Assembly: GCA_900100245.1 (NCBI GenBank)
Contig: FNEU01000001.1
Span: forward strand, 62,001-126,000
Source of the DNA: Lachnospiraceae bacterium G41
Lineage (GTDB): Bacteria; Bacillota; Clostridia; Lachnospirales; Lachnospiraceae
Direction: 5' to 3'
DNA length: 64,000 bases
This document shows, in pieces, positions 1 through 64,000 of this stretch. The notes under the pieces are model-generated. The model did not search any database, was not told the DNA's origin, and saw only the letters and a list, made by a program, of their open reading frames with translations. The position numbers and the translations under genes are program-made. Position 1 is the stretch's first letter. Every line of letters starts with the position of its first letter.

Positions 1-2432
1 CAATATGTATCAAATATCTGATCAATAATCGTAAATTTAGAAAGCTTTGAAGGATCAAGTGTCTTTTCGTTAAAGAGAACACTCTGTGTTTCCTTAACCT
101 TTGGCTCTCTCTTGCCCGGAGAATTGAATCTGTCAACTTTCTTAAAGATATTGTCTACATTTTCAATCTTAGGAGAAACTGCTTCGTCATCTGTATCTTT
201 GTCAAAATCTTTTACTCTGAAAGTAAATTTGGATTTTTTAGGAGCTTCTTCATCAGACTTTATAGGTGCGATGTCATCATTTAATACTGAGTATTTCTTA
301 TCTGTATCTTTTAGTCTGTCTGCATCATCTTCCTTGGACTTTTCTCCTACGCGGTCGATAATATCTGCTTTTCTCTCCCATTTGAAATCCATGAAAGCAT
401 CATTTGAATCATCTTCAGCTTCATCGGTAACAAATGTATTCTCGGGAATATCGCTTAATTTAACGATCATACCCTTGTTTTCCTGCTCGATTTCGCTTTC
501 TTCCTTGTTTTCGATGGAAGCAAGCCATTCCTCGAACATATTAACGGGAGCTGCCTGCTCTTCTACTGCTTCAGGAGCAGCTTCTTCAACGTTTGCTTCA
601 ATTTGAGGCTGAGGATTTTCTGCAGTTGCTTGGGCGGGAATTTCTTCATTCGCCTCTTCTTCCTTGGCAAAGATATCTTTCTTAAATAAAGCAGAACCGT
701 GCGAACCTGTATCTGCAGGCTTTTCTTCTTCGGTTTCTTTCTTTTCGGCTGCAATTCTGTTCTTAAGTAATGCAGAACCTCTGGTACCGTCCTTATCTAC
801 ATAATCATCAGCTGTTTCTTTATGAGAACCGATTCTTGTAGTAAGAAGTGATGAGCCGTGTGAAGAAGCATCATAAGAACCTTCGTCCTTAATATTTCCT
901 TCGGACTCTGCGAAAGACGTAACTTTGTTAAAGGATGTCTTTTCACCGGCTAATGTACTCTTAGGCGCTTCAGCCGTTGTATCTTTTGTAAGGAAATCGT
1001 AATTGGGACTGTCCTTTTTAATTACAACATTCTTGGGTGCCTCAGCGGTCGTATCGTTTCTTAAGAAATCATAATCATCCTTAGGCGCTTCGGTTTCGGC
1101 AACTGCTTCTTTTACCTCTTCTGCAGTTTCCTCATTCTCTTCAACGTCGTTCTTCATACGTTCTTCAAACTTGTCGTATTTAGACTTGTAAGGAATCGTT
1201 GTGATATGATTCATAAATTCATTGTTGGGCTTGTCTTTCTTTTCTTCAAACTCAACAGTGAATTCTTTTGATTTGTCATTCTGAGCATAGGCTTCGGATT
1301 CGGCAGCGGTCATATTGTTAACGCCCTTCTTGCCGTCATAGCCTTTTTGTACTACAAGGTCACCCTTCTTGAAATTCTTTTCAAAAGGTTCGGGAGCTCT
1401 TTCAAGAGGCTTTTCTTCTTCCTTGAACTTAAACGCACTCGGAATAAGCTCATTCTTTGTAAGAGCTTCACTGATTGTCTTATTTAAAATCTCAACGAGG
1501 AATTCTCCGTTTGTAATTCTAACTTCACTCTTTGCGGGATGAACATTTACGTCGATTCCGAAAGGATCGAGATCTATAAACAGAACAACAAAAGGAAACT
1601 TATGCTGCATCAGGAAATTGCGGTATCCTTCTTCAATTCCTCTTGTAACATAATCATTCTTGATATATCTGCCGTTTATAAAATAATATTCTCCGGATCT
1701 GGAAGGACGGCATAAATCAGGCTTTGAAATATAGCCCTGAATCTTTATGAAATCATCCTCATAATCCAAAGGAATAAGACCCTCGTGAATTTCTTTTCCG
1801 AAGAGTCTGAAAATAACGTCCTTAAGATTGCCTGAACCGTTAGTCTGAATCTTAACCTGACCGTTTACAAGAAGCTGGAAGGCAATAGAAGGATTGGAAA
1901 GAACAAGTTCTTCCATCATTTCAATAATCTTCGTAGCTTCGGACGAAGGTGAATTTAAGAATTTTTTACGAGCGGGAACATTAAAGAATAAATCTTTTAC
2001 GATAATTGTCGTACCTTCGGGAGCGCCTGTTTTAATCATCTCAATTACGCTGCCGCAGTCAAGATTAATTTTGGTGCCCATTAAATCTGTTTTGGTACGG
2101 GTAATCATCTCGGTATGAGAAACGGAAGCGATACTTGCCAAAGCCTCGCCTCTGAATCCTAATGTACTTAGGAAGAATAAGTCTTCGCTTGATACAATTT
2201 TACTTGTAGCATGACGAAGAAAAGCTGTCGGAACGTCTTCATATGAAATTCCGCAACCGTCATCTGTAACCCTGATATAATCGATACCGCCGCCTTTTAT
2301 CTCAACGGAAATGTTTTTTGAACCCGCGTCAATCGCGTTCTCAACAAGTTCCTTGACAACGTTCACCGGTCTCTCGATTACTTCCCCCGCAGCAATCTTG
2401 TTAATAGTAAGATTATCAAGAATTCTGATCAT
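1..2432 (-). CDS. mutL: DNA mismatch repair protein MutL, C-terminus beyond left edge
   Basis: MutL couples MutS mismatch recognition to strand incision. The frame is open from an ATG at 2432 to base 1 (810 codons, no stop in the window). GHKL ATPase motifs are clear near the N-terminus: ELVENAIDAGS (about residues 28-38), DDGCGI (57-62) and GFRGEAL (92-98). The N-terminal domain ends near residue 330. An acidic, low-complexity linker follows to about residue 795, and the last visible residues (FTIIDQIFDTY) match the start of the C-terminal dimerisation/endonuclease domain. Bacillus MutL is about 630 residues with a linker of roughly 100, so this linker is extraordinarily long. It holds short repeats (YDFL..DTTAEAPK twice; (H/R)GS(A/S)L three times). 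The start overlaps the mutS stop as ATGA, so translation is probably coupled. Identity is certain; total length is not visible. Confidence 0.95.
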   Translation of the reverse strand, partial: MIRILDNLTINKIAAGEVIERPVNVVKELVENAIDAGSKNISVEIKGGGIDYIRVTDDGCGISYEDVPTAFLRHATSKIVSSEDLFFLSTLGFRGEALASIASVSHTEMITRTKTDLMGTKINLDCGSVIEMIKTGAPEGTTIIVKDLFFNVPARKKFLNSPSSEATKIIEMMEELVLSNPSIAFQLLVNGQVKIQTNGSGNLKDVIFRLFGKEIHEGLIPLDYEDDFIKIQGYISKPDLCRPSRSGEYYFINGRYIKNDYVTRGIEEGYRNFLMQHKFPFVVLFIDLDPFGIDVNVHPAKSEVRITNGEFLVEILNKTISEALTKNELIPSAFKFKEEEKPLERAPEPFEKNFKKGDLVVQKGYDGKKGVNNMTAAESEAYAQNDKSKEFTVEFEEKKDKPNNEFMNHITTIPYKSKYDKFEERMKNDVEENEETAEEVKEAVAETEAPKDDYDFLRNDTTAEAPKNVVIKKDSPNYDFLTKDTTAEAPKSTLAGEKTSFNKVTSFAESEGNIKDEGSYDASSHGSSLLTTRIGSHKETADDYVDKDGTRGSALLKNRIAAEKKETEEEKPADTGSHGSALFKKDIFAKEEEANEEIPAQATAENPQPQIEANVEEAAPEAVEEQAAPVNMFEEWLASIENKEESEIEQENKGMIVKLSDIPENTFVTDEAEDDSNDAFMDFKWERKADIIDRVGEKSKEDDADRLKDTDKKYSVLNDDIAPIKSDEEAPKKSKFTFRVKDFDKDTDDEAVSPKIENVDNIFKKVDRFNSPGKREPKVKETQSVLFNEKTLDPSKLSKFTIIDQIFDTY

Positions 2433-5113
2433 AGTTTTATCCTATTTTTGCATTTACATTGTAGCCTGTATAAAGTGTTTAACCCGTCAAGAGGAGTCAT
2501 GTTTGTAACATCGATTTCCTCAATCTCTTTTATTATATCAGAATCTGACGTCATGTCCAATAGAGTTAACTGACCTAAATCAACTTCGTCGTAATTTTTT
2601 TGCTTTTTTTTCGTCATATTTGGACTAATTGTGACGATATCTTGCATTTTATCGATAATATCGTTCTCGGAAAGCTTCGATAAAATGTCTTTCGCACGTT
2701 CAATTACCATATCCGGAACGCCTGCAAGCTTGGCAACCTGAATACCGTAACTTCGATCCGTACCGCCTTTTATAATTTTCCTTAAGAAAATAATATCGTC
2801 GCCCTCTTCCTGAACGGCTATGCAGTAATTGTTTACGTTCGGAATTTTACCCTCTAATTCAGTCAATTCATGGTAATGCGTGGCAAATAATGTTTTTGCT
2901 CCTAAAAGTTTCTGGTTTGCAATATGCTCAATTACAGCCCATGCAATCGACAAACCGTCGAGTGTAGATGTTCCTCGACCGATTTCATCAAGGATTAAAA
3001 GTGAATCCTTGGTGGCATTTCTGAGAATATTGGAAACTTCATTCATTTCAATCATGAATGTAGACTGCCCGCTCGCCAGATCGTCCGATGCTCCGACTCT
3101 CGTAAATATCCTGTCGCATACACAGATACTTGCTTCTTTTGCCGGTACGAAACTTCCTATCTGAGCCATTAATACAATAAGCGCAGTCTGTCTCATATAA
3201 GTCGATTTACCAGCCATATTGGGGCCTGTAATAATCGAAATATTATTCTTTTTATTGTCTAAAATCGTATCGTTTGGAATAAACTGATTATCCGGAACCA
3301 TCTTTTCAACTACGGGATGACGGCCTTCTTTGATATTAATCGAGCCTTTTTCGTTAATCGAAGGTCTGACATATCTGTTTGTCTCTGCTACATACGCCAA
3401 AGAGCATAAAACATCAAGATAAGCCATCGCCTTGGCCGTTTTCTGAATACGCAGAAGGTTTTCTTCGATGTAGACGCGTATTTCCTCAAATAAGTCGTAT
3501 TCGAGGCTGCAGAGCTTATCCTGTGCGTTTAAAATGGTATCTTCTAATTCTTTAAGTTTCTCCGTTGTATATCTTTCGGCATTTGATAAAGTCTGTTTTC
3601 TGATATAATCCGCAGGAACCATATCAATAAATGATTTTGAAACTTCAAGATAATAACCGAATACTTTATTATATTTAACTTTTAAAGTCTTAATTCCGGT
3701 TTTCTCTTTTTCTTCGGATTCAAGATTTGCAAGCCAGTTCTTGCCTTCGGACTTTGAAACTCTTAAATAATCAACGCCCTCGTTGTATCCGTTCTTAATA
3801 ATACCGCCTTCTCTTACAGAGAAAGGAGGATCTTCTTCGATTGCTTTATCAATCTTTTCAAATATATCGATTAATGGGTCGATATCGTCGAATATCTTTT
3901 TTATGAGGGGAACATCACAATTCATGATTGCTTTTTTGATATAAGGTACCATTCTTAAGGATTCTTTTATGGCAATCATATCCTTGGGATTTAAAGTTTT
4001 GTAACTTACCTTTGCAAGCAGTCTTTCAAGGTCGTATACGGGATTTAAACATTCCCTGATTTCTTCCCTTACGATGATTTCGCTGTAAAGATATTCGACC
4101 GCATCAAGACGCTCAATTATCATATCTTTATTGACCAGCGGCTGTTGAGTCATGCTTCGAAGAGTTCTTGCACCCATGGCGGTTTTTGTTTTATCAAGAA
4201 CCCATAAAAGAGAGCCCCATTTCTGCTTGTCTCTCATCGTTTCTGTCAATTCAAGATTACGTCTGGTCGCATTGTCGATTACCATATAAACGCCGTTTGA
4301 TGTAGGAGTTAAAGTGGTAATATGATTAAGCGAAATCATCTGTGTCTCGTTTAAATACATTAAAAGAGAACCTGCTGCAATTACGCCGAGTTCGTAATCA
4401 TCTATGCCCATTCCTATAAGAGAATGAACCTTAAAATGCTTTAAAAGCGTCTTCTTGCAATTGTTTTCTTCGAAGTGATAATCATCAAGACAGGAAACCT
4501 GTGTACCGATTTTGCTTCTTAAATCTTCTATATCAAGCCCTGCGGATAAAAACTGCGAATTGCAGATTATCTCGGCGGGTTTGTATTTAAAGATTTCATC
4601 ATAAAGATTTTTAATACCCGAAATTTCGGACAAATAAAAATCACCTGTAGTTACATCACATACAGAAAAGCCGATATTGTTCATGTAAATAAAAACAGAC
4701 ATAAGATAATTATTTCTGTTTTCATCAAGTGACATTGAATCAATATTGGTTCCCGGCGTAACTATACGGGTGACTTCTCTTTTAACAAGGCCTTTTGCAA
4801 GCTTAGGGTCTTCAACCTGCTCGCAAATGGCTACTTTATAACCGTTTTCGATTAATTTTGTAATATAAGGCTCTACGGAATGAAAAGGAACTCCGCACAT
4901 CGGAGCTCTGTCTTCAAGACCGCAGTTTTTGCCTGTTAATGTGATTTCAAGAACCTTGGAAGCTATTAATGCATCATCAAAAAACATCTCGTAGAAATCT
5001 CCGAGACGGTAAAAAAGAATACAGTCTTTATATTGTTCTTTTGTTTCAAGGTATTTCTGCATCATCGGTGAAAGTGCCGAGATGTTTTTCATTACCTCAT
5101 CATATGATGACAT
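2429..5113 (-). CDS. mutS: DNA mismatch repair protein MutS
   Basis: MutS is the mismatch recognition ATPase. At 894 residues it is of normal size. The mismatch-wedging FYE motif is at residues 40-42 (GDFYEMF). The ABC-type ATPase domain has Walker A GPNMAGKST at 630-638, Walker B LLILDEIGRGTS near 705-716 and the histidine switch ATHYHEL near 744. The C-terminus carries a short acidic linker and helical tail as in other Firmicutes MutS. The ATG at 5113 has GGGGAG a few bases upstream, inside the 24-bp gap after miaB. The stop overlaps the mutL start (ATGA), so miaB-mutS-mutL is probably one transcript. Confidence 0.98.
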   Translation of the reverse strand: MSSYDEVMKNISALSPMMQKYLETKEQYKDCILFYRLGDFYEMFFDDALIASKVLEITLTGKNCGLEDRAPMCGVPFHSVEPYITKLIENGYKVAICEQVEDPKLAKGLVKREVTRIVTPGTNIDSMSLDENRNNYLMSVFIYMNNIGFSVCDVTTGDFYLSEISGIKNLYDEIFKYKPAEIICNSQFLSAGLDIEDLRSKIGTQVSCLDDYHFEENNCKKTLLKHFKVHSLIGMGIDDYELGVIAAGSLLMYLNETQMISLNHITTLTPTSNGVYMVIDNATRRNLELTETMRDKQKWGSLLWVLDKTKTAMGARTLRSMTQQPLVNKDMIIERLDAVEYLYSEIIVREEIRECLNPVYDLERLLAKVSYKTLNPKDMIAIKESLRMVPYIKKAIMNCDVPLIKKIFDDIDPLIDIFEKIDKAIEEDPPFSVREGGIIKNGYNEGVDYLRVSKSEGKNWLANLESEEKEKTGIKTLKVKYNKVFGYYLEVSKSFIDMVPADYIRKQTLSNAERYTTEKLKELEDTILNAQDKLCSLEYDLFEEIRVYIEENLLRIQKTAKAMAYLDVLCSLAYVAETNRYVRPSINEKGSINIKEGRHPVVEKMVPDNQFIPNDTILDNKKNNISIITGPNMAGKSTYMRQTALIVLMAQIGSFVPAKEASICVCDRIFTRVGASDDLASGQSTFMIEMNEVSNILRNATKDSLLILDEIGRGTSTLDGLSIAWAVIEHIANQKLLGAKTLFATHYHELTELEGKIPNVNNYCIAVQEEGDDIIFLRKIIKGGTDRSYGIQVAKLAGVPDMVIERAKDILSKLSENDIIDKMQDIVTISPNMTKKKQKNYDEVDLGQLTLLDMTSDSDIIKEIEEIDVTNMTPLDGLNTLYRLQCKCKNRIKL

Positions 5114-5137
5114 ATTAACTCCCCAAAAGGTTTAGCT

Positions 5138-6604
5138 TTAAACCATTTCTCCGAAATAATAAAATCCTTTGCATTCAAGGCATTTGACATTAACTATCTT
5201 ACCGATTAAATCTGTATTGCCTTTAAAATGCACGATTGTATTGTTTTCAAGTCTTCCTGTCAGAAGGCTTTCATCCTGCTTATTTACTTCCTCAACCAGT
5301 ACTGGTAAGGTCTGACCTTCAATTTTTACAACCTGTTCTCTGGCTGTTTCCTGAACGCATTTAAGAACTCGGTCAAACTGTTCTTTTACGAATTCTTCCG
5401 ATACCTGAGGCATATCGGCCGCAGGCGTGCCTGTTCTTTTTGAATATATAAAAGTAAATGCGTTGTCAAATCCGACTTTTTTAATTACATCGATTGTATC
5501 GTCGACATCTTCCTTTGTTTCTCCCGGGAAACCAACGATAATATCGGTTGTAATCGAAATATCAGGTATTTCACGCCTTATTTTAAGTGCAAGATCAAGA
5601 TATTTTTCTTTGTCATAAACACGATTCATCTTCTTTAAAATCCTTGAACTTCCGGACTGAAGAGGCAAATGAATGTGATGACAAATCTTCTTTGAATTCT
5701 TAATTACTTCAATAAGCTCGTCGGATAAATCTTTTGGATGAGAAGTCATAAATCTGATTCTCTCAAGCCCTTCTATCTTTTCAACTCTTCTTAAAAGTTC
5801 AGCAAAAGATATAGGATTTTCAAGGTTTTTGCCATATGAATTTACATTCTGGCCCAAGAGCATTATTTCGATAACGCCGTCTTTTACGAGGTTTTCAATC
5901 TCTTTTATGATCTCATCTGCTTCTCTGCTTCTCTCTCTGCCACGAACATAAGGAACTATGCAGTAAGTACAGAAATTGTTGCAGCCAAACATTATATTAA
6001 CGCCTGATTTGTAAGGATATTTTCTGTCTACGGGAAGATTTTCGCAGATTACTTTTGTTTCATTCCAGTGGCTTACGATTGTATTGCCTTTCTTGTAAAG
6101 GTTAGCGTCGGAATCATCGAAATCCTTATTTTCGATACCTTCGTAAACATAAAAGAGATACTCTGCAAATCTGTAAATATTATGCGTTCCAAAGATAAGA
6201 TCTACAAAGCCGTAGCTTGTACAGAGTTTTTCTATTACACATTCTTCCTGAGTCATACAGCCGCAAAGAACAACCTTCATATCCGGGTTCTGCTTTTTAA
6301 AAGTTGAAAGTCTGCCGAGTCTTCCGTAAACCTTCTGATTGGCATTATCTCTGACCGAACATGTGTTATAAACTGTTAAATCTGCGTTTTCGTCTTCGAT
6401 TACGGTAAATCCCGCAGACTTCAAAATGCCCGAGATTTTTTCGGAATCCCTGGCATTCATCTGACAACCGAATGTTTCAACGCAAGCGGTTATATCTCTT
6501 TTCTTTTGTACTTTTAAATCGGCAACAACTTTTTTAAGAAGTTCGAGATATTTATATTGTCTTTCGAGTTCTTCTTTGTTATCGCAAGTTTCAAACTGAT
6601 TCAT
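5138..6604 (-). CDS. miaB: tRNA-2-methylthio-N6-dimethylallyladenosine synthase MiaB
   Basis: Radical-SAM methylthiotransferase that converts i6A37 to ms2i6A37 in tRNAs reading UNN codons. The N-terminal UPF0004 domain has its three cluster cysteines in TFGCQMN (C47), NTCSVRD (C82) and LCGCM (C116). The radical SAM motif GCNNFCTYC supplies C208, C212 and C215. A TRAM RNA-binding domain forms the last 70 or so residues. The 488-residue length includes an N-terminal extension of about 38 residues before the UPF0004 domain, common in Clostridia. Three bases separate it from upstream proA, and it leads directly into mutS. Confidence 0.96.
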   Translation of the reverse strand: MNQFETCDNKEELERQYKYLELLKKVVADLKVQKKRDITACVETFGCQMNARDSEKISGILKSAGFTVIEDENADLTVYNTCSVRDNANQKVYGRLGRLSTFKKQNPDMKVVLCGCMTQEECVIEKLCTSYGFVDLIFGTHNIYRFAEYLFYVYEGIENKDFDDSDANLYKKGNTIVSHWNETKVICENLPVDRKYPYKSGVNIMFGCNNFCTYCIVPYVRGRERSREADEIIKEIENLVKDGVIEIMLLGQNVNSYGKNLENPISFAELLRRVEKIEGLERIRFMTSHPKDLSDELIEVIKNSKKICHHIHLPLQSGSSRILKKMNRVYDKEKYLDLALKIRREIPDISITTDIIVGFPGETKEDVDDTIDVIKKVGFDNAFTFIYSKRTGTPAADMPQVSEEFVKEQFDRVLKCVQETAREQVVKIEGQTLPVLVEEVNKQDESLLTGRLENNTIVHFKGNTDLIGKIVNVKCLECKGFYYFGEMV

Positions 6605-6607
6605 TAT

Positions 6608-8086
6608 TTAACCTCTGACCTGACCGTTTCCGGTAATCTTATATTTGTATGAGGTTAACTCATTAAGTCCCATAGGTCCTCTGGCATGAAGCTTTTGCGT
6701 GGAAATGCCGATTTCCGCACCAAGGCCGAATTCAAAACCGTCGGTAAATCTCGTGGAAACATTTCTGTATACACATGCTGCATCAACACCCTTTAAGAAC
6801 TTCTCTGCAGTCTCATCATTTTCTGTAATAATACAATCTGAATGTCCTGTGTTATATTTGTTGATATGAGCGATTGCTTCTTCTACCGAATCAACGGTTT
6901 TAACCGAGATAATATAATCAAGATATTCCTTTGCGAAATCTTCTTCGGTAGCATCAACACAGTCGATAACTTCTTTTGTATCCTTATCACCGCGGATTTC
7001 AACATTTTTCTCTTTTAATTTCTTTGCCAATTTAGGAAGAAGTGCTTCTCTTACATCCTTATGAACTACCAAAGATTCGCATGCATTACATACACCGATT
7101 CTCTGAGTTTTTGCGTTGAAAATAATATTTACGGCCATATCGATATCTGCATCTTTATCTACATAAATATGGCAGTTTCCGCTTCCGGTTTCGATAACGG
7201 GAATAGTTGAATTGTTAACTACTGCCTTTATTAAGCCGGCACTTCCTCGGGGAATCAAAACATCAACATACTCATTCATCTTCATAAATTCGGTAGCGGT
7301 TTCTCTGTCTGTTTTTTCAATAAGCTGGATTGCATTTTCATCGATATTGTTCGCTTTTAAAACATCGCGGATAACCTTAGTAATCGCAAGGTTCGAATTA
7401 ATTGCATCTGAACCACCCTTTAAAATGCAGACATTTCCGGACTTAAAAGTCAGTGAAAATGCATCTGCGGTAACATTGGGTCTTGATTCGTAAATAATTC
7501 CGATTACGCCTAAAGGTACACTAACCTTAGTTATATGCATTCCGTTAGCCATAATCTTCGTATCAAGTAATTTATTTAAAGGATCTTCAAGTGCTGCAAC
7601 CTGACGGATGCCTTCGCTGATACCTTCAATTCTCTGTTCTGTCAATAAAAGTCTGTCCAAAAGACCGGCTTTCATATTTTCGGATACACCTTTATCATAA
7701 TCGATTTTATTCTGTGCGATGATGTAATTGCTTTCTTTTATGAGTGTATCTGCAATCAGTAAAAGAACATCATTTCTGGTCTTTTCATCAAGAAGACCGA
7801 TTGTATATTTCGCATTTTTAGCGTTTTTCCCTAATGTTTCAAGATACATGTCATTACCTCTTTGTTCGTTAACTGCCGCATCATGTTTTTCGCCAAGATT
7901 TGTGATGCTTCCGTCAGCTTCTTTTATATCAATGCTGTCAAGCTGTGATTTAAGATTGGCCCTGATATTTGCCACATAAGCCTGACGAAGATTCTTCTGT
8001 TCCTCGGCCTCCTCAGGTGTTAATCCGACATCCTGAGATTTATGATACAGTTCATTTATTCTGTTAATAAGTTTCTCAATTTCCAT
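6608..8086 (-). CDS. proA: DUF896 (YnzC-like) domain fused to glutamate-5-semialdehyde dehydrogenase ProA
   Basis: ProA reduces gamma-glutamyl phosphate to glutamate-5-semialdehyde, the second step of proline synthesis. This protein is 492 residues, against about 415 for ordinary ProA. Residues 1-64 match DUF896/YnzC: RINELYHKS, GLTPEEAEEQ and LRQAYVANIR are the typical two-helix pattern. The canonical ProA begins at Met80 (MYLETLGKNAKNA). The catalytic cysteine lies in RIGVCNACES. The frame is continuous with no frameshift needed. The ATG at 8086 has only a weak GAAG-type ribosome site, whereas Met80 (7849) is preceded at six bases by AGAGGT, so a shorter ProA may also be made. It follows proB by two bases. 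Fusion is seen directly; dual translation is inference. Confidence 0.93.
   Translation of the reverse strand: MEIEKLINRINELYHKSQDVGLTPEEAEEQKNLRQAYVANIRANLKSQLDSIDIKEADGSITNLGEKHDAAVNEQRGNDMYLETLGKNAKNAKYTIGLLDEKTRNDVLLLIADTLIKESNYIIAQNKIDYDKGVSENMKAGLLDRLLLTEQRIEGISEGIRQVAALEDPLNKLLDTKIMANGMHITKVSVPLGVIGIIYESRPNVTADAFSLTFKSGNVCILKGGSDAINSNLAITKVIRDVLKANNIDENAIQLIEKTDRETATEFMKMNEYVDVLIPRGSAGLIKAVVNNSTIPVIETGSGNCHIYVDKDADIDMAVNIIFNAKTQRIGVCNACESLVVHKDVREALLPKLAKKLKEKNVEIRGDKDTKEVIDCVDATEEDFAKEYLDYIISVKTVDSVEEAIAHINKYNTGHSDCIITENDETAEKFLKGVDAACVYRNVSTRFTDGFEFGLGAEIGISTQKLHARGPMGLNELTSYKYKITGNGQVRG
7847..7861 (-). promoter_or_regulatory. Ribosome binding site and second start inside the DUF896-proA frame
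   Basis: On the minus strand AGAGGT, then AATGAC, then ATG lies in frame in the linker between the DUF896 and ProA domains. It is better placed than the site for the annotated start at 8086. It looks like the original proA ribosome site, retained after a stop codon between two genes was lost, and may still produce ProA alone. Confidence 0.55.
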
Positions 8087-8088
8087 TT

Positions 8089-8940
8089 TTATTCTTCACT
8101 TAATTTAGCTACAAAGTCTACAAGTTCGAAATTATCATCCTTATCGGCTACAAAAAGCGTACCGAAATCTCTTCCGTCCATAATTCTGTGAAGGATATGA
8201 ATATCATCGGAATTTGCAATAATCATATCTGCACCGGATTTGGTAACTATCTGGGCTGCATGAATCTTCGTGTTCATACCGCCTGTGCCGATGGATGAAC
8301 CTGTCTCGGCCTTACCCATATTAATGATTTTATCATCGATTTTTTCGACAATACTGATAAATTTCGCATCGGGATTGGTTCTTGGGTTGTCGGAGAAAAG
8401 TCCGTCAATATCTGATAAAAGAATTAAAAGATCAGCTCCGATTAATGATGCAACAATGGCTGAAAGCGTATCGTTATCACCGAATTTGATTTCGAATGTT
8501 GAAATTGTATCGTTTTCATTTACGATCGGGATAACGCCAAGCTCCAACAGCTGTTCAAATGTATTGTGTGCATTAAATCTGTTAAGGTCGTTTGTAATCG
8601 TATCCTTAGTCAAAAGAACCTGAGCACAAACCTGATTGTATTCAGCAAATATCTTCTGATATACCATCATAAGTCTTGCCTGTCCTACAGCGGCACAAGC
8701 CTGCTTTGCAGCGATACTGTGCTTTGCATCTTTAAGATGTAAAGCTCTCTGGCCTACAGATATTGCACCTGAGGATACAAGAATAACATCCTTGCCCATA
8801 TTTCTGATGTTGCAAAGTTCTCTGACTAATGTCTCAAGTCTTGTATAATCAATTCCGCCTGTTTCGGGATGTGTAAGACTTGATGAACCAATCTTAACTA
8901 CAATTCTTTTTTTATCTTTAATAGCTTCTCTGAAATTCAT
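8089..8940 (-). CDS. proB: Glutamate 5-kinase ProB, short form without PUA domain
   Basis: ProB phosphorylates glutamate to gamma-glutamyl phosphate, the first committed step of proline synthesis. The amino-acid kinase fold is complete: VVKIGSSSLT at the N-terminus, LVSSGAISVG, the substrate segment VNENDTIST, FGDNDTLSA, and the nucleotide-binding IGTGGMNTK. It ends at 283 residues without the C-terminal PUA domain of E. coli ProB (367 residues). Forms without PUA are known in other bacteria, so this is a natural short form and not truncation. proA follows at once. Feedback inhibition by proline is likely from family knowledge but not visible here. Confidence 0.96.
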   Translation of the reverse strand: MNFREAIKDKKRIVVKIGSSSLTHPETGGIDYTRLETLVRELCNIRNMGKDVILVSSGAISVGQRALHLKDAKHSIAAKQACAAVGQARLMMVYQKIFAEYNQVCAQVLLTKDTITNDLNRFNAHNTFEQLLELGVIPIVNENDTISTFEIKFGDNDTLSAIVASLIGADLLILLSDIDGLFSDNPRTNPDAKFISIVEKIDDKIINMGKAETGSSIGTGGMNTKIHAAQIVTKSGADMIIANSDDIHILHRIMDGRDFGTLFVADKDDNFELVDFVAKLSEE

Positions 8941-8972
8941 GACTTTCTCCGTTTTGTAGTTTTCCCACTATT

Positions 8973-10577
8973 TTAATTATTTATAATACTTTCCGCAACT
9001 TTCATGCCGTCAATTGCGGCAGATACTATTCCTCCGGCATATCCGGCGCCTTCTCCGCATGGGAAAATACCTTTTATATTGCTTTCATAATTTTCGTTTC
9101 TTAACATTTTAACAGGTGAAGAGCTTCTTGTTTCCGCTCCCGCAAGCAAAGGATTAACGCTTGCATAACCTTTTATTATATTATCATAATCAAGCATTGC
9201 TTCACAGAATGCTTTATTTATAAAATCAGGATAAATCTTCGTTACATCGGTAAATGAATATTTGCCTTTAATTGCTTCATCGGGATTTATCTTACATTCT
9301 TCAAATTCTAATTCGCAATCTGCTTTAAAATCCACAAAGAATGTCTTTAATTCACTGATAGGAATGCTACCGTTTCCTGCATTAAAGGTTTTCTCTTCGA
9401 TTTCCCTCTGCATTTTCATTCCTGATAAAACATCCGAACCATCAAGATCTTCTTTGTTTATCTGGACTATAATCGCACTGTTTGCGTATCCGGAATCTCT
9501 CTTAAACTCACTCATTCCGTTAACGCAAAGCTTATTTTCTTCACTCGAAGCATTTACCACATATCCGCCGGGACACATACAGAATGAGTATACTCCACGA
9601 TTACCCTGATGCGTTAGTTTATATGGAGATGGTTCGAGATCTTCATAAAGGTTCTCAAAATCGTAACCGTATTGAGCCTTGTCTATAAAAGACTGATCAT
9701 GTATTACACGAAAGCCCATGGCAAAGGGTTTTGTTTCCATCGAAAGCTTGCTTGACAGATACTCAAATGTATTTCTTGATGAATGACCAATTGCAAGAAT
9801 AAGTTTGTCACATGGTAAAACGCTTTCTTCAAAAGTGTATACGTCTTTTATAGTTATTTCTTTTATATTTCCTTTAGATTCATTGAAAGAAACGAATTCT
9901 TTTGAAAATAAGAATTTAACGCCTCTTTTAATTAAATCTTCTCTTAAATTCTTAATGACTGTTCTTAAAACATCCGTACCGATATGCGGCTTTGAATCAT
10001 AAAGAATGTTTTCCGAGGCACCGTATTTAACAAATATGTTTAATACGAATTCTTTTCTTCCGGCAGAATCTTTAATGCCTGTATTAAGCTTACCGTCGGA
10101 AAATGTTCCTGCTCCGCCTTCTCCAAATTGTACATTGGAGAATACATCAAGTTTTCCGCCTTCAAAAAACTCTTCTACGTCTTTTATACGCTCTTCTACG
10201 CATTTTCCCTTATCAATGATTACGGGTTTAAATCCAGCTTCGGATAAAATTAGAGCTGTAAACAAACCTGCAGGTCCCATTCCGACAATAACAATGTTTG
10301 AATCACTATTATTATTTCTTTTTGGAACTTTATAAGGTTTTGCTATGTATTCGGAAATGTTTTTATATTTTCGTAAAAGATTTTTCTCTACCTTTTCGTC
10401 AGCTTTAAAAGATACGGAATAAACATATTTAATATCGCTTTTATCTCTTGCATCCAGTGATTTTTTTAGGATTAGAAAGTTGGATATTTCAGAGTTTTGA
10501 CAATATTTTGAAGTGACATATTCTTTTATGTCGATTTTTTGTTTTGCACTGATTTTAATTGAATCGATTTTAATCAT
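8973..10577 (-). CDS. Uncharacterised FAD-dependent dehydrogenase (COG2509 type)
   Basis: The N-terminal ~90 residues form a small helical/beta domain. A Rossmann FAD-binding motif follows, VIVGMGPAGLFTALILSEAG. Then comes the family signature GGKLDVFSNVQFGEGGAGTFSDGKL and a C-terminal FAD-contacting GEGAGYAGGIVSAAIDG. This pattern belongs to the widespread COG2509 FAD-dependent dehydrogenases of unknown substrate, distantly related to geranylgeranyl reductase-like and HI0933 flavoproteins. CMCPGGYV near residue 330 is also typical of the family. It lies between the flippase-like gene and proB with 30-bp gaps and a poor ribosome site, perhaps read as part of a longer transcript. No reaction can be assigned. 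Confidence 0.88.
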   Translation of the reverse strand: MIKIDSIKISAKQKIDIKEYVTSKYCQNSEISNFLILKKSLDARDKSDIKYVYSVSFKADEKVEKNLLRKYKNISEYIAKPYKVPKRNNNSDSNIVIVGMGPAGLFTALILSEAGFKPVIIDKGKCVEERIKDVEEFFEGGKLDVFSNVQFGEGGAGTFSDGKLNTGIKDSAGRKEFVLNIFVKYGASENILYDSKPHIGTDVLRTVIKNLREDLIKRGVKFLFSKEFVSFNESKGNIKEITIKDVYTFEESVLPCDKLILAIGHSSRNTFEYLSSKLSMETKPFAMGFRVIHDQSFIDKAQYGYDFENLYEDLEPSPYKLTHQGNRGVYSFCMCPGGYVVNASSEENKLCVNGMSEFKRDSGYANSAIIVQINKEDLDGSDVLSGMKMQREIEEKTFNAGNGSIPISELKTFFVDFKADCELEFEECKINPDEAIKGKYSFTDVTKIYPDFINKAFCEAMLDYDNIIKGYASVNPLLAGAETRSSSPVKMLRNENYESNIKGIFPCGEGAGYAGGIVSAAIDGMKVAESIINN

Positions 10578-10607
10578 AAAAGTCTGAAAGTCGCCTCAAA
10601 CGTAAAC

Positions 10608-12266
10608 TTAATCTATATCTTTATATATTCCGAGTTTATGAAGAACCGAATATATCTTCGAACCGAAAGGAATTAAAGATAAATCGTATTCATTAACGCC
10701 TTTAAGCAATACAAGTGCCGTAAAGTAAATAACTATAGCAATTGCCATTGCTATGAATAAAGCTATTCTGTAATCAACCACTTTGGAAATAAGGAAGTAT
10801 GAAAGGAATGTAAATACTCCCATTATCACGGATGATATAAGCGGAATCAGGAATGTCTGCTTTATCTCCTGCTTGTAAGCGATTGTTCTGTATATAGCAA
10901 AATGATTCAGTGCACTTACGAACACTGCAAATAAAAGATTTGCGATAACAACAGAATGAATGCCCCATTTAAATACTTTAAGCATTAATAAGAGTGCAAG
11001 GAAATGAAGCACAAATGCTATAAGTGAGTTAAGTACAGGTGTTTTAAGTTTATTAAGTCCCTGTAAAATACCGTTTCCAAGTGTTGATAACGAGAAAAAG
11101 ATTACGCTGATTGAACCGTACATAAGCATTATTGCAGCAAGGTCGATTTCACCTTTGAATAAAAGCGAAATGATTGGTTTGCCAAGTATTGCAAGGCCGA
11201 ATGCAGCAGGGATTGATATAATCATCGTAACTCTGATAACCGTAGCCATCTTGCTTCTTGCAGACACATAATCCTTATTTTCGATACTGCCGGTAAGAGA
11301 TGGAATAATGGCAGAACACATAGCATTCGCAAGAGCAATCGGAAGTGTAATCATAAGCTTATATTTACCGGAATAAACGCCCCAGTAAAATGATTTTAAA
11401 TCACTCTCGCCGACTTTAATCATATGATGATTAAATACGGACTGATCGACTACACCACAGATATTGTACATTACAGAGCAAAGAATCATCGGAATAGCTG
11501 TTCTTAAAATAAGAATAAGCACATCAAGGAATGTATCTCTGTTCTTGGAAGTATCGGCTATTACTCTTTTTTCGATGGCATTCTTGTTATGCATATAAAA
11601 ATATATCATAAGAAGAAGACCTGCCAGAGCTCCGACACCGCAGCCGATTGTGGCTCCCGCGGCGCCTAAAGCCGAAGCATAATTCTCATTCATCATGAGA
11701 TTACCGTACTTGGTACCTACACCAAATAAAAGCTTTGCAGCCGATAAAGATACAATTACAAGTATTATCTGCTCAAGAAGCTGCGATAATGCGGTAAAAT
11801 GCATGATTCCGAGGCCTTGGAAATAACCTCTGAATACAGCCATCAAAGCAACTACAAATATGGTAGGAGCCAGAACTCTCATAGCCATTGTACTCATGGC
11901 TTCGCCCATAATGGTCGTAGAAAAGAAATCCGCGAAAATAAATACCGTTAAACTGAAGAAACCGCCGGAAATAATCGCAAAAAGCAAAGCACCTTCAAAT
12001 ACTTTCTGCATTTTCTTATACTGTCCCCTGCTCTGTCTTTGTGCAATTAATTTGCTGACAGCTGCCGGAAGTGAATATGAAGAAAGAATAAGAATTATCG
12101 AATAAAATTCGTAAGCGGCCGCATAATAACCGTTTCCGATATCTCCGATAATGTTGGTAAGTGGAACTCTTCTGGCAATACCGATGATTCTGCAAAGAAT
12201 TCCGGCTATCGCTAAGATAGAGCCCTGTACAACTATTCCTTTGGCAATTTTCTTTTTGTCAGACAT
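10608..12266 (-). CDS. MATE/MOP-superfamily polysaccharide or lipid II flippase (SpoVB/YtgP-like)
   Basis: A 552-residue integral membrane protein with about 14 hydrophobic segments. The N-terminus (KGIVVQGSILAIAGILCRIIGIARRVPL, starting near residue 9 and split here only by the family motif RIIGIARR) is characteristic of the SpoVB/YtgP branch of the MOP flippases. In Bacillus YtgP acts as the lipid II flippase MurJ, while SpoVB serves spore cortex synthesis; sequence alone does not separate the two here. Because no sporulation genes surround it, a housekeeping role in peptidoglycan precursor export is the simpler reading. It follows rlmH by 16 bp. Confidence 0.88.
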   Translation of the reverse strand: MSDKKKIAKGIVVQGSILAIAGILCRIIGIARRVPLTNIIGDIGNGYYAAAYEFYSIILILSSYSLPAAVSKLIAQRQSRGQYKKMQKVFEGALLFAIISGGFFSLTVFIFADFFSTTIMGEAMSTMAMRVLAPTIFVVALMAVFRGYFQGLGIMHFTALSQLLEQIILVIVSLSAAKLLFGVGTKYGNLMMNENYASALGAAGATIGCGVGALAGLLLMIYFYMHNKNAIEKRVIADTSKNRDTFLDVLILILRTAIPMILCSVMYNICGVVDQSVFNHHMIKVGESDLKSFYWGVYSGKYKLMITLPIALANAMCSAIIPSLTGSIENKDYVSARSKMATVIRVTMIISIPAAFGLAILGKPIISLLFKGEIDLAAIMLMYGSISVIFFSLSTLGNGILQGLNKLKTPVLNSLIAFVLHFLALLLMLKVFKWGIHSVVIANLLFAVFVSALNHFAIYRTIAYKQEIKQTFLIPLISSVIMGVFTFLSYFLISKVVDYRIALFIAMAIAIVIYFTALVLLKGVNEYDLSLIPFGSKIYSVLHKLGIYKDID

Positions 12267-12282
12267 TTATTTTTCCTAACCC

Positions 12283-12762
12283 TTATTTATGATAAGGCTC
12301 GTTATTTATTATCTTAAAACTTCTGTAAATTTGTTCGAGCAAAACGACTCTCATCAACTGATGAGGAAAAGTCATATCGGAAAATGATAGTTTCTCATTT
12401 GAAATCTTTTTAACCGAATCCGACAGTCCCAATGATCCGCCGATAATAAAGCAGATATTGCTGTAACCTTTTATGCAAAGGTTTTCGATATTCTTCGAAA
12501 AAGAAAGAGAATCATATTTCTTTCCTTCGATTTCAAGCGTGATTACGTAAGCTGATGAAGGTATTTTCTTAAGAATTCTCTCTCCTTCTTTTTCTTTTAT
12601 GATAGTTTCTAAAGCTCTGCTTAAATTCTGTTCGGCTTCTTCGTCGTCAACTTCAATAATGTTTAATTTACAAAATTTGGAAAGCCGTTTAGAATATTCC
12701 GAAACGGCTTCCCTGAAAAATTTTTCTTTAATTTTACCGACACATATTACGGTTACATTCAT
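12283..12762 (-). CDS. rlmH: 23S rRNA pseudouridine-1915 N3-methyltransferase RlmH
   Basis: RlmH methylates pseudouridine 1915 in helix 69 of 23S rRNA using SAM. At 159 residues it has the exact family length. The start VICVGKIKEKFFREAVSEY, the SAM-binding knot FIIGGSLGLSDSV and the C-terminal FPHQLMRVVLLEQIYRSFKI all fit this SPOUT-class enzyme. The ATG at 12762 overlaps the stop of the upstream zinc-ribbon gene by four bases (ATGA), so it is translationally coupled to it. Confidence 0.97.
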   Translation of the reverse strand: MNVTVICVGKIKEKFFREAVSEYSKRLSKFCKLNIIEVDDEEAEQNLSRALETIIKEKEGERILKKIPSSAYVITLEIEGKKYDSLSFSKNIENLCIKGYSNICFIIGGSLGLSDSVKKISNEKLSFSDMTFPHQLMRVVLLEQIYRSFKIINNEPYHK

Positions 12763-13562
12763 TCGAAAATATCTCCGTAATACTTGTCAATCATAAGATC
12801 TGCAAGGCTTTCGCTTACATTAGGAAATTCCTGAGAAATAAGATATTTAATCTTGGCATTTCTCTTAAAGAAATTGGTCTGTTCGTCATCCGTTATCTCT
12901 AGATCGGAATCGATGAAGCTCATTGTAATTGTCTTTTTAAACCACTCTTCGAATTCAACGTTTTCCTTATTCTCGTCTACGGCTTTGACTTTATAATCCT
13001 TATATCTTGTCAGCGAATGAATACCGAAGTATATAAACAAGCCAAAGAAAAGGAACATAATTACATCAATGATGTAAGATACAAGTCCGTGAGGCTTTAA
13101 AGGTAATACGCCCGCAAGTAAAAGACCTATAAATATGCATCCTAAAGAACCCATTACAATGAGCATGATACCGGTTGATAAATATTCTCCGGCTTTATCT
13201 TTTTTGGACACGTATTCTGTTTCCTGCTTTTCTTCCATCTGTCGTCTTAAAAGCTCCGCCTTTATTTTTTCAATTTCTTCGGGGCTGGGCTCTTTTGTGA
13301 CTCTCGAAACAAAAGCTTCTTGTTCAATCGCCTCATCATCATTGCCTTCGGAATTAATAGTTGTCTCAGTTGAACCGAATTCATCTTCTTCGGTTAATCT
13401 TGCATAATCCTCGAAGCTCATAAAAATAGATGAATCAGGCTTGTCGTTAATTTCTTCCTGACGTTTTTTACTCTCAAGTGATTCGACAAGCGGAACTTTA
13501 CAGTCCGCACAAATTGTAAATCCTTCTCTGTATTCTGCTTTACATTTAGGACAAAAAGGCAT
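12759..13562 (-). CDS. Zinc-ribbon membrane protein, function unknown
   Basis: A 267-residue protein. Residues 4-21 hold a C-x2-C...C-x2-C zinc ribbon (CPKC, CADC). A charged, glutamate-rich cytosolic region follows up to about 125. Two hydrophobic segments come next (about 133-155 and 165-180), then a soluble C-terminal domain of about 80 residues rich in acidic and aromatic residues. I do not recognise the C-terminal domain. It is coupled to rlmH by a four-base overlap and follows nfnB by two bases. The zinc ribbon plus membrane layout resembles the protein at 15869-17476 on the other side of nfnAB. Confidence 0.75.
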   Translation of the reverse strand: MPFCPKCKAEYREGFTICADCKVPLVESLESKKRQEEINDKPDSSIFMSFEDYARLTEEDEFGSTETTINSEGNDDEAIEQEAFVSRVTKEPSPEEIEKIKAELLRRQMEEKQETEYVSKKDKAGEYLSTGIMLIVMGSLGCIFIGLLLAGVLPLKPHGLVSYIIDVIMFLFFGLFIYFGIHSLTRYKDYKVKAVDENKENVEFEEWFKKTITMSFIDSDLEITDDEQTNFFKRNAKIKYLISQEFPNVSESLADLMIDKYYGDIFE

Positions 13563-13564
13563 TT

Positions 13565-14953
13565 TTAGTTTTCCTTCCCTGAAAGATATTCATCAATACC
13601 CTTAGCAGCGCATCTGCCTGCACCCATTGCTAAGATAACCGTTGCAGCACCTGTAACCGCATCACCGCCTGCGAAAACGCCTTCCTTGGAAGTCTCGCCG
13701 TTTTCTTCTTTAACAACGATACACTTTCTTCTGTTAATTTCAAGACCCTTGGTGGTTGATGAAATAAGAGGATTAGGTGATGTACCGAGTGACATGATTA
13801 CAGCATCACATTCAATTTCAAATTCGGAACCGGGGATTTCAACAGGGCTTCTTCTGCCGCTCTCGTCAGGCTCGCCGAGTTCCATTTTGATACATTTAAT
13901 ACCGCAAACCCATCCGTTCTCATCGGATAAGATTTCAACGGGATTTGTAAGAAGGTTAAAGATAATGCCTTCTTCTTTTGCATGATGTACTTCTTCTACT
14001 CTGGCAGGAAGTTCTTCCTCGCTTCTTCTGTAAACGATATGTACTTCACTACCAAGTCTTAAAGCTGTTCTTGCAGCATCCATAGCAACGTTACCGCCGC
14101 CTACTACAACAACTTTCTTACCGATCATGATAGGTGTTTCAGCATCTCTGAAAGCCTTCATAAGGTTTGAACGTGTAAGATATTCGTTAGCTGAGAATAC
14201 GCCGTTTGCATTCTCTCCGGGAATTCCCATGAACTTGGGAAGACCGGCGCCAGAACCGATAAATACAGCTTCAAATCCATATTTGTCAATAAGTTCGTCA
14301 ATCGTAAAAGATTTGCCGATAATTGTATTTTTCTCGAATTTAACGCCGAGGGCTTTAACGTTTTCGATTTCTTTTTTAACAACCTTCTCTTTGGGAAGTC
14401 TAAATTCGGGAATACCGTATACAAGTACGCCGCCGAGTTCATGTAAAGCTTCGAATACTGTTACGTCATAACCAAGCTTTGCAAGGTCGCCTGCACAGGA
14501 TAAACCTGAAGGGCCCGAACCGATAACTGCAACCTTCTTATTCTTCTTTTCTGCATTAACTGTAGGCTTTACACCATTTTCAAAAGCCCAGTCAGCTACG
14601 AAACGCTCAAGCTTACCGATGGATACGGGTTCACCTTTTATGCCTCTGATACACTTGCCTTCGCACTGGCTTTCCTGAGGACATACACGTCCGCAAACTG
14701 CGGGAAGTGATGAAGATTTGGAAATAACATCATATGCTTCCTTGAAATTGCCTTCTTTTACTTCTTTTATGAAGTCAGGTATTGAAATGGATACGGGGCA
14801 TCCTTTAACGCACTGTGCATTCTTACAGTTAAGACATCTGGATGCTTCTTCCATTGCTTCTTCTTTATTGTAACCGAGGCAGACTTCCTCAAAATTGGTA
14901 GCTCTTACCTTGGGATCCTGCTCTCTGATGGGAACTTTCTTTAATACGTCCAT
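13565..14953 (-). CDS. nfnB: Electron-bifurcating NADP transhydrogenase large subunit NfnB (GltD-like)
   Basis: The N-terminal domain has two cysteine groups for [4Fe-4S] clusters: CLNCKNAQCVKGCP near residues 38-51, and CGRVCPQESQCEGKC near 90-105. An FAD Rossmann motif (VIGSGPSGLSCAGDLAKLGY) and an NADPH-binding motif (VVVGGGNVAMDAARTALRLG) follow, as in glutamate synthase small subunits. The preceding gene is an NfnA-like flavoprotein, and the two share one base (TAATG). That pairing indicates NfnAB (NADH-dependent reduced ferredoxin:NADP+ oxidoreductase) rather than a true glutamate synthase, because no large GltB subunit is present. Older annotations call such genes gltA or sudA. Confidence 0.88.
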   Translation of the reverse strand: MDVLKKVPIREQDPKVRATNFEEVCLGYNKEEAMEEASRCLNCKNAQCVKGCPVSISIPDFIKEVKEGNFKEAYDVISKSSSLPAVCGRVCPQESQCEGKCIRGIKGEPVSIGKLERFVADWAFENGVKPTVNAEKKNKKVAVIGSGPSGLSCAGDLAKLGYDVTVFEALHELGGVLVYGIPEFRLPKEKVVKKEIENVKALGVKFEKNTIIGKSFTIDELIDKYGFEAVFIGSGAGLPKFMGIPGENANGVFSANEYLTRSNLMKAFRDAETPIMIGKKVVVVGGGNVAMDAARTALRLGSEVHIVYRRSEEELPARVEEVHHAKEEGIIFNLLTNPVEILSDENGWVCGIKCIKMELGEPDESGRRSPVEIPGSEFEIECDAVIMSLGTSPNPLISSTTKGLEINRRKCIVVKEENGETSKEGVFAGGDAVTGAATVILAMGAGRCAAKGIDEYLSGKEN

Positions 14954-15843
14954 TAATTATCACCTCCGCAATTACCGCATCCGCCATGGTGCGTATCGCC
15001 TTCCTTTGCTTCAAGATACTTTCTGCCCTCAGCAGTCTTATAAATCTGTGTTCTCTTCATTGCTTCATCGAAATTAACGAGATGTCCGTCAAATTCAGGT
15101 CCGTCAACACAAGCAAATTTAACGGAGTCGCCAACTGTAAGTCTGCAGGCACCGCACATACCTGTACCGTCAACCATTATAGGGTTCATTGAAACAATGG
15201 TCTTAAGTTCAAGCTTCTTGGTTAAGAGGCATACAAATTTCATCATGATCATAGGACCGATAGTTATGCAAAGGTCATATTTCTTGCCTTCTGCATAAAG
15301 ATCTTCGATTACCTTTGTAACCATACCCTGTCTCTTATAACTTCCGTCATCTGTAGTAATGTAAAGTGTACCCGCAACGGCTTCCATTTCTTCTTCCATG
15401 ATAAGAAGGTCTTTTGTTTTGGCACCGACAATAACGTCAGCGTCTACACCGTGCTCATGAAGCCATTTAACCTGAGGATAAACGGGAGCTGTTCCTAGAC
15501 CGCCTGCAACAAAAAGAATCTTTTTCTGCTTTAACTCATCAATTGGAGTATCGATTAAATCCGAAGGTCTTCCGAGAGGTCCTACGAAATCGCAGAAAGC
15601 ATCACCGGTTTTAAGATATTTCATCTTATAGGTGGATGCACCGATAATCTGTACAACTATGGTGATTGTTTCTTTTTCTCTGTCATAATCGCAGATTGTA
15701 AGAGGGATTCTCTCTGACTCCTCATCCGTTCTGACGATTACGAACTGACCGGGTTCGCAATTTGCCGCTACATTCGGAGCTTTTACGACAAATTCGTAGA
15801 TCAAATCTGCCACAAGTTCCTTGGCTTCTAAAATACTGTACAT
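14953..15843 (-). CDS. nfnA: NfnA-type FAD/NAD and [2Fe-2S] subunit (dihydroorotate dehydrogenase electron-transfer-like)
   Basis: A 296-residue ferredoxin reductase-like protein. The FAD-binding part is at the N-terminus (RIPLTICDYD near residue 45), and the NAD-binding part contains FVAGGLGTAPVYPQ. The C-terminal cysteine group DGTGMCGACRLTV with a later FACVDGPEF binds the [2Fe-2S] cluster typical of NfnA and PyrK. The tail HHGGCGNCGGDN carries two more cysteines. Overlap by one base with nfnB (TAATG) supports a two-subunit complex that couples NADH and ferredoxin oxidation to NADPH formation. Sulfide dehydrogenase subunit B is an alternative name for the same family. Confidence 0.88.
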   Translation of the reverse strand: MYSILEAKELVADLIYEFVVKAPNVAANCEPGQFVIVRTDEESERIPLTICDYDREKETITIVVQIIGASTYKMKYLKTGDAFCDFVGPLGRPSDLIDTPIDELKQKKILFVAGGLGTAPVYPQVKWLHEHGVDADVIVGAKTKDLLIMEEEMEAVAGTLYITTDDGSYKRQGMVTKVIEDLYAEGKKYDLCITIGPMIMMKFVCLLTKKLELKTIVSMNPIMVDGTGMCGACRLTVGDSVKFACVDGPEFDGHLVNFDEAMKRTQIYKTAEGRKYLEAKEGDTHHGGCGNCGGDN

Positions 15844-15868
15844 TACTTTTCCTTTCCTTTCCGTAAAC

Positions 15869-17476
15869 CTAGTACTCTGTGTTTACACTTCTTTCTTTTA
15901 TAATGTAATAATCGCCTTTAGCATTTATTTCAAGAGTTCCGTAATCATTAGGGTCATTTGCGTTTACCGCAAATCTAAGACCGGTAAGTGATCTCAAATC
16001 ATCATTTGCGGTATCTACATAATACTCATTGATTACATAGTAAATCGTTCCCTTAAGATTAAGTGCATCTTCAATAATATATTCAAATTTACCCTGAGCG
16101 GTTGTGGCCTTACCGTCGGTATCAACCAATCCGCCGAGTGAATATCTGTAAACAGTCGCAATATTGGCCGCTTCAGCCCACGAAACAGTAGCATCGTCAA
16201 TTTTCACATTGTATTTTCTTGTAATAATGGTACTCGGTATGCCTTCTTCGTTATATGAAATAAATCTGAATTCCGAAGGACCCATGGGCATTATCAGAGG
16301 ATATTCGTAAAGAGTTGCGAACTGATCGGGATCGACTCTTTCTTCTTCTTTTACGTTTGCTCTGTAGCATACATAATAAGTCTCGCAATCGACATCCGAA
16401 TCAACCTTTATTAAAATAGGCACGTTGTATGAACCCGATTCAATGGAAACCTGAGGAGCCAAAGGTATCTTGACCTTGATATTGTACTTGGCTTCGTTTA
16501 TTTCGCTGATTACACCGAATTCATTGACGAATATCGCTTTAATATCGTATTCGCCCGATTCAAGATAAATGGGTTCGGTATAAAGAAGCGAATTTTCATC
16601 AGGATCCGAACCGTCGGTTGTGTAATAAACATAACCGTTTATCGCACTTGTAAGTTCAAGATAAAGCGTTTCGTCATATTCGCCTTCTTTGTATGAAAAC
16701 TCCGGTTTTTTGCAGAGATATTCCTGGAATTTCGATACAATCTCATCATCGTTACATGATAAAAGAAGGTCGTTTATACCTTTCCAGTCCTGATTTTCAT
16801 AATAAATATTAAATATTCTCTCGTAAGTATCGGTAGCAAGATCGGGATTTTCGTTTGCTATTTCTTTTAGGATAAAAATAGCATTATTGTCCTGTCCGTC
16901 GTATAAATAGCAGTTTGAAACGGCAAATTTAATCTCTGTATTGTTGGGATCTTTTTCAATTGCCTTTTCGTAATAATCAATTGCTGTTTCATAGTCCTTG
17001 TTTCTGTAAGAGGTCTCAGCCTGCTCAATCAGATACTCTACGGACTGTCTGTTAATTAATTTTTTAACTCCGAAAATGCATACAAAGATAAAACCGATAA
17101 ACAGAAGCACTACGAATAATACAACAATTTTCGTAAAAATGCTTCTGCTCCAGAAATCAAACACCGAAAGAACCAAATCTTTGATGGCGCCTACTTCGTT
17201 CGGATCTTCCTCATCCCATTCTTCTACAGAATCGATTACCTGCTCTCTCGAAACGTGCTTATTCTTTTCATAATATTCGTTTCTGGTTTTGGGAACCTTT
17301 TTCTGCTTTTTGACCTCTCCTACATCGATTTCCTTTGTATGGTCAAAAACACCGTCGATATCTACCGAGAGATCGACATCGGGATCATATTCGGGAACTA
17401 TATTTATTTCTTCACCGCACACTTCGCAGAAAAGATTACCTTCCTCCAAGTGTGAACCGCAGTTAGGACATTTCAT
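15869..17476 (-). CDS. Zinc-ribbon, single-pass membrane protein with TPR and CHB_HEX-like repeats
   Basis: 535 residues. A zinc ribbon (C3, C6, C17, C20) is followed by an acidic cytosolic stretch and one membrane helix near residues 117-140 (IVVLFVVLLFIGFIFVCIF). Outside the membrane are TPR-like helices (about 150-240; SYRNKDYETAIDYYEKAIEKDPNN is a textbook repeat). Two beta repeats follow, like the C-terminal domain of chitobiase (YYTTDGSDPDENSLLYTEPI). The last ~110 residues form an unrecognised domain. Similar zinc-ribbon-TM-extracellular proteins are common in Lachnospiraceae. A surface or envelope sensing role is inference. The gene lies between folD and nfnA with short gaps. Confidence 0.75.
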   Translation of the reverse strand: MKCPNCGSHLEEGNLFCEVCGEEINIVPEYDPDVDLSVDIDGVFDHTKEIDVGEVKKQKKVPKTRNEYYEKNKHVSREQVIDSVEEWDEEDPNEVGAIKDLVLSVFDFWSRSIFTKIVVLFVVLLFIGFIFVCIFGVKKLINRQSVEYLIEQAETSYRNKDYETAIDYYEKAIEKDPNNTEIKFAVSNCYLYDGQDNNAIFILKEIANENPDLATDTYERIFNIYYENQDWKGINDLLLSCNDDEIVSKFQEYLCKKPEFSYKEGEYDETLYLELTSAINGYVYYTTDGSDPDENSLLYTEPIYLESGEYDIKAIFVNEFGVISEINEAKYNIKVKIPLAPQVSIESGSYNVPILIKVDSDVDCETYYVCYRANVKEEERVDPDQFATLYEYPLIMPMGPSEFRFISYNEEGIPSTIITRKYNVKIDDATVSWAEAANIATVYRYSLGGLVDTDGKATTAQGKFEYIIEDALNLKGTIYYVINEYYVDTANDDLRSLTGLRFAVNANDPNDYGTLEINAKGDYYIIKERSVNTEY

Positions 17477-17486
17477 ATGTTTTTCC

Positions 17487-18329
17487 TTACTCTACTGAAT
17501 TTACAAGATTACTCATTAACATTGCTATGGTCATAGGGCCAACGCCGCCGGGAACAGGTGTAATCTTACCTGCAACGGGCTCAACGCTTTCAAAATCAAC
17601 GTCACCGCAAAGCTTTTTGCTGTTAGGATCCACTCTGTGAATACCTACATCGATTACCGTTGCACCTTCTTTTACATAAGATGAATCAATCATCTTAGGC
17701 TTGCCGATAGCAACTATAAGAATGTCAGCTCTCTTGGTAACATCGCTTAAATTCTTTGTTCTGGAATGACAAACGGTAACAGTTGCGTTTTCTCTAAGCA
17801 TAAGCATTGACATGGGCTTACCTACAATATTGCTTCTGCCGATTATAACGCATTCCTTACCTTCGATTTCAACATTGCTTCTTTTAAGAAGTTCAATGAT
17901 GCCTGCAGGTGTACAGGAAACAAAGCCTTTCTCTCCGATTGAAAGTCTGCCGACATTGATTGGATGAAAACCGTCAACATCCTTATCGGGATTAATTCTT
18001 CTTATAACTTCATCCTCATTAAAATGCTTGGGTAAAGGAAGCTGAACAAGAATGCCGTTAACCTTGTCGTCATTGTTGAGTTTGTCAATGAGTTCAAGAA
18101 GTTCTTCCTGTGTGGAATCTTCTTTAAGGTTATATGATAAAGAATTGGCTCCGATATATTCGCATGCTTTCTTTTTATTGCTTACATATACACTGCTGGC
18201 GGGATCTTCGCCGACCTGAATAACAGCAAGTGTTACTTCAATGCCTTTTTCTTTTAGGAGTGCAACTTTCTCTTTGCACTCGTCTTTAATCTGAGCTGAT
18301 ATAAGTTTACCGTCTATTAATTCAGCCAT
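17487..18329 (-). CDS. folD: Methylenetetrahydrofolate dehydrogenase/methenyl-THF cyclohydrolase FolD
   Basis: Bifunctional enzyme interconverting 5,10-methylene-THF, 5,10-methenyl-THF and 10-formyl-THF. 280 residues, normal length. Diagnostic segments are YVSNKKKACEYIG (catalytic Lys region), VQLPLPKHFNE, DVDGFHP, GRSNIVGKPMSMLML (NADP binding) and PVPGGVGPMTIAMLMSN. The gene lies 48 bp downstream of fhs, which supplies 10-formyl-THF, so the two form a one-carbon unit. Confidence 0.98.
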   Translation of the reverse strand: MAELIDGKLISAQIKDECKEKVALLKEKGIEVTLAVIQVGEDPASSVYVSNKKKACEYIGANSLSYNLKEDSTQEELLELIDKLNNDDKVNGILVQLPLPKHFNEDEVIRRINPDKDVDGFHPINVGRLSIGEKGFVSCTPAGIIELLKRSNVEIEGKECVIIGRSNIVGKPMSMLMLRENATVTVCHSRTKNLSDVTKRADILIVAIGKPKMIDSSYVKEGATVIDVGIHRVDPNSKKLCGDVDFESVEPVAGKITPVPGGVGPMTIAMLMSNLVNSVE

Positions 18330-18377
18330 TTTTTCCTCCGAGAATATTAAAAATTTAAATAATTGTCAAGTTTATGT

Positions 18378-20045
18378 TTAGAAGAGACCCGTAATCTTGC
18401 CGTCTACAACATCGATTCCTAAAGCTGCGGGAGCCTTGGGAAGTCCAGGCATTGTCATAATCTGACCGGTGATAACAACTACGAAGCCAGCGCCTGCGGA
18501 TACATAGCATTCTCTGACTTCAATATTGTAATTGGTGGGACGTCCGAGTAATGTAGGATCGTCGGAAAGCGAATATTGTGTCTTTGCAATACAAACAGGC
18601 ATATTTGAGAAGCCTAACTTCGTTAATTTTTCAAGCTGCTTCTTGGCTGTGGATGAATAATTTACGCCGTCTGCTCCGTAGATTTCCTTTGCAATTGTTT
18701 CAATCTTTTCTTCAAGTGATAGTTCGTCCTTGTATAAAGGATGATAATGACTTTCTTTTGTTTCAAGAGTTTCAAGTAAGGTCTTGGCAAGTTCTACACC
18801 GCCTTCGCCGCCTTTTTCCCAAACTTCGGAAAGAGCAAATGAACAGCCTCTTGAAATACAGAAATCTTTAACAAAAGATGTTTCTGCCTCTGTATCAGTC
18901 ACAAAAGCATTAAGTGTAACAACAACGGGAACATCATATTTCTGAAGGTTCTCAATATGCTTTTCAAGGTTTACGATACCATTCTTTAAAGCATCGAGGT
19001 TCTCTGTAGATAATTGATCCTTGGGAACTCCGCCATTATACTTAAGAGCACGAACTGTTGCAACAAGTACGATTGCATCAGGCTTAAGTCCTGCCATACG
19101 GCATTTGATATCAAGAAATTTCTCTGCGCCGAGGTCTGCACCGAAGCCTGCCTCTGTGATGCAGTAATCTGCAATCTTTAAAGCGGTCTTGGTAGCTCTA
19201 ACGGAGTTACAGCCGTGTGCTATATTTGCAAAAGGCCCGCCATGAACGATAGCAGGTGTATTTTCAAGCGTCTGGATAAGGTTGGGCTTAAGAGCATCTT
19301 TTAAAAGTGCTGCCATAGAACCTACACCGCCCAAATCCTTTGCGGTAACGGGTTCTCCTGCGAAGTTGTAAGCTACAACAATCTTTCCTAATCTTTCTTT
19401 TAAATCTTCCATATCATTTGCAAGGCAAAGGATTGCCATGATTTCGGAAGCTACTGTAATAACAAAATGATCTTCTCTTACAACACCGTCTGCCTTTGCA
19501 CCAAGACCGATTACGATATTTCTAAGAGCTCTGTCGTTCATATCAAGGCATCTTTTCCATACAACGCTTCTGGTGTCGATACCGAGCTGATTGCCCTGCT
19601 GAATATGATTGTCAAGTAAAGCAGCAAGCAAGTTGTTTGCAGATGTAATTGCATGGAAGTCACCGGTAAAGTGAAGGTTTAGATCTTCCATAGGAACAAC
19701 CTGTGCCATTCCGCCGCCTGCGGCACCACCCTTAATACCAAAGCAGGGTCCGAGTGAGGGCTCTCTTAAAGCGATAACAGCTTTCTTTCCCATGAGGCCC
19801 AAAGCTTGTCCGAGACCTACTGTTGTTGTAGTCTTTCCCTCACCTGCAGGTGTGGGGTTAATAGCCGTTACAAGCACAAGTTTTCCGTCTTTATTGTCTT
19901 TTACGGAGTTGATATATTCATCCGATAATTTTGCTTTGTATTTACCGTATAATTCCAGATCATCTTCAGGAATATCTAAAAGTTTTGCAACCTCGGTAAT
20001 TGGTTTCATTTTTGCTCTCTGAGCAATTTCAATATCAGATTTCAT
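18378..20045 (-). CDS. fhs: Formate-tetrahydrofolate ligase Fhs
   Basis: ATP-dependent ligase making 10-formyl-THF from formate and THF. 555 residues, standard length. The P-loop [20 protein letters not shown] is near residue 65, and the family segments [18 protein letters not shown] and [20 protein letters not shown] follow. The C-terminus has [16 protein letters not shown]. The start has AAGGAG about five bases upstream. The ftsK stop is 18 bp upstream. Together with folD it provides formyl and methylene groups for purine and amino-acid synthesis; in an anaerobe it can also consume formate. Confidence 0.98.
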
Positions 20046-20063
20046 AGTCTTCTCCTTTTCTAT

Positions 20064-22685
20064 TTATTCAATCGAATTAACCATAGCGGTAAATTCGGCT
20101 TCATCCATTAAAATCTTACGGGGTTTTGTGCCCTCTTCGGGACCAACAACCCCTTTGGCTTCAAGCTGATCCATTATTCTGGCAGCACGGTTAAACCCAA
20201 TCTTAAAGGCTCTCTGGAGTGCACCTATGGATGCCTTTTCTTTGCCTATAATAAACATACCCGCCTGACCGAATAATTCATCTAAATCTCCGCCCGGTGC
20301 AGGAACTGTAGTACTCATTCCGCCGCCTTTTACGGACTCAATGATTCTTTCGTCGTATCCTTTTATGTTCTGATTCTTTATAAAATCTACTACATCAAGA
20401 ACTTCGTTATCCGATACAAAGCAACCCTGAACTCTGGAAGGCTTGTTCATTCCCTGAGGGAAGAAAAGCATATCACCTTTGCCAAGAAGTTTTTCAGCGC
20501 CGTTTGAATCAAGAATTGTTCTTGAATCGATACCTGAAGATACACTGAATGCGATACGGCTTGGCATATTAGCCTTAATAAGGCCTGTTATAACGTCTAC
20601 AGAAGGTCTTTGCGTTGCTATGATAAGATGTATGCCTGCGGCTCTGGCAAGCTGAGCCAGACGACATATCGATTCTTCAACTTCCTTGCCTGCAACCATC
20701 ATCAAATCTGCAAGCTCGTCGACGATAATTACTACCTGAGGAAGCTTTGAAATATCGGGATCTTCGGCTGCTTTTTCGTTATAGCCTTTCAGATCTCTAA
20801 CACCTGCATCCGCAAATTTTTTATATCTGTCTTCCATTTCGCTTACACCCCAGTGAAGAGAAGCGCTTGCCTGTTTGGGATCGGTTACAACAGGTAATAA
20901 AAGATGAGGAATGCCGTTATATACGCTTAATTCAACGACCTTAGGGTCAATAAGAATTAACTTAACATCTTCCGGATGAGCCTTATATAAAATACTCATA
21001 ATAATAGTATTTATACAAACTGATTTACCTGAGCCTGTAGCACCTGCAATTAAAAGATGCGGCATCTTGGCAATATCGGATATAACTACCTGACCGGACA
21101 AATCCTTACCTACAGCAAATGCAAGATTGGACTTTGAATTGTGAAAATCTGCCGACTCAATCAGATCTCTAAAAGGAACTGATGAACTCTCGGAATTGGG
21201 AACTTCGATACCTACGGCGCTTTTACCCGGTATGGGAGCTTCAATTCTGATATCTGCGGCACCAAGGCTTAATTTAATATCATCCGATAAAGAAACAATT
21301 CTGCTCACCTTTACACCGGGAGCAGGAGTAAGTTCATATCTTGTAACCGCAGGACCTTTGGAACAGTTTGCGGGATCGATGGATACTTCTACACCGAAGG
21401 TTGAAAGTGTTTCTTTTAATTTATTTGCAGTTTCAATAATATCATCGCCTTTATTTTTCGATGATCTGCTACCCTTGCTTAAAAGCGTAACAGGAGGGAA
21501 TTTATAAGGCTTTGCGGGAGCATTACTCTTTTTCTCTTTGTATAAATCAAGTGTAGGATAGCTCGATATAGCAACCTGCGCAGGTTTTGTATTACCAATC
21601 ATGGAAACAGCGCCCGGAGTCATTTTTACCACGGGAAGAGTTTCTTCCACAGGAGTTTCCTTGACAGTATTTATAGGCGAAATTTCATTGTTTACCGCTC
21701 TTGATTTAATTTGCGAATCATCGGCATAAACATTTATAGGCCTTATTTCATCTGCATTGGGGTCTTTTTTAATATTCTTGGCATGAATCTGATGAATATC
21801 GCCCGACTCGGCTTTGTTATCTTTATGCTTAACCTTTTCGCTGTCAGCATAAAGAATATCTTCTGAAATCGGCTTGATATCGGATGGCGCAACATCAATT
21901 ATCTTATTCTTGCCCTTTGGAGTCTCTTCTTCAGGATCTTCGGTGATTTTATAAGAAATCTTTTTTCTTCTGGCTGCTTCTTTTTCACGAAGTCTTTGAA
22001 TTTCTCTCTCGGTATATTCTCTCTCAGCTTCGGGATCGGGGTCTTCAAGATCGTGATATCTTGCGTATAAAATCTTTGAATATCTGACGATATATTTGCC
22101 AAACATAACAACGATACTTGCTATCATAAGTACGATAGAAAGTATCCAAACAAGTGCTCTTCCGCAGCTTTTGTCAATTATATAAGCAAGAAATCCGAAT
22201 ATTACTCCACCGCCTTTTCCGTCATGGTAAAAGATTTTCATTGACTCGTTAAATGATAAGCCACTGATTGATGAATAAGCAAAAAGATGCGCTATCATTC
22301 CCACACAGGCAACAAAAAGAACTGCCGAGATAACATTAAAAACAGTTTTCTTGGTAGTATCTTTTACGATACAATAAACAGTGGTAAGTATCCCGACAAT
22401 CGGCAGAATATATGCACTAAAACCAAACAGGCCTTTTAAAAACTTTGTTATAAAAAGACCTACTCCTCCGTCGAATATTCCAAGTGAAAATAAGAACATA
22501 ACAGCAAAAAGTACAAATATACCAAAGTATATAAGTACCCTTACATAGTCGAATTCGTATTCTTCGTTTTTTCTTTTTTGAGTATTCTTTTTATTCGAAG
22601 TACGTGCAGAAGAACTTCTGTGATTTGACCCGCTTCTTGAAGAGGAAGCAGATGTTCTTCTTTTACGATTATTGTTAGATGTCAT
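20064..22685 (-). CDS. ftsK: DNA translocase FtsK/SpoIIIE
   Basis: Septum-anchored DNA pump that clears chromosomes from the division site. 873 residues. A basic Ser/Asn/Arg N-terminus is followed by four hydrophobic segments (about residues 50-200) and a charged, disordered linker (about 215-400). The RecA-like motor has Walker A GATGSGKSVCINTIIMS and Walker B VVIIVDELADLMMV. A winged-helix gamma domain (about 805-873, ASIGALQRAFKIGFNRAARIMDQLE) reads KOPS/SRS-type polarity signals. Whether it acts in sporulation (SpoIIIE) or general division cannot be told. Its start overlaps the end of the upstream membrane protein by 11 bp. Confidence 0.97.
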   Translation of the reverse strand: MTSNNNRKRRTSASSSRSGSNHRSSSARTSNKKNTQKRKNEEYEFDYVRVLIYFGIFVLFAVMFLFSLGIFDGGVGLFITKFLKGLFGFSAYILPIVGILTTVYCIVKDTTKKTVFNVISAVLFVACVGMIAHLFAYSSISGLSFNESMKIFYHDGKGGGVIFGFLAYIIDKSCGRALVWILSIVLMIASIVVMFGKYIVRYSKILYARYHDLEDPDPEAEREYTEREIQRLREKEAARRKKISYKITEDPEEETPKGKNKIIDVAPSDIKPISEDILYADSEKVKHKDNKAESGDIHQIHAKNIKKDPNADEIRPINVYADDSQIKSRAVNNEISPINTVKETPVEETLPVVKMTPGAVSMIGNTKPAQVAISSYPTLDLYKEKKSNAPAKPYKFPPVTLLSKGSRSSKNKGDDIIETANKLKETLSTFGVEVSIDPANCSKGPAVTRYELTPAPGVKVSRIVSLSDDIKLSLGAADIRIEAPIPGKSAVGIEVPNSESSSVPFRDLIESADFHNSKSNLAFAVGKDLSGQVVISDIAKMPHLLIAGATGSGKSVCINTIIMSILYKAHPEDVKLILIDPKVVELSVYNGIPHLLLPVVTDPKQASASLHWGVSEMEDRYKKFADAGVRDLKGYNEKAAEDPDISKLPQVVIIVDELADLMMVAGKEVEESICRLAQLARAAGIHLIIATQRPSVDVITGLIKANMPSRIAFSVSSGIDSRTILDSNGAEKLLGKGDMLFFPQGMNKPSRVQGCFVSDNEVLDVVDFIKNQNIKGYDERIIESVKGGGMSTTVPAPGGDLDELFGQAGMFIIGKEKASIGALQRAFKIGFNRAARIMDQLEAKGVVGPEEGTKPRKILMDEAEFTAMVNSIE

Positions 22686-24435
22686 AATAATCTTTGCCCT
22701 TCAAATCGGTTATATCAAAATCAAGATCTTCGTCTTTAAAGTCATAATCGTAGGTAAGTTCCCTGGCAACATGAGGTTTGGGTCCCGGAAGAGGATTTTT
22801 AATAAATCCCGAATCGCTTCTATCCGGTACAGTTTCTACAAGGGTAAGGCCTGATGCTTGTCTCATATCGTCGGTAACCTCCTCTTTTACAGCAGTTTCA
22901 GCAACTACAGGAACGCGTTCGGGTAGTGTAGGTGTTTTAACCGCAGGTGTTTCAACTACAGCGGGCAAAGGCTTTTCTTCTTTCACTTCTTCGGATTTCT
23001 TGCTTTCAATCTTACCCGTAGCAATTGTAACAGCCTTTAAATCCTTCTCATCCTCATCCTCTGCGTTTGCAGTCTGAGGATTATTCTTGCTCTGATATGC
23101 AGGCTTGTAGTTGTTATATTTTTCTTCTTCAGTACTTTCATCCGAAGACTTGTATTTAGCGGTCATTCTTTCGCTCTCGGCATTAGAAACATCTTCAACA
23201 CTTAATGCAAATGTCGGAAGTTCAAATATACCGATAACGGTAATAATCATGAAGAATAAATTAAGTATATACGAATATTCGCTCGTATTAAACTTAACAA
23301 AAGTAAATACGGATATAAAATCAATTACAATTACAGTGGGAAGGCCTTTATCAAATTCATTTCTGATAAAAGCAAAAATTGCGATTGCGGCGAATACAAA
23401 GATTGCAATACCTTCCACTCTTTTTTCCATCGGTGCTTCAAACGAAAGCGAAAGTCCTTTGGGAATAAATGAATAAATGTAATTTAATACATTGTCCATT
23501 TTGTTAAGTCCGTTATTGTAAAACAAAGTAAGGAATAAGAATAACGAACCTGCAAAGGATACAATATAAATTGCCGACTGGATAAATCTATTCTGGAATA
23601 TCGTTTCCGTATATTTTTTACATGTAAGTAAAAGCATGCTGACGGTCAGCACCAGAAGGGATGCTCCTAAAATATCCCACATTGCGACAAATCCGGAGAA
23701 TACTCCGAGCGCAACGATGTAAAGCATCTGATAACCGTCAATAATATGCGACTTTTTGTTTAAATAAATTACCCATGAAAGATAATACAAATATCCGACA
23801 TAAAGAAATGCAAGCAGTGTATCGGGTGAGATATTCATCGATGCACTGATTGAATACGGAGTAAATGCAAGAAGCAGGCCTACCAAAACGCCATATCTCA
23901 TTCTGATAGAACGTTTTAACATAAAATATGCAAATGCAACAATTCCGCACTGAAGCAGAATGTTAAATGCATAAATCGGATAAACGGTAGAGCTTATCTT
24001 ACATAAAAGTCTGCAAATGCCGGCATATGCATAAACCGCATAAGAAGTACCGGGAATACGTTCTGTAGCTCCCAAAGCATAATCATAATAAGCATTTTCG
24101 ATTTCAATACCAAACTGAGAAGTGATATACATCACTCTGGTAAAAATCATAAGAACGATAATGCTTATAACACCGACAACTTCGTATGCTTTTGATATAA
24201 CGGGAAGTTCTTTGATCTGGTACTTCTCAGGGATTTTAGGAACCAAAAATTTGAAGACAATGGCCAGCAAAGCGGCCACAATAAATACAATTCCGTACCT
24301 GATAAGGATCAGAACTATAGCACTGCCGCTTGCAGATCCGGTCATACTTACCGAATAAAGCCCAATGGCACAAAAAAAGATTAAAGCAAATATCACATAG
24401 AAAATATAATGATATATGTTTTTCTTTGTAACCAT
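22675..24435 (-). CDS. Multipass membrane protein, probable GT-C type glycosyltransferase
   Basis: 586 residues with about 11-12 hydrophobic segments in the first 400, then a 180-residue Pro/Glu/Val/Lys-rich cytosolic tail. The first large outside loop holds acidic and aromatic residues (EIENAYYDYALGATERIPGTS) in the position where GT-C enzymes such as GT39/ArnT keep their catalytic acid. The gene directly upstream encodes a Dpm1/GtrB-like GT2 that would make the polyprenyl-phosphate sugar donor. Transfer of a lipid-linked sugar to an envelope component is therefore the best inference, but I see no decisive motif. It overlaps ftsK by 11 bp. Confidence 0.65.
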   Translation of the reverse strand: MVTKKNIYHYIFYVIFALIFFCAIGLYSVSMTGSASGSAIVLILIRYGIVFIVAALLAIVFKFLVPKIPEKYQIKELPVISKAYEVVGVISIIVLMIFTRVMYITSQFGIEIENAYYDYALGATERIPGTSYAVYAYAGICRLLCKISSTVYPIYAFNILLQCGIVAFAYFMLKRSIRMRYGVLVGLLLAFTPYSISASMNISPDTLLAFLYVGYLYYLSWVIYLNKKSHIIDGYQMLYIVALGVFSGFVAMWDILGASLLVLTVSMLLLTCKKYTETIFQNRFIQSAIYIVSFAGSLFLFLTLFYNNGLNKMDNVLNYIYSFIPKGLSLSFEAPMEKRVEGIAIFVFAAIAIFAFIRNEFDKGLPTVIVIDFISVFTFVKFNTSEYSYILNLFFMIITVIGIFELPTFALSVEDVSNAESERMTAKYKSSDESTEEEKYNNYKPAYQSKNNPQTANAEDEDEKDLKAVTIATGKIESKKSEEVKEEKPLPAVVETPAVKTPTLPERVPVVAETAVKEEVTDDMRQASGLTLVETVPDRSDSGFIKNPLPGPKPHVARELTYDYDFKDEDLDFDITDLKGKDYYDI

Positions 24436-24459
24436 AAATTAACCTTCCAAAACCAAAAA

Positions 24460-25401
24460 CTAAGAAGTATATTTCTCAATGTTATATCGAGGACGTCTTT
24501 TGACCTCCATGTAAATCTTTCCTATATATTCACCGATAAGGCCTATCGAAATCAGCTGTACACCGCCTAAGAACCAGATACTTACGATAAGTGAGGTCCA
24601 GCCGGGTTCTACTTCTTTTAGGAAGTAAGAAACCAGTGCGTAAACAAATGCGGCGAGGCTTAATAAAACACTTATAAATCCCAAAAGAACTATGTATCTG
24701 ATGGGCTTTACGCTAAAGGATGTAATGCCTTCAACCGCAAGTGCAATCATCTTTCTTAAAGGATATTTACTCTTGCCTGCAACTCTGACTTTTCTGTCGT
24801 AATAAACACATTCGGTTTTATATCCGATAAGAGGAACGATTCCTCTTAAATAAAGGTTTTCTTCGGAGTATTTTGAAAACTGCTCAAGCGCTCTTTTAGA
24901 CATGAGTCTGAAGTCTGCGTGATTGTAAATCGTTTTCGCTCCGAAAAAGTTCATTACTCTGTAAAAGCCCTGAGCTGTAACTCTTTTAAATATCGAATCG
25001 GTCTTTCTTTTGTTGCGGACACCGTAAACAATATCATTTCCTTCGTGATATTTATCAACCATTTCTTCGAATACATCGATGTCATCCTGAAGGTCCGCAT
25101 CAATTGAAATTGCTATATCACAGATGTCTTTTGCAAAAATAAGACCGGCGGTCAATGCAAACTGATGGCCTACATTGCCCGCAAGTTTAAGTCCTCTGAC
25201 TTCTTTATGTACCTTGTTTTCATTATCGATTAATTCCCAGGTTTTATCCTTGCTGCCGTCATCGATGAAAAGAAGAAACGATTCGGGTGAAATCTTGCCT
25301 TTTTCGATTAGCTCTTTGAGTTTATTTCTTAAACTCTCAAAGGTTATCGGAAGCATCTCTTCTTCGTTGTAGCAGGGAACTACTATCGAAAGAATATCCA
25401 T
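24460..25401 (-). CDS. GT2 glycosyltransferase, polyprenyl-phosphate sugar synthase type (Dpm1/GtrB-like)
   Basis: Catalytic GT-A domain: SIVVPCYNEEEMLP at the N-terminus, metal-binding region SIDADLQDD, and the acceptor-side segment NHADFRLMSKRALEQ. Two C-terminal membrane helices (about residues 225-290 of 313) follow, as in GtrB and bacterial Dpm1 homologues, which load a hexose onto polyprenyl phosphate. I place the start at the ATG at 25401 (MDILSIVVP), which has AAGGAAA eight bases upstream. An in-frame start at 25437 would add 12 residues but overlap metY by 35 bp. The gene follows metY after one base and precedes the GT-C-like gene by 24 bp. Confidence 0.9.
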   Translation of the reverse strand: MDILSIVVPCYNEEEMLPITFESLRNKLKELIEKGKISPESFLLFIDDGSKDKTWELIDNENKVHKEVRGLKLAGNVGHQFALTAGLIFAKDICDIAISIDADLQDDIDVFEEMVDKYHEGNDIVYGVRNKRKTDSIFKRVTAQGFYRVMNFFGAKTIYNHADFRLMSKRALEQFSKYSEENLYLRGIVPLIGYKTECVYYDRKVRVAGKSKYPLRKMIALAVEGITSFSVKPIRYIVLLGFISVLLSLAAFVYALVSYFLKEVEPGWTSLIVSIWFLGGVQLISIGLIGEYIGKIYMEVKRRPRYNIEKYTS

Positions 25402-25402
25402 A

Positions 25403-26683
25403 CTAAATTTCCTTAAATGCCTGTTCGAGATCGGCAATTATGTCGTTAACGTTTTCAATACCAACTGAAAATCTGATTAAATCAGGTTTAACTCCTGCTT
25501 CAAGAAGCTGCTCATCGGTCATCTGTCTGTGTGTATGACTTGCGGGATGAAGCACGCATGAACGTGTATCGGCAACATGTGTAACAATTGCAACAAGCTT
25601 TAATGCATCCATAAACTTGATACTCGCTTCTCTTCCGCCCTTAATACCGAATGTAAGAACACCACATGTACCGTTAGGCATGTATTTCTTAGCTCTTTCG
25701 TAGTAAACATCGCCTTCAAGTCCGGGATAGTTAACCCATGCAACCTTATCCTGCTCTTTGAGCCATTTAGCTACTGCCAATGCATTTTCGCAGTGTCTCT
25801 GCATGCGAAGGTGAAGAGTTTCAAGACCAAGGTTTACGTAGAAAGCATTCTGAGGAGACTGAATGGAGCCTAAGTCTCTCATAAGTGTAGCTGTAGCTTT
25901 TACGATAAATGCAGCCTTACCGAACTGCTTAGTATAATTTGTTCCGTGATATGATTCATCGGGAAAACAGAGTCCGGGGAATTTGTCGGGATATTTTGTC
26001 CAGTCAAAATTACCGGAATCAACGATACATCCGCCAACGGATACTGCGTGACCGTCCATATATTTGGTAGTTGAATGAGTAACTATATCAACGCCATATT
26101 CGAAAGGTCTGCAGTTAACGGGTGTAGGGAATGTATTGTCTACAATAAGAGGTACACCTGCTTCATGTGCTGCAGTTGCGAATTTCTCAAAATCAAGCAC
26201 AACAAGTGAAGGGTTTGAAATTGATTCCGCAAGTACGCACTTTGTATTGGGTTTGAATTCTTTTCTTAAATCCTCAAGTGAAATCTCGGGATCTACAACA
26301 GTTGTTTCAATGCCCATCTTGGCGATTGTGGTTGTTAACAGATTAAATGTACCGCCGTAAAGTGCAGAGCTTATGATGATGTGATCTCCTGCTTCTGCAA
26401 TGTTGAATACCGAATAAAAGTTTGCTGCCTGACCCGAAGATGTAAGCATTGCTGCAGCGCCACCTTCCATATCACAGATCTTGGCTGCTACATAATCGTT
26501 TGTAGGATTCTGAAGTCTTGTATAAAAATATCCTGAAGCCTTTAAATCGAATAAATCGCCCATCTGTTCGGATGTATCATACTTAAATGTGGTTGACTGA
26601 TAAATGGGTAAAATTCTTGCTTCGCCTTTGGTGGGTTTCCAACCCGACTGAATACATTTTGTCTCAATACTGTAATCGCTCAT
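25403..26683 (-). CDS. metY: O-acetylhomoserine aminocarboxypropyltransferase/cysteine synthase (Cys/Met metabolism PLP enzyme)
   Basis: PLP-dependent enzyme joining O-acetylhomoserine with sulfide (or methanethiol) to give homocysteine or methionine. 426 residues. The N-terminus ETKCIQSGWKPTKGEARILPIYQSTTF is typical of MetY, and the PLP lysine lies in HSTTKYMDGHAVSVGG. Other family segments are YTRLQNPTN, ALYGGTFNLL, VDNTFPTP and a C-terminal RFSVGIENVNDIIADL. MetB/MetC-like activity cannot be excluded from sequence. No riboswitch is present in the 33-bp upstream gap to yebC. Confidence 0.93.
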   Translation of the reverse strand: MSDYSIETKCIQSGWKPTKGEARILPIYQSTTFKYDTSEQMGDLFDLKASGYFYTRLQNPTNDYVAAKICDMEGGAAAMLTSSGQAANFYSVFNIAEAGDHIIISSALYGGTFNLLTTTIAKMGIETTVVDPEISLEDLRKEFKPNTKCVLAESISNPSLVVLDFEKFATAAHEAGVPLIVDNTFPTPVNCRPFEYGVDIVTHSTTKYMDGHAVSVGGCIVDSGNFDWTKYPDKFPGLCFPDESYHGTNYTKQFGKAAFIVKATATLMRDLGSIQSPQNAFYVNLGLETLHLRMQRHCENALAVAKWLKEQDKVAWVNYPGLEGDVYYERAKKYMPNGTCGVLTFGIKGGREASIKFMDALKLVAIVTHVADTRSCVLHPASHTHRQMTDEQLLEAGVKPDLIRFSVGIENVNDIIADLEQAFKEI

Positions 26684-26716
26684 TTTTCTTATTCCTCGTA
26701 GTTCTTTTATAGTGTT

Positions 26717-27448
26717 TTATTCTTCGTCCCAGTTAGTGTAAACGTTTTGAACGTCATCATCTTCATCAAGCAAATCGAGCGTTCTCTGAAGATTTTTAAT
26801 TGCAGTTTCATCATCAAGTTTGATGTAATTCTGCGGAAGCATTGTTACTTCAGCCTGTGCCATAGGAATGTTGTTGTCTTCCATAGCCTTAATTACATCA
26901 TTGATTGCATCGGGAGATGTAATGATTTCATAGCTGTCTTCTTCATCGCTGAAATCATCAGCACCCGCATCAAGTGCAATCATCATAAGGTCATCTGCAT
27001 CCATATCGCATTCTTCCTTATCAATGATGATCTGACCGCATTCATCAAACATGTATGATACGCAGCCCTGTGTTCCGATATTTCCCTGTCCTTTTGTAAA
27101 TGCGGAACGAACATTGCTTGCTGTTCTGTTCTTGTTGTCTGTAAGGCATTTAACGATGATTGCGATACCATTAGGTCCGTATCCTTCGTAAGTACACTGT
27201 TCGTAAGTAACATTTGCACCTTCGCCTGCAGCTTTCTTGATACCTCTGTCGATGGTATCATTAGGCATATTGTTAGCCTTAGCTTTAGCTATAACCGTTG
27301 CAAGTTTATAGTTATTCGCGGGATCGGGTCCGCCTTCTTTAACGGCTACCGCGATTTCACGTCCGATAATCGTAAAAATCTTTCCTTTGGCTGCATCATT
27401 CTTTTCTTTTTTGTGTTTAATATTTGCAAATTTTGAATGTCCGGACAT
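26717..27448 (-). CDS. YebC/PmpR family protein
   Basis: 243 residues, normal length. MSGHSKFANIKHKKEKNDAAKGK at the N-terminus is the family signature (here the Trp of SGHSKW is Phe). Further signatures are VEGPDP-like KEGGPDPANN, YEGYGPNGIAIIVKCLTDNKNRT and an acidic C-terminus. YebC proteins bind DNA and have been reported as transcription regulators; recent work ties the family to translation of proline-rich sequences. AGGAGG precedes the ATG at eight bases. A strong promoter lies just upstream, so it starts its own transcript. Confidence 0.95.
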   Translation of the reverse strand: MSGHSKFANIKHKKEKNDAAKGKIFTIIGREIAVAVKEGGPDPANNYKLATVIAKAKANNMPNDTIDRGIKKAAGEGANVTYEQCTYEGYGPNGIAIIVKCLTDNKNRTASNVRSAFTKGQGNIGTQGCVSYMFDECGQIIIDKEECDMDADDLMMIALDAGADDFSDEEDSYEIITSPDAINDVIKAMEDNNIPMAQAEVTMLPQNYIKLDDETAIKNLQRTLDLLDEDDDVQNVYTNWDEE

Positions 27449-27481
27449 AAATGTCTCCTCCTACGTAAAAATCAACAACAT

Positions 27482-27510
27482 ATTATATCATTTTTATGCC
27501 TGTTTATCAA
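27482..27510 (-). promoter_or_regulatory. Promoter of yebC (extended -10)
   Basis: On the minus strand TTGATA (27505-27510) and TATAAT (27482-27487) are separated by 17 bp, with TG one base before the -10. The -35 lies within the last codons of the upstream CorC/HlyC-like gene. It is among the closest matches to consensus in the window. Confidence 0.7.
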
Positions 27511-28894
27511 CAAAATCAGCGCTATTATTTGCATCTTCGCTAGTTAATTTTGTAACAAAAACAGATTTGATTATATGATTCTCAACTTCAAGTATTTTAA
27601 ACGAATATCCGCCGTATTCAATGACGGATTTATCGTCGTTTTCAGGTACGTATCCGAGCTTGTTTGTAAGGAATCCGTTGATGGTCTCAATATCCTCATC
27701 TTCGCTCTCCATATCGATGCCCAAAATATCGCTTAATTCCTCAAGCGGAGTCAGACCGTCGATTTCGTAACTCTTTTCGCCTTTCGATTCGACAAAAGTC
27801 TCTTCTTTGTCGTATTCATCCAGAATGTTTCCTACGATTTCCTCAAGGATATCTTCCATTGCAACAAGGCCGCTCGTCTGACCGTATTCGTCGATTACGA
27901 TAACCATCTGGAGCTTGTCGTCTTTCATTTTTTTGAAAAGATCGTCGATTTTCCTTGTTTCGGATACAAATCTGGCTTCTCTTAAAAGTTTAGGATATCT
28001 TCTGATGGCGCCGTCTCTGTCTTTGTTGTTTTCCTGATATCTTAAAGCATCTTTCAGGTGGATAATACCGATGATATGATCAAGACTGTCTATATACACA
28101 GGATAACGGCTGTTTGAGCCTTCAAGCATTATCTTTATCGCATCAGAAAGCTTGGTGTCGCCGTTAATTCCGACAATATTCTTTCTGTTGGTCATAATAT
28201 CCTTGGCTTCCTTGTCGTTAAGTTCAAAGATATTGTTAATCATTGCAACTTCATCGTCTTCTATCATTCCCTGATCGTTTGATTCCTGAACCATCGAAAG
28301 AATGTCGTCTTCGGTTACTTCATCCTCTTTGTTGTATTTGGATTTGCCGATGATGTTGAAGAAACCCGTAATAAGAAAATCCGAAAAATCGGAAATAGGA
28401 GCCATGATTACAGAAATTTTCAAAGAAAAGAGCGTAAATAATGCCTTAACATATTCCGATGAATGTCTGAATACTCTCCTTGGAAGTAAGAAGAAAAACA
28501 GAAAATTAAAAAACAAAAATACAAACTGAATTAAAACAATAAAAAGAATATAAAGAATAACACTCCAGTCCGCGATAAGCGTAAAGCGGTCGGTAATGTC
28601 TATGATAATGTTGGCGGCAAGCAAAATAACAAACATATGTGCCGTAATTAACGCCGCATGAAATCTGTTTATATATCTGTTTTTGTTTTTTAAAAATTTC
28701 TGAAGACTTTTTTCGTCAGATGATGAAAGTTTTTCTTTGATGGATAAAAGATTGGCCTCATTGAAATCTTCGACCACATAAAGACTGACCGAAAGAAGCG
28801 TCTCAACGATAAACAGGAGTACAAGAATTATATAAAAAGGCCATGCATCCTCAAAATAATAAAATTCATAACCGAGATAATTACTTGCTAGCAT
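27494..28894 (-). CDS. CorC/HlyC-like membrane protein with CNNM, CBS pair and CorC_HlyC domains
   Basis: 466 residues. The N-terminal ~200 residues hold four hydrophobic segments resembling a CNNM/DUF21 domain. A pair of CBS domains follows (about 215-340; MTNRKNIVGINGDTKLSDAIK, VIDEYGQTSGLVAMEDILEEIVGNI). A C-terminal CorC_HlyC domain (about 370-445) comes last. Members are linked to magnesium or cobalt efflux; the hemolysin name is historical. AGAGGT precedes the ATG. It overlaps nnrD by 14 bp. Ion specificity is not visible. Confidence 0.88.
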   Translation of the reverse strand: MLASNYLGYEFYYFEDAWPFYIILVLLFIVETLLSVSLYVVEDFNEANLLSIKEKLSSSDEKSLQKFLKNKNRYINRFHAALITAHMFVILLAANIIIDITDRFTLIADWSVILYILFIVLIQFVFLFFNFLFFFLLPRRVFRHSSEYVKALFTLFSLKISVIMAPISDFSDFLITGFFNIIGKSKYNKEDEVTEDDILSMVQESNDQGMIEDDEVAMINNIFELNDKEAKDIMTNRKNIVGINGDTKLSDAIKIMLEGSNSRYPVYIDSLDHIIGIIHLKDALRYQENNKDRDGAIRRYPKLLREARFVSETRKIDDLFKKMKDDKLQMVIVIDEYGQTSGLVAMEDILEEIVGNILDEYDKEETFVESKGEKSYEIDGLTPLEELSDILGIDMESEDEDIETINGFLTNKLGYVPENDDKSVIEYGGYSFKILEVENHIIKSVFVTKLTSEDANNSADFVDKQA

Positions 28895-29846
28895 TCATAA
28901 CCTCTAAAATTACACAATTATTGTAAATTCTGTCATCAATCTTAAGCGCAGAAAATGCCTTGGGCATATATTCAAGTATATTTCTTGCGGTAACGCAGAA
29001 TGCGGTAAGTTCCTTGCCTGCAAATTCTCCGCTTCTACCATGTAGATAAACCGCTGTATTAACACCTCTGAAAGGATATTCCTCGTTTATAACAAGAGAG
29101 GCAATCATTCCGGCTAAAATATCGCCTGAACCTGCAGTTGATAAAGACGAATTGCCGGATTTGTTGACAAATAAATCAACTCCGTCACTGACTCTCGTGG
29201 AAGAATCCTTAAAAACAGTAATAATTCCGTACTCTTTTGCTATTTTCATTGCAAGATCGTCTAAATTCTGTTTAACCTCTTCTGTTTTAAGAGAGCAGAG
29301 TCTTGCAAGCTCTAGAATATGCGGAGTTATAATAACAGTTCTGTTTTTTTCCTTGTTGTACAAAGGATGATTTGTATCAGCCTTAAAATCTTCGCTTAAC
29401 GCATTCGCAAATTTGTATTTAACAGAAATAGAATTAAGCGCATCGGCATCAACTATGATGTTACCGTCATAATTCTTTAAAACATATTCGGTTATTTTAA
29501 GAGTATCTTCCCTAATGCCTAAACCGGGTCCGATAACAACAGAATCAGCCTTCTTTAAAAGACGGTCCAGTTTATCTTTGAAGAAAGTATCCTTTTCATC
29601 AAATACAGGATGCTTAATATTGTCAAACCAGTCAAATATGGCTTCAGGCATAAGCACCTTAAGTGATTCGATATTGTTTCTGTCGGTAAAAATATTTACC
29701 ATTCCGCAGCCGCTTCTTAATGCAGCCATCGCGCAGAAATAAACACATCCGGACATACTTTCGTTTCCTGCAATAACAAGAACCTGACCGAACGTTCCCT
29801 TGTTACCTTTTTCATTCCTTTTGTTTAAATGTGGATTATAATTCAT
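28881..29846 (-). CDS. nnrD: ADP/ATP-dependent NAD(P)H-hydrate dehydratase
   Basis: Repairs hydrated NADH/NADPH. It has the ribokinase-like dehydratase half only, without the NnrE epimerase half found in many bacteria. Segments seen: KGTFGQVLVIAGNESMSG, the phosphate loop GPGLGI, DADALNSI, ITPHILELARL (usually TPHxGE) and SLSTAGSGDILAGMIASL with the catalytic Asp. I choose the ATG at 29846, which has GGGA five bases upstream. A GTG at 29861 in the same frame would lie almost at the predicted transcription start. Overlaps the next gene by 14 bp. Confidence 0.9.
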   Translation of the reverse strand: MNYNPHLNKRNEKGNKGTFGQVLVIAGNESMSGCVYFCAMAALRSGCGMVNIFTDRNNIESLKVLMPEAIFDWFDNIKHPVFDEKDTFFKDKLDRLLKKADSVVIGPGLGIREDTLKITEYVLKNYDGNIIVDADALNSISVKYKFANALSEDFKADTNHPLYNKEKNRTVIITPHILELARLCSLKTEEVKQNLDDLAMKIAKEYGIITVFKDSSTRVSDGVDLFVNKSGNSSLSTAGSGDILAGMIASLVINEEYPFRGVNTAVYLHGRSGEFAGKELTAFCVTARNILEYMPKAFSALKIDDRIYNNCVILEVMNASK

Positions 29847-29869
29847 AGAATTCCCAAACACCCTTTTAT

Positions 29870-29884
29870 TTTTTATTATAATAC
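29870..29884 (-). promoter_or_regulatory. Probable promoter of nnrD (extended -10, no clear -35)
   Basis: On the minus strand TGGTATTATAATA gives TG-n-TATTAT and an overlapping TATAAT. No convincing -35 lies at 16-18 bp, so this is a moderate call based on the extended -10 and the start of a new transcript after the rex terminator. Confidence 0.4.
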
Positions 29885-29931
29885 CACATTTATGGGTATT
29901 CTTACATTAAAATTTTATAAATAAACCTCGT

Positions 29932-29968
29932 AAAATAAAAAAACCGAAGAATTTTTATCTCCGGTTTT
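29932..29968 (-). terminator. Rho-independent terminator of rex
   Basis: AAAACCG (29940-29946) pairs with CGGTTTT (29962-29968), continuing after one mismatch with three more pairs. On the minus strand a run of eight T follows. It lies 15 bp after the rex stop. Confidence 0.85.
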
Positions 29969-29982
29969 AGAAGCTAAATTAT

Positions 29983-30615
29983 TTAGTTTTCATTTTCATG
30001 AATTTTGAATGACAGTTTCATCAGGCTGTCAGATAAATGAACGTTTTCAACATTGATTCTGTCGGGAACATCGAGATCCACATGTGCGAAGTTCCATATA
30101 CCCGAAATATCGCAGTTTACTAAAGTTTTACAAATCTCTGTTGCGCCTTGCTTCGGAAGTGTTAAAACAGCAATATCAATATTGTTGTTCTTAATAAACT
30201 CAGCGATATCATCGGTATGCATTACCTTCATTCCTCTGATATCAGTTCCTATAAGGCTCTCTTTGCGGTCAAATATGCCTTTTACGAAAAAGCCTCTTTT
30301 TTCAAAATTCATATAATTGGCAAGAGCCTGGCCTAAGTTGCCTGCGCCGATAATTATAAGATTGTGTCTTTTATCAAGTCCTAAAATCTTGCCTATTTCT
30401 TCGTAAAGATAATTAACGTTGTAACCGTAACCCTGCTGGCCGAAACCTCCGAAATGATTGAAATCCTGTCTTATCTGTGACGCGGTTACATTCATTCTTT
30501 TAGAAAGTTCGCCTGAGGAAATTCTTTCCATTCCCTCGTCTTTTAAATCGCCTAAGTATCTGAAATATCTCGGAAGTCTCGAGATAACTACCTGCGATAT
30601 GTTCTTATCCTGCAT
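29983..30615 (-). CDS. rex: Redox-sensing transcriptional repressor Rex
   Basis: Rex senses the NADH/NAD ratio and represses fermentation genes when NADH is low. The N-terminal winged helix (ISQVVISRLPRYFRYLGDL; VTASQIRQDFNHFGGFGQQGYGYNV) and NAD-binding Rossmann motif (IIIGAGNLGQALANY) are complete, and the swapped C-terminal helix is present. Start taken as the ATG at 30615 (210 residues), which has AAGGGG six bases upstream; an upstream TTG would sit inside that site. It is transcribed alone, between the serA terminator and its own. Confidence 0.97.
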   Translation of the reverse strand: MQDKNISQVVISRLPRYFRYLGDLKDEGMERISSGELSKRMNVTASQIRQDFNHFGGFGQQGYGYNVNYLYEEIGKILGLDKRHNLIIIGAGNLGQALANYMNFEKRGFFVKGIFDRKESLIGTDIRGMKVMHTDDIAEFIKNNNIDIAVLTLPKQGATEICKTLVNCDISGIWNFAHVDLDVPDRINVENVHLSDSLMKLSFKIHENEN

Positions 30616-30625
30616 TTCCAACCCC

Positions 30626-30655
30626 TTAATTCTACCAGTGAAAAAAGGGCGACAA
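30626..30655 (-). promoter_or_regulatory. Probable rex promoter overlapping the serA terminator
   Basis: On the minus strand the descending arm of the serA terminator supplies TTGTCG as a -35-like element, and TAGAAT preceded by TGG forms an extended -10 close to the rex ribosome site. Spacing is short (15 bp), so the extended -10 probably matters most. Confidence 0.4.
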
Positions 30656-30674
30656 GAATTAAGCTATGTCGCCC
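30641..30674 (-). terminator. Rho-independent terminator of serC-serA
   Basis: GGGCGACA (30647-30654) pairs perfectly with TGTCGCCC (30667-30674). On the minus strand the hairpin is followed by six T. It sits 13 bp after the serA stop. Confidence 0.92.
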
Positions 30675-30686
30675 GTTGTATTTAAA

Positions 30687-31850
30687 TTATTTAACTCTTC
30701 TTACTCTGAATACGCCATCCATAGCTTCAAGTTTCTTGATGATATCGTCAAGATCCGAGCTTTCGGAATCGATCATTGTGTAAGCATAATCACCCTTAGA
30801 CTTGTTGGTCATATCAGTGATATTGATATTAAGCTCACCGAATAAACCGGTAAACTTGGTAATCATGTTGGCAATATTCTTGTGGAAAATAGCAACTCTT
30901 GCAGCCTGTGAGCAGATGCCCATATCACATGCAGGATAGTTAACAGAGTTGATAATATTACCGTTTTCAAGGTAATCCTTCATTTCCTTAACAGCCATCT
31001 TAGCACAGTTGTCTTCAGACTCTTCTGTAGATGCTCCAAGATGAGGAATAACGATGCAGTTTTCTTTTCCTGCTGTCTTGGGATTAGCAAAGTCGGAAAC
31101 ATATTTACGAACCTTGCCGGACTTGATTGCTTCAAGTAAAGCATCCTCGTCAACAAGGATATCACGTGCAAAGTTAAGAAGGATAACGCCGTCTTTCATC
31201 TTTGAAAATGCTTCTGCGTTGATATAGTTCTTGGTAGAATCCATAGCAGGAACATGAATTGTGATAAAATCACAGTTCTCGTAGATTTCATCAAGGCTGT
31301 TAACATGCTTGATATCTCTGCTTAAGCTCCATGCAGCATTGATTGAAAGGTAAGGATCGTATCCGTAAACTTCCATATGAAGGCTCTTGGCAGCATTTGC
31401 AACCTTAACACCGATTGCACCAAGACCGATTACACCGAGCTTCTTGCCTTCGATTTCTGTACCTGCGAAAGCCTTTTTAGCCTTCTCAGCTGTCTTGGCA
31501 ATATTCTCGTCATCTTTATTCTCTTTAACCCATTCGATACCGCCTACGATATCACGGCTTGCAAGAAGCATACCTGCGATAACGAGTTCCTTAACACCGT
31601 TAGCATTTGCACCGGGTGTATTGAAAACAACGATACCTTTTTCTGCGCACTTATCAAGAGGGATGTTGTTAACGCCTGCACCTGCTCTTGCTACGCAAAG
31701 AAGCTTGTCTGAAAGCTCCATATCATGCATAACGGCACTTCTTACAAGCACGCCGTCTGCATCAGCAAAATCATCTGTTGCAACATAGTTTGCATCAAAA
31801 TTATCAAGACCTACCTGAGCGATAGGGTTAAGGCAATTATATTTAAACAT
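30687..31850 (-). CDS. serA: D-3-phosphoglycerate dehydrogenase SerA
   Basis: Oxidises 3-phosphoglycerate to 3-phosphohydroxypyruvate, the first step of serine synthesis. 387 residues: NAD-binding GVIGLGAIGVKVANAA, the substrate and catalytic region of D-2-hydroxyacid dehydrogenases (ARAGAGVNNIP; NFARDILVDEDAL; IPHLGASTEESEDNCA with the catalytic His), and a C-terminal ACT domain (about 318-387). The ACT domain suggests serine feedback. Its ATG shares a base with the serC stop (TAATG), so both are coupled. AAGGAGA lies seven bases upstream. Confidence 0.97.
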   Translation of the reverse strand: MFKYNCLNPIAQVGLDNFDANYVATDDFADADGVLVRSAVMHDMELSDKLLCVARAGAGVNNIPLDKCAEKGIVVFNTPGANANGVKELVIAGMLLASRDIVGGIEWVKENKDDENIAKTAEKAKKAFAGTEIEGKKLGVIGLGAIGVKVANAAKSLHMEVYGYDPYLSINAAWSLSRDIKHVNSLDEIYENCDFITIHVPAMDSTKNYINAEAFSKMKDGVILLNFARDILVDEDALLEAIKSGKVRKYVSDFANPKTAGKENCIVIPHLGASTEESEDNCAKMAVKEMKDYLENGNIINSVNYPACDMGICSQAARVAIFHKNIANMITKFTGLFGELNINITDMTNKSKGDYAYTMIDSESSDLDDIIKKLEAMDGVFRVRRVK

Positions 31851-32950
31851 TATGCATTCTCCTTCTCGAATTTCTTCATAAATTCAACTAATTTTTCAAC
31901 GCCTTCAATAGGCATAGCATTGTAGATAGATGCTCTCATACCGCCAACTGATCTGTGGCCTTTGAGGTTTACGAAGCCTGCTTCTGTTGCTTCTTTTATG
32001 AACTTAGCTTCGATTTCGGCCTTCTTTTCAGCATCTTCGATGTTGCATACGAAAGGAACGTTCATTAAGGATCTGTCTTCCTTAACAACTGTACCTACGA
32101 AAAGCTTGGACTCATCAAGGAAATCATAGAGGATTTTAGCCTTCTTTTCGTTGAGTTCCTTCATAGCCTCAAGTCCGCCCATCTTCTTTAACCATTTGAA
32201 TACCTTGCCGCAGATGTAAATTGTGTAGCAGGGAGGTGTGTTGTATAAAGAATCATTGTCGGCCTGAGTTTTCCACTTAAGCATGGTAGGTGTTCCGGGT
32301 AAGCAGTCGTCTGTAATAAGGTCTTCTCTGATGATTGCGATAACGCAACCCGCAGGACCTACGTTCTTCTGAACACCGCCGTAGATTACAGCATACTTTG
32401 TAACATCAACGGGCTCTGAAAGGAAGCATGAAGATACGTCTGCAACGAGATCTTTGCCTTTTGTGTTGGGAAGAGTTTTGAACTTTGTACCGTAAATGGT
32501 ATTGTTCTCACAAATATATACATAATCCATATCATCCGTAATAGGAAGATCTGAACAGTCAGGGATGTAAGAGAAAGTCTTGTCTGCACTTGATGCAAGC
32601 TCTACAGCTTCGCCGTAAATCTTTGCTTCTGCAAATGCCTTCTTAGCCCACTGACCGGTAAGGATATATCCGGCTTTTTTATTCTTCATCATGTTCATGG
32701 GAACTTCTGCGAAAAACTGTGAAGCGCCGCCCTGAAGGAATAATACTTTGTAATTGTCGGGAATGTTCATAAGTTCTCTTAAATCTGCTTCTGCGTCTTT
32801 AATGATTTTGTCATAAACTTTTGAACGATGGGACATCTCCATTACGGATTGACCTGAACCCTGATAATCCATCATTTCTTCTGCTGCTTCTTTTAAAACT
32901 TCTTCAGGTAAAACAGCGGGACCTGCAGAGAAATTGTAAACTCTTGCCAT
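31850..32950 (-). CDS. serC: Phosphoserine aminotransferase SerC
   Basis: PLP enzyme converting 3-phosphohydroxypyruvate and glutamate to phosphoserine, the second step of serine synthesis. 366 residues. YNFSAGPAVLPEEVL at the N-terminus, MSHRSK, LQGGASQFFAEVPMN, and the PLP lysine region YAVIYGGVQKNVGPAG are diagnostic, and the C-terminus has GHRSVGGMRASIYNAM. It is the first gene of a two-gene transcript with serA. GGAGG lies seven bases before the ATG. No phosphoserine phosphatase is in the window. Confidence 0.97.
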   Translation of the reverse strand: MARVYNFSAGPAVLPEEVLKEAAEEMMDYQGSGQSVMEMSHRSKVYDKIIKDAEADLRELMNIPDNYKVLFLQGGASQFFAEVPMNMMKNKKAGYILTGQWAKKAFAEAKIYGEAVELASSADKTFSYIPDCSDLPITDDMDYVYICENNTIYGTKFKTLPNTKGKDLVADVSSCFLSEPVDVTKYAVIYGGVQKNVGPAGCVIAIIREDLITDDCLPGTPTMLKWKTQADNDSLYNTPPCYTIYICGKVFKWLKKMGGLEAMKELNEKKAKILYDFLDESKLFVGTVVKEDRSLMNVPFVCNIEDAEKKAEIEAKFIKEATEAGFVNLKGHRSVGGMRASIYNAMPIEGVEKLVEFMKKFEKENA

Positions 32951-32989
32951 GATATAGCCTCCAATTTATATAATAAAAAATTAAATAAA

Positions 32990-33002
32990 TACCCTATGGG
33001 TA
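32990..33002. promoter_or_regulatory. Palindrome in the serC leader, possible operator
   Basis: TACCCTATGGGTA is a 13-base palindrome just downstream of the predicted serC transcription start. Its ACCCTATGGG core is flanked on both sides by the direct repeat TAAATAAAT. Position and symmetry suit a repressor roadblock site. No known regulator is recognised. Confidence 0.3.
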
Positions 33003-33020
33003 AATAAATTCACGTTCACT

Positions 33021-33049
33021 ATTTTACTTTTATAAAAATATTAAGTCAA
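33021..33049 (-). promoter_or_regulatory. Promoter of serC-serA
   Basis: On the minus strand TTGACT (33044-33049) and TAAAAT (33021-33026) are 17 bp apart. The leader to the serC start is about 65 bases. The rest of the 243-bp gap holds the palindrome at 32990 and the terminator of the L,D-transpeptidase gene. Confidence 0.7.
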
Positions 33050-33154
33050 TACAAAAAATGCATAAAATGATAATTTTTTAACAATATATGAAAAATTGTA
33101 AAATTTGTCCATAAATAAAGGATTTTCGTAACCTCAATAATACATATTTTTCTC

Positions 33155-33186
33155 ATAAAAAAACCGGACATATTTAATGTCCGGTT
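33155..33186 (-). terminator. Rho-independent terminator of the L,D-transpeptidase gene
   Basis: AACCGGACAT (33162-33171) pairs perfectly with ATGTCCGGTT (33177-33186) around a five-base loop. On the minus strand a T-run follows. It lies seven bases after the stop codon. Confidence 0.93.
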
Positions 33187-33193
33187 AAAAAAT

Positions 33194-34690
33194 CTATTCA
33201 GTATCTTCTAAATCTTCAGATTCTGCTGTTTCTTCAGCATCTTCGGGTTCTTCCTCTACAGGAGGCTCATAATGATGAACTATAACGGGTGTTCCGATTT
33301 CCATCATATCATAGAGTTCGCTCATTTTATTAAGCGGTGTATTGATACAACCGTGTGAACCGCCCCAGAGATAAATCTCTCCGCCGAAGGTTCTTCTCCA
33401 TGTGGCATCATGGATACCAATCTGACTTGTAATACACATCCAGTAATAAACGAATGATTCATATCCGGGTCCGATAAGAGTTACATTTCTTGCCTTATTA
33501 AGGATGAAGCATACGCAGTCGGGCGTCATATTGCCGTTAGCCTTACAGCCTGTAACAACATCTGTATCAAACGCAAGTCTGTTATCAACATAATAATACA
33601 TATGCTGATTTGTGATATCAACTTCGACATAAGTACCGCCGTAATTGTTGGCATATGTGCCTCTGTCTTCTTTTTTGATATAAATAGGCTCTCTCTCGCC
33701 GGGACTCTTATGAGACTTAAGTATAGCTTCAAGCTCCTCTGCTTCAGCCTTTACGTTCATAAGACTTCCGTATGTGGTGTATCTTGTGTAAGGAATGGTA
33801 ACAGTGCCGCCGCTTGTCGTATCAAAATACTTATCCTTATACAAATTATCATACTTATCCGACATATCCTGCACAAAAGCAAGCACTTTTTCGGAATCAA
33901 TTACTGCTTCGCCGTTTTCGAACACAAAATCCCCGTTCTCATCCAGCTTAAGCATTTTTGATATAACAGCTCCGTCAACGATAATATCTTCGCCCGTTGC
34001 CAATTTGTATGTCATATTGAAATCAAGAGTTTTTTCAAGTTTTTCCCAGTCCGAAAGTATTTTTTTCTCTTCGGCAGATCTTTCGATATTCTTGTAAACT
34101 CCGGCTTCTTTTAGATTGATATAACCTGTATCCTCGACGGATGCAGACATTACAAGTTCTTTTAAAAGATCCCAGTCTAAAAGATTTTGCGTATCATCGA
34201 TAAGTTCATATCCGCCTTCATCGGTATATTTGATTTCGGCGCGTCTTTTAGGATCGAATCTGTCTCTTTTTCCAAGATGAGAATCGGAGACAATCTGCAA
34301 AAGCTTTTCATCATCAAGATATCTCTTGGGATGATAAATATAATCATGCTCTTCAAAAATACATTTAACCCACAGATAGGGATTCTGTGAGTCTTTTATG
34401 TACTGAATCGCATTTCCGATTTCGTCGTAGTTGTAGCTGTATATCTCGGAGCCGTCAATAAAAATTTGAGTCCCGTCAGTATCTTCAATGACGAGATTAT
34501 GATTTACCACGCTTTCGTTGATCAAAGTATCGCAGACATTAAAGTTCTTATTGGTAACATTCACACCATTAATGTAAGTGTTGGGACAGAACCAGTGTCT
34601 GAAATAAAATACTCCGAAAAAATACACCCCCGCAAACGTAATAAGAAGAAACGATAAAATTGAAATTAAAATAATACCGATTCTTTTCAC
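33194..34690 (-). CDS. Membrane-anchored L,D-transpeptidase (YkuD family)
   Basis: Cross-links peptidoglycan through 3-3 bonds or attaches ligands to it. 498 residues with one N-terminal membrane anchor (about 5-30), a peptidoglycan-binding-like region (about 40-330) and the YkuD domain near 355-475. The catalytic motif SHGCINT has Cys448, with the upstream His in IGIHDATWRRTFGG. A tail of about 25 mostly acidic residues ends the protein. The start is a GTG at 34690 with AGGAG five bases upstream. It follows yajC by nine bases and ends at a strong terminator. Confidence 0.93.
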   Translation of the reverse strand: MKRIGIILISILSFLLITFAGVYFFGVFYFRHWFCPNTYINGVNVTNKNFNVCDTLINESVVNHNLVIEDTDGTQIFIDGSEIYSYNYDEIGNAIQYIKDSQNPYLWVKCIFEEHDYIYHPKRYLDDEKLLQIVSDSHLGKRDRFDPKRRAEIKYTDEGGYELIDDTQNLLDWDLLKELVMSASVEDTGYINLKEAGVYKNIERSAEEKKILSDWEKLEKTLDFNMTYKLATGEDIIVDGAVISKMLKLDENGDFVFENGEAVIDSEKVLAFVQDMSDKYDNLYKDKYFDTTSGGTVTIPYTRYTTYGSLMNVKAEAEELEAILKSHKSPGEREPIYIKKEDRGTYANNYGGTYVEVDITNQHMYYYVDNRLAFDTDVVTGCKANGNMTPDCVCFILNKARNVTLIGPGYESFVYYWMCITSQIGIHDATWRRTFGGEIYLWGGSHGCINTPLNKMSELYDMMEIGTPVIVHHYEPPVEEEPEDAEETAESEDLEDTE

Positions 34691-34699
34691 GAAAACTCC

Positions 34700-35029
34700 T
34701 TATTCGGCTTTTTCAATTTGTGCTATAGCCGATTTCTTCATAGGGATTCTGCAGTTTTTGTTGTTACCGAATTCAACGATTACATCTTCATCTGTAATAT
34801 CAATGATAACACCGTAAAAACCACTTGTTGTTACAACGGCATCGCCAACTTCCATATTGGAAAGCATAGCCTGAACCTTTTTCTGCTCTTTTTTCTGAGG
34901 TCTGATAATTACAAAGTAAATAAATACACCGAAAATAGCGATATAAAGGACTGTACCCCAGATACCGAGGCCTCCTAAAAATCCGCCACCGGATGTATTT
35001 GCAGCTGCATCAAGTAAAAGATTAAACAT
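34700..35029 (-). CDS. yajC: Preprotein translocase accessory subunit YajC
   Basis: Single-pass protein that associates with SecDF. 109 residues: an N-terminal Ala/Gly-rich segment, membrane helix near 25-44 (WGTVLYIAIFGVFIYFVII), the family signature RPQKKEQKKVQAML, and a small beta domain (GDAVVTTSGFYGVIIDI). The tgt-yajC order is widely conserved in bacteria. AGGAG lies seven bases before the ATG. Confidence 0.95.
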   Translation of the reverse strand: MFNLLLDAAANTSGGGFLGGLGIWGTVLYIAIFGVFIYFVIIRPQKKEQKKVQAMLSNMEVGDAVVTTSGFYGVIIDITDEDVIVEFGNNKNCRIPMKKSAIAQIEKAE

Positions 35030-35103
35030 TTTAAAACTCCTTTATTTAAAATTAAACAACTAATACAATAATTTATTTCTAAAAATAATACAAGTGGAAA
35101 TTA

Positions 35104-36243
35104 TTATTCCTCGTGCATCATTGATGAAATTTTATTCTTTTTAAATTCTGCGAAGCATCCTTTGTCGAGAGCATCTCTGATTTCAGCCATAAGATTGTTG
35201 TAAAAATACAGATTATGCAATACGCAAAGTCTCATTCCGAGCATTTCCTTTGCTTTTAAAAGATGTCTTATGTAGGCTCTTGAGTATCTCTGACATGTAG
35301 GACACTGACAGCTTTCTTCTATCGGCGAATCATCAAGCTCGTACTTGGCATTCATAAGATTAATCTTTCCGAAATTGGTATAAAGATGTGCATGTCTGCC
35401 GTTTCTTGTAGGATATACGCAGTCAAAGAAATCAACGCCACGCTCTACCGCTTCGAGAATATTTACCGGAGTTCCGACACCCATCAGGTATACAGGCTTA
35501 TCGGAAGGAAGGTACGGAACAGTCTTTTCGATGATTTCATACATTTCTTCATGAGTTTCTCCCACAGCAAGACCGCCTATTGCATATCCGGGAAGATCGA
35601 GCTCGGAAATTCTTTTAGCATGCTCTATACGGATGTCGGGGAAAATAGCACCCTGGTTGATACCGAATAAAAGCTGATCCTTATTAATGGTATCATCAAG
35701 AGAATTAAGTCTAATCATCTCGGCCTTACATCTTTCAAGCCATCTCGTAGTTCTTGCCACAGAATCTTCAACATACTTTCTCTCTGCCTTGGAATTAGGA
35801 CATTCGTCAAATGCCATGGCAATCGTTGAAGCAAGATTTGACTGAATTCTCATACTTTCTTCGGGACCCATAAAGATTTTACGTCCGTCTATATGTGATG
35901 CAAAATAAACGCCCTCTTCTTTTATTTTTCTTAAGGAAGCAAGGGAGAAAACCTGAAATCCGCCTGAATCGGTCAGAATAGGTTTATTCCACGACATAAA
36001 CTTATGTAAACCACCTAGGGCTTTTATTTTATCATCTCCCGGTCTTACATGAAGATGATATGTATTTGAAAGTTCGACCTGTGTACCTATTCTTTCGAGA
36101 TCCTCTGTGGATACTGCGCCTTTAATCGCAGCAATGGTACCGACATTCATAAATACAGGCGTTTCGATAACACCATGCACGGTCTCGAAGCGCCCTCTTT
36201 TAGCCGAACCTTCTTTTTTTAATATGGTAAATCTCTCGCTCAT
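35104..36243 (-). CDS. tgt: tRNA-guanine transglycosylase Tgt
   Basis: Exchanges G34 for preQ1 in GUN-anticodon tRNAs, on the queuosine route. 379 residues, normal length. TDSGGFQVFSLA (substrate Asp), GINQGAIFPDIR, AIGGLAVGE, the nucleophile region FFDCVYPTRNGRHAHL, and zinc ligands CQCPTCQRYSR...LHNLYF are all present. The queuosine biosynthesis genes are not in the window. The 74-bp gap to yajC has no visible element apart from yajC's ribosome site. Confidence 0.98.
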   Translation of the reverse strand: MSERFTILKKEGSAKRGRFETVHGVIETPVFMNVGTIAAIKGAVSTEDLERIGTQVELSNTYHLHVRPGDDKIKALGGLHKFMSWNKPILTDSGGFQVFSLASLRKIKEEGVYFASHIDGRKIFMGPEESMRIQSNLASTIAMAFDECPNSKAERKYVEDSVARTTRWLERCKAEMIRLNSLDDTINKDQLLFGINQGAIFPDIRIEHAKRISELDLPGYAIGGLAVGETHEEMYEIIEKTVPYLPSDKPVYLMGVGTPVNILEAVERGVDFFDCVYPTRNGRHAHLYTNFGKINLMNAKYELDDSPIEESCQCPTCQRYSRAYIRHLLKAKEMLGMRLCVLHNLYFYNNLMAEIRDALDKGCFAEFKKNKISSMMHEE

Positions 36244-36258
36244 AAACTATTCCGTATT

Positions 36259-37134
36259 TTATTCTTCAGCAACTGCACCATTGTATTCATTGACCAAACA
36301 TACAAATTCTTCAAAAGTAAGATTGTTGATGTAAATGAATTCGGCAGCTTCTTTTCCTACATATCTAAAATGCCATGGTTCGTACTGAATTTTGGTAATA
36401 TCTTCTTTTCCTTCGGGATATCTTAAAATAAATCCGTATTCAAAAGAGTGTTCTTTAAGCCAAATGCCCGCGTCGGAATCTCCAAAATCGGAATCCATAC
36501 AGTTGTGGCTGTAACTTAATATATCAACAGCAAGACCGGTCTCATGTTCGCTGGTTAAAGGCGGTGTAACCTTCATTGAAGCGATTTCGGTAGCTTCATT
36601 CTGTGAATACCCAAGTCTTTTAAAATAATTTATCTTCTTTTCATAAAGATAAACCTGCGTGTTGTAATTTCTGTATCCTGAAGCCATTAAAAGATTGATA
36701 CCGTCTTCTTTTGCCGCTTTATACATAGCATCAAGATCATCATAAATACGTGTATCAACATCAAAGCCGTCAAAGCTTTTAAGCTTGCAGTCAACATCCG
36801 CTTCAAGAGGATTGTCTTTATTTACCAGAATTAAATTCCAGTCTTCAAGGTTAAAAGAAGCGATTCTTTTAGAAATGCTTGTTTCAAAATCCGCAGGCTC
36901 ATTATTCGTATTAACTGAATAATCTTCGGATACATCAACGCTTTCTTCATCAAGTGTATGCATATAAAGAGGTCTGCCCTCTTCGTCAACGCCCGACATC
37001 TGGCTCGCAAAAATCATATTTGAAAAGCCTACGGGAATATCCGTAAAAAGCATCACATACAAAAAGAGTATTGTGCCGATCGAAAACTTTATTTTATTTG
37101 AAAACAAAAACTTTTTAATACTTTTAAAACTCAT
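36259..37134 (-). CDS. VanY-family D-alanyl-D-alanine carboxypeptidase (peptidase M15B)
   Basis: Trims the terminal D-Ala from peptidoglycan stems. 291 residues: an N-terminal membrane anchor (about 14-35), then the M15B domain. Zinc ligands and catalytic residues are seen in SEHETGLAVDI (His and Asp) and EPWHFRYVG (Glu and His), and the substrate-side motif ASGYRNYNTQ is present. It sits 15 bp upstream of tgt. Together with the L,D-transpeptidase it suggests local control of stem-peptide length, since tetrapeptides are the L,D-transpeptidase donors. No vancomycin-resistance genes are near. Confidence 0.92.
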   Translation of the reverse strand: MSFKSIKKFLFSNKIKFSIGTILFLYVMLFTDIPVGFSNMIFASQMSGVDEEGRPLYMHTLDEESVDVSEDYSVNTNNEPADFETSISKRIASFNLEDWNLILVNKDNPLEADVDCKLKSFDGFDVDTRIYDDLDAMYKAAKEDGINLLMASGYRNYNTQVYLYEKKINYFKRLGYSQNEATEIASMKVTPPLTSEHETGLAVDILSYSHNCMDSDFGDSDAGIWLKEHSFEYGFILRYPEGKEDITKIQYEPWHFRYVGKEAAEFIYINNLTFEEFVCLVNEYNGAVAEE

Positions 37135-37143
37135 AAAATAAAC

Positions 37144-38199
37144 TTACTTTATACCGTGGAAAATCACACAGTTGGGATAATCGATTTTTACTTCTTTTGC
37201 ACACATGGAAAGGAGTCCCTTTTCAAGATCTACATTAAAGAATGTAAGTGTGCTGGATTCGTGATTTAAAGATACAAGATGCTTTTTATCGGGGAACAAA
37301 GCAGCATCCTTAGGATACGAACCGCTGATGGGAAGCCAGAGAATCTTAGTTAATAAACCTGTTTCTTCATCTCTTTTAAATATTTCAACGGAATTGTCTC
37401 CCGCGGATGAAGTTACGATATAATTTCTGTCTTCGGAAAATTTAAGTGCTCTGGAAACAGACATAGATGCGTGATAATTGTCAACTGTCTGAATTGTCTG
37501 AATCTTTTCAAATTCGGGATAACCCGAATCAAGAGCCGTATATGTGAATACGTCAACGGAATTTTGCATTTCGTTAAGAACATAAACGTATTTGTTATCT
37601 ACCGAGAAAATCATATGTCTCGGGCCTGAATTTTGATCCGAACGGATAATGTCTACGGGCTTAAGCTTACCTGTCTCGTAATTAAGCGCATAGACATTTA
37701 CATGATCCATACCGGTATCTGATGCTAAAAGAAACTTATTGTCTCTTGACATCTTTACGCAGCTAACGTGCGGAACATATGATCTGTCTGAAACTTCGCC
37801 CATACCCTGAACATAGATTTCGTCAGTTATTTCTCCGACCGCTCCGTCTTCGCCTACTCTTAAAACAGTTATCTTTCCGTCATGATAACCTGCGACAAAA
37901 AGATATCTGTCTGTATAGTCTGTGGAAAGGTAGCAGCCTCTCATGCCGTTAACGGACGTAAAATTGATTTCATCCAAATCACCGTTCGCGCCGATTTCAT
38001 AGCTTTTAACACCCATATCGGTGATTGAATAAAGGAACTGATCGTTATGCGAACTGGTTAAATATGACGAATTGGAAATTTCAATCGAATTTCTGTAAAT
38101 GAAAGTTCCTTTTTCAATATCTACATCAAATATCGTAATGCCCATTTTGTTTCTCTTGGTATAGCTTGAAACATAGGCAACATATTTTTCGAATCTCAT
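37144..38199 (-). CDS. Lactonase-family seven-bladed beta-propeller (YbhE/Pgl-like)
   Basis: Repeated propeller motifs match the COG2706 lactonase family, which includes 6-phosphogluconolactonase Pgl: VAYVSSYTK..GITIFDVD, HVSCVKMSRDNKFLLASDTGMDHVNVY, GPRHMIFSVDNKYVYVLNEMQNSVDVF, and a last blade PNCVIFHGIK. I place the start at the ATG at 38199 (351 residues), with GGGGG five bases upstream; an upstream TTG would lie in that site. No pentose-phosphate neighbours are present, so the lactone substrate is unproven. First gene of the minus-strand run toward vanY. Confidence 0.82.
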   Translation of the reverse strand: MRFEKYVAYVSSYTKRNKMGITIFDVDIEKGTFIYRNSIEISNSSYLTSSHNDQFLYSITDMGVKSYEIGANGDLDEINFTSVNGMRGCYLSTDYTDRYLFVAGYHDGKITVLRVGEDGAVGEITDEIYVQGMGEVSDRSYVPHVSCVKMSRDNKFLLASDTGMDHVNVYALNYETGKLKPVDIIRSDQNSGPRHMIFSVDNKYVYVLNEMQNSVDVFTYTALDSGYPEFEKIQTIQTVDNYHASMSVSRALKFSEDRNYIVTSSAGDNSVEIFKRDEETGLLTKILWLPISGSYPKDAALFPDKKHLVSLNHESSTLTFFNVDLEKGLLSMCAKEVKIDYPNCVIFHGIK

Positions 38200-38329
38200 G
38201 CAAACCCCCAACTGATTAAATATATAAAAAACCGCAAAAATCCATATAAAATCAATTTACATAATAACACAAATAATATAAAATAAAAATGTTTTTTGAC
38301 AAAGTATATATTTTTAGATCGGAGCAAAA

Positions 38330-39403
38330 ATGAGCAACAAACTTATTACTCTTGAAAACATTTCAAAATCTTATGACAATCATCTCGTTTTGGACGAAAT
38401 GAATTTATACATAAGAGAGAATGAATTTGTAACTCTTCTCGGCCCTTCAGGCTGCGGCAAAACAACCACTCTTCGTATTATAGGCGGATTTGAAAATCCC
38501 GATACGGGACGTGTTATTTTTGACGGAAAAGATATCACCAAATTACCTGCGTATAAAAGACAGCTAAATACAGTATTCCAAAAATATGCTCTTTTTACGC
38601 ATATGAATATTGCGGAGAATATCGCTTTCGGTTTAAAGATAAAGAATAAATCAAAGTCTTATATTGACGATAAGATTAAATACGCTCTTAAACTCGTTAA
38701 CCTCGAAGGTTACGAAAACAGAATGCCTGATTCACTCTCAGGCGGTCAGCAGCAGCGTATTGCTATCGCAAGAGCTATCGTAAACGAACCCAAGGTTCTT
38801 CTTTTAGACGAGCCTCTCGGCGCGCTTGACTTAAAGCTTCGTCAGGACATGCAGTATGAGCTGATAAGACTTAAAAACGAACTTGGCATTACCTTTATAT
38901 ATGTAACACACGATCAGGAAGAAGCACTTACAATGAGTGATACCATCGTTGTTATGAACCAGGGTTATATCCAGCAGATCGGTACTCCCGAAATGATTTA
39001 CAACGAGCCTGAAAACGCTTTCGTTGCAGACTTTATTGGTGATTCGAATATTATTGACTCCATTATGATAAAAGATGAGCTCGTTGAAATCTTAGGTACC
39101 AAATTTGCATGCGTGGATACAGGCTTCGGTGAAAACGTACATGTCGACGTAGTAATAAGACCTGAGGATATCGAACTTGTCGCTCCCGAAGAAGGAACTA
39201 TCTCGGGTGTTGTTACATCTCTTATATTTAAAGGCGTTCATTATGAAATGGATGTTATGGCAAACGGTTTTGAATGGCTCGTTCATTCTACCAAGATGTT
39301 TCCTGTAGGCGAGAAAGTCGGCATAAAGGTTGATCCTTTCAACATTCAGATTATGAACAAACCCGCCAGCGAGGATGAGGAGGCCGCACAAATTGAAGAA
39401 TAA
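38330..39403 (+). CDS. potA: Spermidine/putrescine ABC transporter ATPase PotA
   Basis: Cytoplasmic ATPase of a polyamine importer. 357 residues: Walker [10 protein letters not shown] near 41, Q-loop VFQKYALF, signature LSGGQQQR, Walker [14 protein letters not shown]-loop YVTHDQEEA, and a C-terminal TOBE-like regulatory domain (about 240-340, [10 protein letters not shown]). GGAG is five bases before the ATG. It leads a potABC transcript; the first 15 or so codons of potB overlap its end. The substrate is named from family similarity; related ABC families carry other cationic solutes. Confidence 0.93.
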
Positions 39404-40214
39404 ATTCGTTAAATGGCTGTCCCTCCCTTATGCATTCTGGTCGATAGCCTTTATAATCATCCCTCTTGTAATGGTCTTCTATTTTGGATTAACCACAAAG
39501 AGCGGAAAATTTACATTCTCTAATATTTTATCTATAGCTTTACCTGTGCATTTTAAAGCTCTTTTAATTGCACTTCTTTTATCATTGATAAGTACAATCA
39601 TTTGTTTGTTGCTTTCATATCCTCTGGCTATGATTTTGTCTAACCTCAATTCTAAAAACAACAAGCTTATGATTCTTATCTTCGTTCTTCCTATGTGGAT
39701 GAACTTCCTTTTAAGAACACTTGCATGGCAGACGCTGCTTGAAAACGAAGGTGTAATCAATACAATTCTTAAAGCATTTCAGCTGCCTGCTTTAAAGATT
39801 ATCAATACACCTTATGCGATTGTATTCGGTATGATTTACAACTTCCTGCCTTTTATGGTTTTGCCTATTTATAACGTTCTTTGTAAAATCGACAAAAACC
39901 TTTTAAACGCAGCAAGAGACTTGGGTGCCAATGAAGTTCAGACATTTTTAAAGGTTACTCTTCCTTTAAGTGTTCCCGGAATTATCTCCGGTATCACTAT
40001 GGTCTTTGTACCTGCTCTTACAACCTTCGTTATTTCAGAGATGTTGGGCGGAAGTAAAATCCTCCTTATCGGTAACGTCATCGAACAGGAATTCACGACC
40101 AACTCAAACTGGCATTTAGGCTCAGGCCTTTCAGTCGTTTTAATGTTATTTATCGTAATATCAATGATAATTACCGCCATTTTCGATAAAGACGGAGAAG
40201 GGAGCGCATTATGA
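39393..40214 (+). CDS. potB: Spermidine/putrescine ABC permease PotB
   Basis: Permease with six predicted membrane helices and the cytoplasmic EAA loop ([25 protein letters not shown]) that docks on PotA. I place the start at the TTG at 39393 (273 residues; [15 protein letters not shown] follows), because AGGAGG lies nine bases upstream. The in-frame ATG at 39375 has its ribosome site directly abutting it. Overlaps potA by 11 bp and potC by four (ATGA). Confidence 0.9.
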
Positions 40215-40999
40215 TATCAAATGTTTTAAAAAGAATCTATATAGCGCTCATCTTCATTTTCCTTTATGCTCCGATGGCAGTGCTTATCGTTTTATCGTTT
40301 AACAAGTCCAAATCAAGATCGAAATGGGGTGGCTTTACCTTCCAGTGGTACAGTAAACTTCTCTCCGATTCTTCGATTATGGAAGCGCTTGTAACTACAA
40401 TAATGCTTGCTGTTTTATCCGCTCTAATCTCAACATTTATCGGAACAATTGCAGCCATAGCAATTACAAGCCTTAAAAAAGGAACCAGAACATTAATGAT
40501 GGGTATCACAAATATACCTATGTTAAATGCCGAAATCGTAACCGGTATTTCGTTAATGCTTCTCTTCATCTTCTTTAACGTAAAATTCGGATTTACAACA
40601 ATTCTTCTAGCGCATATAACGTTTAACATACCTTATGTAATTCTAAGCGTTATGCCTCGTATCAAGCAGCTTAATCCTTCTGCATACGAAGCCGCAATGG
40701 ATTTGGGAGCATCACCTTTTAAAGCGTTCTTTAAGGTTGTATTTCCCGATATTTTACCCGGCGTATTCTCCGGTCTTTTGATGGCATTTACGATGAGTAT
40801 CGATGATTTTATCATCACTCACTTTACAAAAGGTGCAGGCGTGGATACACTTTCAACCAAGATTTACTCACAGGTCAGAAAAGGTATTGATCCTAAAATG
40901 TATGCACTTTCATCCATCATATTCGTAACCGTTTTAGTTCTTCTGATACTTGTTAATCTTCTTCCGGGTTCCGGTAAGAAAAACAAAGCAGCCAAGTAA
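40211..40999 (+). CDS. potC: Spermidine/putrescine ABC permease PotC
   Basis: Second permease, 262 residues with six membrane helices. The EAA loop is AYEAAMDLGASPFKAFFKVVFPDILPG. FSMSIDDF-like FTMSIDDFIITHF near residue 195 is a PotC hallmark. The ATG at 40211 overlaps the potB stop. Unusually, the substrate-binding protein is not next in this transcript: potD lies downstream in the opposite direction. Confidence 0.94.
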   Translation: MISNVLKRIYIALIFIFLYAPMAVLIVLSFNKSKSRSKWGGFTFQWYSKLLSDSSIMEALVTTIMLAVLSALISTFIGTIAAIAITSLKKGTRTLMMGITNIPMLNAEIVTGISLMLLFIFFNVKFGFTTILLAHITFNIPYVILSVMPRIKQLNPSAYEAAMDLGASPFKAFFKVVFPDILPGVFSGLLMAFTMSIDDFIITHFTKGAGVDTLSTKIYSQVRKGIDPKMYALSSIIFVTVLVLLILVNLLPGSGKKNKAAK

Positions 41000-41015
41000 A
41001 CTATTATCATAAAAG

Positions 41016-41045
41016 AAAAAGCCGAACTTAATTGTTCGGCTTTTT
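41016..41045. terminator. Bidirectional terminator between potC and potD
   Basis: AAAAAGCCGAAC (41016-41027) pairs perfectly with GTTCGGCTTTTT (41034-41045) around a six-base loop. A-run and T-run on the two arms let it end both convergent transcripts. Confidence 0.92.
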
Positions 41046-41069
41046 AAGTATCTTTATGTCTTTTATGAT

Positions 41070-42122
41070 TTATTCTGACTTAACTTCTTTCCAGAGTGAA
41101 TTGTAAAGTTCGTCTCCGTCCTCACCAAGATATTTGTAAGTCTCAAGGTTGTCGTACTGAGTCAAATCGGGGAATGCGATTTCGGAATTTCTGATATCTT
41201 CGTCCTCGATAAGTGCTCTTGCAGCATCATTGGGTGTTGAATATGTGATAAAATCGAAGTTCATTAACGCAATTTCGGGCTTGCACATATAGTTGATGAA
41301 CTTCTCGGCATTTTCCTTATTCTTTGCATTCTTAAGAACTACCCATGAGTCAATCCATACGTTTGTTCCTTCTTCGGGAATAACATATACGAGATTTTCG
41401 TTTTCTCTCTGTGTATAGATTGCTTCGCCTGAATAAATAACACCGATAGCAGCTTCGTTACCGATCATCTTATCTCTTACCTGGTCTACAACATAAGCCT
41501 GTACAAGGGGCTTCTGCTCAAGGAGAGACTGCTTTGCAATCTGAAGCTCGTCGATATTGATTGTATTCATTGAATATCCGTTTAACTTAAGAGCTACCAT
41601 AAATGCGTCTCTGACTGAGTTCTGCATTAAAATCTGGTTTTTATATTTAGGATCCCAGAGCTGTTCCCATTTTGTAATGGGTTCGTCAACCATTGTCTTA
41701 TTATAAAGAATGCCAACGGTTCCCCAGCAATAAGGTACGGAATATTTGTTTTCGGGATCGAATTCCTGACTTGTTACAAAATACTGTTCGCCTATATTTT
41801 TAGCATTGGGAATATTGTCCCAGTTAAGTTCGGCGAGCATGTCGTTGTCAATCATTTTCTTGATCATGTAATCCGAAGGACATACAACATCGTAATTTAC
41901 GGCACCTGCCTCAACCTTTGGATACATCATTTCATTTGTTTCGAACTCATCATAAATAACCTTAATCTGAGTATCTTTCTCGAACATCTCGATTACTTCG
42001 GGATCAATATATTCACCCCAGTTGTAAACGTAGACTTCACCGTTTTCATAAGTCTTGCTGCAACCAAACATAGGAAGCAGAGTTAAAGTTGCAAGTAAAC
42101 CAAACAAAAACAATTTTTTCAA
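41070..42122 (-). CDS. potD: Spermidine/putrescine-binding lipoprotein PotD
   Basis: Extracytoplasmic binding protein of the polyamine importer. The signal peptide KKLFLFGLLATLTLLPMFGC ends in a lipobox-like cysteine. VYNWGEYIDPEVIEMFE and PSDYMIKKM are PotD signatures. I place the start at a TTG at 42122 (351 residues). In-frame codons further upstream would translate the AAAGGAGG ribosome site itself, and no ATG is available; spacing of 13 bases to the TTG is rather long. It faces potABC and has its own promoter. Confidence 0.92.
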   Translation of the reverse strand: MKKLFLFGLLATLTLLPMFGCSKTYENGEVYVYNWGEYIDPEVIEMFEKDTQIKVIYDEFETNEMMYPKVEAGAVNYDVVCPSDYMIKKMIDNDMLAELNWDNIPNAKNIGEQYFVTSQEFDPENKYSVPYCWGTVGILYNKTMVDEPITKWEQLWDPKYKNQILMQNSVRDAFMVALKLNGYSMNTINIDELQIAKQSLLEQKPLVQAYVVDQVRDKMIGNEAAIGVIYSGEAIYTQRENENLVYVIPEEGTNVWIDSWVVLKNAKNKENAEKFINYMCKPEIALMNFDFITYSTPNDAARALIEDEDIRNSEIAFPDLTQYDNLETYKYLGEDGDELYNSLWKEVKSE

Positions 42123-42204
42123 TTCTTTTTCTTTTCCTCCTTTGGACAAAACAAATTGTTAGTAATGTCGGATGTTTCATACTCTTAAAAAAACATCAAG
42201 GTCT

Positions 42205-42232
42205 AATATATCATATATTTGTCATATTTCAA
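42205..42232 (-). promoter_or_regulatory. Promoter of potD (extended -10)
   Basis: On the minus strand TTGAAA (42227-42232) and TATATT (42205-42210) are 16 bp apart, with TG one base before the -10. Shows that potD is transcribed apart from potABC. Confidence 0.65.
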
Positions 42233-42255
42233 GAAATATTTTAACAAAATAAAAA

Positions 42256-42299
42256 AAGCCAAAAGAGAAACGGTCTTAAAACTCATTCTCTTTTGGCTT
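42256..42299 (-). terminator. Rho-independent terminator of trpS
   Basis: A perfect 14-bp stem: 42256-42269 (AAGCCAAAAGAGAA) with 42286-42299. The minus-strand T-run follows. It lies about 16 bp after the trpS stop. Confidence 0.93.
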
Positions 42300-42314
42300 A
42301 TCTCCTAAAAGAAA

Positions 42315-43319
42315 TTATCTTACTTTCTCGTTAAAGCCGACTTTCTTCTGAACCTTTCTTAAAGTCTTGTTGGCATAATACTGAGCCTTCTCGTCATTAT
42401 TCTTAACAATACCGTCAAGATATGCCTTGTCTTTAAGAATCTCAGCATGTCTTGTCTGTAAAGGATTAAGCATATCCGCTACAGTCTCACCTACAGCAAG
42501 TTTGAAATCACCGTATCCCTTACCGTCAAATTCTTTTTCAACTTCTTCAAAGGTTTTGCCTGTGCATGCTGAATAAATCTCAATGAGGTTTGAAACACCG
42601 GGCTGTTCTTCTCTGTGTTTAATCATTGCCTCTGAGTCAGTAACGGCTCTCTTGAATTTTCTGATGATTGTATCTCTGTCATCGGTTAAGTATATCGAAG
42701 CGTTAGGATTTTCGTCAGACTTGGACATCTTCTTTAAAGGATCCTGAAGAGACATAATCTTTGCACCGGTCTTTCCGATGTAAGGCTCGGGAATTGTAAA
42801 TACATCACCGTAAATAGCGTTAAATCTCTGTGCTATATCACGTGTCAGCTCAAGATGCTGAAGCTGGTCGATACCTACGGGAACAACATCTGTCTGATAT
42901 AAAAGAATGTCTGCAGCCATAAGAACGGGATATGTGAAAAGACCCGCATTGATATTGTCTGCATGCTTTGCGGACTTATCCTTAAACTGAGTCATTCTGT
43001 TAAGCTCGCCCATATATGTGAAGCAATTTAAAATCCATGCAAGTTCAGCGTGTCCCGATACATGTGACTGATAATAAATACAGTTCTTCTCGGGATCAAG
43101 TCCTGCAGCTATATAAAGTGCAAGAAGATTTTTAGCTTTCTGTCTGAATTCAGTAGGATCCTGTCTTACAGTGATCGAATGAAGATCTACTACAGAATAA
43201 AAGCATTCATACTGCTCGGACAATGTGAGCCAGTTTTTTAAAGCTCCGAGATAATTACCCAAAGTAAGACACCCTGTAGCCTGCATTCCTGAAAATAATA
43301 CTTTCTTGTCGTCAATCAT
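42315..43319 (-). CDS. trpS: Tryptophanyl-tRNA synthetase TrpS
   Basis: Class I synthetase charging tRNA-Trp. 334 residues. The HIGH-equivalent lies in TGCLTLGNYLGAL, and the KMSKS loop reads PLKKMSKSDENPNAS. PVGIDQLQHLELTRDIA is also diagnostic. It has its own promoter and terminator. The leader is only about 36 bases, so there is no T-box riboswitch, which many Firmicutes trpS genes carry. Confidence 0.97.
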   Translation of the reverse strand: MIDDKKVLFSGMQATGCLTLGNYLGALKNWLTLSEQYECFYSVVDLHSITVRQDPTEFRQKAKNLLALYIAAGLDPEKNCIYYQSHVSGHAELAWILNCFTYMGELNRMTQFKDKSAKHADNINAGLFTYPVLMAADILLYQTDVVPVGIDQLQHLELTRDIAQRFNAIYGDVFTIPEPYIGKTGAKIMSLQDPLKKMSKSDENPNASIYLTDDRDTIIRKFKRAVTDSEAMIKHREEQPGVSNLIEIYSACTGKTFEEVEKEFDGKGYGDFKLAVGETVADMLNPLQTRHAEILKDKAYLDGIVKNNDEKAQYYANKTLRKVQKKVGFNEKVR

Positions 43320-43362
43320 TTTAAGTTACCGTCTTTCGTTTATTTTAAATAACTTTCTGTAT

Positions 43363-43390
43363 TTTATATGAAAGACATATCAAATGTCAA
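43363..43390 (-). promoter_or_regulatory. Promoter of trpS
   Basis: On the minus strand TTGACA (43385-43390) and TATAAA (43363-43368) are 16 bp apart, just after the stop of the GH13 gene. Confidence 0.7.
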
Positions 43391-43397
43391 AAAGTTT

Positions 43398-45245
43398 TTA
43401 TTTGTTTCCGAGCAAATCCTTGCTGAAAGTTACTTTGAATACAGCGCAGGATCTGGATTCGAGTTCAAACTTCATGCCCTGCTTGGTTTCTTCCTTCTCT
43501 TCTTCTTTTTCTTTAACATCGCCCGTCGAGAATACAACGTCCCATTTGGCAGACACGGGAAGGAAAGGAAGCGAGAATGTAATCTCTTTCCAGTAGAAAT
43601 TATAAGCAAGATAATAAAGAGTTACATTACCTTTATCAAGGCTTGAATACATAATACCGAGATGTCTGTTATATGTTGCAAGATCAGCTTTCCAGGCTTC
43701 GTCCGAATGGTAGGATAAATCGGGATATCCGATATGTGCTCTGTCAAGCATTGAAAACTCGCGGTTTAAAACAGCGTTTAAATCACTCTTTCTGAGGGCT
43801 ATAAGCTTCTTTGTATATTCAAGCATCTCCGAAGCTTCTGCCGTAAGATTCCAATTAATATAACTTACAGCATTATCCTGACAGTAAGGATTGTTGTTTC
43901 CGTTCTGCGTATTGCAGATTTCATCACCTGCCAAAATAAGCGGAGTTCCCTTCGAAGAAAATACGAGGAACAAAGCATCCTTCATCATTTTCTTACGTAA
44001 TTTCATAACTAAACTCTTCTTGGTCTTGCCTTCAATACCGCAGTTCCAGGAGAAATTGTAATCACAGCCGTCAACATTCTTTTCACCGTTATCTTCATTG
44101 TGCTTTCTGTCGTAAGAAACCAGATCGTTTAACGTAAAGCCGTAATAGTTTGTAATAAAGTTAACACAGGCACTCTTTTCAGGATAATTCTTAGTGTAAT
44201 AAACAAGATCCTTTAATGTTCCTTCATCACCCTTTAATACTTTTCTCATCTGATACATAAATGCATCGGAATATGAAGAAAGATTGCGTTTCGTCGGAAC
44301 AAAAGCGGCCTCATAAATCTCATTCTCGGGAATGTAGTCGTATAAAAGCTTCGTATCACCGAATAAGGGGTCGTTTGCTATAAAAGAAAACGGAATCTTG
44401 TTGCCCTTTAAATGGAAACCGTCAACATTGTAATTTAAAAGCCAGAATTTAAGCACTTCATAAATCTTATGCTGCTTAACTTTATCAGGGAAATAGAACT
44501 GTAAAACGACTTCAATTCCGTTTTTATGAAGCGTCTTCACAAAATCTTTGAATTCTTTTACTGGCTCGTTAGTTGCGCAGTATGAAGCCTTGGGAGCAAA
44601 ATAAAAGCCCTCTTTATAGCCCCAGTAATTGACTTTGTTTTCAGCCTTATAGTCAGTGGTATCGACCATAAAAGAATTGTCTTTTGAAATTTTTTCGAAT
44701 TCCTCAAACTCATAGCAAGGCATAAGTTCAAGAGTTGTAATGCCCAAATCTTTGAGATAATCAAGCTTTTCAAGGATGCCTTTAAAGGTACCTTTATTTT
44801 CGACTTTGCTTGAAGAATGAGCTGTAAAACCTCTTACATGCAAAAGATAAAAGATTGAATTTTCAAAAGAAATACCGGGCTTTTCGTCTTTATTAAAATC
44901 ATCAAGTTTAACAATTGATGAATAGATTTCGTAATTATCTTTCTTTAAACCGAATTTTTCATTTCCAACGAGAGTATACGAATAAGGATCGGCAAACTCT
45001 TTTTCATCAGAATAAAATTTGTAAAGATATTTATCGTATTCAATGTCTTTTATGATCACAGAAAAAACATTACCGTTTCTGTATTCGCGAGAAAGCGGAA
45101 TTCTGGTAATCGTTTTGGACTTTTTGTTCTTTAAAATAATACCGCAGTTGTCGGAATCACTTTCAAACGCAAACAAAACCCCGTCATTTAAAGGAGTTGC
45201 ACCGCATTTGCAAGGATATCCCTTTTCAAGCTTAAAATTATTCAT
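43398..45245 (-). CDS. GlgX/isoamylase-like GH13 protein lacking catalytic residues (probable pseudoenzyme)
   Basis: 615 residues with glycogen-debranching architecture: an N-terminal CBM48-like domain (about 1-115), a TIM barrel (about 125-500) and a C-terminal beta domain. Framework segments match GlgX closely, e.g. GFTLNDLVSY, KHNEDNGE and GTPLILAGDEI. The catalytic motifs do not. Region I (normally DVVYNH) reads QFYFPD at 249-254. Region II (DGFRxD) reads DGFHLK, with Lys280 in place of the nucleophile. The region III glutamate is Asp303. Region IV His-Asp is Tyr367-Tyr368. The reading frame is intact and long, so this is not simple decay. A glycogen-binding or regulatory role is inference. 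It is coupled to the upstream membrane protein by ATGA. Confidence 0.85.
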   Translation of the reverse strand: MNNFKLEKGYPCKCGATPLNDGVLFAFESDSDNCGIILKNKKSKTITRIPLSREYRNGNVFSVIIKDIEYDKYLYKFYSDEKEFADPYSYTLVGNEKFGLKKDNYEIYSSIVKLDDFNKDEKPGISFENSIFYLLHVRGFTAHSSSKVENKGTFKGILEKLDYLKDLGITTLELMPCYEFEEFEKISKDNSFMVDTTDYKAENKVNYWGYKEGFYFAPKASYCATNEPVKEFKDFVKTLHKNGIEVVLQFYFPDKVKQHKIYEVLKFWLLNYNVDGFHLKGNKIPFSFIANDPLFGDTKLLYDYIPENEIYEAAFVPTKRNLSSYSDAFMYQMRKVLKGDEGTLKDLVYYTKNYPEKSACVNFITNYYGFTLNDLVSYDRKHNEDNGEKNVDGCDYNFSWNCGIEGKTKKSLVMKLRKKMMKDALFLVFSSKGTPLILAGDEICNTQNGNNNPYCQDNAVSYINWNLTAEASEMLEYTKKLIALRKSDLNAVLNREFSMLDRAHIGYPDLSYHSDEAWKADLATYNRHLGIMYSSLDKGNVTLYYLAYNFYWKEITFSLPFLPVSAKWDVVFSTGDVKEKEEEKEETKQGMKFELESRSCAVFKVTFSKDLLGNK

Positions 45246-45682
45246 TCGTAATCCCTCGGGTTTGGAACTTCGATTTCGCCGGGAACACCGGAAGGCATAA
45301 GCAATTCTGTCTTTTTGCTTTTAACATAATAAGCAAGAATAAGATCATATAAATTGCCAACAAATCCGATGATACCGCCAAGAACCAGATTGACAAACAT
45401 AAAAACCCAGCACCATCCGATAGAATTCTCGAAATAAGAAACAGCCGCAGCGGCCTCGGGTTTTGTGCTGAAATTCCTAAAAGAATTGATAACTTTCATG
45501 TATCTGATGCAGCCTATTAAGTTATAAACCATCAGGCAAAGGGTTGCGAAACCGTAACCCACGACAAGAGTAGCCAAACCTATAACTAACTGCAGAACGA
45601 CAATAAAAATCCAGAGTGCAAAAGAAACATACATCAGTGTTGTAATCTTTTTCATGAATTTTCTGATTTCAATTTCGTTCAT
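45242..45682 (-). CDS. Small membrane protein, function unknown
   Basis: 146 residues with three or four hydrophobic segments (about 15-35, 40-60, 90-125) and a short polar C-terminus ending in PNPRDYE. I do not recognise the family. Its stop overlaps the start of the GH13 pseudoenzyme (ATGA), so the two are co-translated and may act together. TAGGAGT precedes the ATG. Confidence 0.7.
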   Translation of the reverse strand: MNEIEIRKFMKKITTLMYVSFALWIFIVVLQLVIGLATLVVGYGFATLCLMVYNLIGCIRYMKVINSFRNFSTKPEAAAAVSYFENSIGWCWVFMFVNLVLGGIIGFVGNLYDLILAYYVKSKKTELLMPSGVPGEIEVPNPRDYE

Positions 45683-45712
45683 AAGTTACTCCTAACCATA
45701 TCAGACTTTATT

Positions 45713-45741
45713 ATTATATACATAATTGTATTTTTTTTAAA
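45713..45741 (-). promoter_or_regulatory. Promoter for the small membrane protein and GH13 operon
   Basis: On the minus strand a perfect TATAAT (45713-45718) has TTTAAA (45736-45741) 17 bp upstream. It is interleaved with the divergent promoter for the DUF1292 gene. Confidence 0.5.
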
Positions 45742-45753
45742 GTATGTTAAAAT
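45726..45753 (+). promoter_or_regulatory. Promoter for DUF1292 and tmcAL (extended -10)
   Basis: TTGTAT (45726-45731) and TAAAAT (45748-45753) are 16 bp apart, with TG one base before the -10. It lies back to back with, and overlapping, the minus-strand promoter. Confidence 0.6.
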
Positions 45754-45778
45754 ATATTTGTTTGCACGGAGGTATTAT

Positions 45779-46096
45779 ATGTCAAACTTAAACGAAATCC
45801 CTGAAGAGGAAATGACAGTCGACCTTGATCTTGAAGACGGCAGAAAAGTTACCTGCGCAGTCGTTACAATATTCGAGGTAAAAGGAAAAGATTATATTGC
45901 TCTTCTTCCTATGGTTGACGAAGAAGATGATTTGTACGGCGAAGTATGGCTTTACGGTTACAGCGAAAATCCCGATGACCCTAACGAAGAGCCCGAGCTC
46001 ATTTCCATCGAGGATGATGACGAATACGAAGCCGTTGCGGATGCTTTTGACGAATATCTTGATACCCAGGAGTTTGATGAGATAATCGAGGACTAG
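45779..46096 (+). CDS. DUF1292 family protein
   Basis: A small, very acidic protein (105 residues). VTCAVVTIFEVKGKDYIALLPM followed by acidic residues and VWLYGYSEN is the DUF1292/YrzB pattern, and the C-terminus has EAVADAFDEYLDTQEFDEI. The start is the ATG at 45779, with GGAGG six bases upstream; an in-frame upstream codon lacks a ribosome site. In other Firmicutes DUF1292 usually lies by the alanyl-tRNA synthetase/ruvX group, so pairing with tmcAL is different. Function unknown. Confidence 0.9.
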   Translation: MSNLNEIPEEEMTVDLDLEDGRKVTCAVVTIFEVKGKDYIALLPMVDEEDDLYGEVWLYGYSENPDDPNEEPELISIEDDDEYEAVADAFDEYLDTQEFDEIIED

Positions 46097-46099
46097 TTA

Positions 46100-47338
46100 A
46101 TGAAAGTTGCTGCCATTATTGCAGAATACAATCCTCTGCATAACGGACACGAATTTCAGATTAAAAGAGCCAGACAATTAACAGGTGCCGATTTTATTAT
46201 CGTTGTAATGAGCGGTGATTTCACCCAGAGAGGTGTTCCCGCAATAATCGATAAATACCAGCGTACCAGAATGGCTTTAAACGCAGGCGCGGATCTTGTA
46301 ATAGAGATGCCGCTTTATTATTCATGTTCTTCTGCCGAGTATTTTGCATCGGGAGCAATCAATCTTTTAAAAGGATTAGGTATAGTTGACTATCTCGTAT
46401 TCGGTTCCGAATGCGGCGATATTAAAATTTTAACCGACATTGCGGATGTATTAATCAATCACAAGCAGGAAATCTCGGGTGTTATTCACGGGCTCGTAAA
46501 AGAAGGAATCTCCTATCCCATTGCAAGGGTTCGTGCAGTTGAAGAAGCAATTCCCAATTCCTACGAACATGTTGAAGCAATGAATTTCCCGAATAATATT
46601 CTGGGATTTGAATATATTAGAGCTTTAAAGCAGTTTGAATCATCCATTATACCTGTAACCAACCTTCGTATCGGTGCCGGATATCACGACAGAATGATGG
46701 ATAATCCTATCTGCTCGTCTCTTGCCATCCGTTCTTCCCTGGAAGAGACCAACGAACTTGAACACATAAGGTCGCAGATACCTTTCCACGTATATAAAAT
46801 CCTTGAAGAACAGTATGATAAAACATTCCCCGTTCTTAATAAGGACATCTCTTCCATCCTAAAATACAAGCTTTTGTTGGATGAAGGAAAGGGTTATGAG
46901 GAATATCTTGATATTTCTCCCGATTTCTCGGCCAAGATAATTAAGAACCTTAACAAATACGAATCATACTCACAGTTCTGCGATTTGTTAAAGAGCAAAG
47001 ACATCACGTATGTAAGAGTTGCAAGAAATCTTCTCCACATACTTTTGAATATTAAAAAAGAATCCATGAAAAAATACAAAGAAGAAGGTTATATCTTCTA
47101 TGCAAGAATGCTTGGATTCAAAAAATCATCAAACGAGCTTTTATCGGCACTTAAGTCTGAAGCAACCATTCCAATCATTTCAAAGCTTGCTGATGCAAGA
47201 CATCAGTTAAGCCCCGTAGGTATGGAAATGCTCGAAACCGATATTCAGGCAGCGCATATTTACGATACAATCGTTTCAGAGAAGTTTGGAATACCGACTG
47301 TATCTGAGTTTTCCAGAGAAATTGTAATAATCGAATAA
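46100..47338 (+). CDS. tmcAL: tRNA(Met) cytidine acetate ligase TmcAL
   Basis: Forms N4-acetylcytidine at the wobble position of elongator tRNA-Met using acetate and ATP. 412 residues. The nucleotidyltransferase HxGH motif is in AEYNPLHNGHEFQI; VMSGDFTQRGVPAIIDKYQRTRMAL and VFGSECGD are family signatures. It follows the DUF1292 gene after three bases. A palindromic element just after the stop acts as its terminator. Confidence 0.95.
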   Translation: MKVAAIIAEYNPLHNGHEFQIKRARQLTGADFIIVVMSGDFTQRGVPAIIDKYQRTRMALNAGADLVIEMPLYYSCSSAEYFASGAINLLKGLGIVDYLVFGSECGDIKILTDIADVLINHKQEISGVIHGLVKEGISYPIARVRAVEEAIPNSYEHVEAMNFPNNILGFEYIRALKQFESSIIPVTNLRIGAGYHDRMMDNPICSSLAIRSSLEETNELEHIRSQIPFHVYKILEEQYDKTFPVLNKDISSILKYKLLLDEGKGYEEYLDISPDFSAKIIKNLNKYESYSQFCDLLKSKDITYVRVARNLLHILLNIKKESMKKYKEEGYIFYARMLGFKKSSNELLSALKSEATIPIISKLADARHQLSPVGMEMLETDIQAAHIYDTIVSEKFGIPTVSEFSREIVIIE

Positions 47339-47345
47339 ATAGGAA

Positions 47346-47375
47346 AGAGCCAGGCACCTAACGGAGCCTGGCACT
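47346..47375 (+). repeat. Mirror-mismatch palindrome A1, also terminator of tmcAL
   Basis: A 30-nt imperfect palindrome. AGAGCC pairs with GGCACT (one mismatch), then A52-T69 pairs, GGC with GCC, an A-A mismatch, and CC with GG around TAAC. A run of six T follows at once. Same architecture as A2, B, C1 and C2. Confidence 0.75.
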
Positions 47376-47385
47376 TTTTTAGTTC

Positions 47386-47416
47386 GGTGTCTGACTCCCT
47401 TTGGGTGTCTGACACC
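47386..47416. repeat. Mirror-mismatch palindrome A2
   Basis: A 31-nt hairpin: GGTGTC pairs with GACACC, T-T mismatch, GAC with GTC, T-T mismatch, CCC with GGG, loop TTT. GTTTTT follows on the plus strand. It lies ten bases from A1, between tmcAL and the end of the UPF0210 gene. Confidence 0.8.
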
Positions 47417-47420
47417 GTTT

Positions 47421-48785
47421 TTAGTTCTTAAAAGAATGAATCGGTGCGGGAATTCTTCCGCCTCTGTTAATAAAATCATCGCAGGAGAAGTTATTGACAG
47501 GCATAATCGGAGCATGTCCCAAAAGACCGCCGAATTCCACATTCTCTCCCACTTCTTTGCCGATAACGGGGATAATTCTTACAGCCGTGGTCTTCTGATT
47601 TACCATACCGATAGCAAGTTCATCTGCAATAATACCTGAAATTGTTGTAGCCTTAGTTGAGCCAGGAATTGCAATCATATCAAGGCCTACAGAGCAAACA
47701 CAGGTCATTGCTTCAAGCTTCTCAAGTGTAAGTGCGCCTGCTTCAACGGCATTAATCATGCCCTGGTCTTCTGATACGGGAATAAATGCACCGCTTAATC
47801 CGCCTACATATGATGATGCCATTACACCGCCCTTTTTAACCTGATCGTTAAGTAATGCAAGTGCTGCGGTTGTTCCGGGTGCGCCTGCATATTCAAGACC
47901 GATTTCACAAAGAATATCTGCTACGGAATCACCGATTGCAGGTGTGGGTGCAAGTGATAAGTCTACAATACCAAAAGGAACACCCAGTCTGTCGGAAGCT
48001 TCCTTTGCAACAAGCTGACCTACTCTTGTTACCTTAAATGCTGTCTTCTTAATAGTTTCACAAAGGATTTCAAAGTCTTTTCCTCTGACCTTTTCAAGTG
48101 CTGTTTTAACAACTCCGGGGCCTGATACACCGACATTGATGATACAGTCTGCTTCAGTCACGCCGTGGAAAGCACCTGCCATAAAAGGATTGTCATCGGG
48201 AGCATTACAAAATACTACTAACTTTGCGCAGCCTAAGGAATCTTTTTCTTTAGTGTATTCTGCGGTTTCTTTTATGATTTCTCCCATTAACTTTACCGCA
48301 TCCATATTGATACCGGTCTTGGTTGAACCAAGGTTAATGGATGAGCAGACTCTGTCTGTCTTTGATAAAGCTTCGGGAATTGATTTAATAAGCATTTCAT
48401 CCGCAGGAGTCATTCCTTTAGATACAAGCGCCGAGAAACCGCCGATAAAGTTAACTCCTACAGCTTTTGCAACTTCATCAAGTACTACGGCAAGTTCGGA
48501 AAAATCTGAAGGGCTCTTACATGCAGCAGCTCCGATTAAAGCAATTGGAGTAACAGAAATTCTCTTATTTACAATGGGAATACCGAATTCTTTTTCGATA
48601 TCCTTACCTGTTTTAACAAGATCCTTAGCATATTTGTAAATCTTGTCGTATATATTCTTTTTTACTTTTTCCAAATCCGAATCGATGCAGTCAAGAAGTG
48701 AAATACCCATTGTAATAGTTCTTACGTCAAGGTTTTCCTTTTCTATCATTTCATTGGTTTCGGATACTTCGTTTATATTAATCAT
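47421..48785 (-). CDS. UPF0210/DUF711 (PFL) family protein
   Basis: 454 residues, full family length. [17 protein letters not shown] near the N-terminus, [35 protein letters not shown] and [21 protein letters not shown] are conserved blocks of this family, distantly related to the glycyl-radical/PFL fold. The upstream gene is the UPF0237 ACT-domain protein that accompanies it in many bacteria and archaea. No biochemical role is established. AGGTG precedes the ATG. A palindromic repeat lies between it and the ACT gene. Confidence 0.92.
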
Positions 48786-48802
48786 GTTTTCACCTATTCT
48801 GC

Positions 48803-48833
48803 GGAGCCAGGCACGCTTCGCGAGCCAGGCACC
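48803..48833. repeat. Mirror-mismatch palindrome B
   Basis: A 31-nt element, 28 of 31 bases identical to C1. GGAGCC faces GGCACC (one A-A mismatch), A-A mismatch, GGC with GCC, A-A mismatch, CGC with GCG, loop TTC. It sits in the 62-bp gap between the ACT gene and the UPF0210 gene without a T-run on either side. Confidence 0.8.
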
Positions 48834-48847
48834 AAACCTAAATTTAT

Positions 48848-49120
48848 TTAAATTCTGTGCATGGAGTCAAAGATTTCTTCTCTCTGACATTTAATAACAA
48901 CGCCGATTTCCTCACCAATCTGCGCAAGTTCATCAGAAATATCTCCGATGGGCTTTGATGCGGCATTCATGTCTGTAATCATCATCATGTTGAAGAACCC
49001 GCCTGTGATAGTCTGGGAAATATCCTCTATATTGATATTGTTGTTTGCAAGATAAGTACAGATCTTGGCAATAATACCTACACCGTCCTTACCAACAACC
49101 GTAATAATTGTTTTTTTCAT
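48848..49120 (-). CDS. ACT domain protein, UPF0237
   Basis: 90 residues, a single ACT domain with a short tail. [35 protein letters not shown] is the UPF0237 pattern (related to glycine cleavage regulator GcvR). ACT domains bind small ligands, often amino acids. It is almost always beside UPF0210, as here, suggesting a ligand-sensing partner. AGGAG lies eight bases before the ATG. Confidence 0.93.
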
Positions 49121-49144
49121 AGTTTTGACTCCTTTGATATATAT

Positions 49145-49942
49145 TTAACAATATACTATTTTAGACATTTCATTTCTTTTTGCAACATAAATCGGAAAAT
49201 CCAGCCCATCATATTTTGTATCAGACATTGTAATTTCAACTTTTACTGCTTCATAAGCAAGGTCAGGAAGGTTGTTTTTATCACTTAAATGCCCTATCAT
49301 AATGCTTTTTATATCATCATTTAAAAGCTTTGAGATAAATCTTCCACTCGCTTCATTTGATAAATGCCCTCTGTCAGATAAAATCCTTCTTTTCAGAGGA
49401 TATGAATAAGGGCCTAACTGAAGCATTCTGACATCGTGATTTGCTTCCGCAAAGATAAAATCAAGTTTTCCGAGAGACTTTAAAAGCTCGTCGTCATAGC
49501 ATCCAAGGTCGGTAACCACAGCGGCTCTTTTATGAGCGTTTTCAAAAGAAAAGCAAACAGGCTCGTTTGCATCATGGCTGACCGGATGAGGATTAAATGT
49601 GAAATCATTTATCGTAAAAGGCGACAAATTCCTCAAAGATTTAAAACAGTCCCTGTTAAAATAGCCGAGGGATTTTGTGGATAAAATACCTTCTATCGTA
49701 CCCTGTGAGGCGTATATGGGTATTTCTCTTTTTCTCTCAAGCACTCCAAGTCCTTTTATATGGTCGGAATGTTCGTGAGTAATTAATATTGCATCTATAT
49801 CATCTAATGATAAATCAAGCGAGTGTAAGCCTTCTTCGATATTCTTCGCGGATATTCCCGCATCAATCAGAATATGCGTGTTATCGTCTCCGACATATAT
49901 GCAGTTACCGCTGCTTCCGCTCGCTATGGGAGCAATTCTCAT
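49145..49942 (-). CDS. MBL-fold metallo-hydrolase (YycJ/WalJ-like)
   Basis: 265 residues. The metal-binding motif ITHEHSDHIKG near residue 55 and downstream ligands (HPVSHDA; HDVRM; GHLSDKNN) define a beta-lactamase-fold hydrolase. IAPIASGSSGNCIYVGDDNTHILIDAG at the N-terminus is the YycJ/WalJ subgroup, a probable exonuclease or phosphodiesterase. The walRK operon is not beside it. No substrate can be given. It lies 53 bp downstream of the FtsA-like gene. Confidence 0.9.
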   Translation of the reverse strand: MRIAPIASGSSGNCIYVGDDNTHILIDAGISAKNIEEGLHSLDLSLDDIDAILITHEHSDHIKGLGVLERKREIPIYASQGTIEGILSTKSLGYFNRDCFKSLRNLSPFTINDFTFNPHPVSHDANEPVCFSFENAHKRAAVVTDLGCYDDELLKSLGKLDFIFAEANHDVRMLQLGPYSYPLKRRILSDRGHLSNEASGRFISKLLNDDIKSIMIGHLSDKNNLPDLAYEAVKVEITMSDTKYDGLDFPIYVAKRNEMSKIVYC

Positions 49943-49994
49943 TAAGGTAAAAATCCTTCCAAAAAATATTTAAGTATTAATCATAAAAGAAATA

Positions 49995-51749
49995 CTATCC
50001 GTTTATAACATCTACTCTGTAGCCTGAATATAGCTTTGTATCAAGGTCCGCAGGCAAATCATTGACTGTAACGCTCTGGCCTTCTTTTATGGTGATATCA
50101 AGTAATTCAAGAGCTCTTTCAACCGTTATATAATCAAGAATTTCGATATTGTCATTAGTCTGTATTTTATATGAATCTGTGACTGCTTTCCCGTTAACCG
50201 AGAATATGCAGGGAAGATTGACATTCATCTTATTGACTGAAATACCGATTTTGGCATTGCCCTTATTAATTTGGGCTATCGTTGCAGAGCCTTTTTCACC
50301 CTTAGTAGAAGGAATAAGTTTAATCTCATCTCTTTCACGAATCACAGCCGATAAATTGGTTAATTCGTTATTAAGATAAACCTTGCAGGACTCTCCGAGC
50401 AGACCTTTCACAGACATTTCTTCACCGTTTAACGTGAATTCAAGCGCATCACCGTTTCTTGGTTTTAAAGCATGATTATCAAGACCGATTTGCATTAATG
50501 CTTCAAATATCGTTACATTACCATGATCAAATATCTTAACAGAATCGCCGTTAATAGATATATTAACAAACGAATTGCCGTTCTTAAAATATTGGAGGCA
50601 AATACCGAGAGGAATTACAAGAAGCGCTTCCTTGGCAAAGGATGTATCAACAAAATAAGTCTTTTCCATTACTTCTTCGCCGCGAAGATGAACATTCTTA
50701 ACAGTAGTTTGAAGTTCTTCTTCAAGACCGCTTGTATAACCGTCGGTAATAACACCTCCGCCATAAACAAATACAGCGTTAACATTAAAACCGTCATTTA
50801 GTTTTATGATTTCTTCCGAAACTAACTTTGTAATGTTTTTGACAGGAGTTTCAAGCATTTCAAGAACTTCGCTTCTTGTGATGGTCTTACTCATGCCAAG
50901 AATATCCTCATATTCGACTACTTCGGAATTGTCTATTGCCTTTTTAATCTTTTCCGCTTCATCAAATTCAACCATACAGAAGTTTTCAATGACTTCGGTC
51001 AGAGAATCACCGGCATTTGAAACAGAACCGAAAGCATATACCAGACCTTCGTTTAAAATACATATATTGCTGGCTGATGCGCCTACGTCAACAAGTGCAA
51101 TATTCTGCGATTTGAATTTTTCGGGAACTGCTGTTTCTATAGCCGCAAAAGGTTCAAGTGTAAGATTTGCCACGCATAAATCCGCACCGTCAGTCGCAGA
51201 AAAAAGCCCGTCCACTACGGAATAAGGCAGGAAAATAAAAGTCGAATCCATGCCGATTTTATAGGCTTCTTTTCCAAAAATATCGGTATCTTCAGTATCA
51301 TTTCGATACAGATTATCAATCCTTTTACCTACACAATAATGCTTCTTGCCGAATTCATATCTTTCTTCAAGATTTTTATATGCTTTTTCAAGACTTAACT
51401 CATTTAGTTTAAAAACATCTTTATCTTCAACGATATGCTCGTCCGTAAATGAAAGTTCTGTATAAGTATTTACAGTCTTTAAAAAACGCCCTGAAGCTGC
51501 AACACAGGCCTCTTTCAGATGAAAGCCGCACTTTTCCTCGAGTCTTTCCTTAACTCTTTTTATTGTGGCGGATATTCTTTCGATGTCTACATCCTTACCG
51601 TCAATCATTGAAGGCTTTTCATGCTCGGAGGATTCAACCGCTTTTACTATGAACTTGTCATTATCCATGTATCCGACGATGCCCGTAACTGCGTTACTTC
51701 CGATATCCAGGCCGAATACTGGGCACTCTTTGTTTTTAGAAGCGTCCAT
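49995..51749 (-). CDS. FtsA-like actin-fold ATPase with C-terminal extension
   Basis: 584 residues. Residues 10-392 form an FtsA-type actin fold: phosphate-1 FGLDIGSNAVTGIVG, SHS2-like insert with ACVAASGRFLKTV, phosphate-2 ALVDVGASASNICIL and adenosine motif VFVYGGGVITDG. The usual amphipathic C-terminal membrane helix of FtsA is absent. Residues 395-584 hold a separate beta-rich region with two similar halves (INGDSVKIFDHGNVTI...EIKLIPS; FSVNGKAVTDSYKIQ...VDVING). Gene order polA-coaE-this gene suggests a housekeeping role. It is not the canonical division FtsA, and no ftsZ is near. GGAGG precedes the ATG. Overlaps coaE by 14 bp. Confidence 0.82.
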   Translation of the reverse strand: MDASKNKECPVFGLDIGSNAVTGIVGYMDNDKFIVKAVESSEHEKPSMIDGKDVDIERISATIKRVKERLEEKCGFHLKEACVAASGRFLKTVNTYTELSFTDEHIVEDKDVFKLNELSLEKAYKNLEERYEFGKKHYCVGKRIDNLYRNDTEDTDIFGKEAYKIGMDSTFIFLPYSVVDGLFSATDGADLCVANLTLEPFAAIETAVPEKFKSQNIALVDVGASASNICILNEGLVYAFGSVSNAGDSLTEVIENFCMVEFDEAEKIKKAIDNSEVVEYEDILGMSKTITRSEVLEMLETPVKNITKLVSEEIIKLNDGFNVNAVFVYGGGVITDGYTSGLEEELQTTVKNVHLRGEEVMEKTYFVDTSFAKEALLVIPLGICLQYFKNGNSFVNISINGDSVKIFDHGNVTIFEALMQIGLDNHALKPRNGDALEFTLNGEEMSVKGLLGESCKVYLNNELTNLSAVIRERDEIKLIPSTKGEKGSATIAQINKGNAKIGISVNKMNVNLPCIFSVNGKAVTDSYKIQTNDNIEILDYITVERALELLDITIKEGQSVTVNDLPADLDTKLYSGYRVDVING

Positions 51750-52389
51750 TGATTTCCTCCATTGCTTTATCTATCTGCTCATATAAATTCTCCGGTGTCG
51801 AATCATTATTTATGATCCTAAAACCGAAGTAGTCTTTTCTTTTAGTCTTTTTTAAATACTCATTATTTGCATTCTCATAAAAGACAGTATCGTGCTGCAT
51901 AGCTATAATCGACTCGCACTTTTCTAAAGTATAATCCCTTGAAGACATAAGTCTTTCGATTCGTGTTTCCTTAGAAGCATTCACTTCCCAAAGTTCATTA
52001 AGCATCGAAAAATAGCCGGCTTCAACCAGCAAAGCAGCTTCAATAATGAATATTTTAAAATCTTTGGAATTCTCTTTTATGAGTTTCTCGATTTCTTTTC
52101 TGACCGCAGGATGAATGATATCGTTTACCTTTTCAACAAGCTCAGAATCAGCAAAGATTTTTTCGGCCATAAGACTTTTGTCTATCTCTTTGTCTTCACC
52201 TAAAATATCCCTGCCTAAAAGTTTAACAATATCTTTATAGCAGGAATTGCCTTTTAGTTTGACCTCGTTTCCGATATCATCAGCCTTAATCACGAAACAG
52301 TTATATTTACTTTGAAGATATGAAAGTGCAAGGGATTTGCCGGAACCTATTCCGCCCGTAATCCCTATCACATAATTATTTAGCTTCAT
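51736..52389 (-). CDS. coaE: Dephospho-CoA kinase CoaE
   Basis: Final step of CoA synthesis, phosphorylating the 3'-OH of dephospho-CoA. P-loop GITGGIGSGKSLALSYL, the family segment VIKADDIGNEV and AALLVEAGYFSMLNELWEVNA are present. I place the start at the ATG at 52389 (217 residues), which has GGGGAA eight bases upstream; a further ATG at 52407 lacks a ribosome site. It overlaps polA by 14 bp and the FtsA-like gene by 14 bp. Confidence 0.95.
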   Translation of the reverse strand: MKLNNYVIGITGGIGSGKSLALSYLQSKYNCFVIKADDIGNEVKLKGNSCYKDIVKLLGRDILGEDKEIDKSLMAEKIFADSELVEKVNDIIHPAVRKEIEKLIKENSKDFKIFIIEAALLVEAGYFSMLNELWEVNASKETRIERLMSSRDYTLEKCESIIAMQHDTVFYENANNEYLKKTKRKDYFGFRIINNDSTPENLYEQIDKAMEEINGRF

Positions 52390-54964
52390 ACCAGTTTTCC
52401 CCGACATTTAAATCCACACTTAAGGGAACCGAAAGCTTGTAAGCATTTTCCATTTCGGTCTGAAGGATTTTTACTACTTCATCCTTTTCGTCATTCTTTA
52501 TTTCAAGTAAAAGTTCATCGTGAACCTGAATAAGTATTTCCGAAGAAAGGCCGTTCTTTTTAAGAGCATCTCTTACATTTATCATTGCAATCTTCATGAT
52601 ATCCGCAGCGGTACCCTGAATAGGCGCATTCATTGCAACACGTTTGCCGAATTCTCTTTGCATAAACTGCGAAGCCTTAAGTTCGGGAATAGGTCTTCTC
52701 CTTAAAAACGCGGTAAGCGAATAGCCTTTTTCTTTGGCACTTTCAACGCAAGTATCAAGATATTTTCTGATACCGGGATAGCCCTCGAAGTACTCTTTTA
52801 TGTACTTTTCAGCGTCTTTCCTTGTGATCTCCAAATCCTGTCCCAAAGAGAATGAAGACATACCGTAAATAATACCGAAGTTAACGACTTTTGCAGCACG
52901 TCTTTGAGCGGATGTTACTTCATCGATAGGAACATTAAATACCTTGGATGCTGTAACCGCATGGATATCCTTATCGGAATTAAAAGCATCTATTAAAGTC
53001 GTATCATTCGATAAATGAGCCAAGATTCTAAGCTCAATCTGAGAATAATCAGCATCGGCGAATATGCAGTTATCCTTCGGAATAAATACCTTTCTAAGCT
53101 GCCTTCCAAGATCCGTTCTTACAGGAATATTCTGAAGATTTGGCTCTGCAGAAGAAATTCTTCCGGTAGCAGTTACAGTCTGAAGGAAATGCGAATGAAT
53201 CCTTCCGTCAGATCCGATGGCTGATGCAAGTCCTACAGCATAGGTTGATTTTAATTTTGTAAGTGTTCTGTATTCGAGGATATTCGAAACAAAAGGATAA
53301 TCGGCGGCAAGTTTTTCAAGCACATCTGCAGATGTGGAATATCCGGTTTTTGTTTTCTTGGAACTTGGCATATTCATCTTTTCAAACAGAATTACACCAA
53401 GCTGCTTGGGAGATAAAATATTAAACTCTTCTCCCGCTTCTTCATAGATTTTCTTCTCAAGTTCATCTATTGAAACACTCAAATCTTCCTCATACTTTTT
53501 AAGACCCGCTCTGTCTACAAGAATACCTGTCTTTTCCATTTCAAACAAAACAAGCGATAAAGGAAGTTCGATATCAGTATATAATTTAAACTGCTCGGTT
53601 TCGTTTAATCTCTCATCAAAATTCTTTTTAAGCTCTTTAAAGCCATATGCCACCAGAGCCTGTTCTTTGGCGTCAAGCGAATCGCTTCTTACAGTCAGGC
53701 CTAGATAATCGCTTAAGAGGCTTTCAGCAGTATATGAGTTGTTTAAAGGGTTTAAAAGATATGCGGCAAGATCCAGCGCATACAAATTCTTGACTATTTC
53801 CTTGCTCTGCTTCTTAAAATCCTCATCCTCAAGCATTTCATACGCATCCGAAGCCTTGAATACAATCAGTTTGTTTTCGCCCTCAAATAAAACCTTTCTT
53901 ACAAAAGGATTTATATTCATCATAAAAGATATTTTATAAAACTTATCGTCTATTCCGATTACAGAACCGAACGTACCTTTTACGAGGGATACGGAGGCAC
54001 CTTTTATACCGTCTAAAAGAGACATAAGCGCATCAGTACTTTCAATCTCTGTAACGGATAAATTATCCAAAGATACATCATTCTTAATCTTGGACATATT
54101 GTCTTCGAACTTTTTAAGATATGTTCTAAGGCCAAGCTCCTGTAAAATGTTATATCCGCCCTCAGAATAAGTAAGCTCATTCTTAAGTTCATCAAACGAA
54201 ACATCTATGGGCGCATTGGTTTCGATTGTCGCAAGTTTTAAGCAAAGATATGCCAGGTCTTTATTCTCTTTAAGAGAATTTCTGATGGAATCTTTTGAAA
54301 TTTCATCCACGCATTCGTAAATCTTATCAAGTGAATGATATTTGATTACAAGTTCCGAAGCAGTCTTTTCGCCTACTTTGGGAACGCCCGGAATATTGTC
54401 GGACGAATCACCCATCAGGGCCTTTAACTGTATAAATTCTGCGGGGGTAACATTGTATTTTGCAAATACATCCGCAGGATAATAATCCTCAACGGTTGTC
54501 TGACCTTTTATGGTTTTGGGAACACGTATTTTAATATGTTCATCAGCAATCTGAAGTAAATCCCTGTCTCCTGATAAGAGAGATACTTCCATACCCATAC
54601 TCTGAGCTCTTTTAGCCATAGTGCCAAGAAGGTCGTCGGCTTCATACCCTTCAAGCTCGAGAGTTTTAATGTTCATCTCTTTTACGAGGTTTTTAATATA
54701 AGGCACCTGTTGTCTTAATTCGTCAGGCATTCCCTTTCTGGTGCCTTTGTATGCTTCAAAAAGCTTATGTCTAAAGGTCGGAGCATGAAGATCGAATGCG
54801 ATTGCAAGATAATCGGGATTTTCTTCGTCTAAGAATCTAAACAGAATATTTAAAAAACCGTAAACGGCATTCGTATGTATACCGTTTACGTTTGTTAAAT
54901 CAGGCACTCCGTAAAATGCCCTGTTCATAATACTGTTTCCGTCAATTAAAAGTAATTTTTCCAT
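52376..54964 (-). CDS. polA: DNA polymerase I
   Basis: Fills gaps and removes RNA primers. 862 residues: a 5'-nuclease domain (about 1-290; LIDGNSIMNRAFYG, GYEADDLLGTMA, SGDRDLLQ) and a polymerase domain (about 460-862) with motif A ADADYSQIELRILAHLS, motif B RRAAKVVNFGIIYGMS and motif C IQVHDELLLEI. The middle 3'-5' exonuclease region lacks the metal-binding DxE and Asp motifs, so there is no proofreading, as in Bacillus polymerase I. Leads the coaE/FtsA-like series. Confidence 0.97.
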   Translation of the reverse strand: MEKLLLIDGNSIMNRAFYGVPDLTNVNGIHTNAVYGFLNILFRFLDEENPDYLAIAFDLHAPTFRHKLFEAYKGTRKGMPDELRQQVPYIKNLVKEMNIKTLELEGYEADDLLGTMAKRAQSMGMEVSLLSGDRDLLQIADEHIKIRVPKTIKGQTTVEDYYPADVFAKYNVTPAEFIQLKALMGDSSDNIPGVPKVGEKTASELVIKYHSLDKIYECVDEISKDSIRNSLKENKDLAYLCLKLATIETNAPIDVSFDELKNELTYSEGGYNILQELGLRTYLKKFEDNMSKIKNDVSLDNLSVTEIESTDALMSLLDGIKGASVSLVKGTFGSVIGIDDKFYKISFMMNINPFVRKVLFEGENKLIVFKASDAYEMLEDEDFKKQSKEIVKNLYALDLAAYLLNPLNNSYTAESLLSDYLGLTVRSDSLDAKEQALVAYGFKELKKNFDERLNETEQFKLYTDIELPLSLVLFEMEKTGILVDRAGLKKYEEDLSVSIDELEKKIYEEAGEEFNILSPKQLGVILFEKMNMPSSKKTKTGYSTSADVLEKLAADYPFVSNILEYRTLTKLKSTYAVGLASAIGSDGRIHSHFLQTVTATGRISSAEPNLQNIPVRTDLGRQLRKVFIPKDNCIFADADYSQIELRILAHLSNDTTLIDAFNSDKDIHAVTASKVFNVPIDEVTSAQRRAAKVVNFGIIYGMSSFSLGQDLEITRKDAEKYIKEYFEGYPGIRKYLDTCVESAKEKGYSLTAFLRRRPIPELKASQFMQREFGKRVAMNAPIQGTAADIMKIAMINVRDALKKNGLSSEILIQVHDELLLEIKNDEKDEVVKILQTEMENAYKLSVPLSVDLNVGENWYEAK

Positions 54965-54970
54965 ATAATC

Positions 54971-55294
54971 CTAATAAGTAAACAAAGTTGAAAGTAAAAG
55001 TCCGAGTAAAAAGGCCACAATAAAGATAACTATGCCGCAGATAACGGCAAAGTATCTGTTGAACTTGGCTTTTGCTAAAGCCTCATTTAATTTGTCGTTT
55101 AATTCATTGTCAAGATTAAAGCTCGTTGCGGTATCAAGACGCTTTAAACCTTCGCTTACAAGATACTCAATGGAGAGTTCTTCCATGCATTCCTTGCAGC
55201 TTCTGACATGATTGACAAATTCAATGGTCGTTTTGGAATTTAATGAATCATCAAGAAAATCTTTAATTTTCTTTTTGCACTCATAACAATTCAT
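54971..55294 (-). CDS. Zinc-finger (zf-HC2) membrane protein, anti-sigma-factor-like
   Basis: 107 residues. An N-terminal zinc finger with CYECKKKI and the hallmark HVRSCKEC (H-x3-C-x2-C) of ZAS anti-sigma domains, then a helical region and one C-terminal membrane helix (about 84-105). No ECF sigma gene is adjacent, so its partner is unknown. It precedes polA by six bases. AAGGAG lies before the ATG. Confidence 0.75.
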   Translation of the reverse strand: MNCYECKKKIKDFLDDSLNSKTTIEFVNHVRSCKECMEELSIEYLVSEGLKRLDTATSFNLDNELNDKLNEALAKAKFNRYFAVICGIVIFIVAFLLGLLLSTLFTY

Positions 55295-55359
55295 GTTAGC
55301 TCCTTTTCACACCCTTTAATTTTACAACAAAAACGCTTTTTTTACTACATAAAATATTC

Positions 55360-55388
55360 TTGAATATATCCCTTTTTTATGATAAACT
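55360..55388 (+). promoter_or_regulatory. Promoter of tRNA-Leu (extended -10)
   Basis: TTGAAT (55360-55365) and TAAACT (55383-55388) are 17 bp apart, with TG one base before the -10. The 5' leader to the mature tRNA would be about 50 bases. Confidence 0.65.
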
Positions 55389-55443
55389 ATGTAAACGTAA
55401 GTTGCGTGTTGGGCTTTGCAAAAATGCCTTAAAATCAGCACAA

Positions 55444-55526
55444 GCCGGCGTGTCGGAATGGCAGACGAGGCAGACTCAAAATCTGTTGTTGGCAACAACG
55501 TGCGGGTTCAAGTCCCGCCGCCGGCA
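55444..55526 (+). tRNA. tRNA-Leu, anticodon CAA
   Basis: Class II cloverleaf. Acceptor stem GCCGGCG pairs with CGCCGGC, discriminator A. Anticodon loop CTCAAAA gives CAA, reading UUG. A long variable arm (TGTTGGCAACA region) supports leucine, and the T arm is GCGGG with loop TTCAAGT. The CCA end is not encoded. It is a single tRNA transcript between polA's series and the two-component system. Confidence 0.95.
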
Positions 55527-55527
55527 T

Positions 55528-55552
55528 AACTCCTTTAAAAAGGAGTTTTTTT
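55528..55552 (+). terminator. Terminator of tRNA-Leu
   Basis: AACTCCT (55528-55534) pairs with AGGAGTT (55541-55547), followed by a run of T. Starts two bases after the tRNA. Confidence 0.9.
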
Positions 55553-55560
55553 ATTACAAA

Positions 55561-55595
55561 ATTAAAAAGTGTCCGACCTTTTATAAGTCGAACAC
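55561..55595 (-). terminator. Terminator of the histidine kinase gene
   Basis: On the minus strand GTGTTCGAC pairs with GTCGGACAC (one G-U pair), followed by TTTTT. The wobble is only paired in the minus-strand RNA, which fixes the direction. Confidence 0.85.
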
Positions 55596-55600
55596 CATTT

Positions 55601-56692
55601 TTATTTAGTCGGTAATTCAAAATAGAACGTAATTCCGTCTTCATTATTGAAGCAGCCGTAAGCCATCTTAAGAGAATTCATTATGGCCCTAACAATAGAT
55701 AATCCTATACCGGTTCCGCCGTAATCTCTGCTTCTAGCAGCATCAGCCTTATAAAACTTTTCCCAGACTCTCTTCTGTTCTTCTTCGCTTAACTGTCTTC
55801 CTGTGTTAAATACGTTAATTCTGACTGTATCTTCTTTTTTCTCTATAAAAACCTTTATCTTCTTTTCGCCTTCGCAGTAATGAAATGCATTTGAAAGATA
55901 ATTCATAAATACAGCTTCGGTTTTCGGTTCATCGGCCCAGACAAATATGCTTTCGTTTTTATTTTCAAATAAGACTTCTACATCATTTTTTTCAGCCAGA
56001 ACCTGTCCCGAAGAAATTTTATTCCTTATCATTTCAACAATATCGAATCTTTCGATTTCGATAGGATTATTGCCGTATTCAAGTTCTGATAAGGACATGA
56101 TTTCTTTTACGATATTATTCATTCTGCCGGCTTCATCGATAATAACATCCAGATAGTACTGTCTGCTTTCATCGTCTTCGATAATGCCTTCCTTTAATCC
56201 TTCCGTATAGCATTGGATAAGAGCGATTGGTGTCTTTAATTCATGAGAAACATTTGCAAGAAATTCCTTGCGCATTTCTTCATTTCTGTTTTTTCTCTCA
56301 ATATCTCGTAAAAGCTCGCTGTTCGTACTTTTAAGCTCCGAAATTGTCTGTTCGAGTTTCTCGGACATTTCATTAATGTTTTCCCCGAGAACGTCAATTT
56401 CATTATAACCTTTGGATTCATACTTAGCGTCAAAATCAAGACTTGCCATCTTCGAAGATATTTCTGTGAGTCTTACGATTGGCTTTGAAATTCTGTCAGT
56501 AAAAATAATAATCAGCACAAAACCGACTACAAACATAAAAAATGCAACAACCAGAATAAAAATGTTTAAAAGCACATAATTTTCAACAAAAGACCTGAAA
56601 AGTATTAGGTATGCAATCGAAGAAATTAAAATGATTACAGAAAGAATAAATATAAAATTTAAAGCTAATTGTTTCTTAATCGAGTGTTTCAA
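55601..56692 (-). CDS. Sensor histidine kinase, short-loop membrane sensor
   Basis: 363 residues. Two membrane helices (about 9-31 and 40-64) are joined by an outside loop of only about ten residues, then a HAMP-like linker, the dimerisation box FLANVSHELKTP (His150) and a HATPase domain (YLSNAFHYC; GGTGIGLSIVRAIM). The tiny loop suggests that it senses within or through the membrane. The start is a TTG at 56692 inside the end of the regulator gene, with AGGA seven bases upstream; no ATG is close. It overlaps the response regulator by 17 bp. Confidence 0.92.
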   Translation of the reverse strand: MKHSIKKQLALNFIFILSVIILISSIAYLILFRSFVENYVLLNIFILVVAFFMFVVGFVLIIIFTDRISKPIVRLTEISSKMASLDFDAKYESKGYNEIDVLGENINEMSEKLEQTISELKSTNSELLRDIERKNRNEEMRKEFLANVSHELKTPIALIQCYTEGLKEGIIEDDESRQYYLDVIIDEAGRMNNIVKEIMSLSELEYGNNPIEIERFDIVEMIRNKISSGQVLAEKNDVEVLFENKNESIFVWADEPKTEAVFMNYLSNAFHYCEGEKKIKVFIEKKEDTVRINVFNTGRQLSEEEQKRVWEKFYKADAARSRDYGGTGIGLSIVRAIMNSLKMAYGCFNNEDGITFYFELPTK

Positions 56693-57356
56693 ACTTGTAT
56701 CCTATTCCCCAGATGGTTTTAATGTATTTACCCTTATTACCAAGCTTTGCACGTATTTTCTTTACATGCGTATCTATTGTACGGTCTTCTCCGTAATAAT
56801 CATAATTCCAGACATTGTTTAAGATGTTTTCTCTCGGAAGGGCAATTCCCTGATTTTGCAGAAAATATGCAAGAAGTTCAAATTCCTTGTATGAAAAATC
56901 AACCTCTTTGCCGTCAATTGTAACTATATGCGTCAGTCTGTTCATTACAATACCGTCGCATTCAATAACATCGTCCGAAGAAATGCCTTTACATCTTCTT
57001 AAAATAGCCTCAACTCTTGCAACAAGTATTTTGGGCGAAAAAGGCTTGGATATATACTCATCCACACCAAGCTTAAAGCCCTGAAGTTCGTCTTCTTCAC
57101 CGCTTCTTGCTGTAAGCATGATAATCGGAACCTTTGATTCTTTTCTGATTTCCTTGCATACACCCCATCCGTCGAGTTTTGGCATCATAATGTCAAGAAT
57201 TATCAGATCTATATCTTTGTTTTTAAAAAACTTATCAAGCGCATCTTCGCCGTCACAGGCTTCAATGACGTTATAATCACTCTTAGTTAAAAAGTCGTTG
57301 ATGATTTTTCTCATTCTCTGTTCATCGTCAACAACGAGTATTTTTGATTTTTTCAT
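56676..57356 (-). CDS. OmpR/PhoB-family response regulator
   Basis: 226 residues. Receiver domain with phosphoacceptor Asp55 (LIILDIMMPKLDG) and switch residues MLTAR and KPFSP. A winged-helix DNA-binding domain (about 130-226) contains the typical ELLAYFLQNQG and DTHVKKIRAKLG. Partner of the kinase gene that overlaps it. Target genes cannot be read from the sequence. GGAGG precedes the ATG. Confidence 0.96.
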   Translation of the reverse strand: MKKSKILVVDDEQRMRKIINDFLTKSDYNVIEACDGEDALDKFFKNKDIDLIILDIMMPKLDGWGVCKEIRKESKVPIIMLTARSGEEDELQGFKLGVDEYISKPFSPKILVARVEAILRRCKGISSDDVIECDGIVMNRLTHIVTIDGKEVDFSYKEFELLAYFLQNQGIALPRENILNNVWNYDYYGEDRTIDTHVKKIRAKLGNKGKYIKTIWGIGYKFETLD

Positions 57357-57391
57357 AGGTCCTCCAAAGATTGCATATTTTACGAATAACT

Positions 57392-57420
57392 ATTTTAAAC
57401 GAATATCGTGAAAATGTGAA
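57392..57420 (-). promoter_or_regulatory. Probable promoter of the two-component operon
   Basis: On the minus strand TTCACA (57415-57420) and TAAAAT (57392-57397) are 17 bp apart. The rest of the 174-bp gap holds only the pckA terminator. Confidence 0.5.
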
Positions 57421-57470
57421 ATAATCAATTACCATTATTATAACACAAAGTTTAATTCTTTTATGATGAC

Positions 57471-57503
57471 AAAAAAAGAAGCAGGATTCGAAAATCCTGC
57501 TTC
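57471..57503 (-). terminator. Terminator of pckA
   Basis: A perfect 11-bp stem, GAAGCAGGATT (57478-57488) with 57493-57503, capped by the loop CGAA read on the plus strand. Seven T follow on the minus strand. Confidence 0.94.
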
Positions 57504-57530
57504 AGTATGTTAAACAAGTATGAATTTAAA

Positions 57531-59138
57531 TTATAACTGAGGACCTGCTGCAACAAGTGCCTTACCGGCTTCGTTGGTTGTGTACTTGCCGAAGTTCTTG
57601 ATGAATCTTTCTGCAAGATCTTTAGCCTTAGCATCCCACTCTGAAGCATCAGCGTATGTATCACGAGGATCAAGGATTGCAGGATCAACTCCGGGAAGCT
57701 CTGTAGGAACTTCGAAATCAAAGATAGGAATCTTCTTTGTAGGAGCGTTGTTAACGTCGCCGTTAAGGATTGCATCGATGATACCACGAGTATCCTTAAT
57801 GGAGATTCTCTTGCCTGTTCCGTTCCAACCTGTATTTACAAGGTAAGCCTTAGCGCCGCTCTTCTGCATCTTCTTAACGAGTTCTTCACCGTACTTTGTA
57901 GGATGTAACTCAAGGAATGCCTGACCGAAGCAAGCTGAGAATGTAGGTGTAGGCTCAGTAATTCCACGCTCTGTACCTGCAAGCTTTGCTGTGAAACCTG
58001 ATAAGAAGTAGTACTGTGTCTGTTCAGGTGTAAGGATAGATACAGGAGGAAGTACTCCGAATGCATCTGCTGATAAGAAGATTACGTTCTTAGCATCGGG
58101 ACCTGCTGAAATACCGTTAACTTTCTTAACGATGTTTTCGATGTGCTCGATAGGATAAGAAACACGTGTATTCTCTGTTACGGACTTGTCAGCGAAATCA
58201 ATCTTGCCGTTTGCATCAACTGTAACGTTCTCAAGAAGAGCGTTTCTCTTAATAGCGTTGTAGATATCGGGCTCAGATTCTTTGTCAAGGTTGATAACCT
58301 TAGCGTAGCATCCGCCTTCGAAGTTGAATACGCCGTTGTCATCCCAGCCGTGCTCGTCATCACCGATGAGGAGTCTCTTAGGATCTGTAGAAAGTGTTGT
58401 CTTACCTGTTCCTGAAAGGCCGAAGAAGATTGCTGTGTTCTTACCTTCCATATCTGTGTTAGCTGAGCAGTGCATAGAAGCGATGCCCTGAAGAGGTAAG
58501 TAGTAGTTCATCATTGAGAACATACCCTTCTTCATTTCTCCGCCGTACCAAGTGTTAAGAATAACCTGCTCACGGCTTGTTGTGTTGAATGCAACACATG
58601 TTTCGGAGTTAAGACCAAGTTCTTTGTAGTTATCTACTTTAGCAAGTGAAGCTGTGTAAACAACGAAGTTAGGCTCGAAGTTAGCAAGTTCTTCCTCTGT
58701 AGGCTGGATGAACATGTTCTTTACGAAATGAGCCTGCCAAGCAACTTCCATGATGAAACGAACTGCCATTCTTGTGTCTTTGTTGGCACCACAGAATGTA
58801 TCCATTACGAAAAGTCTCTTTCCGTTAAGTTCTTTCTTAGCAAGATCCTTAACGATTGCCCATGTCTCTTCGCTCATAGGATGGTTGTCGTTCTTATATT
58901 CGTCTGTTGTCCACCATACAGTGTCTTTGGAATTCTTATCCATAACAATGTATTTGTCTTTAGGTGAACGACCGGTATAAATACCTGTCATAACATTAAC
59001 TGTACCGAGTTCAGTCTCTGTTCCTTTTTCGAATCCTGTAAGTTCAGGCTTCATCTCTTCTTCATATAAAAACTCATATGAAGGGTTGTGTACGATTTCT
59101 GCGGCATTAATACCATACTTTGTTAAATCGAGTGCCAT
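57531..59138 (-). CDS. pckA: Phosphoenolpyruvate carboxykinase (ATP)
   Basis: Interconverts oxaloacetate + ATP and PEP + CO2 + ADP. In rumen and gut anaerobes it often runs toward oxaloacetate. 535 residues. Kinase-1 P-loop [17 protein letters not shown]-type signature [36 protein letters not shown] and the C-terminal [15 protein letters not shown] are present. The codon choice is notably uniform, consistent with high expression. It is transcribed alone from a strong promoter. AAGGAGA lies just upstream of the ATG. Confidence 0.98.
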
Positions 59139-59207
59139 AATATATCTCCTTATTTAAAATTTTTTAACTCCAATATATCGCTACTTTGGAATATTACACC
59201 GCTAAAT

Positions 59208-59236
59208 AGTATAAAAAAATGTGCTTTTAAAGTCAA
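59208..59236 (-). promoter_or_regulatory. Promoter of pckA
   Basis: On the minus strand TTGACT (59231-59236) and TATACT (59208-59213) are 17 bp apart. Transcription would start near 59201, giving a leader of about 62 bases. The 235-bp gap also holds the two operator-like sites listed below; I see no clear terminator for the aminopeptidase gene. Confidence 0.75.
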
Positions 59237-59251
59237 TAGACTTTATTGTAA

Positions 59252-59269
59252 TTGATATTTAATTAACAA
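59252..59269. promoter_or_regulatory. Candidate Rex operator upstream of pckA
   Basis: TTGATATTTAATTAACAA matches the clostridial Rex consensus (TTGTTAA, four free bases, TTAACAA) at 12 of 14 defined positions. It ends 16 bp upstream of the pckA -35. Rex is encoded in this window. Function is inference. Confidence 0.4.
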
Positions 59270-59273
59270 AAGT

Positions 59274-59291
59274 TTTACATATATGTGTAAA
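59274..59291. promoter_or_regulatory. Inverted repeat upstream of pckA
   Basis: TTTACATATATGTGTAAA has perfect six-base arms (TTTACA, TGTAAA) around six bases. It lies about 40 bp upstream of the -35. An unidentified dimeric regulator could bind here. Confidence 0.3.
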
Positions 59292-59373
59292 TGAGGCTCA
59301 ATTTTAGCCTAAATATAGTGATTTTTGCCTATATGTAACGGCTGCTTTTTGCTCATAAAAGAGGGCTTACTTA

Positions 59374-61161
59374 TTATAACTGACAGTTTATCGAATTACA
59401 TTCATTCTGATAATGGTCAAGCCACATAATTTCCCTGTCACTCATCTCATCTCGTAAAAGAAGATTTTCGTCAAGCGGAACATATGTCAGACATTCAAAA
59501 CATAGGAACCTTCCGTCAGGTGTTTCACACTTTTCTCTGACAAGCAAAATATTCTCAATTCTGATGCCGTATTTACCTTCTTTGTAAATACCCGGCTCAT
59601 CGGACACAAGCATTCCCGGTCTAAGAATTGCTTCTCTTCCGACAGGCTTTTGCATCCATCTGATTGCATGAGGTCCTTCGTGAACAGAAAGCATATATCC
59701 GACACCGTGACCGGTACCGCATTTATAATCGTCCCCTTCTTCCCACATAGGTTCTCTTGCCAAAACATCCAGATTAAGACCGCTGCAGCCTTCAATAAAT
59801 ACAGCATTCATCAAAGCGAGCACACCTCTTGCAACTCTTGTATAATCATGTTTCATTTCATACGTGGGTGTACCTATCGCAACAGTTCTTGTAATATCCG
59901 TCGTACCGCCAATCCACTGTCCACCGGAATCGAACAGATAGAGATTGTCATTTAGAATCATCGAGCAGTCATTTTCTTTGGACTCGTAATGCATCATTGC
60001 AGCATTAGGACCTGATGCGGAAATTGTATCAAAAGATAAATCCCTGCAGTCTGAATTGTAAAGTCTCATTGAATCAAGCCTTTTCATAAGCTCGTATTCA
60101 TTCATCGAAGTAACGTCGTTTGTTTTTACCCAGTTTTGGAATTCACAGACGACTTTATTGTCTTTCCTGTAAGCTTCTCTAAGGTTATTAATTTCAACAT
60201 CATTCTTAATTGCCTGAAGGCGTGAAACATTGCAGTCTGAATTGATTAACTGATAGTTTTTGCCCTCAAGAATCTTGGCAAATTTGGCAGGCATTTTATC
60301 AAACGCAAAGCAGGCTCTCCTTGAGCCGGGAAGATTCGCAAGAAATCTTTCGAAATTATTGTATAAGAAACAGTTTATTTTTTGGTTTCTAAAAAGACTC
60401 GAAGTCTCTTCAAACCCTGAACTTAAATGAATTCTTGTATCTTTAGAAGCAATTAAATCTCTGTTTTTTCCCTCGTTATCATAAATAAACAAGGATACAT
60501 CTCGAGGTGTAACAATCACAAAACTGAAAGCCATCGGATTATATTTAATGGCATTTCCTCGAATATTAAGAAGCCACATGTTGCTGTCTAAAGAAGCTGA
60601 CATATAATAGAAAATTTCATTGTCTATTAAATATTTTCTAATCTTTTCAATCTTCTTTTCAGTGCTCTCGCCCATAAGTTCATCAGATAAAAATTCAACG
60701 GAATCATCTATTTTTGCTTTAGGATAATCTTCACCATTAAATCTGAAATAAGCGTCCAAAAATATTGAATTGTCGTTATCCAAAGCATTAAAACCGTAAT
60801 CGAGTATTTCTTTGTATGAAAATATCTCTGAAGGACATGCAACGGTTAAGCCTTCTTTTATGAGTTTGCCTATAAATTCTTTTATTGTAGGATAACCCGG
60901 AGTCGAAAGTTTCATAAGTTCAATTCCGCTACCCTCGAGTTCTTTTTCAGCCTGAATAAAATATCTTCCGTCGGTAAAAAGATATGCTTTGTCAATTCCG
61001 ATGGCAAGAGTTCCGTTTGAACCCGTGAAACCGGAAATTGTGCTCCTGAATTTGTAATAATCATTCACATATTCGCTCATATGCGGATCCGAGTCTTTGG
61101 TGAAATACCAGTCATATCCCACAGTTTTCATTTCTTCTCTGATACAGTCGATTAATCTCAT
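59374..61161 (-). CDS. Xaa-Pro aminopeptidase P (peptidase M24B)
   Basis: Removes N-terminal residues before proline. 595 residues, the long three-domain form with two creatinase-like N-terminal domains and a C-terminal pita-bread catalytic domain. All five metal ligands are seen: Asp411, Asp422 (TTDITRT), His485 (GTGHGVG), Glu522 (SDEPGIY) and Glu536 (IRIENIL). No signal peptide, so cytoplasmic. The ribosome site (GAGAG) is weak. It stands alone between citrate synthase and pckA. Confidence 0.95.
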   Translation of the reverse strand: MRLIDCIREEMKTVGYDWYFTKDSDPHMSEYVNDYYKFRSTISGFTGSNGTLAIGIDKAYLFTDGRYFIQAEKELEGSGIELMKLSTPGYPTIKEFIGKLIKEGLTVACPSEIFSYKEILDYGFNALDNDNSIFLDAYFRFNGEDYPKAKIDDSVEFLSDELMGESTEKKIEKIRKYLIDNEIFYYMSASLDSNMWLLNIRGNAIKYNPMAFSFVIVTPRDVSLFIYDNEGKNRDLIASKDTRIHLSSGFEETSSLFRNQKINCFLYNNFERFLANLPGSRRACFAFDKMPAKFAKILEGKNYQLINSDCNVSRLQAIKNDVEINNLREAYRKDNKVVCEFQNWVKTNDVTSMNEYELMKRLDSMRLYNSDCRDLSFDTISASGPNAAMMHYESKENDCSMILNDNLYLFDSGGQWIGGTTDITRTVAIGTPTYEMKHDYTRVARGVLALMNAVFIEGCSGLNLDVLAREPMWEEGDDYKCGTGHGVGYMLSVHEGPHAIRWMQKPVGREAILRPGMLVSDEPGIYKEGKYGIRIENILLVREKCETPDGRFLCFECLTYVPLDENLLLRDEMSDREIMWLDHYQNECNSINCQL

Positions 61162-61208
61162 ATTTTTCTCTCTTATGTAAACTTTTTGTTAACTTTGATG
61201 AATACTTT

Positions 61209-61237
61209 TTGAATTATATTTTTATATATGTTATAGT
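61209..61237 (+). promoter_or_regulatory. Promoter of citrate synthase (extended -10)
   Basis: TTGAAT (61209-61214) and TATAGT (61232-61237) are 17 bp apart, with TG one base before the -10. The leader is about 60 bases. Confidence 0.7.
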
Positions 61238-61303
61238 ATTAATACCGCGTTTTCAAGTTATGTTTACCAAAACGTATTACTAGTTAAAGGAGGTCAGCGA
61301 AAA

Positions 61304-62665
61304 ATGTCAAGTAAACACAGTGAAATTACTCCCGAAATAATCAATCTTGCGGATAAAACTTTCGAAAAAAGCATAATCGATAATGAATTATTCGTGCAGT
61401 ACGATGTCAAGCGCGGTTTAAGAGATTTAAACGGTCGCGGTGTCCTCACAGGACTTACACATATATCGGATGTACGTGCAAATAAAATAGTTGACGGCGA
61501 ACAGATTCCTTTACCCGGAGAACTCTTTTACAGAGGTTACAATGTAAAAGATCTCGTAAAAGGTTTCACGGAAGAAGACCGTTTCGGTTTTGAGGAGATT
61601 ACTTATCTTCTTCTTTTTGGTGAGCTTCCTACAGAAACACAGCTTGTTTCTTTTAAGGAAATCCTCGCAGATTACCGTTCGCTTCCTACAGGATTTGTAC
61701 GCGATATCATTATGAAAGCGCCGAGCAAGGATATGATGAATACTCTTGCAAGAAGCGTTCTTACATTATATTCATACGACGATCGTGCTGACGATACTTC
61801 TCTTCCGAATGTTTTAAGACAGTGTCTTCAGTTAATCGCGCTTTTCCCTGAATTTGCCATCTACGGATATCAGGCTTACAGCCACTATCATGACGGCAAT
61901 TCGCTCTTTATACACAGACCGAATCCTAAGCTTTCAACAGCTGAAAATATACTATCACTACTTCGAGCCGACAGCAAGTATACACCGCTAGAAGCAAAGC
62001 TTTTAGACCTTGCACTCGTACTTCATATGGAGCATGGCGGCGGTAACAATTCAACCTTTACGACTCATGTTGTAACTTCAACTTTAACCGATACATATTC
62101 CGCTATCGCAGCTGCTATCGGATCTCTTAAAGGACCTCGTCACGGTGGCGCAAACATCAAGGTGGTTCAGATGTTTGAAGAAATGAAAAAAGAAGTTGCA
62201 GACTGGGATGACGAAGACGAGATAAGCGAATACTTAAGAAAAATCCTTCACAAAGAAGCATTTGACCATCAGGGTCTTATCTACGGAGTCGGACATGCTA
62301 TTTATTCAACCAGTGATCCGAGAGCTCAGGTATTTAAGAGTTATGTTGAAATGCTCTCAAAAGAAAAAGGCCTCGAAAAAGAATTCGGTCTTTATTCGAA
62401 AGTTGAAGAACTCGCACCCAAGATTATCGCTTCCGAAAGAAAGATGTACAAGGGCGTTTGTATAAACGTCGACTTCTATTCCGGATTTGTATATGACATG
62501 CTTGGTCTTCCTTCAGAACTTTTCACACCTATGTTTGCAATCGCAAGAATCGTTGGCTGGTCCGCACACAGACTTGAAGAGCTTTCAAATAACGGAAAGA
62601 TTATAAGACCCGCATACAAGCCTATTATGGAAGATCAGAAATACATTCCGATGTACAAACGATAA
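61304..62665 (+). CDS. gltA: Citrate synthase
   Basis: Condenses oxaloacetate with acetyl-CoA. 453 residues. Catalytic residues sit in EHGGGNNSTF (His), GVGHAIYSTSDPRA (His) and INVDFYSGFVYDMLG (Asp); GPRHGGANIKVV is conserved. A ~60-residue N-terminal extension before the citrate synthase core is typical of the clostridial type. AAAGGAGGT lies nine bases before the ATG. In a fermenter it probably serves 2-oxoglutarate and glutamate synthesis. The gene ends at a palindrome used as terminator. Confidence 0.97.
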   Translation: MSSKHSEITPEIINLADKTFEKSIIDNELFVQYDVKRGLRDLNGRGVLTGLTHISDVRANKIVDGEQIPLPGELFYRGYNVKDLVKGFTEEDRFGFEEITYLLLFGELPTETQLVSFKEILADYRSLPTGFVRDIIMKAPSKDMMNTLARSVLTLYSYDDRADDTSLPNVLRQCLQLIALFPEFAIYGYQAYSHYHDGNSLFIHRPNPKLSTAENILSLLRADSKYTPLEAKLLDLALVLHMEHGGGNNSTFTTHVVTSTLTDTYSAIAAAIGSLKGPRHGGANIKVVQMFEEMKKEVADWDDEDEISEYLRKILHKEAFDHQGLIYGVGHAIYSTSDPRAQVFKSYVEMLSKEKGLEKEFGLYSKVEELAPKIIASERKMYKGVCINVDFYSGFVYDMLGLPSELFTPMFAIARIVGWSAHRLEELSNNGKIIRPAYKPIMEDQKYIPMYKR

Positions 62666-62672
62666 ATCAACA

Positions 62673-62703
62673 GGTGCCAGACACGCTTCGCGAGTCAGGC
62701 ACC
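62673..62703 (+). repeat. Mirror-mismatch palindrome C1, also terminator of citrate synthase
   Basis: A 31-nt hairpin: GGTGCC pairs with GGCACC, A-A mismatch, GAC with GTC, A-A mismatch, CGC with GCG, loop TTC. TTTT follows. It begins eight bases after the gltA stop. Confidence 0.85.
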
Positions 62704-62728
62704 TTTTCAATTTCAACAATAAAAAATT

Positions 62729-62759
62729 GGTGCCTGGCACGCGTGTCGTGCCTGGCACC
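62729..62759 (-). repeat. Mirror-mismatch palindrome C2, also terminator of the GGDEF regulator gene
   Basis: A 31-nt hairpin: GGTGCC pairs with GGCACC, T-T mismatch, GGC with GCC, an A-T pair, then CG with CG. It contains the 11-base palindrome GTGCCTGGCAC twice. On the minus strand AATTTTTT follows. It lies eight bases after the stop of the gene at 62767. Confidence 0.85.
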
Positions 62760-62766
62760 ATTCATT

Positions 62767-64000
62767 TTACTTAGGTACAATATTCTTTAAATCATATGTC
62801 AGAGTCATGTATTTATCGTCTGACAATTCCTGCCAGGTAAGGATAATTCTCTGAGCAATTCCTCTTGAATCTTCCTCGTTGGCATTCATAAGAAGCGTTA
62901 CATACTGGAAGGATGAATACTGAGTTGTAACATCCCCCATTCTAAGAGACACTACTATAGCTCTTTCAACCTGCTGCATTGCTTCTTCAAGCTGTTCGGT
63001 AGAGAGTTTCTCAGGTCCCGAATGAGTAAGTGTAAATAGAATCATCCATACGGTCTGATTTGATCTTGCAATCGTTCTTTGTACGAAATGAACGATATTC
63101 TTAAATCCCTCGTATTCAACTCTTAACGCACCATTCTCATAACTCTTCTCTTTCATAAATCCTTCAAGTCTTGAAAGATCCTGTTCGCTGTTGAAGTTTT
63201 CAATGGTATTGTTAAGATATTCTTCTCTCTGCTTGTAGTAATGATAGGAATCTTTGCCGTTCTGCTTTACATAGTAAAGAGCCTTGTCTGCTCTGTGGTA
63301 AAGCGTATAGAAATCGATTCCGTCATCGGGAGATACTGAAATACCGATTGAGATTGAAGGATTGTAGGAAAGCTCTGTTTGATCCTTCATATCATTGTGA
63401 ACGGCTTTCATGATGATATCGCAATATGAATTGATTTCATCGTCGGTATATTCGCCTTTTAAGAATACTGCAAATTCATCCCCGCCTATACGTCCGGCCA
63501 TGTCTCTCGGTCCGACATTGCTCTTTAAAATCTTTGCGAAATTGCAAAGAACATTATCGCCGAAAACATGTCCGTAGGTATCATTTACGAATTTAAAATT
63601 ATCTATATCACAAAGAAGGAAAACACCTTTATTCTTTGTAATAAAATACTTCTCAATATCGTCTTCCAAAAACTTTCTGTTCCAAAGTCCCGTGAGCGGA
63701 TCTTTTTTGGCAGAATTTGAAAGATTTCTTCTTAAATCTTCAATCTGAAGAATTTTCTCAATTCTAGAAAGCATTATTTCAGGCTCGAAAGGCTTTAAAA
63801 TAAAGTCCATTGCACCCATTTTAAGACCTTTAATCTCACTTTCTCTCTGATCGTCTACGGTCAGAAATACAACAGGGATATTTGCAGTCTCAGTATTTGC
63901 TTTAATATGTTCAAGTGTTTCATAGCCGTCCATTCCTGGCATTCTTACATCAAGCAAAATAAGATCGGGCTTTGCTTTCTTTAAGAAATCAAGAGCCTGC
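62767..64000 (-). CDS. Response regulator with GGDEF diguanylate cyclase domain, N-terminus beyond right edge
   Basis: The frame is open to the right edge; the visible part begins within the receiver domain (KPDLILLDVRMPGMDG holds the phosphoacceptor Asp), so perhaps 45 residues are missing. The receiver has VFLTVDD and KPFEPE. The GGDEF domain follows (DPLTGLWNRKFLED; RIGGDEFAVF, intact) and should make c-di-GMP. The product-inhibition site RxxD is incomplete: its Arg position reads Gly. The C-terminal ~150 residues look like a second, degenerate GGDEF-like domain (AIVVSLRMGDVTTQYSSFQYVTLL). The neighbour beyond the edge is unknown. Confidence 0.92.
   Translation of the reverse strand, partial: QALDFLKKAKPDLILLDVRMPGMDGYETLEHIKANTETANIPVVFLTVDDQRESEIKGLKMGAMDFILKPFEPEIMLSRIEKILQIEDLRRNLSNSAKKDPLTGLWNRKFLEDDIEKYFITKNKGVFLLCDIDNFKFVNDTYGHVFGDNVLCNFAKILKSNVGPRDMAGRIGGDEFAVFLKGEYTDDEINSYCDIIMKAVHNDMKDQTELSYNPSISIGISVSPDDGIDFYTLYHRADKALYYVKQNGKDSYHYYKQREEYLNNTIENFNSEQDLSRLEGFMKEKSYENGALRVEYEGFKNIVHFVQRTIARSNQTVWMILFTLTHSGPEKLSTEQLEEAMQQVERAIVVSLRMGDVTTQYSSFQYVTLLMNANEEDSRGIAQRIILTWQELSDDKYMTLTYDLKNIVPK

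Follow-up and report, generated by a model that had tools for sequence, protein, structure and literature searches.

A rare DUF896-ProA gene fusion in Lachnospiraceae keeps the ribosome site and start codon of the ancestral proA gene within its frame

The window analysed here, i.e., the whole stretch of 64,000 nucleotides from contig FNEU01000001.1 of Lachnospiraceae bacterium G41 (genome G000), carries a single ATG-started frame on the minus strand (6608..8086, 492 aa) that encodes a DUF896 domain followed by a whole ProA. This DUF896-ProA frame is a real, lineage-specific and rare gene fusion present in a small group of gut bacteria. According to the explanation that we favour with fair confidence, two genes were joined as a consequence of their position, the start of the downstream gene was kept inside the new frame, and both fused and free ProA are probably made.

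The N-terminal part of the protein (residues 5-60; 7907..8074, minus strand) matched the DUF896 (UPF0291/YnzC) model PF05979 of Pfam with an E-value of 2.2e-19 and a score of 69.5 bits against a cut-off of 24.2, confirming the DUF896 domain that the initial annotation had read in residues 1-64. It forms one of the 49 rows of a DUF896 alignment containing 12 invariant columns. The domain is followed by a linker (residues 65-79; 7850..7894, minus strand), predicted to be helical and continuous with the first helix of ProA, and then by ProA itself (glutamate-5-semialdehyde dehydrogenase, residues 80-492; 6611..7849, minus strand), identified with the NCBIfam model NF001221 and with Foldseek. NF001221 matched residues 80-491 (E 1.2e-177) over profile positions 5-417 of 418, with 590.8 bits for an equivalog cut-off of 289, and an aldehyde dehydrogenase family match (Pfam) runs from residue 86 on; ordinary ProA does begin at Met80 in the same open frame, as initially annotated. 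The cysteine C333 in the GVCNACE stretch, which we take to be the catalytic cysteine, is present and conserved in at least 90% of 30 aligned rows. In the host genome (2.59 Mb in 22 contigs, 99.7% complete), a profile search with PF05979 matched this frame only: DUF896 is not a small stand-alone protein there as in Bacillus, being fused and without a second copy. Searching the same genome with the whole protein gave one other match, 30% identical and located in a frame of 882 residues, probably AdhE, and the fusion is therefore the only ProA found in the host.

Upstream of the fusion lies proB (8089..8940, minus strand), the stop codon of which ends 2 nt before the fusion's ATG. The ProB of the window (283 aa) matches positions 1-257 only of the 363-position ProB model and, since the match ends there, seems to be without the C-terminal PUA domain. 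The downstream neighbour is a miaB-like radical SAM gene (5138..6604, minus strand; Pfam Radical_SAM, UPF0004 and TRAM), which is part of a conserved cluster, and the next gene of this cluster is mutS (2429..5113, minus strand), whose homologues occupy the same place in relatives; both genes were named by sequence reading. In one relative (G424, L065 5499-6876), miaB is found in two overlapping frames, as a result of a frameshift or of an assembly error.

In a survey of the genus, 31 genomes were searched and ProB, DUF896, Fau (5-formyl-THF, or 5-formyltetrahydrofolate, cyclo-ligase), ProA, MiaB and MutS were located by script in the fetched loci. DUF896 is fused to ProA in four of these genomes, namely the window's own, G412 (L062), G409 (L063) and G407 (L106), the latter being truncated at a contig boundary beyond residue 219 with its junction whole. 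In six others DUF896 stands directly before proA with a stop (G417, G424, G408, G413, G416, G403), in eight it is fused to Fau (G120, G415, G421, G425, G399, G406, G418 and G422, the assignment of G422 resting on coordinates), and in five it is separate with fau present (G400, G401, G404, G410, G411). No DUF896 match was obtained in two genus genomes (G398, G423), the junction is missing from the assembly of G402, and ProA was not found in five genomes (G397, G405, G414, G419, G420), of which G419 is 96% complete and the others 69-83%. Neither ProA nor DUF896 was matched in G419, where they have perhaps been lost or are missing from the assembly.

The junction is open in the three nearest relatives (G412, G409 and G407, 92-97% identical), and a stop is present in the next ones (G417, 86% identical, G424 and G408); these stop-bearing junctions are read as the older unfused state. 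This is illustrated by the junction DNA of the fused G000, GAACAAAGAGGTAATGACATG, and of the unfused G424, GAATAAAGAGGATAAAAATATG, between which the stop codon touching the ribosome site was lost and AGAGG was retained. At the scale of the family, a junction query of 149 residues gave matches in 339 of 397 genomes; among the matches listed, the window's own genome is the only one to cover the full query with no stop, and in five genomes (G149, G002, G269, G261, G224) the full-length match contains one or two stops. The same query matched six of 398 genomes of the phylum at 1e-12, the window's genome alone being open across the junction. A wide spread of the DUF896-ProA fusion was rejected on the basis of these two queries, which a very distant fusion could escape. 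Besides, the fusion is unmentioned in the excerpts retrieved from the literature on DUF896, YnzC, UPF0291 and gamma-glutamyl phosphate reductase domain fusions.

Substitution rates indicate that both halves of the fusion are under purifying selection. Across the six pairwise comparisons of fused species, dN/dS ranges over 0.00-0.08 in the DUF896 half, for a dS of 0.25-1.9, and 0.02-0.08 in the ProA half (to residue 219 only for the pairs with G407), the linker being too short for a firm estimate. The AlphaFold2 model of the fusion, built with 30 aligned rows, reached a mean confidence of 85.9. Its DUF896 part, covered by only four of these rows, is predicted as a hairpin with helices at 3-19 and 24-50 (confidence 76-84 over residues 1-60), which may correspond to the two-helix hairpin of YnzC. 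The model further shows two short strands and a helix extending from residue 64 to 96 through the linker into ProA, with confidence blocks of 73 and 65 over residues 61-80. Considering conservation together with this moderate-confidence model, DUF896 appears to be folded within the fusion.

The linker DNA contains the Shine-Dalgarno motif AGAGGT (7856-7861, minus strand), followed after six bases by the ATG of Met80 (7847-7849, minus strand), exactly as first reported for this frame. This ATG is the ancestral proA start, as six unfused relatives have the ATGTAT start of their proA at the same alignment position, and AGAGG is also found upstream of proA in the unfused G417, G424 and G408. The strength of a start was computed as the duplex energy with the common 16S tail. 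On this scale, Met80 scores -7.2 kcal/mol vs. -3.9 kcal/mol for the full-length start in G000, and -7.2 vs. -1.5 in G412, G409 and G407, in agreement with the initial view that Met80 is the better site. A background of 49 ORFs (at least 100 aa, non-overlapping), picked by length in the window and uncurated, provided 443 internal ATGs, of which 13 reach -7.2 and 72 reach -3.9; the first starts of these ORFs are at least as strong as -7.2 in 16 cases and as -3.9 in 37. Since an in-frame ATG at residue 138 scores -6.5, energy alone does not prove the use of Met80. The proA starts of the six unfused relatives score -5.8, -5.8, -6.9, -7.7, -8.0 and -7.3, so that the fused site is of equal strength, with no gain.

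Codons 76-85, which extend from the ribosome site through codon six of ProA, are identical in all four fused species and constitute the longest identical run within the 219 codons compared. Among the degenerate codons whose residue is invariant, 106 of 194 are also invariant as codons. The residue-specific rates of the nine degenerate ones that cover the site give a product of 0.0019, and fully invariant stretches of nine codons were found at two of 186 positions, both overlapping the Met80 site. Because the species are few and three of the four are closely related, the statistics of this run are weak, and codon conservation may be counted as support for the site, not as proof. Indeed, these few species with three near relatives would also suit an explanation that we regard as possible but rather improbable, in which translation yields the full-length fusion alone, the internal AGAGGT...ATG is an undecayed relic and the likeness of the codons is due to chance or to amino-acid constraint. 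Conservation of RGND in the linker extends to the amino-acid level, and no strong ATG was found in seven DUF896-Fau junctions of the sister clade (120 nt scanned after DUF896), where the fused product alone seems viable. Against a relic stand the complete lack of synonymous change over the ten codons despite the dS seen in the DUF896 half, the low product of the residue-specific rates, and the place of the Met80 site in the upper third of the first starts of the window. A start retained at Met80 is thus preferred, and a second, free ProA is plausible because the proA ribosome site was inherited. The earlier proposal of a fused and a free ProA is in this respect likely, the second product being a prediction from the kept site.

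The fusion's own start, for its part, has a weak ribosome site. The distance from the proB stop to the fusion's ATG, 2 nt in the window, is 1 nt in G412, G409 and G407, and 39, 7 and 10 nt separate proB from DUF896 in the nearest unfused relatives G417, G424 and G408, respectively. A 2-nt gap also occurs outside the clade, in G120, G418 and G400, without a DUF896-ProA fusion. In a published study, reinitiation after a stop drops steeply with distance and overlapping genes are stressed, whereas proB and the fusion do not overlap (PMC10666635). Ribosomes finishing proB would restart on the fusion and yield full-length DUF896-ProA, of about 54 kDa by length, and other ribosomes would load at the internal AGAGGT and yield free ProA, of about 45 kDa. 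Hence, the full-length output may follow the translation of ProB, and free ProA may be made through its own entry site. The nearest solved structures returned by Foldseek are ProA proteins, with 1o20 as the best PDB match and 8zok, an "EcGPR tetramer," among them. Fused and free subunits could coexist within one ProA tetramer; through such mixing the cell may tolerate the appendage, and DUF896 would keep its own job from the N-terminus of ProA.

As regards the origin of the fusion, the gene order proB-DUF896-fau-proA-miaB is found in many members of the family, with mutS next in, e.g., L069, L079, L085, L112 and L114. DUF896 is widespread in the family, with a match in 302 of 397 sampled genomes. 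Among the best 30 of these 302 loci (L002-L031, taken by score and not drawn at random), fau lies directly downstream of DUF896 in 22, proA in three and miaB in one, and four have none of the searched genes within 1.5 kb on each side. In the window's clade, fau is absent from the gap between DUF896 and proA. It is found elsewhere in G000, adjoining a D-Tyr-tRNA deacylase gene (Pfam), and a frame matching D-Tyr-tRNA deacylase by eye adjoins fau in the fused G407 and in the unfused G417 and G408. As fused and unfused genomes share this neighbor of fau, its relocation seems older than the fusion. The positional origin would then consist of two steps, fau leaving a gap between DUF896 and proA, and the stop being lost afterward. 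The loss of a stop between neighboring genes, proposed by the initial annotation, is thereby supported, and it has to be completed by the usual presence of fau between the two genes. More than one change may have been needed, since the frames of DUF896 and proA differ in four of the six adjacent unfused relatives (G424, G408, G416, G403); they are the same, with one or more stops between, in G417 and G413.

A ProA tree of 33 rows, from which the fusion columns were left out, placed the four fused rows and G402 inside a 100/100 clade also containing the unfused G417, G408 and G424. Support is as low as 62/22 for the branch grouping G000 with the remaining fused rows plus G402, and the fused label requires two changes on this tree if G402 is counted as unfused. 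The eight DUF896-Fau genomes form one clade (100/98), sister to the window's clade. From this placing, DUF896-ProA and DUF896-Fau are separate events.

The DUF896-Fau fusions resemble DUF896-ProA in that the C-terminus of DUF896 is joined to the next gene of the same neighborhood. In G120 (L048 742-1524) DUF896 is in frame with Fau, as in seven further genus genomes. A DUF896-Fau query against the same 397 family genomes, with a strict cut-off of 1e-30, matched seven, of which G120, G236 and G344 are without a stop and four others contain one or more. The frames of G236 (L157 1432-2268) and G344 (L158 1438-2211), in which both domains were confirmed by Pfam, belong to two other genera of the family, and DUF896-Fau may hence have several origins. 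In addition, Fau shares one frame with a FAD-dependent protein (PF21688) in L086 1601-3871, which is another fusion of this neighborhood. Apart from the partner, the two types of DUF896 fusion differ by the internal start: in the seven sister-clade junctions, only one start codon is strong, a TTG of G120 that lies further in (-7.5). This contrast is not absolute, since in G236 a GTG close to the beginning of Fau reaches -7.4, and an inner start may persist there.

Because DUF896 fuses to whichever gene follows it, a positional fusion is preferred to a new regulation of ProA. The initial annotation had suggested that an RNA- or ribosome-linked module brings new regulation to proline synthesis, a suggestion that is not supported, since DUF896 has fau as a fusion partner too, and ProA is not singled out by it. 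A link of DUF896 to the ribosome or to RNA was rejected as well, on a profile search of the PDB. A profile of 49 DUF896 sequences finds PDB 2hep (4e-19, over 56 of 61 positions), and the PDB search with this profile up to an E-value of 1 returned seven sequences, of which only the three YnzC entries are clear, the remaining matches being at 0.02 or above, with ribosomal eL13 at 0.2 as one of them. It is improbable that DUF896 was recruited as a regulatory or tethering module, sensing stress or binding a partner and altering the activity or the place of ProA. Both halves and their linkage are kept in four species, the single helix predicted at residues 64-96 could transmit movement, and DUF896 is often found in the proline/folate gene neighborhood of the family; nevertheless, the Fau fusions make it unspecific for ProA, and the retained start would leave some ProA without the domain. 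Similarly, we consider it doubtful that DUF896 is a portable module of this neighborhood in Lachnospiraceae, acting on or beside the product of the following gene. If this were the case, the site of action of the free DUF896 protein would be revealed by the Fau and ProA fusions, and the number of enzyme subunits carrying DUF896 would depend on the proportions of fused and free ProA. As for an assembly or sequencing error concealing a stop, the fused relatives G412, G409 and G407 are metagenome assemblies and miaB is split in G424, but the junction is open in four assemblies with differing junction DNA and dN/dS is low on either side of it, so that an error is most improbable and was ruled out.

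Published work places DUF896 in various contexts. In B. pumilus, ynzC appears in a table row labelled lexA/SOS, with values of 0.65 and 8.85 (PMC3896406). The one item found on an RNA link is a co-occurrence study, which lists ynzC with the genes co-evolving with polC and groups YnzC with genes involved in RNA metabolism as well as in other functions (PMC3814617). One entry of an S. mutans MecA interactome table is a DUF896 protein (PMC10845952). In S. pneumoniae, Spr1327 shares 48% identity with YnzC and was treated among potentially essential genes (PMC4143570). No function for DUF896 was found in the retrieved parts of the literature on DUF896, YnzC and UPF0291. The SOS link initially cited for this domain is a Bacillus context; here, 26 of the 30 best-scoring family loci lie beside fau, proA or miaB. 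Two fusions with metabolic neighbors, together with the frequent place beside proB, fau or proA, provide a concrete context for testing DUF896.

Compared with known systems, the N-terminus of the fusion is the same domain as YnzC/UPF0291 of B. subtilis (2hep, 3bhp, 2jvd), which is a free small protein in that species, whereas in G000 it is joined to ProA and encoded after proB. P5CS, the eukaryotic fusion of ProB and ProA, entries of which are among the matches, likewise has a domain on the N-terminus of its ProA part. However, P5CS joins two steps of one pathway, while a small helical domain is joined here and proB remains separate. The case described here is a fusion that keeps the start of the downstream gene, beside a sister fusion whose scanned junctions showed no strong internal ATG. 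Genes of the rpn type have an internal start giving a full and a short product, according to PMC10327210. Their short products are antitoxins, shown by experiment, and that of the fusion is predicted; both have in common an in-frame internal ribosome site within a longer ORF.
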